A DNA stretch of 36,947 nucleotides, taken from NCBI GenBank assembly GCA_030611765.1, contig JAUWPE010000012.1, positions 1 to 36,947 of the forward strand, written 5' to 3'. The notes under the pieces were generated by a model. It did not search any database and had not been told where the DNA came from. It saw nothing but the letters and a program-made list of their open reading frames with translations. The stretch comes from Candidatus Cloacimonadota bacterium (lineage in GTDB: Bacteria; Cloacimonadota; Cloacimonadia; JGIOTU-2). Numbering within the stretch: the first letter of the stretch is position 1; every line of letters starts with the position of its first letter. Positions 1-36,947 of this stretch are shown here, in pieces. A program made the position numbers and the translations under genes.

Positions 1-1268
1 TTCATATAGATTTCAATATCATTAGAATATAATGCGTTAACATTGCCATTCATGTCTATATAAAATCTATCAGCGAAATGCTTTTTACCAGAAACAATCT
101 TGCTTGGAATTTCATCCTTACTTGATGACATGTAAGTGAGATAGCTGTTTTCACCTAAAACATATATATGTGGTGTTATGTCTAGTTTGGAACTGCCAAA
201 CAATGTTCGGGAATAATTATTTGGCCATTCATATGTAGAACAAATAAAGGGGCATGTTTCAGGAGTGAAATAATCTCTTACAAAAAACGAAAGACTAGCT
301 GAATCCGGATCAACAATTCCTGCTTTGTCAACAGTTTTAACTACTATCTGCGTAATTTCAAAGGTACCATCTACAAATTTTTGGTTTACTTTAAGCTCAG
401 GTCGATCAATGCTATGATCATCATATTCTTTTTTTAATTCAAGGGAAGTAGGATCTGAAAAACCTCTTGTTGAATACCAATCAGTGGCGGATATCAACAT
501 ATCAATTCCAGCAAGAGGAATATCTAGAGTATCTGTTCCTAAGGTTTTATAATACTTCAAACGATATTTGAAATATGCTGCTTCAGATCCATACCCAAAT
601 GGATCGTCATCTTTTATAACGGTAAACTCGAAATTCAATGCTGTCCCAACACGAACTGTATCCAATTTTCCTTGAGAAGTTGATATACTAGTGCTTGGTA
701 CATCAGACCAACTTACAAAATATCTAATAGCTGATTTTATGCATTCTTCGCCGTAGTTATCCTTGCATTTTACTTCAAATTTGCCGAAATTTTTCTTATA
801 ATCGGAAGTATCTGTTGCAGTGAAATATACTGCGGTTTTTGGGAACCGTTCATCTAATGGTGTCCATATACCATATTCACCATTGGGTTGTAGGTGTAAA
901 ACCCATCCGGCTTCACTCACATGAACGCCATAGGATTGGTCATACAGCCAATCTTCACTTAAGCTGTCCCACGTTCCAATTCTGTAGGCAAAGGATTTCA
1001 CGACACCGTCAACATCCCAAGCTCTCCAAAATATTTCTTGATAAAAAAGTGAATCATAAATATCAGGATTAATGAGATCCCCGATCACATGGGACATAGC
1101 AGAATCAGTTTCGACACTGTCAGGTCGAGCAATTCCGCTATAATCCGAGATTTCAACATAAGGAGGAACATTAGGATTTAATGAACCTTTTCTACCGCAG
1201 CTTAGAACCGTTAAGACTGCAACTAATAATATAATTACCAAAATTAAAAGAGACCTATTCTTTAACAT
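1..1268 (-). CDS. Predicted lipoprotein, C-terminus runs off window (partial)
   Basis: Open minus frame from ATG at 1268 (MLKNRSLLILVIILLVAVLTVLSCGRKGS...) with signal peptide and lipobox-like LSC; checked in frame at both ends; not in the ORF track because it is open at the window edge. Confidence 0.75.
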   Translation of the reverse strand, partial: MLKNRSLLILVIILLVAVLTVLSCGRKGSLNPNVPPYVEISDYSGIARPDSVETDSAMSHVIGDLINPDIYDSLFYQEIFWRAWDVDGVVKSFAYRIGTWDSLSEDWLYDQSYGVHVSEAGWVLHLQPNGEYGIWTPLDERFPKTAVYFTATDTSDYKKNFGKFEVKCKDNYGEECIKSAIRYFVSWSDVPSTSISTSQGKLDTVRVGTALNFEFTVIKDDDPFGYGSEAAYFKYRLKYYKTLGTDTLDIPLAGIDMLISATDWYSTRGFSDPTSLELKKEYDDHSIDRPELKVNQKFVDGTFEITQIVVKTVDKAGIVDPDSASLSFFVRDYFTPETCPFICSTYEWPNNYSRTLFGSSKLDITPHIYVLGENSYLTYMSSSKDEIPSKIVSGKKHFADRFYIDMNGNVNALYSNDIEIYM

Positions 1269-1371
1269 TTATAAACCTCCGATCTTTGGACAAAGATTTT
1301 TTGTTAACATTTATAAGTCAATAAAAAAATTCATTTTTGAAATATTTTTCATAAATTTACACTTTTCAACA

Positions 1372-2238
1372 TTAAACATTGCCGGCTTCAACTACATTTT
1401 TTAGTAGTGAAGCTGTAGTGATCGTACCTATACCTCCAGGCACAGGAGTGACCGCTTGAACCGTTGAGAATACGTCCTGATAAAATACATCACCAACAAA
1501 AATATTTGTTTTTGCATCAGTATCATAGATCTCATTAATACCGACATCAATAACGATGGATTTACTTGAAATATATGTATGATCAACAAATCTTGGCTTT
1601 CCAATAGCTACGATAAGAATATCCGCTTCTTTCGATATTTCCTGAATATTTTTTGATCGGGAGTGACACAAAGTCACTGTGGCATTTGCACCGTCTTTTT
1701 TCTGAACCAGAAGATTGAACAGTGGAAGTCCTACAATTGAGCTTCTCCCAATAATAACAACCCGAGCTCCCTCCGTAGGAATTTTATAATAATGGAGCAA
1801 CTCCAAAACAGCAGAAGGCGTGCAAGGCACAAAGCATTTCTGTCCTAAGATCAGTTTGCCGGCATTCATGGGATGAAGACCATCGATATCCTTGCGGGAA
1901 TCAATATGAAGAACGATCTCGTTTTGGTCATATTGCTCCGGTAAGGGCAGTTGCAGCATGATGCCATGAATCTTAGGATTCTTATTCGCTTTCCGGATAC
2001 CATCAATGAGTTCTTCCTGAGGAATAAAGTCTTCATAAGTAATCACATCGACAAGCACTCCAATTTTCTTAGCTCTTCTCTGAATATTCTGAACATAATA
2101 TTCTGATGCAGGGTCGCTTCCTACCTTGAAGACACAGAGTCGTGGAATTATTCCTTTATCATATAGGATAGCTACTTTTTCATTAAGTTCCTGATAAATC
2201 GCTTTTGCCACCGGCTTTCCGTTTAAAATTCTTTCCAT
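1372..2238 (-). CDS. folD: Bifunctional methylenetetrahydrofolate dehydrogenase/cyclohydrolase
   Basis: 288 aa; YVQNIQRRAKKIG, GIMLQLPLPEQ, DGLHPMNAGKL, VVIIGRSSIVGLP, TPVPGGIGTITTA motifs. Confidence 0.95.
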   Translation of the reverse strand: MERILNGKPVAKAIYQELNEKVAILYDKGIIPRLCVFKVGSDPASEYYVQNIQRRAKKIGVLVDVITYEDFIPQEELIDGIRKANKNPKIHGIMLQLPLPEQYDQNEIVLHIDSRKDIDGLHPMNAGKLILGQKCFVPCTPSAVLELLHYYKIPTEGARVVIIGRSSIVGLPLFNLLVQKKDGANATVTLCHSRSKNIQEISKEADILIVAIGKPRFVDHTYISSKSIVIDVGINEIYDTDAKTNIFVGDVFYQDVFSTVQAVTPVPGGIGTITTASLLKNVVEAGNV

Positions 2239-2247
2239 AAATTTTCT

Positions 2248-3033
2248 CTATTCAGGTATACAGCTTCTCCTGATTCGCTGAATATCGAAAGCAGAGCCCT
2301 TTTCGTCAACCGAAATTATCACTCCATTGAGCATTAAATTTTCCTTTGCCGGATTAAATCGGTTTGGAATTTGAGTGAGAAATCTTTCAATCCCGTCTTT
2401 TCTTCGAAGTCCTATCACAGAATCATGAGGTCCTGTCATACCTGCATCAGTGATATATGCCGTGCCTTTTGTCAGGATTCTCTCGTCAGCGGTTTGCACA
2501 TGAGTATGAGATCCTATTAATGCTGAAATTCTACCATCAAGATACCACGCCATTGCCTGCTTTTCTGCAGTGGCTTCAGCATGAAAGTCAACTAAAACGA
2601 TCGGTTGTTCGGCTAAAAGTTTTTCCAGGTAAGCATCCATTGTTCGGAAAGGGCAGTCAACCGTTACTGTAAAAACCCTTCCCATCAAGCAGAGCACTAC
2701 TATCTTTTTTCCGTGAATTTCAATTTTGTAGATATCGTTACCCGGAACAACAGGTGGATAATTTATGGGCTTCAATATACGTTCTTCATTTGCAAGATGT
2801 ACAATTATTTCTTTCTTATCCCACAGGTGATTCCCGGAAGTGAGCACATCGACGCCGAGCTCGAACATTTCGTTTGCTGTGTCGGGAGTCATTCCAAGCC
2901 CGCCTGCAAGATTTTCGCCATTTGCGATAACAAGTTCAGGGGCAAACTCTTCTTTCAAATCCGGGAGCAGTTCCCTTACCGTTCTCCTGCCGGGTTTGCC
3001 AAAAATATCACCAATATAAAGTATTCGGATCAT
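2248..3033 (-). CDS. ymdB: YmdB/TIGR00282-type metallophosphoesterase
   Basis: 261 aa; IGDIFGKPGRRTV, NGENLAGGLGMT, TSGNHLWDKKE, DFHAEATAEKQAMAWYLDGR, GSHTHVQTADE; directly downstream of rny as in other bacteria. Confidence 0.9.
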   Translation of the reverse strand: MIRILYIGDIFGKPGRRTVRELLPDLKEEFAPELVIANGENLAGGLGMTPDTANEMFELGVDVLTSGNHLWDKKEIIVHLANEERILKPINYPPVVPGNDIYKIEIHGKKIVVLCLMGRVFTVTVDCPFRTMDAYLEKLLAEQPIVLVDFHAEATAEKQAMAWYLDGRISALIGSHTHVQTADERILTKGTAYITDAGMTGPHDSVIGLRRKDGIERFLTQIPNRFNPAKENLMLNGVIISVDEKGSAFDIQRIRRSCIPE

Positions 3034-4586
3034 TATTTTGCCAGCACTGTTTTGCGTATCTCCCTAATAACAGTTACTTTTATCTGTCCGGGATACTGTA
3101 ATTCATTTTCAATCTTTTTCGCTACGTCAGATGCAAGCAATTCTGCCTGCGCATCGTCAATAGTGTTATGCTCCACTATAATGCGTATCTCTCTACCTGC
3201 TTGTATTGCGAAACATTTATGAACACCTTCAAAGGAGTAGGCAATTTCTTCCAATTTTTCCAGTCGCTTGAGATATGATTCGAGTGTTTCTCTTCTTGCA
3301 CCAGGTCGTGCACCTGAGATGGCATCAGCAACTTGAACAAGTATTGCATAAACTGATTCCGGTTCTACTTCTTCGTGATGTGCTTCAATGGCATTGACGA
3401 TAATAGGCGGCAGTCCACTTCTTCTTGCAAGATCAGCTCCGATCATAGCATGAGAGCCATCAATTTCATGGTCAACTGCTTTTCCAATATCGTGTAGAAG
3501 TCCCATCTTGCGTGCAAGAGGTTGATCCAACCCTAGTTCAGCCGCAAGCATACCGCAGATCCATGCGCTTTCAATGCTGTGCTTGAGAATATTCTGTCCA
3601 TAACTTGTACGATATTTTAGACGTCCAATAATATTTCTCAGGTTGTCCGGAAGATCATGAATTGCAAGGTCAATGAGTGTTTTCTTACCAGTTTCCTCAA
3701 TGATCTTATTCACTTCTTTTTCTGTTTTTGCAATGATATCTTCAATCCTACCTGGGTGAATTCTTCCATCGGAAATAAGCTTCTCCAGGGAACGTTTTGC
3801 GATCTCTCTTCTCACCGGATCAAAGCTTGAGACTATGACCGCTTCCGGGGTATCATCAACAATGATCTCTACCCCTGAGCTGTTTTCAAAGGTGCGAATA
3901 TTACGACCTTCTCGCCCAATAATCCTGCCCTTCATTTCTTCGGATGGCAGGTCAACTACAGAGACTGTTGACTCTGTCACATAATCAACAGCGGTTCTTT
4001 GTACTGCATTTGCAATAATCTTTAATGACTCCTCTTCAGCTTCAGATATTGCTTTATCCACTATTGATTTTCTGAGCTTTGCTGCATCGATACGAGCTTC
4101 ATTTTCATATCTTTTAAGAAGCATTTCAATTGCCTGTTCCTTTTTTAGATTGGCAATCTCCATCAGTTTTCTTGCTTCCTGCTCAAGCATATTTTTCAAT
4201 TTAACTTCATCATCATCCAGTTTTACCTGTTTATTTTGAAGATGTCGCTCGCGGTCGGAAATGGATTGTTCTCTTCTGTCTAACTTGCTAAGCCGCTCAT
4301 CGATACTGCTTATTCTCTGATTGTAATTACCCTCGATTTTTCGGAGTTCCTTTTTCCTCTCCTCTATCTCCTTTTCTAAATTAGCTTTTCTTTTATACCA
4401 ATCCTCTTTTGCTTCAATTTCAGCTTCTTTTTTGATTACTTTTGATTCAAGTCTCGCCTCTTCTTTAATCTTTTTTGATTCGGCATGTGCTTGTTTGATC
4501 TTTTTGGTTGTAAGCAATCTGAAAGACAGCCAGCCAACGAACACCCCTACCACTACGCCAACTATTGGTAACAGTATATCGATCAT
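3033..4586 (-). CDS. rny: Ribonuclease Y
   Basis: 517 aa; N-terminal TM, long coiled coil, KH domain (GRIIGREGRNIRTFE), HD domain (LLHDIGKAVDHE). Confidence 0.96.
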   Translation of the reverse strand: MIDILLPIVGVVVGVFVGWLSFRLLTTKKIKQAHAESKKIKEEARLESKVIKKEAEIEAKEDWYKRKANLEKEIEERKKELRKIEGNYNQRISSIDERLSKLDRREQSISDRERHLQNKQVKLDDDEVKLKNMLEQEARKLMEIANLKKEQAIEMLLKRYENEARIDAAKLRKSIVDKAISEAEEESLKIIANAVQRTAVDYVTESTVSVVDLPSEEMKGRIIGREGRNIRTFENSSGVEIIVDDTPEAVIVSSFDPVRREIAKRSLEKLISDGRIHPGRIEDIIAKTEKEVNKIIEETGKKTLIDLAIHDLPDNLRNIIGRLKYRTSYGQNILKHSIESAWICGMLAAELGLDQPLARKMGLLHDIGKAVDHEIDGSHAMIGADLARRSGLPPIIVNAIEAHHEEVEPESVYAILVQVADAISGARPGARRETLESYLKRLEKLEEIAYSFEGVHKCFAIQAGREIRIIVEHNTIDDAQAELLASDVAKKIENELQYPGQIKVTVIREIRKTVLAK

Positions 4587-4599
4587 CTTTCTTCCTTTC

Positions 4600-4790
4600 C
4601 ATAATGAAACCTGCCCTTGCCGTGTAGCAATTCGTTTGAACTATTTTTCAAAAAGATGGGGATTCTATATGTACTTTACGAGTCCTACTGCGATGTAGGC
4701 ATTCATGCCATACACAATTGAACACCCTATAGTTCCTGTTTAGCACAAAACAAGATTGCCATCACGAACAGGGCAGGCTTACTGGAAAGA
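4600..4790 (-). ncRNA. ssrS: 6S RNA-like (ssrS) candidate
   Basis: Noncoding gap between zapA and rny; terminal stem CCTGCCCT (minus 4777-4770) with AGGGCAGG (minus 4617-4610); about 170-190 nt; imperfectly paired interior; downstream of zapA as in E. coli. Boundaries approximate. Confidence 0.65.
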
Positions 4791-4823
4791 ACAATAATTT
4801 ATATCAACACGTATAGAACAAAA

Positions 4824-5093
4824 TCACTCTTCGTCCAAGGAATTCAATAACTTTGAAATCCTTTGCACAAAACTTTCTAATTTCTCTTGTTCCTTCTGTT
4901 TTCTGAACATTTCTTCGACTATGTTGAGACCACACAAAATTGCAAGGTCATATCTTTTTTGGGGATTATACTCCTCTGACAGCTCGACTAGCTTTTTATC
5001 TAAAAAATGAGCATATTTTCGGATCTCGTCAGGATCTACATCACCTGCGATTGAATAGGTATCACCCAAAATGTCGACAGAAATATTATTCAT
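4824..5093 (-). CDS. zapA: Cell division protein ZapA
   Basis: 89 aa; NNISVDILGDTYSIAGDVDPDEIRKYAHFLDKKL..., typical ZapA N-terminus plus C-terminal coil. Confidence 0.85.
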   Translation of the reverse strand: MNNISVDILGDTYSIAGDVDPDEIRKYAHFLDKKLVELSEEYNPQKRYDLAILCGLNIVEEMFRKQKEQEKLESFVQRISKLLNSLDEE

Positions 5094-5104
5094 ATATTTA
5101 AAAT

Positions 5105-5470
5105 TTAATCATTGCTTCCAGCAGGCTGTGTCTCCGATTCTCCAATAATACTATCAATTTCATGGAGCATCGAACCCACTCTCGAATCAACTTCATTCGC
5201 CTGTTCTGTAAATTTTCTTATTCGCTCTTCTTTTTGAGCTAATGTGTTCTGCAAATCTTGGTTCTGCTCTTTGTAGCGATCCACAGCGTTCTGGAGTTCG
5301 CTTATGGTTTCCTGCGAATTCTCCGTATTATAGAACAGATCTTTATATTTATTATTGAGATTTTCATTTTCCTTCAAAACCTGAATGTATTTATCTTGTA
5401 AAATTTTATACCTCGAAATTAGATTCCTAATTTTCTCTTCGATCTTATCAAGCACATGCGTATCCATCAC
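5105..5470 (-). CDS. Small coiled-coil protein, possible cell-division accessory
   Basis: 121 aa, heptad-rich; between pheT and zapA; start overlaps pheT stop. Confidence 0.7.
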   Translation of the reverse strand: MMDTHVLDKIEEKIRNLISRYKILQDKYIQVLKENENLNNKYKDLFYNTENSQETISELQNAVDRYKEQNQDLQNTLAQKEERIRKFTEQANEVDSRVGSMLHEIDSIIGESETQPAGSND

Positions 5471-7869
5471 TTCTGCCTCAATTCTATTTGATGTTCATGT
5501 AATAATTTTTTTACAATGTTGTCAAATAATTTATCCACATATCTATCCGTTAGGGTTGAAATTTCCGACTGAAAAGTAATGTTGAAAGCCAGACTTCTGC
5601 ATCCCTGCTTTATCTGCCTGCCTGTATATACATCGAACAACTGTATGTCTTTTATAATGCTTGGCTCGACAGATTTTATTACTTGCTCGATCATTCCAAC
5701 TTCGATATCAGAAGGAGCAATAACTGCAATATCACGAAGCACCGGAGGATATTTCACGATCTCCCTGAAACGGATATCTTTTTCATTATATAATGGGATA
5801 ATGTTTGAAAGATCAATATCAAAAAGTAATACAGGTGCCTCAATTTCAAAAGATTTCAAAACATCATCTTTCACAATACCACAAGATCCAATTTTCTTTT
5901 CATCAAGAAAGATATCTGCCGCAGAATCCTTTTCATAATATGGTTGATGTGATACTTTGTAGGTGATATTCTTTGAGCAGTGTATTTTTGATAAAACTGA
6001 TTCTACAACGCCCTTTACATCATAAAATGACGCAGCTCTTTGCTTCTCTTTCCAATAGAATGGATCGAACTCTCCAACGATAACACCGGTTAAATAAGTG
6101 GGCTCGGCAAAAGTATCTTCTCTCTCTTTTAGATAAATCCTATTGAGTTCAAACAGTTTGAAATTCTCGAATTTATAAGAGAGATTCAAAGCTACATTTT
6201 TAAGAATATCAGGAATAAGGGTTGATCTCATTATTGAAAACTGCTCACCCATTGGATTGGTAAGCTCTACGACATTTCGACGGAAGTCATTCTCCGGAAT
6301 TTTCAGCGTATCAAGATCATCGGGACTTGCAAAGCTCATATTGTTCACCTCATAGAAACCAAGTGAGATAAGATGGTTTTTCGCGAGCCGGACAACCGTT
6401 CTTTTCTGCCTGTTGTCTATCCTGTTGATCCAGAAATGTGATTCTACATTATTATATCCATAGCATCGGGCGAGTTCTTCAATAATATCTATCTCACGCT
6501 CTATGTCAGGACGGAAGGTTGGGATCATTACTTTATAGGTATCTTCCGATGTCTTTTTGGTACCGAATTCAAAATTATTAAGATAATTTTCAACTTCATC
6601 GGCTGACATTTTTGCATTAAGGATACTATTTGTGCGTGATACACGAAGTGGTAAAACCTTTGGCTCGATCTTTTGAGGATAGCAATCAACAACTCCGCTT
6701 GATATTTCTCCACCGCCTGTGAGCTGTATAAGTTGTGCAGCCCTGTCAATAACTTCTATCAATCCATTTGGATCCATACCTCTTTCAAAACGGTAAGAGG
6801 AATCTGTCTGCAATCCGTATTCAAGTGCGGATGCACGAATATTTTTGGGATCAAAATATGCACACTCGATAACAACATCTTTCGTGTTATCGTTTATTGA
6901 ACTATCAAGTCCACCCATAATTCCGGCAAGTGCAAGTGGATGCTCTGTATCGGCGATAAGCAAATTTTCTGAATGCAGTTTGAGCTCAGTATCATCGAGA
7001 AGCATCATTTTTTCTTTATCTTTTGCAGTTCGTACAACGATAGTCTTATCTTTGATCTTTGTATAATCAAAAGCATGGAGGGGTTGACCATATTCGAGAA
7101 GTACATAATTTGTTACATCTACGATATTATTGATCGGACGAAGACCTGATGCGACCAATTTTCTTTGCATCCATGCAGGGGATGGCTGAACCGTAATCCC
7201 TTTTACCATTCGTGCACAATAACGAGGACATTTCTCCGCATCTTCTATAATAACTAAAATTTCATCCTTAGTTTTTACTTCAGATTCTTCAAAAGCAATT
7301 TCCGGATGTTCATATTCAGTATTGAGCATGACTGCGACTTCACGTGCCACACCTATCATACCAAGAAGGTCAGGTCTGTTCGGTGTTACCTCAACTTCAA
7401 TAATATGATCATTTATTCCCATTGCATCAGCAAAAGGAGTGCCTGGCTCAATGTCCTGCTTTATGATCATAATACCGGAATGTTCATCAGAAACACCCAA
7501 TTCTTTCTCCGAACATATCATACCAAAGGATTCTACTCCGCGAAGTTTTGCTTTCTTTATTTCGAAGTCACCAAGCTTTGCGCCTATCATCGCTACTGGA
7601 ACGAGGATATCCTTCACAACATTGGGAGCGCCGCAGATAATGCTCAGCGGTTCACTCTTACCAACATCAACCTTGCACAAACTCAGTTTGTCAGCATTGG
7701 GATGTTTTTCTACAGAAACAACTTTACCGATAACAATATTATCAAGTTTTTTCCCGGGCTGAACAACCTCTTCTACTTCAAGACCGAACATGGTGAGCTT
7801 TTCACAAAACTCATCAATATCCAAGTGTGTCGGAACTAATTTATTCAGCCAATTATAACTTATTTTCAT
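5467..7869 (-). CDS. pheT: Phenylalanyl-tRNA synthetase beta subunit
   Basis: 800 aa; N-terminal tRNA-binding domain, TPNRPDLLGMIGVAREVA, FERGMDPNGL, C-terminal FDX-ACB domain; adjacent to pheS. Confidence 0.97.
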   Translation of the reverse strand: MKISYNWLNKLVPTHLDIDEFCEKLTMFGLEVEEVVQPGKKLDNIVIGKVVSVEKHPNADKLSLCKVDVGKSEPLSIICGAPNVVKDILVPVAMIGAKLGDFEIKKAKLRGVESFGMICSEKELGVSDEHSGIMIIKQDIEPGTPFADAMGINDHIIEVEVTPNRPDLLGMIGVAREVAVMLNTEYEHPEIAFEESEVKTKDEILVIIEDAEKCPRYCARMVKGITVQPSPAWMQRKLVASGLRPINNIVDVTNYVLLEYGQPLHAFDYTKIKDKTIVVRTAKDKEKMMLLDDTELKLHSENLLIADTEHPLALAGIMGGLDSSINDNTKDVVIECAYFDPKNIRASALEYGLQTDSSYRFERGMDPNGLIEVIDRAAQLIQLTGGGEISSGVVDCYPQKIEPKVLPLRVSRTNSILNAKMSADEVENYLNNFEFGTKKTSEDTYKVMIPTFRPDIEREIDIIEELARCYGYNNVESHFWINRIDNRQKRTVVRLAKNHLISLGFYEVNNMSFASPDDLDTLKIPENDFRRNVVELTNPMGEQFSIMRSTLIPDILKNVALNLSYKFENFKLFELNRIYLKEREDTFAEPTYLTGVIVGEFDPFYWKEKQRAASFYDVKGVVESVLSKIHCSKNITYKVSHQPYYEKDSAADIFLDEKKIGSCGIVKDDVLKSFEIEAPVLLFDIDLSNIIPLYNEKDIRFREIVKYPPVLRDIAVIAPSDIEVGMIEQVIKSVEPSIIKDIQLFDVYTGRQIKQGCRSLAFNITFQSEISTLTDRYVDKLFDNIVKKLLHEHQIELRQK

Positions 7870-7894
7870 GATACTCTCTTAAATAAAAATGCAC

Positions 7895-8911
7895 TTATTG
7901 AAATTGCTTTAATATTCTCAGATCGTTGGTCACTAATTTCCTGATATCTGAGATACCATATCGAAGCATCGCGATACGTTCAATTCCTAAACCAAATGCA
8001 TATCCGGTATATTTTTCAGAATCGTAGCCCACTTCCTCGAGAACTGTCGGATCGACCATACCTGCACCACCCATTTCGAGCCAGCCGGAATTCTTGCAGA
8101 GCTTACAACCTTCCCCTTTGCAATTTATACAAAGAATATCGATCTCTGCACTTGGTTCTGTGAATGGAAAAAAGTGAGGACGAAATCGAGAGCGTGTATC
8201 TGCACTAAAAATTCTCTTAACAAATGAATCGAGCGATCCTTTCAGATCCGACATTGTGACACCCTCATCTACCATAAGTGCTTCAACTTGATGGAACACC
8301 GGCAAATGTGAGGGATCCATTTTATCAACGCGGTAACATCGTCCAGTAGATATGATCTTTAAAGGAGGTTTGAATTGTTCCATTACACGAATTTGCATTG
8401 GTGATGTCTGCGTACGCAAAAGCATACCACCTTTCAGATAGAACGTATCCTGAGGATTTCTTGCAGGATGCCAACTCGGAGTGTTCAGTGCATCGAAATT
8501 ATAATACTCGCTTTCAATCTCAGGTCCTTCTGCAACTTCAAATCCCAAACTGATAAAGATATCTTCAATCTCTTCCCAAATCTGATACAAAGGATGCTTT
8601 GCACCAATTGGGAGCGGTCTTCCGGGCATTGTGACATCTAAGCCCAAAGTTTTTAAGGCATCTGCCTTTTCATGAAGTTCAAGTTTCTTCTGTTCAATTA
8701 GTTGAGCTATTTCTTTCTTTACTATATTGAGAAATGCTCCCATCTGCGGACGTTTTTCTTTGGGAATAGTCCCGATCTTACTTAGAAGACCTGAAAGAGA
8801 ACTTTTTTTACCAAGATATTTAATTCGAAGCTCTTCCAGATTCTTATCTGATTCACAAGAAGGAATACTTCTTCTCGCTTCTTCTAAAATCTCTTGTATT
8901 TGTTCTTTCAC
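7895..8911 (-). CDS. pheS: Phenylalanyl-tRNA synthetase alpha subunit
   Basis: 338 aa; HPLYQIWEEIEDIFISLGFEVAEGPEIESEYYNFDALN, HPARNPQDTFYL, FGLGIERIAMLRYGI. Confidence 0.97.
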   Translation of the reverse strand: MKEQIQEILEEARRSIPSCESDKNLEELRIKYLGKKSSLSGLLSKIGTIPKEKRPQMGAFLNIVKKEIAQLIEQKKLELHEKADALKTLGLDVTMPGRPLPIGAKHPLYQIWEEIEDIFISLGFEVAEGPEIESEYYNFDALNTPSWHPARNPQDTFYLKGGMLLRTQTSPMQIRVMEQFKPPLKIISTGRCYRVDKMDPSHLPVFHQVEALMVDEGVTMSDLKGSLDSFVKRIFSADTRSRFRPHFFPFTEPSAEIDILCINCKGEGCKLCKNSGWLEMGGAGMVDPTVLEEVGYDSEKYTGYAFGLGIERIAMLRYGISDIRKLVTNDLRILKQFQ

Positions 8912-8917
8912 GATAGC

Positions 8918-9274
8918 TTATTTTCCCAATTTCTTTTTCACATTTTTTACAATTTTTTCAAAAGCTTCAGGATTGTTTATCGCAAGTTCAGATAACATTT
9001 TTCTATTGATCTCTATTTTCAATACCTTGAGACCGTTCATGAACTGGCTGTAGCTCAATCCATGCTCGTGCACAGCAGCGTTAATGCGAATGATCCACAA
9101 TCTTCTAAACTCTCTTTTACGGGTTTTTCTATCCCGATAGGCATATTGCCAGCCCCTCTCAACTGCCTCGCGTGCAGCACGATAGAGCTTTCTGCCACCT
9201 CTGTAACCTTTTGCCTCTTTGAGGATTTTCTTTCTTCTGTTTCTGGAAGCTACTTTATTTTTTGCTCTAGCCAT
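8918..9274 (-). CDS. rplT: 50S ribosomal protein L20
   Basis: 118 aa; [38 protein letters not shown]. Confidence 0.97.
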
Positions 9275-9299
9275 ACCAACTCCTTATAAAAATGTAATA

Positions 9300-9494
9300 T
9301 TATGATGCTAACATGTTCTTCACACGTTTTTCATCGGCTTTGGAAACATACCCACCCTTACGCAGGTTGGATTTTTGTTTGGATGATTTTTTTTCCATAA
9401 AATGACCGCGATTGGCTTTGTTTCTTTTTATCTTACCGCTCGCTGTCTTCTTAAAACGTTTGGCTGCTGCTCTTCTTGTTTTTAGCTTTGGCAT
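9300..9494 (-). CDS. rpmI: 50S ribosomal protein L35
   Basis: 64 aa; [31 protein letters not shown]. Confidence 0.97.
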
Positions 9495-9534
9495 AATTAA
9501 AACTCCTTACTATGACTTTCCTTGCTATGATTCG

Positions 9535-10098
9535 CTAGCTTTGAATCTTTTTAGGTGACACGAAACCGATTAGGAAGCGACCTTCCATCCTTGGTTCTTG
9601 TTCAAAATCGCCACACTCTTCAAGTTCCTCTTGAATTCTTTTGATGAGTTCCCAGCCCAATTCTTTATGAGCCATTTCTCTTCCTCGGAACTGAATAGTG
9701 ACCTTGACTTTATTTCCTTTTTCCAGGAATTCTTTGATGTGCTTGACCTTAAAATTATAGTCATGCTCATCAGTTCTGGGACGGAATTTGACTTCCTTAA
9801 GCTGTGTCGATTGCTGTTTCTTTTTTGCTTCACGAGCTTTCTTGGACTCTTCAAAAATCAGTTTACTGTAATCGATTATCTTACAAACCGGTGGATTTGC
9901 TTTCGGTGCTATTTCCACAAGATCGAGTCCATACTCGCGAGCTTTATGAAGAGCATCTTGAGTCGAAACAATACCCAGAGCTTCCTTATCGGGACCAATC
10001 AAACGAACCTTTCTAGCAGTAATTCTTTCATTAATTCTTTTATCGTTTTTATAGCGTTCCCGCTGTTTCCAGGGTTTAAACCGTCTATTTATTGAGAT
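9535..10098 (-). CDS. infC: Translation initiation factor IF-3, predicted AUC start
   Basis: The ORF-track version (9535-10002, TTG) lacks the N-terminus. The frame continues upstream as ISINRRFKPWKQRERYKNDKRINERITARKVRLIGPDKEALGIV with no ATG/GTG/TTG; GGAGG sits 6 nt before ATC at 10098-10096. Confidence 0.9.
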   Translation of the reverse strand: MSINRRFKPWKQRERYKNDKRINERITARKVRLIGPDKEALGIVSTQDALHKAREYGLDLVEIAPKANPPVCKIIDYSKLIFEESKKAREAKKKQQSTQLKEVKFRPRTDEHDYNFKVKHIKEFLEKGNKVKVTIQFRGREMAHKELGWELIKRIQEELEECGDFEQEPRMEGRFLIGFVSPKKIQS

Positions 10099-10103
10099 TA
10101 GAT

Positions 10104-10225
10104 ACCTCCAAATAAAAAAAGTGACCGACTGCGGATCACTTTCAATATTATTGAAATTATTTCTTGTACCTTATTAACAGCTTTGGCGTCATAAGGTAGG
10201 AACTCGCAGTTCCTTTTTATGGTGT
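10104..10225 (-). promoter_or_regulatory. Structured leader of infC-rpmI-rplT operon (L20/IF3-type attenuator candidate)
   Basis: GGAACT/AGTTCC hairpin (10199-10213), ACCTTAT/ATAAGGT stem (10168-10197), TTTCAAT/ATTGAAA hairpin overlapping the terminator's 5' arm, then the terminator. Confidence 0.6.
10112..10141 (-). terminator. Intrinsic terminator hairpin in the infC leader
   Basis: Minus: AAGTGA(T)CCG-CAGT-CGGTCACTT followed by a T-run; immediately upstream of the infC Shine-Dalgarno. Confidence 0.75.
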
Positions 10226-10336
10226 TACTTATTTTTTACATATTTTGAGCGTCAAGTTTTTATACTTTGAATGATTATCATGCTCTATCACATTTCTTTT
10301 TCTTGACGATTAAAGTCACACTATTGTCTTGCTCCT

Positions 10337-11473
10337 ATGAAAAATATTTTCATGCTGGTTGGCGAGCGTTCTGCAGATGTCCATGCTGCCGAAGTAATTA
10401 AGCAGTTCAAACAGAAAAACCCTTCCCTTAATATTTGGGGAATTGGCGGTCCGTTGATGCAGAAGCAGGGATTCGAATCCATATTCCCTTTTTCAAAATT
10501 TTCAATAATTGGTTTCGCAGAAGTAATCGGTCATCTTGGGTTCATTCTAAAAGTATTCCGAAAACTCAAATCTGAATTCATTGCCCGAAAACCTGATCTT
10601 GCTATACTCGTTGACTATCCCGGCATGAATATTCGAGTTGCAAAGATCGCCTACGAATTTGACATACCTGTTCTGTATTATATCAGCCCGCAGGTGTGGG
10701 CATGGAAGAAAAAGCGTATTCATAAAATTGCCAAATACTCCGACAAAATCGCAGTGATTTTTCCGTTTGAAAATGAGCTTTATGAAGAGATCGGCGCTGA
10801 TGTTGAATACGTAGGACATCCAATAAGTGAGGAAATCACAATATCTGAAACACAAGAAGAATTTGCCGAAAAATACTCCCTCGATCTTAAAAAGGATTGG
10901 GTAGGATTTATCCCGGGAAGCAGAAATGTGGAAATCAAAAGAATTCTCCCTGAAATTGTTGAAACGATCAAAAACTTAAAAAACATCTATAAAGATTCTT
11001 GTCAATTTCTCCTATCTCAAGCTGATTCCGTATCAGATAAGCTATTTCAAAAAATCCTCTCTCCTGTGAAGAAAGATGTCACGATCATTCATGACACACA
11101 CGCTCTCATGAAATACTGCAAGGTCGTTGTGTGCAAATCCGGCACTTCCACGCTGGAAACCGGCTATCTGGGAACCCCAATGGTAGTCGTCTATAAAACC
11201 TCATCGCTTTCATATTTTATAGCACGAGCTTTCATAAAGATCAATATGATCGCTCTTGCAAATATTGTGATCGGGGAAAAAGTAGTGCCGGAACTCATTC
11301 AACATGCTGCCGCTGCCGAGAATATCACAAAAGAGGTCAGCTTATTTCTTGAAGATGACAATTACTATCAAAAAACAAGAAATGAGCTGCGTATCATAAA
11401 AGAAAAATTGGGAAAATTCAACACCTCTGAAAAAGTTGCATTAATTGCGATTTCAATGATCAATGAAACATAA
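10337..11473 (+). CDS. lpxB: Lipid-A-disaccharide synthase
   Basis: 378 aa; VGERSADVHAAEVI, GIGGPLMQKQGF, DYPGMNIRVA, YYISPQVWAWKKKRI, VGHPISEE, CKSGTSTLETGYLGTPMVVVYK. Confidence 0.93.
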   Translation: MKNIFMLVGERSADVHAAEVIKQFKQKNPSLNIWGIGGPLMQKQGFESIFPFSKFSIIGFAEVIGHLGFILKVFRKLKSEFIARKPDLAILVDYPGMNIRVAKIAYEFDIPVLYYISPQVWAWKKKRIHKIAKYSDKIAVIFPFENELYEEIGADVEYVGHPISEEITISETQEEFAEKYSLDLKKDWVGFIPGSRNVEIKRILPEIVETIKNLKNIYKDSCQFLLSQADSVSDKLFQKILSPVKKDVTIIHDTHALMKYCKVVVCKSGTSTLETGYLGTPMVVVYKTSSLSYFIARAFIKINMIALANIVIGEKVVPELIQHAAAAENITKEVSLFLEDDNYYQKTRNELRIIKEKLGKFNTSEKVALIAISMINET

Positions 11474-12071
11474 AACACTTCTTAATCTGGTTGAAAAACT
11501 AGGACCGTCATTAATAAAACTTCTCATGGGCACTCTGCGCATCAAGGAGTACGATAAACACAATCTCATATCTGCAAAAGAAACTCACGGAACAGTCATA
11601 TATACTTTCTGGCATAGCAGGATGCTTATCCCTACTTATACACATATAAACCAGCTTGTTCATGTACTTATTTCCCAGCATCGGGACGGCGAATATATTG
11701 CCCGCGTGATCAGGGGACTTGGTTTTGGAACTATTCGCGGCTCTTCACGGCGTGGCGGAATGAAAGCATTAAAAGAGGCATTCGTCATCTCAAAAAAATT
11801 TGATATAGCCCTTACGCCAGACGGTCCGACAGGTCCGAAGGAGATCGTTAAAGACGGGGCATTATATTTAGCATATCGGACAGGGAAGCCCATCATACCA
11901 ATGGTTTTTCTAATCAAATCAAGGTGGGAACTTCATAGCTGGGATAATTTTATGATCCCCAAACCCTTCTCCACTGTGAAGATGATTTATGGCAAACTGA
12001 TTTTTGTAAAATCAAAGTCTGAGATACCGGGAAAAAGAGAGGAACTTCAGGAAGCCCTAAAAAATCTGTAA
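11463..12071 (+). CDS. DUF374-family lysophospholipid acyltransferase-like protein
   Basis: 202 aa; FWHSRMLIP, SQHRDGEYIARVIRGLGFGTIRGSSRRGG, LTPDGPTGPKEIVKDGALYLAYRTGKPIIP. Confidence 0.88.
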   Translation: MKHKTLLNLVEKLGPSLIKLLMGTLRIKEYDKHNLISAKETHGTVIYTFWHSRMLIPTYTHINQLVHVLISQHRDGEYIARVIRGLGFGTIRGSSRRGGMKALKEAFVISKKFDIALTPDGPTGPKEIVKDGALYLAYRTGKPIIPMVFLIKSRWELHSWDNFMIPKPFSTVKMIYGKLIFVKSKSEIPGKREELQEALKNL

Positions 12072-12392
12072 TACCTGTACGAGTTTTACAATAAAGAATA
12101 GAATTACAATCCCGCTTCCCGTCATAATAAACACCCTCACCATTTCCGGGGTGAAAAAAGACTTACCCTCAGAATCCTTACCTTTATGTCTCTGAGTGTG
12201 CTTGACATTAGACCGCTTTTTTACAGACATGATGCGGAACTGGCTTTTGCTCAACCATTCAACATATCCATTACTATCTCGAAATGGATACAATCCCTTT
12301 CTTCTCTTATGATAAAAATCCTTCATGTCCATGCCGGAACGTTCGGCATCATCTTTAAATACTCTGTATAGAATTTCATTATTGGTACTCAT
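12057..12392 (-). CDS. Hypothetical protein with C-terminal TM helix
   Basis: 111 aa; basic N-terminal part, TM VRVFIMTGSGIVILFFIVKLVQVL; 3' end overlaps convergent DUF374 gene by 15 nt. Confidence 0.65.
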   Translation of the reverse strand: MSTNNEILYRVFKDDAERSGMDMKDFYHKRRKGLYPFRDSNGYVEWLSKSQFRIMSVKKRSNVKHTQRHKGKDSEGKSFFTPEMVRVFIMTGSGIVILFFIVKLVQVLQIF

Positions 12393-12530
12393 AGTGGTTT
12401 TTAAGTTGAAATCTCACATTTGTGTCAATAAAATCAAGCTCTCACAAAATTCATTAGTTAAAAAACTTGCATTAATTTTACAACCCCAAAAATTTTATCC
12501 ACTAATATATTCTATAAGGAGTTTATCAGT

Positions 12531-14324
12531 ATGTTAGATAAAATGCGTGGTATTTCTCGCCCCGTTATCTGGATCGTTGCGTTCGTTTTCATCGGCGGTA
12601 TGGCAACAATGGGTATCAGCAGCGTTTTTCAGGAAAAACCTTATGTGGGGCAAATTGCAGGTGAAAAAATAAAATATGATGAATATTATAAATTATTACA
12701 AAACACCTATACAAATTATATTCAGGATCCAGCCAATCAGAGCAAAGAAATCGATGATGCAACATATCGCAGATTGAATGACCAGACATGGGAGCAATTA
12801 GTTCAGAGGATTATTCTTGATAATGCAATTGAAAGATTTGATATTCATGTTTCTCCTAAGGAAGTTGCCACGAAAATGATCAACGAACCTCCTGAAATGA
12901 TTACTACCCATGAAGCTTTTCAGACTGATGGACAGTTTGACAAGAGTAAGTATTTACAGGCGCTGCAGAATCCTCAAATCGACTGGACATGGCTTTCCGG
13001 CTACTACGAACAGATCCTGCGATATGAGAAATTGAGAAATTTTGTTAATGCAGATGTCATCATCACTGATCAGATGGTTACGGAGGATTTCATAAAAAAA
13101 GAAACCAAAGTGAAAGCTGATATCATCGTATTTGCTGCCGATCAGATCGATTCTGTTTATGTTTCCGATGAAGAGATTGCAGAATATTACGATAAAAATC
13201 GTGGAAACTACAAAGAAAACCCTCAACGAAAATATCGTTATGTTACGATTCCTTTAGTACCGAGTCCTGAAGATAGAAAAGCAGCAGAAGATAAAATAAA
13301 TAAGATATATGAATTTGCTATTTCGGGTGAGGATTTTGCAGAACTCGCACGAGAATATTCAGAAGGTCCATCGGGTCCCGAGGGTGGAGATCTTGGTTAT
13401 TTCACCAAAGGAAAAATGGTAAAAGAATTCGAAGATGCTGCCTTTGCTTTGAATATCAATGAGATAAGTGAACCAGTAAAAACACAATTTGGCTGGCATA
13501 TAATCAAAGCTACAGATTTTCGAACCAATGAGAATGGTGAAGAAGAAATGAGAGCAAGCCATATTCTTTTTAAGGTCGAGCCCGGAGCTGATGCACGAAG
13601 AGATATTGAAACTGTTGCTCAAGGTTTTTATGAAAATGTGCAGGCAGACAGCTTCATTGTCATTGCCGAAGACCACGGACTGGAAGTGAAAGAGACAGAA
13701 CCCTTTGCAGAGGATGCACGCTATATTTCTGGACTTGGCAGAGCACAGATGCTCATAGATTTTGCTTTCAAAAATAAAGTGGGAGATGTGGCACCGCCCT
13801 ATCGAAGCGACAAGGGTGAATATTTCGTTGCCCAGATATCTTATAAAATCGGAGAACACTATAAAGCCCTTAAAGATGTGAAACAGGAAATTTATGATAA
13901 GATCGCAATGCAAAAAAAGATGAAGATAAAAAAAGTAGAAGCCAAAGCGATCGCTCCAATCCTCACTCCGGAAAATTTTGCGGAAATAGTTAAAGACAAT
14001 GATTTAAAAGTTGTTAGTACGGATTTTATCTCAGAAACCAGTTATATTCCCGATGTGGGGCGTGAAGTCAAACTCGTGCAGGAAATGATCGAACTGAAAA
14101 TACCCGGATCAATCACGGATGTTATAAGAGGAAACAAAGCTTACTTTATTGCAAAGATCGTTGAATTCCAAAGTCCTGATATGGCAAAGTTTGAAGAAAA
14201 GAAGGAAGCTCAGAGAATTCAGGTGGAGAATCAGCTCTTTAATCAAAATTATAATCAATGGTATGCCAAAACAAAGGAAGAGGCGAAAGTCAAAGATTGG
14301 CGTAGTAAATTCTTCCGTCTCTAA
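12531..14324 (+). CDS. PpiD/SurA-type peptidyl-prolyl isomerase
   Basis: 597 aa; N-terminal TM anchor, SurA_N-like region, parvulin rotamase (GEDFAELAREYSEGPSGPEGGDLGYFTKGKMVKEFEDAAFAL...FGWHIIK), second partial rotamase (RASHILFKV). Confidence 0.9.
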   Translation: MLDKMRGISRPVIWIVAFVFIGGMATMGISSVFQEKPYVGQIAGEKIKYDEYYKLLQNTYTNYIQDPANQSKEIDDATYRRLNDQTWEQLVQRIILDNAIERFDIHVSPKEVATKMINEPPEMITTHEAFQTDGQFDKSKYLQALQNPQIDWTWLSGYYEQILRYEKLRNFVNADVIITDQMVTEDFIKKETKVKADIIVFAADQIDSVYVSDEEIAEYYDKNRGNYKENPQRKYRYVTIPLVPSPEDRKAAEDKINKIYEFAISGEDFAELAREYSEGPSGPEGGDLGYFTKGKMVKEFEDAAFALNINEISEPVKTQFGWHIIKATDFRTNENGEEEMRASHILFKVEPGADARRDIETVAQGFYENVQADSFIVIAEDHGLEVKETEPFAEDARYISGLGRAQMLIDFAFKNKVGDVAPPYRSDKGEYFVAQISYKIGEHYKALKDVKQEIYDKIAMQKKMKIKKVEAKAIAPILTPENFAEIVKDNDLKVVSTDFISETSYIPDVGREVKLVQEMIELKIPGSITDVIRGNKAYFIAKIVEFQSPDMAKFEEKKEAQRIQVENQLFNQNYNQWYAKTKEEAKVKDWRSKFFRL

Positions 14325-14523
14325 TCCGAATAAACTATATCATTCAAGTTTCGCAGTAGTGGAAATTACTAAATAGATCATGTTTTTTATTTTTCCAATA
14401 TTTCATAACATATTGATTTTTATATAGTTACATATAAGTGCAAGATTGGTGATTTAAGCTGAATTTTCATGGTTTAAAATATCATTTTGCATTTTATCAA
14501 CGGACACGAAAAAGCCAAATCTG

Positions 14524-14647
14524 CTTTACCAAGCTGGGGCTTGGTAAAGAGAACCGGTCAACCAGCTGGTTGGCGGTAAAAAATAGTGTGTGATTCTCTT
14601 TACTAATTCAATCTCTCTACTCTTTACCAATTCCTAAATTGGTAAAG
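14524..14647. repeat. Cluster of palindromic hairpins (CTTTACCAA...TTGGTAAAG type)
   Basis: CTTTACCAAGC-TGGG-GCTTGGTAAAG (14524-14549), CAACCAGCTGGTTG (14559-14572), CTTTACCAATT-CCTA-AATTGGTAAAG (14622-14647). Confidence 0.85.
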
Positions 14648-14799
14648 TAATAACTAAAGAAGCCCTTGCTTCTACATTCTGCAGGAGTGGTTTTAAACAG
14701 TGAAGTTAGATAATTTTTCATTACAACTGGGAAACTTGAGTTATATAACAATAGGGCGAAAATAAAATTCACCCTTTTGTTATTGTAAAAAAAAATATC

Positions 14800-15165
14800 T
14801 TATTGTAATTTATGGTCTGGGAAATCTGCTTCGTTGGGACATATCACAATGATTTCACCAGTTTCATAATCACCGCTTGCAATATATTTATCACCATTTC
14901 CATTCTCGGGACACTCATAAGCATGTCGCAGATAACCGGTGCGTACCAGTTCTACAAGATCCCCAGAAAAGGACTGCTTTCTTTCAAACATATAGTTATC
15001 AATAGCATCTCTTACCTTTTTCATATTTTCAATACACAGGTCTGTTTTTTCCTGCGCCTTCACATTATAGAACTGGGGAACAAGAAGGATAAATGCCAGC
15101 GCAATTATCGCTATAATGCTTATTACTGTATAAATTGAGAATCCTTTACTATTTCTGAGCATCAT
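14800..15165 (-). CDS. Type IV pilin/pseudopilin-like protein
   Basis: 121 aa; KGFSIYTVISIIAIIALAFILLVPQF class III signal/N-terminal helix, globular part with two Cys. Confidence 0.7.
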   Translation of the reverse strand: MMLRNSKGFSIYTVISIIAIIALAFILLVPQFYNVKAQEKTDLCIENMKKVRDAIDNYMFERKQSFSGDLVELVRTGYLRHAYECPENGNGDKYIASGDYETGEIIVICPNEADFPDHKLQ

Positions 15166-15219
15166 TATCTCCTAAAATTTTTGTATAAATGAATTTCATG
15201 GCTTTGTTCAGTCAAGTTT

Positions 15220-15798
15220 TTAATCCAAATCTTTGGGTTCAAATCTTTTGCAAAAAGAAATAGGGATGAGAGCTTTGATCTTCACATCTTCTCCATGAAT
15301 TATTTCAATTACCTTTCCCTGCATCTGTTCAATCTTGTACAGCATCTCACCAAGTTCTCTGTAATTCGTTTCAATGAGCATTAGTTTTTTATTCGTTCTT
15401 GTCACGATTCGTGACTCTTTTATTGCCTTCTGGGCTGCTTCAGTATAAGATTTTATCAAACCACCAATACCGAGTTTGATCCTACCAAAATATCTAACGA
15501 CAACAAGCAGGACATTCAATAACTCATCCCCTTCAAGCACCTTTAAAATTGGAGGTCCCGAAGAATGTGACGGCTCTCCTGCATCTGTAGCATATTCTCT
15601 TATGGAATCCCCGTCAATTAATCTGTAGGCATATACAATATGTGTGGGTTTCCTGAACTCATTTTCAACTTCCTTGAGAATAGTATTTACCTCAGCTAAT
15701 GAGGTGACATGATAGATTCTACCATGGAACTTAGAATTTTTTATGTTCAACTTGATCCGTTGAGAATCTTTTATTGTCTTATACTGTTCTAACATCAT
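15220..15798 (-). CDS. YigZ/IMPACT (UPF0029) family protein
   Basis: 192 aa; ATDAGEPSHSSGPPILKVLEGDELLNVLLVVVRYFGRIKLGIGGLIKSYTEAA. Confidence 0.9.
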   Translation of the reverse strand: MMLEQYKTIKDSQRIKLNIKNSKFHGRIYHVTSLAEVNTILKEVENEFRKPTHIVYAYRLIDGDSIREYATDAGEPSHSSGPPILKVLEGDELLNVLLVVVRYFGRIKLGIGGLIKSYTEAAQKAIKESRIVTRTNKKLMLIETNYRELGEMLYKIEQMQGKVIEIIHGEDVKIKALIPISFCKRFEPKDLD

Positions 15799-15872
15799 AG
15801 TGTTGATAAATTATGCTGAGTTTTTTGTCAATATTTGTTGACATTATTTTACCGTCGAGGTGGGTTATAACC

Positions 15873-16340
15873 GTGAAAGAAACGATCCTTGTCAGTGCAT
15901 GTCTTCTTGGATTGCGTTGTTGTTATAATGGATGTAATAACACCGATCAACCGGTTTTAGATCTGAGAGATAAATATATACTTATTCCGGTATGTCCGGA
16001 ACAACTGGGTGGATTACAAACACCTCGTCCCCCTTCCTTCTTTATTAAAGGTGACGGTTCTCAGACACTTGAAGGAATCGATAACCTAATAAATGATCAG
16101 AACGAGAATGTTTCTTCACACTTTCGAAAAGGCGCTGAAGAAGCCCTGAAAATTTGTCGGCTTTTCAATATAAAAACAGCGATCCTGAAGGAAAGAAGTC
16201 CTTCCTGCGGTACTCATCAAATTTATTTAAAAGAAAAATTGACAAAAGGCATGGGTGTGACTGCTACAATACTTAAATCCAATGACATACGTATTATGTC
16301 GGAAAACGATATAAGGAGACCAGATGAAAGGAAAAACTAA
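15873..16340 (+). CDS. DUF523 family protein
   Basis: ETILVSACLLGLRCCYNGCNN...IPVCPEQLGGLQTPRPP...AILKERSPSCGTHQIY; likely GTG start at 15873 with GAGGTGG upstream (ORF track starts at 15813). Confidence 0.88.
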   Translation: MKETILVSACLLGLRCCYNGCNNTDQPVLDLRDKYILIPVCPEQLGGLQTPRPPSFFIKGDGSQTLEGIDNLINDQNENVSSHFRKGAEEALKICRLFNIKTAILKERSPSCGTHQIYLKEKLTKGMGVTATILKSNDIRIMSENDIRRPDERKN

Positions 16341-16530
16341 ATGGTTTAGTAAAAACAAGGGATACGGATTCATTACCGGTGATAACGGCAAAGAATATTT
16401 TGTTCATTGGCGTTCCATCGAAAGTGGTGGCTACAGAACCCTCGTAGAAGATGAAGAAGTCGAATTTGACGCTACCGAAACTGAGAAGGGAGGCCAGGCA
16501 ACAAACGTCAGAAGAACGCATGAATTGTAA
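16324..16530 (+). CDS. Cold-shock (CspA-like) domain protein
   Basis: 68 aa; GKTKWFSKNKGYGFITGDNGKEYFVHWRSI; RNP1 KGYGFI, RNP2-like YFVHW. Confidence 0.92.
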   Translation: MKGKTKWFSKNKGYGFITGDNGKEYFVHWRSIESGGYRTLVEDEEVEFDATETEKGGQATNVRRTHEL

Positions 16531-16544
16531 TTGCAATAACACAT

Positions 16545-17708
16545 ATGCATAATAAGGAACATTTTTTAGATAATCTTTATAAAGAAACGAATCTTCATGA
16601 AGAGGAGTATCTCTCCAGATATGCGACTAAAAATACTGAAGCATACAGGAAAGTTGACGAGCACGAGAAACGTCTGCGTGGTCCTTTTGCTATCGATCGA
16701 GATCGAATAATCTACACTGGAGCATATCGCAGATATCAAGGAAAAACACAGGTCGTGTACTTTTCCAATCTCTTTGATGAAGAGATGTCAAACCGCAGTT
16801 TGCATACAACTTACGTAGCGCAAGTATCCCGCAGCATCGGCAAACTACTTCGGCTCAATCTCGATCTGATAGAAGCTATCGCTCTCGGACACGATCTCGG
16901 GCATCCGCCTTTTGGTCACGACGGCGAAGAGTTGCTTAATGAGTGCTGTGTAAAGCATGGCATCGGACGGTTTCATCATAATATTGAAAGTTTATTCATT
17001 ATTGATCATATCACGAACCATGGAAAGGGGTTAAATCTCACCTTTCAAGTTCGCGATGGCATCGTATCTCATGATGGAGAAGTTCATGATGAACAACTTC
17101 ATCCAAAAAGAGATAAGACAGAAAAAGATCTGGAAGAATTCATCGAGACGATGAAAACTGATGATACAACCAGTCCTCCCGCCACTTTAGAAGCGTGCAT
17201 TGTGCGCATCTCAGATACGATAGCTTACATCGGTCAGGACATCGAGGATGCGATACGAATGGGATTTCTTAACAGGGAAGAACTTCCAAAAGATGCGATC
17301 CACAAACTGGGCTCTACCAATGATGAAATCCTGAGCACCCTCATTACAAATGTTATTTATAACAGCTTTGATAAAGACTATGTTGCTTTTGACAAAGAAA
17401 CTTCTGATGCATTGTATGAACTGAAACGTTTTAATTACAAGAAAATTTATAATCATCCTTGTATAAAAAAAGAAAAAATCACGATTCAGCGTGGCATGAA
17501 AATTCTTTTTGATAAATACATGTCCGATCTTGAGAAAAAACATACCGACTCAAAAATCTTCAATCATTTTCTCAATCATAAAAGTAATCAATATATCAAA
17601 GATACAAATGATGCAGAGAAAGTACGAGATTTCATCGCCACAATGACCGATCGCTACTTTAACCAGGAGCTCGAAGATTACATTCTTCCCGGAAGAGCTT
17701 CAGAATAA
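16545..17708 (+). CDS. dgt: HD-domain dGTP triphosphohydrolase-like protein
   Basis: 387 aa; YTGAYRRYQGKTQVV, SLHTTYVAQVSRSIGKLL, ALGHDLGHPPFGHDGEELL, ISDTIAYIGQDIEDAI. Confidence 0.9.
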   Translation: MHNKEHFLDNLYKETNLHEEEYLSRYATKNTEAYRKVDEHEKRLRGPFAIDRDRIIYTGAYRRYQGKTQVVYFSNLFDEEMSNRSLHTTYVAQVSRSIGKLLRLNLDLIEAIALGHDLGHPPFGHDGEELLNECCVKHGIGRFHHNIESLFIIDHITNHGKGLNLTFQVRDGIVSHDGEVHDEQLHPKRDKTEKDLEEFIETMKTDDTTSPPATLEACIVRISDTIAYIGQDIEDAIRMGFLNREELPKDAIHKLGSTNDEILSTLITNVIYNSFDKDYVAFDKETSDALYELKRFNYKKIYNHPCIKKEKITIQRGMKILFDKYMSDLEKKHTDSKIFNHFLNHKSNQYIKDTNDAEKVRDFIATMTDRYFNQELEDYILPGRASE

Positions 17709-17732
17709 ATAAATTGCAAATTTAGGACTTAT

Positions 17733-18840
17733 ATGGATATAAATATATTCGCAAAAGATGTAGAATATCTGAAAGAAAAAATACTCGAATTGCGGAGGTA
17801 TCTTTGACGTAGAGACCAAAAGCGCAAAGATATCTCAGTTCGAAAAGGAAATGAGCAACACTGGTTTCTGGGATGATCAGGAGCGTGCCCGAAAAATATC
17901 TGAAGACCTGAGCAGTCTGAAAGAAGATATTGATACTGCGAAGAAGATTACACAATCTCAGGAAGAACTTGAAGCTTTTCTCGCCATTCTGCAGGAAGAA
18001 AAAGATAATGAACTGGAAGCGGAAGCCGAAAAAAAATTAGCACAAACCAAAAAGTATCTTGATAAATTAGAAACACAACTGCTACTAAGTGACCCATACG
18101 ACAAAAAGAATGCAATTCTTGAGATTCATCCCGGAGCCGGTGGAACAGAATCCCATGACTGGGCAGAGATGCTTCTTCGTATGTATGTTCGCTGGGCAGA
18201 AAACCAGAATTTTCAAGTTGAGCTTATGGACAAGCAGCCCGGTGACGTGGCAGGAATCAGTTCTGCAACGCTGGAAATAAAAGGCAAATATGCCTATGGT
18301 TATCTTAAATCGGAGATCGGCATTCATCGGCTCGTCCGCATCTCTCCATTCGATGCAAATAAACGCAGGCACACTTCTTTTGCCTCTGTGTTTGTGTATC
18401 CGGAAGCTGACGATACGATAGAAATTGAGATAAATGAAAATGATCTAAGAATTGACACATTTCGCGCGAGTGGAGCAGGTGGGCAACATGTAAATAAAGT
18501 GAGCAGCGCAGTTCGTATTACACATATTCCCACAGGTATTGTAGCACAATGTCAATCCGAGCGCTCCCAGCTGCATAATAAGGACAATGCGATGAAAGTC
18601 TTAAAATCCCGCCTTCATCAAATGTATAAAGAAGAGCAGGATAAAAAACGGCAAAAAATCGAAAACGAGAAAAAAAGTATCGAATGGGGCAATCAAATCC
18701 GTTCCTACGTTTTTCAGCCCTACTCAATGGTCAAAGATCACCGCACTGATGAGCAAACAGGAAATGTTCAAGCGGTCATGGACGGAAATATTGACCAATT
18801 CATCGATGCCTTTCTAAAAAATAGATCATTGAAGAAATAG
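17733..18840 (+). CDS. prfB: Peptide chain release factor 2, with programmed +1 frameshift
   Basis: Frame 0 MDINIFAKDVEYLKEKILELRRYL then TGA at 17805-17807; context CGGAGG TAT CTT TGA C; +1 frame DVETKSAKISQFEKEMSNTGFWDDQ...GGQHVNKVSSAVR. GGQ and SPF (RISPFDANKRRHTSFASV) present. Confidence 0.95.
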
Positions 18841-18848
18841 AGGTTCTC

Positions 18849-20351
18849 ATGGATAATGAAAATCAGCTCATACATGCGAGAAAAGAAAAACTTGGGCGTC
18901 TGCTCGAAATGGGAACAAATCCATTTCCTACAAAAGCAGAACGTTCACACCAAATAAAAAATATTCTCGATGATCCCGGAGCATCTATTGATAATAAAAT
19001 TTCATTAGATGTTGTCGGCAGAATTCGCTCTCTCAGAAAAATGGGAAAGGCAAGCTTTTGTCATATCGAAGATGAAACTGGAAAGATCCAGATTTACATC
19101 AAACGCGATGATATCGGGCAGGAGAAATACAAAATTTTCAAACAATGTGACCTTGGAGACTTCGTGCACGTAAAGGGCTTTGTTTTCTATACTCAAACCA
19201 ACGAGCTCTCCATTCATGCAGAGGAGTTCACCTTCCTTGCAAAAGCGATCCGCCCTCTTCCCGTAGTGAAAGAAAAGATAGAGGATGGCAAAAAAGTCGT
19301 GTATGATCAATTCGCTGATAAAGAACTGCGCTATCGCAAACGCTATCTTGACCTTCTTCTCAATCCTGAAGTGAAAGAAACCTTTAAAACGCGCAGTAAG
19401 ATCATCAAAATGATGAGAGAATTCCTCGATGCAAGAGGTTATATCGAAGTAGAAACTCCAATTCTTCAGCCGCTTTATGGCGGTGCAGCAGCACAACCCT
19501 TTGTTACGAAACACAACAAACTCGAAATGGAACTGTATCTCCGAATCGCAGATGAGCTCTATCTAAAACGGTTGATCATCGGCGGTTTTGAAAAGGTGTA
19601 TGAAGTGTGCAAAGATTTTCGTAATGAAGGTATGGACAGAACTCACAATCCTGAATTCACGCAGATCGAATTGTATGAAGCTTATGCAGATTACAATGAT
19701 ATTATGGATCTTGTCGAAGATATGCTTGCCGGTATCGCTCATGAAGTATGTGGCACTTTGAAAATCAAATATGACAAACATATAATTGATCTCACAAAAC
19801 CCTGGCAGCGCAGACCAATGCTGGAACTTATCAAAGAATATGCAGGCATCGATGTGGAAAATTCAAATATGGATGAACTTCTTGCTTTTTGTAAAGAGCA
19901 TGAGATCGAACTCGATGTGAAGAATTTTGGAAAGATCATTGATGAGATTTTCAAACGCTTTGTGGAAGACAATCTCATCCAACCTACTTTTGTGATAGAT
20001 TACCCGAAAGAGATATCACCACTTGCAAAATCCAAACCAGAAAATCCTCAACTTGTTGAGCGCTTCGAGATATTTATCGGTGGACTGGAACTTGGGAACT
20101 GCTTTAGTGAATTGAACGACCCGATCGATCAAAGAGAACGGCTTGAAAGCCAGGCAAAGCAGCGAAAGTTGGGAGATGTCGAGGCAAATGAAGTTGATGA
20201 GGATTTCCTCGAAGCAATGGAATACGGCATGCCCCCAACAGGCGGACTTGGTCTCGGTATCGACAGGATCGTTATGCTTTTCACAAATTCTCATAATATA
20301 AAAGATGTAATTTTATTCCCCCAAATGCGACAGGATAGTCATAATGAATAA
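18849..20351 (+). CDS. lysS: Lysyl-tRNA synthetase (class II)
   Basis: 500 aa; RSKIIKMMREFLDARGYIEVETPILQPLYGGAAAQPFVTKHNKLEMELYLRIADELYLKRLIIGGFEKVYEV..., GLGLGIDRIVMLFT. Confidence 0.97.
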   Translation: MDNENQLIHARKEKLGRLLEMGTNPFPTKAERSHQIKNILDDPGASIDNKISLDVVGRIRSLRKMGKASFCHIEDETGKIQIYIKRDDIGQEKYKIFKQCDLGDFVHVKGFVFYTQTNELSIHAEEFTFLAKAIRPLPVVKEKIEDGKKVVYDQFADKELRYRKRYLDLLLNPEVKETFKTRSKIIKMMREFLDARGYIEVETPILQPLYGGAAAQPFVTKHNKLEMELYLRIADELYLKRLIIGGFEKVYEVCKDFRNEGMDRTHNPEFTQIELYEAYADYNDIMDLVEDMLAGIAHEVCGTLKIKYDKHIIDLTKPWQRRPMLELIKEYAGIDVENSNMDELLAFCKEHEIELDVKNFGKIIDEIFKRFVEDNLIQPTFVIDYPKEISPLAKSKPENPQLVERFEIFIGGLELGNCFSELNDPIDQRERLESQAKQRKLGDVEANEVDEDFLEAMEYGMPPTGGLGLGIDRIVMLFTNSHNIKDVILFPQMRQDSHNE

Positions 20352-20416
20352 AGGGGAAAAAAATATTAAACTTGAGGTTTTTATTAGTATTAATTACAAT
20401 AAGTTAATATAAAATT

Positions 20417-20563
20417 ATGGAGCATGAAATGTTTATATTAAAATGTGAGCAATGTAAAGGAATCGTAAGGATTACTGTATTAAATGATACGGATAAAGGA
20501 ACCGAACCCAAAATAGAATTTTGTCCTTTCTGCGGCATGTCAATTCGCTGTAAAGATAAATAA
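20417..20563 (+). CDS. Small zinc-ribbon-like protein (48 aa)
   Basis: MEHEMFILKCEQCKGIVRITVLNDTDKGTEPKIEFCPFCGMSIRCKDK; two CxxC pairs; below ORF-track length cutoff. Confidence 0.55.
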   Translation: MEHEMFILKCEQCKGIVRITVLNDTDKGTEPKIEFCPFCGMSIRCKDK

Positions 20564-20740
20564 ATTATGAACGAACGTCTTGTTCAATGGACTTTACTTA
20601 ATAATTTAAAATTTTTAGGTAAGTCTTTCAATTTCAAAATAGCAATCAAAAATGGACATTCATTAAGATGAACGCTTTGTTTTGAAATGTACAGAAAAGC
20701 TCAATAAACCTTTAGATAAATATTATACATAAGGAGTTAT

Positions 20741-21649
20741 ATGAAAATATACAGAATCGCACTCATCACTTTATTGGTTGTTGTTCTGCTGATCGGATGC
20801 AGCCGGAACGCTCCCCTGGGAACGAAGAAGAATCCAATCAAGATGTACTTTGTCCCGTCCATGGAAGCAGGCAAGATCGTTACCAGCGGACGGGAAATCG
20901 CTGACTCTCTTCACGAAAAGACAGGTTACTTTTTCAAGGTAGCTGTACCAACAAGTTATGCCTCGGTCATAGAAGCGATCGGGACTAAAGAAACTGATAT
21001 TGCATGGCTTGCCACTTTTGCCTACATTCTTGCGAATGAAAAATTTGGTGCAGAAGTAGCGCTTACAACCGTGAGAAATGGACTGGAAAAATACAAGGGA
21101 CAATTTGTCGCCCTGGCAGGAAGTGGCATAGAAAATATCAATGATATCGATGGAAAAATAATAGCTTACACCGATGCAGCTTCGGCATCCGGCTATATCT
21201 ATCCGTCTGCCCTGCTCTCGAAAAAAGGTATTCAACCAGCTCGATCTCTTTTTGCAGGCGGTCACCCGCAGGCGATCCTTGCCGTGTATCAGGGAACTGC
21301 TGATGTGGGGTGTACCTTCTGGTCTCCCCCGGATGAGAATGGCGACATTCGTGACGCACGCAGAGCTGTAATTGACACCTACCCGGATATTGTTGATAAA
21401 ATAAAAATAGTTGGATATACAGAATGGATACCAAATGATACTGTTACTTTCCGAAAAGGATTTCCTGAGGATATGAGGATCAAGATAGTAGATGCACTTC
21501 TCGATTTTGCAAGCACAGAAGAAGGGCACCAGACATTGCTCGATATTCTTGATATTGATAACTTTGTCCGCGCCGAAGATTCAGATTATGATGTCGTCCG
21601 AGAAACACTTCAGGCATTGGGCACGGATGCATTCCAATTTATAAAATGA
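20741..21649 (+). CDS. phnD: PhnD-like substrate-binding lipoprotein
   Basis: 302 aa; lipobox LLIGCSR; VPSMEAGKIVTSGREIADSLHEKTGYFFKVAVPTSYASVIEAIGTKETDIAWL; followed by phnC/phnE-like genes. Confidence 0.85.
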   Translation: MKIYRIALITLLVVVLLIGCSRNAPLGTKKNPIKMYFVPSMEAGKIVTSGREIADSLHEKTGYFFKVAVPTSYASVIEAIGTKETDIAWLATFAYILANEKFGAEVALTTVRNGLEKYKGQFVALAGSGIENINDIDGKIIAYTDAASASGYIYPSALLSKKGIQPARSLFAGGHPQAILAVYQGTADVGCTFWSPPDENGDIRDARRAVIDTYPDIVDKIKIVGYTEWIPNDTVTFRKGFPEDMRIKIVDALLDFASTEEGHQTLLDILDIDNFVRAEDSDYDVVRETLQALGTDAFQFIK

Positions 21650-22413
21650 AAAATATAATAAAACTGACCGAAGTACACAAGATCTATGAGAGTGGTACTC
21701 ATGCACTTAAGGGTGTCAATCTCGAAGTGCAAGAAGGAGAATTCCTTATTCTACTCGGTCTTTCGGGATCTGGCAAATCCACACTCCTCAGATGTATGAA
21801 CCGGCTCATTGAACCTACCTCAGGAGAAATTGAGATCGATGACGAAAATGTCATTACTGCAAAAGGTAAACGGCTTCGTAAGATCCGTCGCCATATCGGC
21901 ATGATCTTTCAGCAATTCAATCTTATAAAAAACATGAGCGCACTGACAAATGTTCTTTCCGGCAAGCTTGGTTATGTATCTCTATGGCATGCAATTACCT
22001 TTTCCATACACAAAACCGATATCGCACTTGCGATGAGCAATCTCCAACGGGTGGGTCTGGAACAGTTTGCTAAGAATAAAGCCAGAAACCTGAGCGGCGG
22101 ACAGCAGCAGCGTGTGGCAATCGCAAGAGCACTTATGCAGAATCCGCGAGTTATCTTTGCTGACGAACCTGTCGCCAGTCTGGATCCTGCAACTGCAGAT
22201 TCCGTAATGAAATACCTCGGAGAACTCAATAAAAATGATAACATTACCATTCTCTGTTCCCTTCATTTCCTCAGTCTTGCAAGAAAATACGGCACACGGG
22301 TTGTCGCCCTGAAAGATGGAAATATTGTGTTTGACGGTACTCCGAACGAAATCGATGAAAAGAAATTCAAAGATATTTACGGAGAAGATGCAGAGGAGGT
22401 TGAGATAAGATGA
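21646..22413 (+). CDS. phnC: PhnC-like ABC transporter ATPase
   Basis: 255 aa; Walker [10 protein letters not shown], signature [15 protein letters not shown], Walker [34 protein letters not shown]. Confidence 0.88.
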
Positions 22414-23627
22414 AGATGAAGAAGAAAAATAAAGCAAAAGCTGTTATTCAATCAATCGCTACCGACCTTCTGTTCTGGATATACATTTTCGGTTGCCTGT
22501 ATTATCTTATGCACAAATGGACCGGCTTTACTGCAAAGTTACACTTAATTGGAATAGCTGCTCTCCTTGCTACACTCATCTTTCAACTCGTTCGGGGCTC
22601 CATTGGTGTAAAAATATTTTTATCTTACGCAAAAGTAAAAAGAAGTTTCTACAAATCTGCCTGGGGTTATCTCACGATCATAGCATTGCTCATCACTTTT
22701 GTGGTTGGTGTGAATATTGTAGAAGTTGATTTTTATAAATTTTTCACCAAATTTCAAAATGCAGGCGGTATAGCGTCAGGTATTTTTAATCCGAGTATAA
22801 CAGGATACTCTCTCTCTGCTACATCCATCAATGAACTGGAGAAAGAGAACCTTCCTCCAGATGTTCTCAGTACACTCGAGGGTATTCAGAACAGGAAATA
22901 TTCAACCAAGAAAGTTTTTCTTGAATATCTTCAAAAAAGACTTGGTGAATCAACCTTACAAAAATACAGATCAACTATATTAAAGAGTGCCGAAAAGAAC
23001 ACCGAGCTTCTCAACATAGCGCTTTCCGCCCTTGCTGAGACCATCTTCCTGGCGCTGCTGGCAACTGTATTTGCTATCCCCTTTGCCTTTGTGCTCAGCT
23101 TCTTTGCAGCAAGAAATTTGATGCCTCGGACATGGCTCGGGAATATTGTGTATCTCCTTGTCCGAACGGTGGCGACGATTTTCCGCTCGATCGAGGCAAT
23201 TGTCTGGGCGATCATTTTCAGCGTGTGGGTCGGTATCGGTCCATTTGCTGGTATGCTGGCGCTCATGATACACTCAATTGCAGCTCTGACGAAATTGTAT
23301 TCCGAACAGATCGAGAATATTGATTCCGGTCCGGTTGAAGCGATCAAGGCAACCGGCGCAAGCACACTTCAAACCTGGATATATGCAGTGATACCACAAA
23401 TAATCTCACCCTATCTTGCTTTCACAATATACCGTTGGGATATTAATGTGCGCATGGCAACGATCGTAGGTTTTGTGGGCGGCGGCGGTATCGGACTTTT
23501 GATCCTTCAACAGCAGCAGCTCCTTCGCTGGCACAATGTCGGCTTGCTGATATGGCTTATTGCATTCGTGGTCTGGGTTATGGATATGACCAGTGCAAGA
23601 GTGCGTGAGAAGCTGGGCGGGATGTAA
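22410..23627 (+). CDS. phnE: PhnE-like ABC transporter permease with N-terminal extension
   Basis: 405 aa; permease motif SIAALTKLYSEQIENIDSGPVEAIKATGAS; extra N-terminal TM segments. Confidence 0.85.
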   Translation: MKMKKKNKAKAVIQSIATDLLFWIYIFGCLYYLMHKWTGFTAKLHLIGIAALLATLIFQLVRGSIGVKIFLSYAKVKRSFYKSAWGYLTIIALLITFVVGVNIVEVDFYKFFTKFQNAGGIASGIFNPSITGYSLSATSINELEKENLPPDVLSTLEGIQNRKYSTKKVFLEYLQKRLGESTLQKYRSTILKSAEKNTELLNIALSALAETIFLALLATVFAIPFAFVLSFFAARNLMPRTWLGNIVYLLVRTVATIFRSIEAIVWAIIFSVWVGIGPFAGMLALMIHSIAALTKLYSEQIENIDSGPVEAIKATGASTLQTWIYAVIPQIISPYLAFTIYRWDINVRMATIVGFVGGGGIGLLILQQQQLLRWHNVGLLIWLIAFVVWVMDMTSARVREKLGGM

Positions 23628-23752
23628 TACAGAAATTTGGATATTTGATATAGACAAAATAAGAATCCGAAAATCGAAAAAAGTACTGAATCCCTTTTCG
23701 TTATATCAAACTTTATTTTGTAAGTAGAGAAATTAATGCGAGATAAAAAGTC

Positions 23753-25102
23753 ATGGATAAAAAAGAATTCTGGGACAGATACGATCTCTTAAATAAAGAC
23801 TTCCTGAAAAATTATGACGAACTCGAAAATCTGTTTGTTCAGCAGTTACATGAAGGGGGATTGGATTTTTTTGAGCTCTCACAAATATTTCTTCTGGGTA
23901 AATTTGAATCCACACTACCTGCATTCTGCGCGCTCTGTGAAAAGAATATTCAAAATCTTAATGAGTATGTCTTAATCAAGCTTTTATTTTCTTATGTGCA
24001 TCTAAACGATCATAAGAGTGCAACTCATATCAGGCAAATCTTGATAGATAAAGGTTATGATGAGAGAAGACCTGGAGTCTTGAACGGCATCGATGACTTT
24101 CAGCCAAGCACAAATGGTTTCGATGGAAAACACATTACAGCAAAATACGACAAACGTCTTGGGGAATTTGGGGAGTATTTTTTGAGTGATCTCGATAAGG
24201 TGGAAAAATTCATCACACAAAAATGGGAAACCGTTTTACCAAACAGAATATTCATCAAAGTGATAAACGGTGTCGGACCATCCCCTTTTAATTCCTTACT
24301 GAATGAAATATTTTATAAGATAGGACACTTTCATAAATCAAAATTTACTTTAGACCATTTCTCAGGTGGAATTGTCCATGAAATAAACCATTTTGTTGAA
24401 AATAATTATCTCACATTTTCAATAAAGAAAGCTGATGTAAGTTCCTATAAATTTATCGATGAGGGCTATGCAGAATGGACAAGAACACTATATCTGAAAA
24501 AACATAAAGAATATAAAATATATACTGATAACTGTGCGTATCATATGTTGGGAAGTAATCTATTTGAATTAAGTAACCTTAAGAACAAATGGTTCACGGT
24601 AATGTTTGATTTCCTGAACTGTCCTATCTTAGAAACAGCTACATCATTTACCTATTTTCTGGAAGACACATTTGGGTATGACGAAATTAATAGGTTCTGG
24701 GAATCAATCCCGAATTATCCTGAAATAAAGACATGGACAGATTATTTGAAATCTTATCTTGGAAAGGACTTGATAGATTTAATGAAGGAGTGGAAAAATG
24801 TAATACTAAAAAATAAGGGAAGCAGGGAAAGCACTTCAGAAGAAATCATAACTCATTTCGAACTCGAACAAATTGGTAAAGACAAAATGATATTTCATTA
24901 TAAGTCAAAATATCCTTTGTGGGCAGGGCATAATATTTTCATTTATGATGATAAGATGAAATTACAGCTAATAGATAAAGTTGAAAAATACAGATTCTTG
25001 AAAGAAGGACGATTGATAATGAAGCTGGTGAAATCTGAGAAGCTAACAGTGTTTGTTCATTTTTATCAGTATAGTCAAAAGTATGAGTACAAACTACTAT
25101 AG
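23753..25102 (+). CDS. Putative gluzincin-like zinc metallopeptidase
   Basis: 449 aa; HEXXH motif (GGIVHEINHFVENN) then downstream Glu motif FIDEGYAEW, as in peptidase MA-clan proteins. Confidence 0.65.
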   Translation: MDKKEFWDRYDLLNKDFLKNYDELENLFVQQLHEGGLDFFELSQIFLLGKFESTLPAFCALCEKNIQNLNEYVLIKLLFSYVHLNDHKSATHIRQILIDKGYDERRPGVLNGIDDFQPSTNGFDGKHITAKYDKRLGEFGEYFLSDLDKVEKFITQKWETVLPNRIFIKVINGVGPSPFNSLLNEIFYKIGHFHKSKFTLDHFSGGIVHEINHFVENNYLTFSIKKADVSSYKFIDEGYAEWTRTLYLKKHKEYKIYTDNCAYHMLGSNLFELSNLKNKWFTVMFDFLNCPILETATSFTYFLEDTFGYDEINRFWESIPNYPEIKTWTDYLKSYLGKDLIDLMKEWKNVILKNKGSRESTSEEIITHFELEQIGKDKMIFHYKSKYPLWAGHNIFIYDDKMKLQLIDKVEKYRFLKEGRLIMKLVKSEKLTVFVHFYQYSQKYEYKLL

Positions 25103-25203
25103 ACTGGAACATCTTTTCTTTAGCATTTTGTCATCCGAAAAAAATTAGTCTTATATTTTATTAACTTAATTGACAGTCATTATATATTTGGCAAAAAAAA
25201 ATC

Positions 25204-25866
25204 ATGATATTCAAAGCAGTTATTTTCGACCTCGATGGCACACTCATCGATTCCATGGATTTATGGGCACGTATTGATCACGAATTTCTTGGGAAGCGAA
25301 ATATACCTGTTCCCGATGATCTTTTTGACGATATTGAGGTGGGAAACAGCTACGTGGAAGTAGCCGAGCATTTCAAACAAAAATTCAATCTGCCTGAAAG
25401 TGCACAGGAGATCATGGATGAGTGGACGGACATGGTTGCATGGCATTATGAGTATGACATCTCACTCAAACCAGGCGCAAAGGAATTTATTGAATTTCTG
25501 CGCTCACATAATATAAAACTCGGTGTGGGAACCAGTAACATTCACCATCTTACCAAGAAGGTTTTATCAGCCCAAGATGTGTGGCATCATTTCGACGCTG
25601 TGGTGGACGGTCAGGAAAACCTGCGTGGCAAGCCCTATCCAGATATTTTTCTGAAAGTCGCAGAAAAGCTCAATGTTGACCCACAAGAATGTCTTGTAAT
25701 TGAAGATGTTATTGCAGGTGTGAATGCTGCAAAAAATGCAGGTATGCAGGTTTATGCCATCGAAGATAATTACTCTTTGAAGGATAAAGAAAAGATCACT
25801 GAAAAAGCAGATTTCTATGCATCTGATTTCTTCAGCATTCTGAATAAGCTGGATGTTTCTGAGTGA
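25204..25866 (+). CDS. HAD-superfamily hydrolase (beta-PGM/phosphatase-like)
   Basis: 220 aa; FDLDGTLIDSMDLW, GVGTSNIHHLTKKVL, GKPYPDIFLKVAEKLNVDPQECLVIEDVIAGVNAAKNAGM. Confidence 0.92.
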   Translation: MIFKAVIFDLDGTLIDSMDLWARIDHEFLGKRNIPVPDDLFDDIEVGNSYVEVAEHFKQKFNLPESAQEIMDEWTDMVAWHYEYDISLKPGAKEFIEFLRSHNIKLGVGTSNIHHLTKKVLSAQDVWHHFDAVVDGQENLRGKPYPDIFLKVAEKLNVDPQECLVIEDVIAGVNAAKNAGMQVYAIEDNYSLKDKEKITEKADFYASDFFSILNKLDVSE

Positions 25867-25871
25867 ATATA

Positions 25872-26846
25872 ATGAAAAAAGTCTTATTCGTCATTATACT
25901 TCTTTTATTTTCTGCATCACTTCCCGCCGAAGAAGTAATGATGTTCACTGCAAATCAATATTTTATGTCCCGGATATACACCCTTTCCACAAATGGAACC
26001 GTGCAAAATTATTTTTCTTATGACAACTATCATTTCTGCGATATGGAAGTCGTGAACAACGAACTCTACGCAGTTGATGCTTTTGCACCCCGCCTTTATA
26101 AAGTTGATATCGACACCGGTGATCTCGAAGTCATCATCGATGATTGGTCACTTTTCTACTTCTATGATGTTGCCTTTGACGGCACGTATTTCTATGTAAC
26201 CGAGTGGGATTTGAACCGCTATGACATAAATGGAATTAAAGACGGCACTGCATCATTCAGTGAAGATGTGTATGGCAGTGCCTGGGATGGACAGTTTCTC
26301 TGGATGCTGAATGACAACGCCCAGATCAAGTGCTGGGATGTATCACTATGGCCCAACCTAATTGAAATAACCGCAAATGCTTTTTCTCCACCTTCTTCTA
26401 CCTGCAGGGGTTTGTGGTTTGACGGCACCTATTTTTGGTCAACTGAAGGGTTAGACGGCAGTTTGGGATATATCTATCAATTCGATTATTCGGGGCAGGT
26501 TATTGATCAAATCTTAGCTCCAGCATGGGTCGGGTTTGGTGTGTGCAAACTAGATCAAGGAGTTTCGATTGATGATCCATATCAGGACAATGCTTTGAAG
26601 CTGACTGTTGCACCCAATCCATTCATGAATGATATATCTGTTTCTTTTTTATTACCTGAACAGGAAAAGATCTCTTTCGAACTATTTGATATCAGAGGAA
26701 AAAAAATTGATACACTGCTTTCAGGACAATGTTCTGCTGGTATGAATAGGTATCAATTGAATATTCTGAATCTTAAAAGTGGCGTATATTTCTTAAAATT
26801 CATTACTGAAGATTCCGTAGAAATCCAAAAAATCATCCATCTCTGA
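25872..26846 (+). CDS. Secreted protein with T9SS-type C-terminal sorting domain
   Basis: Signal peptide MKKVLFVIILLLFSASLPAEE; C-terminus VAPNPFMNDISVSFLLPEQEKISFELFDIRGKKIDTLL...LKSGVYFLKFITEDSVEIQKIIHL. ORF-track GTG at 25863 is 3 codons upstream. Confidence 0.8.
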   Translation: MKKVLFVIILLLFSASLPAEEVMMFTANQYFMSRIYTLSTNGTVQNYFSYDNYHFCDMEVVNNELYAVDAFAPRLYKVDIDTGDLEVIIDDWSLFYFYDVAFDGTYFYVTEWDLNRYDINGIKDGTASFSEDVYGSAWDGQFLWMLNDNAQIKCWDVSLWPNLIEITANAFSPPSSTCRGLWFDGTYFWSTEGLDGSLGYIYQFDYSGQVIDQILAPAWVGFGVCKLDQGVSIDDPYQDNALKLTVAPNPFMNDISVSFLLPEQEKISFELFDIRGKKIDTLLSGQCSAGMNRYQLNILNLKSGVYFLKFITEDSVEIQKIIHL

Positions 26847-26933
26847 CAGCAACTTTTGCAATACGAGAAAACACAATTAGCTTGACGTAATCACCCCATA
26901 TTCGGTTCTCTACACACACGAGGTTCATGAAAT

Positions 26934-29810
26934 ATGGCAATAAAAGAGAAAGGATATCCTACTTTTGAATTCATCGCAGTGGATACTGAAACCACTGGTT
27001 TGGATGCGTCAAAAGAGGATATGATCGAGATTGGCGCTGTCCATTTCAAAGACGGCGAGCAGGTGCGATCATTCCAAACCTTTATCCATATCAACAGGAC
27101 TCTGCCCGAAGCGATAAAAGTCCTTACTCATATTTCGGATAAGAACCTTGTGAATGCACCTTCGCTCAAAATGGCATTGCAGGATTTTATTGAATTCATA
27201 GGCAATACTCCGCTCTGTTTTCATAATGCAGGATTTGATCTCGGATTTCTTAACGAATCTCTTGGTAGATGCAATCTTTCTCCAATCAAAAATAAATATT
27301 ATGACACGCTGGATCTTTCTCGAATATTTCTCCCTCATTTGAAGTCTCATGCCCTCGGCTCTGTCGCGGAATATTTCGACATCATCAATCAGCAGGCACA
27401 CAGGGGGCAGAATGATGCGCAGGCAACAGGTGAAATTTTTCACTCGATCACAGATTTCATTATCAACTACATCGACCTGAAGCTGGTGAAACAGGTCGAG
27501 GAGATCGTATCCTTTGCATTTCAGCAAAATGCAATGCTGGCATATCTGAAAAAGATTCTCAGCTATCTTACAAAAATGTATCTGCAGAGGCAGAAGCAGA
27601 ACGCTCCCACAATTCTTTTCTTCACCAGACCAAATTATATCACAAATATTGAGAAGGGCGAACCTCCGAGTACAGTTATTGATGAAAACGAGATCCTGCA
27701 ACTTTTTGAAGAAGGCGGCTCACTCGCAGAAAATTTCGGGAAATATGAATATCGTGAAGGTCAGATCGATATGGTTTCCTGGGTTACCGAGGCATATCAG
27801 AAAGGAAATATTCTTCTCATCGAAGCAGGGACAGGCGTCGGCAAATCACTTGCCTATCTCATTCCTTCCATTTACTATTCGAAATTTTCAAAACAGAGAA
27901 TAATCATTTCGACAAATACAAAAAACCTTCAGGAGCAGCTCTTTTTCAAAGATATCCCAACTGTTCAGGAAACCACAGACCTCACATTCTCAGCAGCACT
28001 TTTGAAAGGCAGATCAAACTATCTCTGCATGAGAAAATGGTATAATGTGCTTTCCGACATAAACGGATATCTCACGCAATATGAGATGAAATTCCTGCTC
28101 AATCTTATTATTTGGGCAGCGATGACCAAAACCGGAGACGTGGAAGAAAATCACTCTTTCAAACCCTATCAGAGCGGGTTGTGGTCAAAAGTCGCATCAG
28201 ACAGCACCTCATGCCACGGCAGGAAATGTCCATATAACACGGATTGCTTTGTCATGAAGATCCGTAAATTTGCAGAGAATGCAAACCTCGTTATCATCAA
28301 TCATGCTCTGCTCCTTTCTGATGCTGCAAATGATTTTTCAGTCCTTGGAAATTATACAAACCTTGTGATCGATGAGGCGCATAATCTTCCTAATGCTGCT
28401 GCTATACATTTCGGATTTTCCATCACAATGCCTGATCTTCTTAATATCACACGCAAGCTATTAACAAAGGGCGAATACCAGTACGGAATTATTAACAATC
28501 TCCGGATCGGCATCACAAAAAGTACGCTGCCCGAGGAGAAAAAGAAAATATATAAAAGCATTCTAGATGAATGCGAAGATCCAATAGATACTATCGAGTC
28601 TCAGGGCAAAGATTTTTTCCAATATCTGACACAGATCGTACTCACAAGAGGAAGTTACAAGAAACTTCGTTTCCAAAATCTTGATGTATTCAAACCAGCT
28701 CAAGTGCCCCTCGAAGACATCAGCAGCTCGCTTTCTGAGATAAACAAAAAACTTACCAGATTGCATACCGCTCTTCTCGATGTGAAACCCCAGACCTTTC
28801 CCAAATACGATCAAAACATGTCTGATCTCGAGGGCAGCATCAATCAGATAGTGGAACTAATTGTGTGCTTTGAGCATGTATTCAATCCGGATTTCGAGAA
28901 CTATGCATTCTGGCTGGAGACATCGGACAATTCCTTCAAGCCGGATTTTATGCCTCGTTCGGCGATCATGGTTGCACCCATTGAGGTGAACGAGCCGCTT
29001 TTTAAATATTTCTGGGATAGACTTGAAACTGCTATCCTCACTTCCGCCACCCTTGCGATACGGCAGGAATTCAAATTCTACAAGCATCTTACAGGTCTTG
29101 AAGAAGTCGAGCAGAGCCGGCTTATGGAATACATTGCCTCTTCTCCTTTTGATTATCCCAAGCAGATGAAAGTGCTCATTCCTGACTTTCTTCCAAATCC
29201 CAAAGACCCTTTCTTCACACCTCAGGCGCTCTCATTAGTAGAGGAAATTCTCAGCGCACACAAAAAGGGAACGCTTGTTCTTTTTACCTCTTACAAAGAC
29301 CTCGATGCTGCATATACAGAGCTTTCTACTTCGACAATAAAGAGTGAGATGACTCTCCTCGCACAAGGAAAAAGCGGTTCCAGAACAACCATACTCGACA
29401 TCTTTCGTAATGATGAGAATTCCGTATTGCTCGGCACAAAAAGTTTTTGGGAAGGAGTCGATGTTCAGGGTAAATCTCTGGAAATACTCGTCCTGTTCCG
29501 GCTTCCTTTCCTGGTTCCGACAGAACCCCTTGTGGAAGCACATCTGGACAAACTCACTGCGGAAGGAAAAAATTCATTTCTGCATTACACTCTGCCCATC
29601 TCATTGCTTCATTTCAAGCAGGGCTTCGGACGCCTGATCAGGAACAAAACCGATAAAGGCGTTGTTATCATACTTGATTCACGGATCTTTAAAAAAAACT
29701 ATGGTCGTTATTTTATTAATGTTATGCCCCTGCATCCCAATAGAGTATCCAGTCCCCTGGAAATAACAGACCACATTACAAATTGGTTCATAGAAACTCA
29801 CACGCCATAA
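26934..29810 (+). CDS. DnaQ-type 3'-5' exonuclease fused to DinG-family helicase
   Basis: 958 aa; AVDTETTGLDASKEDMIEIGAVHF (ExoI), HRGQNDAQAT (ExoIII), EAGTGVGKSLAYLIP (Walker A), four Cys in LCMRKW...SCHGRKCPYNTDCF, DEAH box, C-terminal helicase motifs. Confidence 0.93.
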   Translation: MAIKEKGYPTFEFIAVDTETTGLDASKEDMIEIGAVHFKDGEQVRSFQTFIHINRTLPEAIKVLTHISDKNLVNAPSLKMALQDFIEFIGNTPLCFHNAGFDLGFLNESLGRCNLSPIKNKYYDTLDLSRIFLPHLKSHALGSVAEYFDIINQQAHRGQNDAQATGEIFHSITDFIINYIDLKLVKQVEEIVSFAFQQNAMLAYLKKILSYLTKMYLQRQKQNAPTILFFTRPNYITNIEKGEPPSTVIDENEILQLFEEGGSLAENFGKYEYREGQIDMVSWVTEAYQKGNILLIEAGTGVGKSLAYLIPSIYYSKFSKQRIIISTNTKNLQEQLFFKDIPTVQETTDLTFSAALLKGRSNYLCMRKWYNVLSDINGYLTQYEMKFLLNLIIWAAMTKTGDVEENHSFKPYQSGLWSKVASDSTSCHGRKCPYNTDCFVMKIRKFAENANLVIINHALLLSDAANDFSVLGNYTNLVIDEAHNLPNAAAIHFGFSITMPDLLNITRKLLTKGEYQYGIINNLRIGITKSTLPEEKKKIYKSILDECEDPIDTIESQGKDFFQYLTQIVLTRGSYKKLRFQNLDVFKPAQVPLEDISSSLSEINKKLTRLHTALLDVKPQTFPKYDQNMSDLEGSINQIVELIVCFEHVFNPDFENYAFWLETSDNSFKPDFMPRSAIMVAPIEVNEPLFKYFWDRLETAILTSATLAIRQEFKFYKHLTGLEEVEQSRLMEYIASSPFDYPKQMKVLIPDFLPNPKDPFFTPQALSLVEEILSAHKKGTLVLFTSYKDLDAAYTELSTSTIKSEMTLLAQGKSGSRTTILDIFRNDENSVLLGTKSFWEGVDVQGKSLEILVLFRLPFLVPTEPLVEAHLDKLTAEGKNSFLHYTLPISLLHFKQGFGRLIRNKTDKGVVIILDSRIFKKNYGRYFINVMPLHPNRVSSPLEITDHITNWFIETHTP

Positions 29811-29821
29811 GGAGAAATATT

Positions 29822-30598
29822 TTGAAGATCTCAAAAATACTCATCCCGATTTTCTTATTAATATTGCTGTCTTTCAGCTTACTTCACGGTCAAGATAAAT
29901 CACCCTTTAAGATCGACGAGAAGCTCATTTACAGTACGAATTTCGGTGTCGTGAACGCTGGCACTTTTACCATGTCACTGGAAGATGGCGGTGAAATTAT
30001 GGGTCATCCCTGCTACCTTATCAAGACAACATCGAGAACAAATCCAGTCTTTGATCTTGTGTATAAGATACGCGATGAAACAGAATCCTACTGGGATAAA
30101 GACCAATTTGTTGTTCGCAAATTTATCAAGCGCATTTCTGAAGGAAGCTGGAAGCAATATCGCATTCATTACTACTTTCCTGAAGATACGACCTACTATT
30201 ATGTGACATACAAAAAGGGTGGTCAGACTAAAAAGCAGAGCACCTCACTTACTGATCCTCAGGATACGTACACCATCATCTACTGGGTGCGCCTGCAGAA
30301 TCTGGTCGTGGGCGACACACTGCATCTGAACATCAGTCTCGATGGAGATAATCATCCTGTAAAACTGCTTGTAGAGAAGAAAGAGATATTGAATACGATT
30401 TTCGGTGAAAAGGAATGCTTCAAGATCACTCCGATCATTCCTGAGGTGTCACAGAAAAGAACCTCCATAGTGATGGACATCTGGGTTACTGATGATGAAT
30501 ACAAAATACCGGTAAAACTGGTCATAAAAATAAAATATGGAAACTTTACTATGTCCCTGAAAGATGCTGAAAATACCGGATTGAGCACAAATAATTAG
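29822..30598 (+). CDS. DUF3108-like secreted protein
   Basis: Likely TTG start at 29822 behind AAGGAG; MKISKILIPIFLLILLSFSLLHGQ signal peptide; FKIDEKLIYSTNFGVVNAGTFTMSLEDGGEIMGHPCYLIKTTSRTNPVFDLVYKIRDETESYWD. Confidence 0.75.
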   Translation: MKISKILIPIFLLILLSFSLLHGQDKSPFKIDEKLIYSTNFGVVNAGTFTMSLEDGGEIMGHPCYLIKTTSRTNPVFDLVYKIRDETESYWDKDQFVVRKFIKRISEGSWKQYRIHYYFPEDTTYYYVTYKKGGQTKKQSTSLTDPQDTYTIIYWVRLQNLVVGDTLHLNISLDGDNHPVKLLVEKKEILNTIFGEKECFKITPIIPEVSQKRTSIVMDIWVTDDEYKIPVKLVIKIKYGNFTMSLKDAENTGLSTNN

Positions 30599-30601
30599 TT
30601 C

Positions 30602-31633
30602 ATGAAAAAGTTTGTCGTATCCGATTTTGATTATGAACTTCCGGAAGGAATGATCGCACAGTTTCCTTCTGAAAAGAGAGAAGAGTCCAAACTGATGATC
30701 GTGAACCGAAAAGAAAACTCTATTTCGATCGATATTTTCAAAAACATATTAAACCATCTGGATTCGAATGATCTTCTTGTTATGAATGAGACGAAGGTCA
30801 TACCTGCGCGGCTGGTTGGCAAAAAACCTACCGGAGGTAAGATCGAAGTCCTGCTTCTTGAGCAGGTTGATGACCTTACGTGGAAATGTCTTGTGAAACC
30901 CGGGCGTCGCCTGAAGATCGGCTCTGAGATGATACTTGGAAATCTGCTACACGGCAAAATTATCGAATGGGGAGAAAAAGGTGAACGGCTTATTCAGTTT
31001 TCCTATGAAGGAGATTTTTTTAAGATCATTGAATCAATTGGGAAAGTGCCACTTCCGCCATACATAAAAAGAGAAGCAACCGAGCTGGATGCCGAGCGTT
31101 ATCAAACGGTTTTTGCAGACAAGGAGGGCTCTGTCGCAGCGCCAACCGCGGGTTTGCACTTCACTCCGGAATTGCTCAACACATTGGAATCAAACGGAAT
31201 TTCCTCTGCAAAAGTTAACCTCCGTATTGGGCTGGATACCTTCCGTCCGGTCATGGTCGAGCACATAAAAGATCATACAATGCATACCGAATACTGCTCC
31301 GTCTCACCTGCTGAAGCACAAAAAATAAACAACGCAATCGAAAATGGGAAGAACATTGTCGCAGTGGGTACTACGAGTGTACGAACCCTTGAAAGTTTTG
31401 CACACGGCAGGCATATTGTATCTGGAAATAAGCACACGGATATTTTTATTTATCCGGGATATTCCTTCAAAATAGTTGATAAACTTATCACAAATTTTCA
31501 CCTTCCCCGCTCAACTTTGCTTATGCTTGTATCTGCATTTGCAGGATATGAATTTATTATGGAAGCATACAAAACAGCTATTAAAGAAAATTTCAGATTC
31601 TACAGCTATGGCGATGCAATGATGATTTTATAG
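30602..31633 (+). CDS. queA: tRNA preQ1(34) S-adenosylmethionine ribosyltransferase-isomerase
   Basis: 343 aa; YELPEGMIAQFPSEKREESKLMIVNR, NETKVIPARLVGKKPTGGKIEVLLLE, AAPTAGLHFTPELL, NFHLPRSTLLMLVSAFAG. Confidence 0.97.
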   Translation: MKKFVVSDFDYELPEGMIAQFPSEKREESKLMIVNRKENSISIDIFKNILNHLDSNDLLVMNETKVIPARLVGKKPTGGKIEVLLLEQVDDLTWKCLVKPGRRLKIGSEMILGNLLHGKIIEWGEKGERLIQFSYEGDFFKIIESIGKVPLPPYIKREATELDAERYQTVFADKEGSVAAPTAGLHFTPELLNTLESNGISSAKVNLRIGLDTFRPVMVEHIKDHTMHTEYCSVSPAEAQKINNAIENGKNIVAVGTTSVRTLESFAHGRHIVSGNKHTDIFIYPGYSFKIVDKLITNFHLPRSTLLMLVSAFAGYEFIMEAYKTAIKENFRFYSYGDAMMIL

Positions 31634-31635
31634 TT

Positions 31636-32544
31636 ATGAAAAGAAGTATAGTTTTAAATCAAATGTATTCTCGTTCCCAAAGCCCACTTTGGGAACGCAA
31701 TAATAAACCAAATCCTATTTGTGTGTTGCACCATTCGATGCTTGATTTGATAGTAGTTATAATGATCCTTTCGACATTCATTTTACTCTCCTCCTATATG
31801 CTTCAGGCACAAGAGCATGACTATTATTTAAATCCGAAATTCGTTTCTGATGCCTTCGATAACACTGTTGAAGTATTCAAATCTCCTTTGCATTGGGAAT
31901 CGGGAGATTGGCTGAAGGCAGGTATCTTCGCCGGATCAGCTATCTTGCTCTATACCTATGACAGGCAGATGCAGGATTTTGTTCAGGATCATAAAACAGA
32001 ATTTCTTACTTCTTTCGCTGATGTGACAAACTCTCTTGGCAACGGGTATGTGGTGCTTCCGGCAGAAGCGTTATTATATTGTTATGGACACATTGCCGAT
32101 GATGAAAGGGCACGAAGAATTTCTCTTGAGATGCTTGAAAGTTTTGCTATCGTAGGAGTAACGGTGAATGGATTAAAATTTCTCACACACCGGCATCGTC
32201 CCTCAGTTTCAGACTCTCCCGACATCTGGGATGGACCATCTTTTTCCTCTCATAACATCGCTTTTCCTTCTGGACATGCTGCTGTTGCTTTTAGCTGGGC
32301 GACTGTTTTGGCAGAGGAATTTTCAGACAAACCTATTGTCGGTATCATATCTTACACTCTCGCTGCAAGTACGGCTTTTTCAAGGATATATAATAACAAG
32401 CACTGGGTTTCTGATGTGTTTGTTGGTGCTGTGCTCAGTCATATTATCACGAAAAAGATCGTTTCTCTTCATGCTGAAAAGGATCAAAATAGCATTACAG
32501 TAAATCCACTACCTCGCGGATTTTCTATTTCTTTTACATTTTAG
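31636..32544 (+). CDS. PAP2-family phosphatase
   Basis: 302 aa; KFLTHRHRPS, PSGHAAVAFS, SRIYNNKHWVSDVFVG. True start may be ATG 31738 (MLDLIVVIMILSTFILLSSYMLQAQ). Confidence 0.88.
   Translation: MKRSIVLNQMYSRSQSPLWERNNKPNPICVLHHSMLDLIVVIMILSTFILLSSYMLQAQEHDYYLNPKFVSDAFDNTVEVFKSPLHWESGDWLKAGIFAGSAILLYTYDRQMQDFVQDHKTEFLTSFADVTNSLGNGYVVLPAEALLYCYGHIADDERARRISLEMLESFAIVGVTVNGLKFLTHRHRPSVSDSPDIWDGPSFSSHNIAFPSGHAAVAFSWATVLAEEFSDKPIVGIISYTLAASTAFSRIYNNKHWVSDVFVGAVLSHIITKKIVSLHAEKDQNSITVNPLPRGFSISFTF
31672..31697. repeat. Perfect 11-bp-arm palindromic element CGTTCCCAAAG-CCCA-CTTTGGGAACG
   Basis: Direct reading; lies in the 5' part of the PAP2 ORF. Confidence 0.9.
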
Positions 32545-32556
32545 GATTTATAAGCA

Positions 32557-32623
32557 CTGGACTTCACAGTCAGCGTAGCTGGCGTGGAGTTCAGAGCGCA
32601 TCTTGCTTTCATACTGAACTCCA
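32557..32623. repeat. Three-arm inverted-repeat structure between convergent genes
   Basis: Arm 1 CTGGACTTCAC (32557-32567), arm 2 GTGGAGTTCAG (32584-32594), arm 3 CTGAACTCCA (32614-32623). Confidence 0.75.
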
Positions 32624-32668
32624 TGTGACTTTTTTGTTCGCTGGGTTGGTTTGCTACATGTTTTTTTA

Positions 32669-33889
32669 TTATTCTGTCGGATCGACAATTCTGCCGACAA
32701 ATAAAATACTTCCCGTCTGGTTTTCACGGATCAAAAACATAAAGGGGTGATCTGCCCGAAAAATCAACGGCTTTACAGCTACACTTTTCATCATAACTAC
32801 CGCTGTTGCTGCAGCAGCTTCCGTGCCTTCTTCATTTACATCCACAAATGCTTTGTGAATTACCTTGCTAATAAAAAGATCTTCTGTTCCGGTCATCCTG
32901 GAAAAATCAGCTGGAGGAAGTGAAAAGGCACTCGGCATTCCCATATCATACAATACTTGAGATAATTCAAATTCGCAAGTGGTTTTAAATTTAGGAATAC
33001 TGACTAAAATTTCTGATTCATGGCTTCCCATAAGTTCATCTATCCAGATTTTTACCGTATCGTTTGTTAAAACTTTTTCGAATTCTGCCAAGCCATCAAT
33101 CTTTTTGGGCAAAAATATGATCATGGATAGTTCATTACCTTCATAGGGTAATTCTAATGCGCAAAACTTATCAAAATCTTTATATCTGAAATCTGATCTT
33201 TGGCTCATCATGGGAACTTTGATGGTTTTGTCAGGGGAAACATAAAAATCTGTTTTCGTAGTTTTTGTTGAGTCGAATTGACTTTGCCAGTTACCCTTGA
33301 AATAGATCGCATTGCACAGAACCAATCGTGTTAACGAATTGAGCATTGGCGGTTTTATCAATTCTTTGATCTTGTCATGAGTTTTCTTTTCCACCCAGTT
33401 ATTTATTTGCTTTCGTGCAGCTTCTCTCTTTGTGATAAAATCAACAAAATACAAGCCGGCATCATAATATTTTTTGTTCAAATCGATGAAAGTATCCAGG
33501 AATTTAAAACTTTTTTGCGCCCACAGGGAGTTAGCTATACTTATTTGAACATCCCCTTTATTTTGAATAGCATTCAAATCCGACTGGAGTTTTGAAAACG
33601 CCGGATGCAGACTTTCCTGCGTGAGCGGAAAATGCAGGACCTGTGCCATTTGTTTTTCGGTTTCTCCCCGTGCACCAGCATAGGTCATAGCAAGTGCGGT
33701 TGAAATACTATAGGGTGAAAAGAATAAATTCCCCTTTGCCCCTTTAAGTTCTTGATACAGATCAAAACCGAAATCGCTATTCCCTTTTACAACTGTTTGC
33801 AGATCTTTATTTATTTTCGCAAAAGCAGAAGAAGAGAACAGGCAAATAACTATCGTGATAATTAGAATAAAAGTAAATTTAGTTTTCAT
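32669..33889 (-). CDS. Serpin family serine protease inhibitor, secreted
   Basis: 406 aa; signal peptide; NLFFSPYSISTALAMTYAGARGETEKQMAQVL; IYFKGNWQSQFD; hinge VNEEGTEAAAATAVVM; DHPFMFLIRENQTGSILFVGRI. Confidence 0.96.
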   Translation of the reverse strand: MKTKFTFILIITIVICLFSSSAFAKINKDLQTVVKGNSDFGFDLYQELKGAKGNLFFSPYSISTALAMTYAGARGETEKQMAQVLHFPLTQESLHPAFSKLQSDLNAIQNKGDVQISIANSLWAQKSFKFLDTFIDLNKKYYDAGLYFVDFITKREAARKQINNWVEKKTHDKIKELIKPPMLNSLTRLVLCNAIYFKGNWQSQFDSTKTTKTDFYVSPDKTIKVPMMSQRSDFRYKDFDKFCALELPYEGNELSMIIFLPKKIDGLAEFEKVLTNDTVKIWIDELMGSHESEILVSIPKFKTTCEFELSQVLYDMGMPSAFSLPPADFSRMTGTEDLFISKVIHKAFVDVNEEGTEAAAATAVVMMKSVAVKPLIFRADHPFMFLIRENQTGSILFVGRIVDPTE

Positions 33890-34187
33890 TTTAATCCTTT
33901 ATTTTTAAGTACAATGTATTAGCTCACCTGTTATGGTTCGCCAACTGGAACGGAACATATATATTCTATTATATAGAGTTGTCATTCATGAAGTCCAGCA
34001 TTAAATAAATTTCTTAAACCTATCATAAAATCAAATCAGTTTTTTACTGAAAGCAATTAGGAATAACGTTTCTGGCATATGAAACGTTGCTCAATTCGAA
34101 GCGTTTCCTTATCAAGTTGTAGTACCGTTGATTAAATGTTATTTCGTTTAAATATAGCACTTTCTACGCAATGTTTTATGATGCCGT

Positions 34188-34203
34188 GTTATGGGCTGGC
34201 ACT
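34188..34203. repeat. Left copy of inverted repeat GTTATGGGC-NN-GCACT flanking Shedu
   Basis: GTTATGGGCTGGCACT, 3 nt outside the Shedu stop. Confidence 0.7.
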
Positions 34204-34206
34204 TAT

Positions 34207-35184
34207 TTAAATATTCAATATTCTTTTAGCTCTCATTAATACATAATCATATGTTAATATTGATAAGTTATGATACTCAGAATTTAATATTCTATATGCC
34301 TCTTTGTGCTCTTTAGTCCAATCGTTTGAACGACCAAAAATCAAAACGCATCTAGGTTTTATAGTTTTTATAAAATCAACTCGCTCAAGGAATTTTAAAC
34401 TATTTGCCTCCCTCTCAATTTCATAAATGTATCTAGATGCTTGCGTAACAGCTTTAATTAAATCTGTTGAAGGAACTAAATTATTATGGTCTTTCTTATC
34501 CATCCAAAATTTCAGATTCCCTTCGGGTCTTTTTATCTCAATGATATCTAGAAATCCATCATATGCTTCCATTAAAAAATCAGAGATGTTAGAGGTGTCA
34601 ATCTCTCTATCATCAAGAATTCTTACAAACTCACTTCCTAATACCCAATCATTTTTCTCAAACCATTATTGCCACTTGTGCTCTGCTAAATTATCTTCTA
34701 ACATTACCTCAAATTCTTTAACAGCATTTACCTTTTGAATATTCTGTAAACCCATTAATAAGTCTGCTGGTAATATTTCATTATCAACTATAAATTCAAT
34801 TAATTCTGATTTTTTAGGATTAGCAAATAAGGCTTGCAAATGTGAGATTTGTTTTTTATCAAATTTCTCATTAAGTAGAATATATTCCTTAATCCCTTTT
34901 TTAAAAGGCTTATGGTTTTCTTGTAGAAACGCAATCAGATTATGAAATTCTTCTTTATCCAGAGTCAAGGCACTTTTAGGTTCTGATACCTCTGGGATTT
35001 CTTGATTCGAAAGGATAAGACCTGTTTTCTTTTTATACCTACCTATTTTTAGTCTGACGTCATCTACATTATGAGAATGAGGAATTTTCCAAAAAGCCAC
35101 ACGAGAAACAACGGTCTTTTTGTCTTTAAGAATCCCGAATAAATAATCTAATCCTTTTGTTGTTGTTCCTTTATGTGTTTTCAT
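34207..35184 (-). pseudogene. sduA: Shedu-type nuclease SduA (DUF4263), interrupted by one in-frame TAA
   Basis: ORF 34666-35184 and downstream 34207-34572 are in the same frame; read-through gives ...AEHKWQ*WFEKNDWVLGSEFVRILDDREIDTSNISDFLMEAYDGFLDIIEIKRPEGNL... with PD-(D/E)XK-like D...EIK and TQASRYI. Stop at 34666-34668. Confidence 0.85.
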
Positions 35185-35196
35185 AGCTTCTTACTT

Positions 35197-35212
35197 AGTG
35201 CTTGCCCATAAC
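35197..35212. repeat. Right copy of inverted repeat flanking Shedu
   Basis: AGTGC-TT-GCCCATAAC, reverse complement of left copy except the 2-nt spacer; 12 nt outside the Shedu ATG. Confidence 0.7.
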
Positions 35213-35299
35213 GATTTGTGTATGAAGCGTTGGGCGTCTAAAAGCACTTCACTTTCGGTTTATTACTATCTTTATTTATACGCACTAACTTTGAGTTAA

Positions 35300-36349
35300 T
35301 CACATATAGCCCAATGATTTATACACTTTGTTACCTGCTGGCATTCCTCTATTGTCAGATAATTTAGTTTGTATTCGTTTATTTCTGATTAGAATCCTAA
35401 AATATGGACATTTCCCATTTATTGACAAATCTTTTTCATCATTTCCTTTTCTGAATTTAATTATTTCAAACTGTTCGGGGTTGAATTTATGTAGAAATGT
35501 TATAGGTACACCCATAAATCCTTTGTAGTCTGATGGTATGTCTTTAGTTTTATTAACATTAATACCATCATAATTGTCATATCGGGGATATTCAATTTCG
35601 TTTCCAAAATATTTCTTTGTGGGAGTAATATCTTCGTGTCGTTTAGAAGTATCTAAATTAGTTAACCACAAACAATTGTTGGGAGAAACTATTCTATTTC
35701 CAAAACTATCAATCCGAGTCTCTGTGCCGTAAAGTTCATAGTGTTCAGGTACAATAAAACCTGAAATACCTCTACCTAGATTTATTCCTAACCACGCATC
35801 ATTTCCCTTAATTAGTTTAAAAATTTCTTTATAGGTGATAGCATTAATGTTGCCAATTATCAAAAATTTCTTATCGTATTTAGCTAATTGAGCTACATAC
35901 TCCCTGAATAATGAAAATGGGGGATTAGTAACAACAATATCAGACTGCTTTAATAGTTCGATACTTTCAGCACTACGAAAATCTCCATCCCCTTTAAAAT
36001 GAATGATGTTATTTGAACTTGGTTTAATTTTTTCTCCTTTTGCACCTGTATATTCATAGAAAAAACCACTTTTAAATTCTTCGGTATTAAACAAATCCCT
36101 ATCTTGTTTTCTGTAACAAGCAGATATTAGTTTTTTAATACCTAATTCCTTAAAGTTTAATGCAAAATAATTAAAAAAATTACTAATCCGAGCATCATCA
36201 CAATTACAAAAAACTACTTTGCCTTTAAAATGATTTTTATAATGTTGTAATTCACTTTCTATATCTGAGAGCTGTGTATAAAACTCATCATTCTTATTGG
36301 TTTTTGCTTTTCTCAATAAAGAGTGTTGTACTTTTCTTGCCATTGTCAA
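35300..36349 (-). CDS. EcoRI-family adenine-specific DNA methyltransferase
   Basis: 349 aa; LLRKAKTNKNDEFYTQLSDIESELQHYKNHFKGKVVFCNCDDARISNFFNYFALNF, SDIVVTNPPFSLFREYV (NPPF); resembles M.EcoRI; directly downstream of the EcoRI-like endonuclease remnant. Confidence 0.92.
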   Translation of the reverse strand: MTMARKVQHSLLRKAKTNKNDEFYTQLSDIESELQHYKNHFKGKVVFCNCDDARISNFFNYFALNFKELGIKKLISACYRKQDRDLFNTEEFKSGFFYEYTGAKGEKIKPSSNNIIHFKGDGDFRSAESIELLKQSDIVVTNPPFSLFREYVAQLAKYDKKFLIIGNINAITYKEIFKLIKGNDAWLGINLGRGISGFIVPEHYELYGTETRIDSFGNRIVSPNNCLWLTNLDTSKRHEDITPTKKYFGNEIEYPRYDNYDGINVNKTKDIPSDYKGFMGVPITFLHKFNPEQFEIIKFRKGNDEKDLSINGKCPYFRILIRNKRIQTKLSDNRGMPAGNKVYKSLGYM

Positions 36350-36355
36350 CCTGTA

Positions 36356-36820
36356 TTATTCGTTATTGGTAATCTGGTTAAATATTTCACTTCCTAATAC
36401 TCTAAGAGAGGTTTTAGAAATTTCAATCATAATATCAAACATTTTTTCCGCATTCCATTTTTCCCCATCTCCTTGTGTAAATATTGAAGTTGCTTGAAGC
36501 ATTATTGTTTTCTTGTTATATTTAACATACTTATTTTCACACAAATTAGTATTAATTGGCATTCCATAATTTGCAGAGGTCAATCTATCTAACCTATTTA
36601 GCATCCCTGAATTATAATTAAGCGTTACAACCCTTCCGTCTGGTCTTTTAACTGAAATAGTTTCTGTTAAGAAATTAGACCCTTCTAAAAATAATATGTA
36701 TGGAAAATGAGATTCAGATAACATAAAATTAGCAATTTCAGATATGTTCTTATGCGATCTCTCTATTGCATTACCAGCAGCCATCAAGTCTTGATTGTTA
36801 TTTTTACCAACTAGTGTCAT
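36356..36820 (-). pseudogene. 5'-truncated EcoRI-like restriction endonuclease
   Basis: VGKNNNQDLMAAGNAIERSHKNISEIANFMLSESHFPYILFLEGSNFL...YNSGMLNRLDRLTSANYGMPINTNLC...IMLQATSIFTQGDGEKW; closely matches remembered R.EcoRI from about residue 128 on, lacking the catalytic N-terminal part. Confidence 0.9.
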
Positions 36821-36821
36821 G

Positions 36822-36947
36822 TCAAGACTCGATAGTCGGATAAAGTCTTTTGAGTTTTATTCGTGCATCATCAGTAGTAAATTGCCAATTGATTATGCTA
36901 TTTTTTGAGTTTCTACATTCTACCCAGGCTTCTACTTCTTTTTCTAT
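36822..36947 (-). mobile_element. IS630-type transposase C-terminus (partial, runs off window)
   Basis: Minus frame ...IEKEVEAWVECRNSKNSIINWQFTTDDARIKLKRLYPTIES*; WQFTTxDARIKLKxLYP is typical of IS630-family C-termini. Confidence 0.75.

What the first reader, a model, noticed from the sequence alone, without database searches (positions are those of the whole stretch)
36356..36947. EcoRI-like endonuclease beheaded at a junction with an IS630-type transposase
The minus frame 36356-36820 gives an R.EcoRI-like C-terminal half that keeps the GNAIER and LNRLDRL segments, equivalent to DNA-contacting E144/R145 and R200/R203 of EcoRI. It starts at about EcoRI residue 128, so the segment carrying catalytic D91, E111 and K113 is absent. 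Immediately upstream is the C-terminus of an IS630-like transposase ending 36822. A TA dinucleotide lies at the junction (ACTAG), compatible with IS630 target preference. The ATG at 36818-36820 appears to come from the transposase side, so the IS may supply a start codon for a catalytically dead but possibly GAATTC-binding fragment.
Basis: partly seen in the sequence, partly recalled or inferred. Interest (0 to 1): 0.8.

Follow-up and report, generated by a model that had tools for sequence, protein, structure and literature searches.

The report
Restriction enzyme gene split by transposon
A mobile DNA element jumped into a bacterium's gene for an EcoRI-type DNA-cutting enzyme and broke it, leaving the partner protective methylase intact; the "missing" first half of the gene lies on another contig of the same genome, so this is an ordinary gene disruption split by the assembly, not a new protein.

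Summary
Window 36356-36820(-) is the C-terminal half of an EcoRI endonuclease gene, fused at its 5' side to the end of an IS630-family element. The contig stops 134 nt inside that element. The head is not lost: contig C20 of the same assembly (9973-10353) carries residues 1-127, with catalytic D91, E111 and K113, then the other end of the same IS. Joining the flanks at the TA gives an unbroken 278-residue homologue of the 277-residue EcoRI. The IS sits in codon 127, at a CTAG target with a TA duplication. A full 1203-bp copy lies on C78. In three sister species the genes flanking the two contig ends are neighbours without EcoRI genes, so a chimera is very unlikely. The EcoRI methylase is intact, so the system has probably become methylase-only. 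The ATG does come from the IS: its terminal repeat reads outward as ATGACAC and adds M-T-L to any frame starting CTA-Gnn. Such open frames are not significantly more frequent than background (6 of 14 ends against 23%, P = 0.08). A folded, GAATTC-binding fragment is unsupported. A neighbouring Shedu gene is also broken by a stop codon. This is ordinary.

The parts
36814..36947 (-). 134 nt of an IS630-family element: its transposase 3' end, with terminal inverted repeat GTGTCATGTCAAG (plus strand) at 36814-36826; contig ends inside it
   Evidence: 100% identical to the complete copy on C78; NF033545 transpos_IS630 on the complete copy
36822..36947 (-). C-terminal 41 codons and stop of the IS630 transposase (IEKEVEAW...YPTIES*)
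   Evidence: identical to the end of the L003:4709-5332 ORF
36812..36813 (.). TA target-site duplication within CTAG; the other copy is at C20:10352-10353
36818..36820 (-). IS-borne ATG (ATG ACA C in the terminal repeat), in frame with the endonuclease remnant, 1 nt after the transposase stop
36356..36811 (-). ecoRIR-like gene, 3' part (EcoRI residues 128-277, plus one extra terminal residue)
   Evidence: PF02963 E 2e-86; PDB EcoRI E 5e-74; joined 278-aa alignment
35300..36343 (-). intact EcoRI-type adenine methyltransferase, 347 aa from ATG, 12 nt after the endonuclease stop
   Evidence: PF13651 E 1e-129; ungapped over the 326 residues of M.EcoRI
34207..35184 (-). Shedu SduA gene with one in-frame TAA at 34668-34666 (neighbour, likely pseudogene)
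   Evidence: PADLOC SduA E 9e-139 over the read-through frame
32669..33889 (-). serpin-like gene: conserved right-hand neighbour of the defence insertion site
   Evidence: adjacent to the C20 glycosyltransferase in three sister species; the names serpin and glycosyltransferase are from reading the sequence, not from a family search

Best explanation
A chromosomal EcoRI-type restriction-modification operon (R upstream, M downstream) sits next to a Shedu gene in a variable spot between a glycosyltransferase gene and a serpin-like gene. It suffered a single insertion of a 1203-bp IS630-family element. The element entered the TA of a CTAG in codon 127 of the endonuclease gene, duplicated the TA, and split the enzyme into a catalytic N-terminal piece (C20) and a C-terminal piece (this window). 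The assembler broke at the repeat, which is also present on C78, so the halves are on two contigs. Shown: both halves, both IS ends, the TA duplication, a perfect in-frame join, and empty sites in sister genomes. Inferred: endonuclease activity is lost while the intact methylase keeps marking the DNA, so the loss is tolerated. In E. coli EcoRI the methylase has its own promoters inside the R gene (PMC3874152); whether they survive here is not shown. The ATG in the IS terminal repeat is a passive by-product that leaves an open frame; a stable or functional fragment is unlikely.
For: C20:10021-10374 matches PF02963 positions 1-118, and it is the only other match in the genome. The other IS end is at C20:10353-10490, 100% identical. 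The flank join ...GGA AAA CTA GTT GGT AAA... gives 278 residues, ungapped against EcoRI (277 aa) apart from one extra C-terminal residue, with PDG, EAK, GNAIER and LNRLDRL in place. The glycosyltransferase of C20 and the serpin of C145 are adjacent on one contig in G007, G001 and G005, on the same strand. A complete IS copy is on C78. The methylase is intact.
Against: The middle ~932 nt of this IS copy are not assembled and no reads were available, so physical linkage C20-IS-C145 is inferred. An intact allele in other cells of the population is not excluded. Loss of cleavage and retention of methylation are not measured.
Confidence: 0.94

Rival explanations
1. The IS-supplied ATG makes a new functional protein: a cleavage-dead EcoRI C-terminal fragment that binds GAATTC, or regulates or inhibits an intact system.
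For: The ORF is open and in frame from an ATG inside the IS repeat, 1 nt after the transposase stop, which could allow coupled reinitiation. Residues 128-277 are well conserved with EcoRI. The other assembled IS copy (C78) also gives an in-frame MTL start on a host gene.
Against: In-frame outward ORFs of 60 codons or more occur at 6 of 14 IS ends, against 23% of CTAG directions (P = 0.08), so no selection is shown. The fragment lacks the strands bearing D91, E111 and K113, part of the core sheet (structural knowledge, not tested here). No Shine-Dalgarno better than GAG is seen upstream of the ATG. The insertion looks recent: the IS copies are identical over the shared ends, so an open frame is expected without selection.
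Confidence: 0.03
2. The junction is an assembly or binning chimera: unrelated IS and EcoRI sequence were joined, and an intact endonuclease gene exists.
For: Both contigs end within the IS repeat. Contigs in other species also end inside related IS copies. No reads are available.
Against: Both junctions carry the same TA/CTAG and join in frame to the residue. The flanking genes are syntenic neighbours in three sister species. Only one N-half and one C-half exist in the genome.
Confidence: 0.03

Closest known systems
EcoRI restriction-modification system (R.EcoRI PF02963 / M.EcoRI PF13651)
   Same: Gene order R then M on one strand, full-length colinear R (once joined) and M, catalytic and DNA-contact motifs in the two halves.
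   Different: R is interrupted at codon 127 by an IS; M carries a 21-residue C-terminal extension relative to the E. coli plasmid copy; it lies between conserved genes of the genus, beside a Shedu gene.
IS630 family insertion sequences
   Same: DDE_3 transposase (PF13358, NF033545), inverted terminal repeats, TA duplication within CTAG.
   Different: The transposase is in two frames meeting near an A8 run (possible frameshift). The terminal repeat contains an outward ATG and a TTGACA hexamer.
R-M systems reduced to a solitary methylase
   Same: Broken endonuclease beside an intact methylase. Four other EcoRI-family loci here (L033, L068, L071, L091) also have R split over two matches with full-length M.
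   Different: The break here is an IS insertion. [quoted passage not shown] this would be one such case.

Membership tests
EcoRI-type endonuclease gene (disrupted) | full-length PF02963 homology, N- and C-terminal | tested here: met
   profile 110-257 in window, 1-118 on C20; joined 278 aa vs 277
EcoRI-type endonuclease gene (disrupted) | catalytic D91, E111, K113 | tested here: met
   PDG and EAK present in the C20 half; not in the window ORF
EcoRI-type endonuclease gene (disrupted) | intact reading frame for an active enzyme | tested here: not met
   gene interrupted by the IS on both contigs: a pseudogene of the family
EcoRI-type endonuclease gene (disrupted) | recognises GAATTC | not testable with these tools
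   needs biochemistry
EcoRI-type methyltransferase | full-length PF13651 with NPPF motif | tested here: met
   E 1e-129; VTNPPFSLF aligned with M.EcoRI
IS630 insertion sequence | DDE transposase of the IS630 family | tested here: met
   NF033545 146.8 bits over cut-off 100 on the C-terminal ORF of the C78 copy
IS630 insertion sequence | inverted terminal repeats and TA duplication | tested here: met
   16-bp CTAGTGTCATGTCAAG at both ends on C78; TA on both sides of the EcoRI insertion
IS630 insertion sequence | active transposition | not tested
   identical shared ends suggest recent movement only

The most novel reading that the evidence does not exclude
The terminal repeat of this IS630 group acts as a portable start codon (ATG-ACA-CTA). 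Insertion at in-frame CTAG sites then re-starts translation of truncated host genes by stop-restart coupling with the transposase, making amino-terminally trimmed but expressed proteins: an MTL-ABC ATPase on C78, and here an EcoRI DNA-binding remnant.
Probability: 0.06. Interest if true: 0.4.

Novelty: new member of a known kind. Interest (0 to 1): 0.17.

Why it matters
It documents one step of restriction-modification decay with an exact empty-site comparison: the endonuclease is lost by IS insertion while the methylase survives, which is the viable order of loss. It also warns that a "beheaded" gene at a contig end can be an assembly break at a repeat, with the head on another contig. The IS repeat's built-in outward ATG is a small, testable curiosity.

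Tried and rejected
Intact alleles were sought in 16 other genomes of the family: PF02963 gave none, and the IS gave none, so both were probably acquired by this species. A sigma-70 promoter scan of the junction was at chance level (5 found, 3.4 expected); the perfect TTGACA in the IS end is followed 17 nt later by AATAAC, too weak to claim. GAATTC is not avoided in the 60 kb read (31 against 29.4 by a Markov estimate). A scan of viral contigs for the IS end pattern gave 29 single hits, not followed up. No structure prediction of the fragment was run, because a prediction with a family alignment would probably return the native fold whether or not the fragment is stable. Paper searches for start codons supplied by IS630 ends found nothing relevant.

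Full report
Observation. The window is one entire contig (C145) of a 189-contig, 2.23-Mb assembly. The minus-strand ORF 36356-36820 is the C-terminal part of an EcoRI endonuclease (PF02963, E 2e-86, profile 110-257; PDB EcoRI, E 5e-74). Upstream of it the contig runs 134 nt into an IS630-family element. The frame ...RIKLKRLYPTIES* has its stop at 36824-36822 and is identical to the end of the transposase ORF on contig C78, which NCBIfam calls IS630. The break is in the codon of residue 127.

The missing head. A search of the same genome with the EcoRI family finds exactly one more match, C20:10021-10374, covering profile positions 1-118. A search with the IS finds its opposite end at the end of that same contig, C20:10353-10490, 100% identical. 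Contig C20 reads ...GGA AAA CTA|GTGTCATGTCAAG (IS), and the window minus strand reads (IS) CTTGACATGACAC|TA GTT GGT AAA.... Joining the flanks with one TA gives an uninterrupted 278-residue protein, ungapped against the 277-residue EcoRI apart from one extra C-terminal residue, with the PDG and EAK motifs of D91, E111 and K113 in the C20 half and GNAIER and LNRLDRL in the window half. The gene was therefore cut by one IS insertion, not deleted.

The element. The complete copy on C78 spans L003:4701-5903 (1203 bp) inside TA duplications, with 16-bp terminal repeats that include CTAG. It carries an N-terminal ORF (HTH domains) and a C-terminal DDE_3 ORF in another frame, meeting near an A8C run; programmed frameshifting is possible but not shown. 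Related elements in the phylum keep the same terminal repeat and CTAG site, and several of their contigs also end inside the repeat.

Not a chimera. The glycosyltransferase gene left of the insertion (C20:8117-9571) and the serpin-like gene on C145 (32669-33889) are immediate neighbours on the same strand in three sister species: G001 (141 nt apart), G005 (182 nt) and G007 (1220 nt, with a different 255-aa gene between). In this genome the same interval holds EcoRI R (split), M and a Shedu gene. So the ends of C20 and C145 belong together, and the interval is a small variable spot for acquired genes. None of 16 other genomes of the family has PF02963.

State of the system. The methylase ORF is intact: 347 aa from ATG, ungapped over all 326 residues of M.EcoRI, with NPPF. 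It starts 12 nt after the endonuclease stop. In the E. coli system the methylase can be expressed from promoters within the R gene (PMC3874152), so loss of the R head need not silence M. That this holds here is inference, and the promoter scan is uninformative. Among 80 relatives fetched, 74 have a full-length R in one match. L033, L042, L068, L071 and L091 have R split over two matches (L042 also has a split M), and L047 is cut by its contig end. Endonuclease damage beside a kept methylase therefore seems recurrent, though assembly errors in those loci were not excluded.

The start codon. Reading outward, both ends of the IS contain CATGACAC-TA-G, so any insertion into a codon CTA followed by G places ATG-ACA-CTA in frame. 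On C78 the empty site reads ATG AAT AAC AAC CTA GTA ATA CAG (MNNNLVIQ...), and the IS-bearing gene reads MTLVIQ..., an ABC ATPase. At the transposase 3' end the ATG follows the transposase stop by 1 nt. Over 14 distinct IS ends in the phylum, 6 give outward ORFs of at least 60 codons, against 23% of CTAG directions in the 60 kb read (P = 0.08). This is a built-in property without evidence of selection, and nothing here shows that the EcoRI remnant is made, folds or binds DNA.

Verdict. An IS630-type disruption of an EcoRI endonuclease gene, split across contigs by the repeat.

Noticed in passing
window 34207-35184 (-): A Shedu SduA gene (PADLOC E 9e-139 when read through) has one in-frame TAA at 34668-34666: two neighbouring defence systems, both broken. 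A consensus error cannot be excluded without reads.
   Followed up: partly
L003:4036-4707 (-) (contig C78): The second copy of the IS inserted 5 codons into an ABC ATPase gene, replacing MNNNL by MTL from its own repeat and leaving a full-length open frame.
   Followed up: yes
between C20 glycosyltransferase and C145 serpin; L139, L140, L141: Variable spot in the genus: empty in G001 and G005, an unnamed 255-aa gene without a Pfam match in G007, EcoRI R-M plus Shedu here.
   Followed up: partly
L033, L042, L068, L071, L091: EcoRI-family endonuclease genes split over two matches in other bacteria, four of them with a full-length methylase.
   Followed up: no
L013, L018, L019, L021, L036, L054, L056, L062: EcoRI-family endonucleases 84-89% identical over the C-half in Patescibacteria-type MAGs (Levybacteria, Woesebacteria, Kaiserbacteria and others), suggesting wide horizontal spread or binning errors.
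   Followed up: no
window 35303-35365 (-): The methylase carries a 21-residue C-terminal extension (KLSDNRGMPAGNKVYKSLGYM) absent from the E. coli plasmid copy.
   Followed up: no
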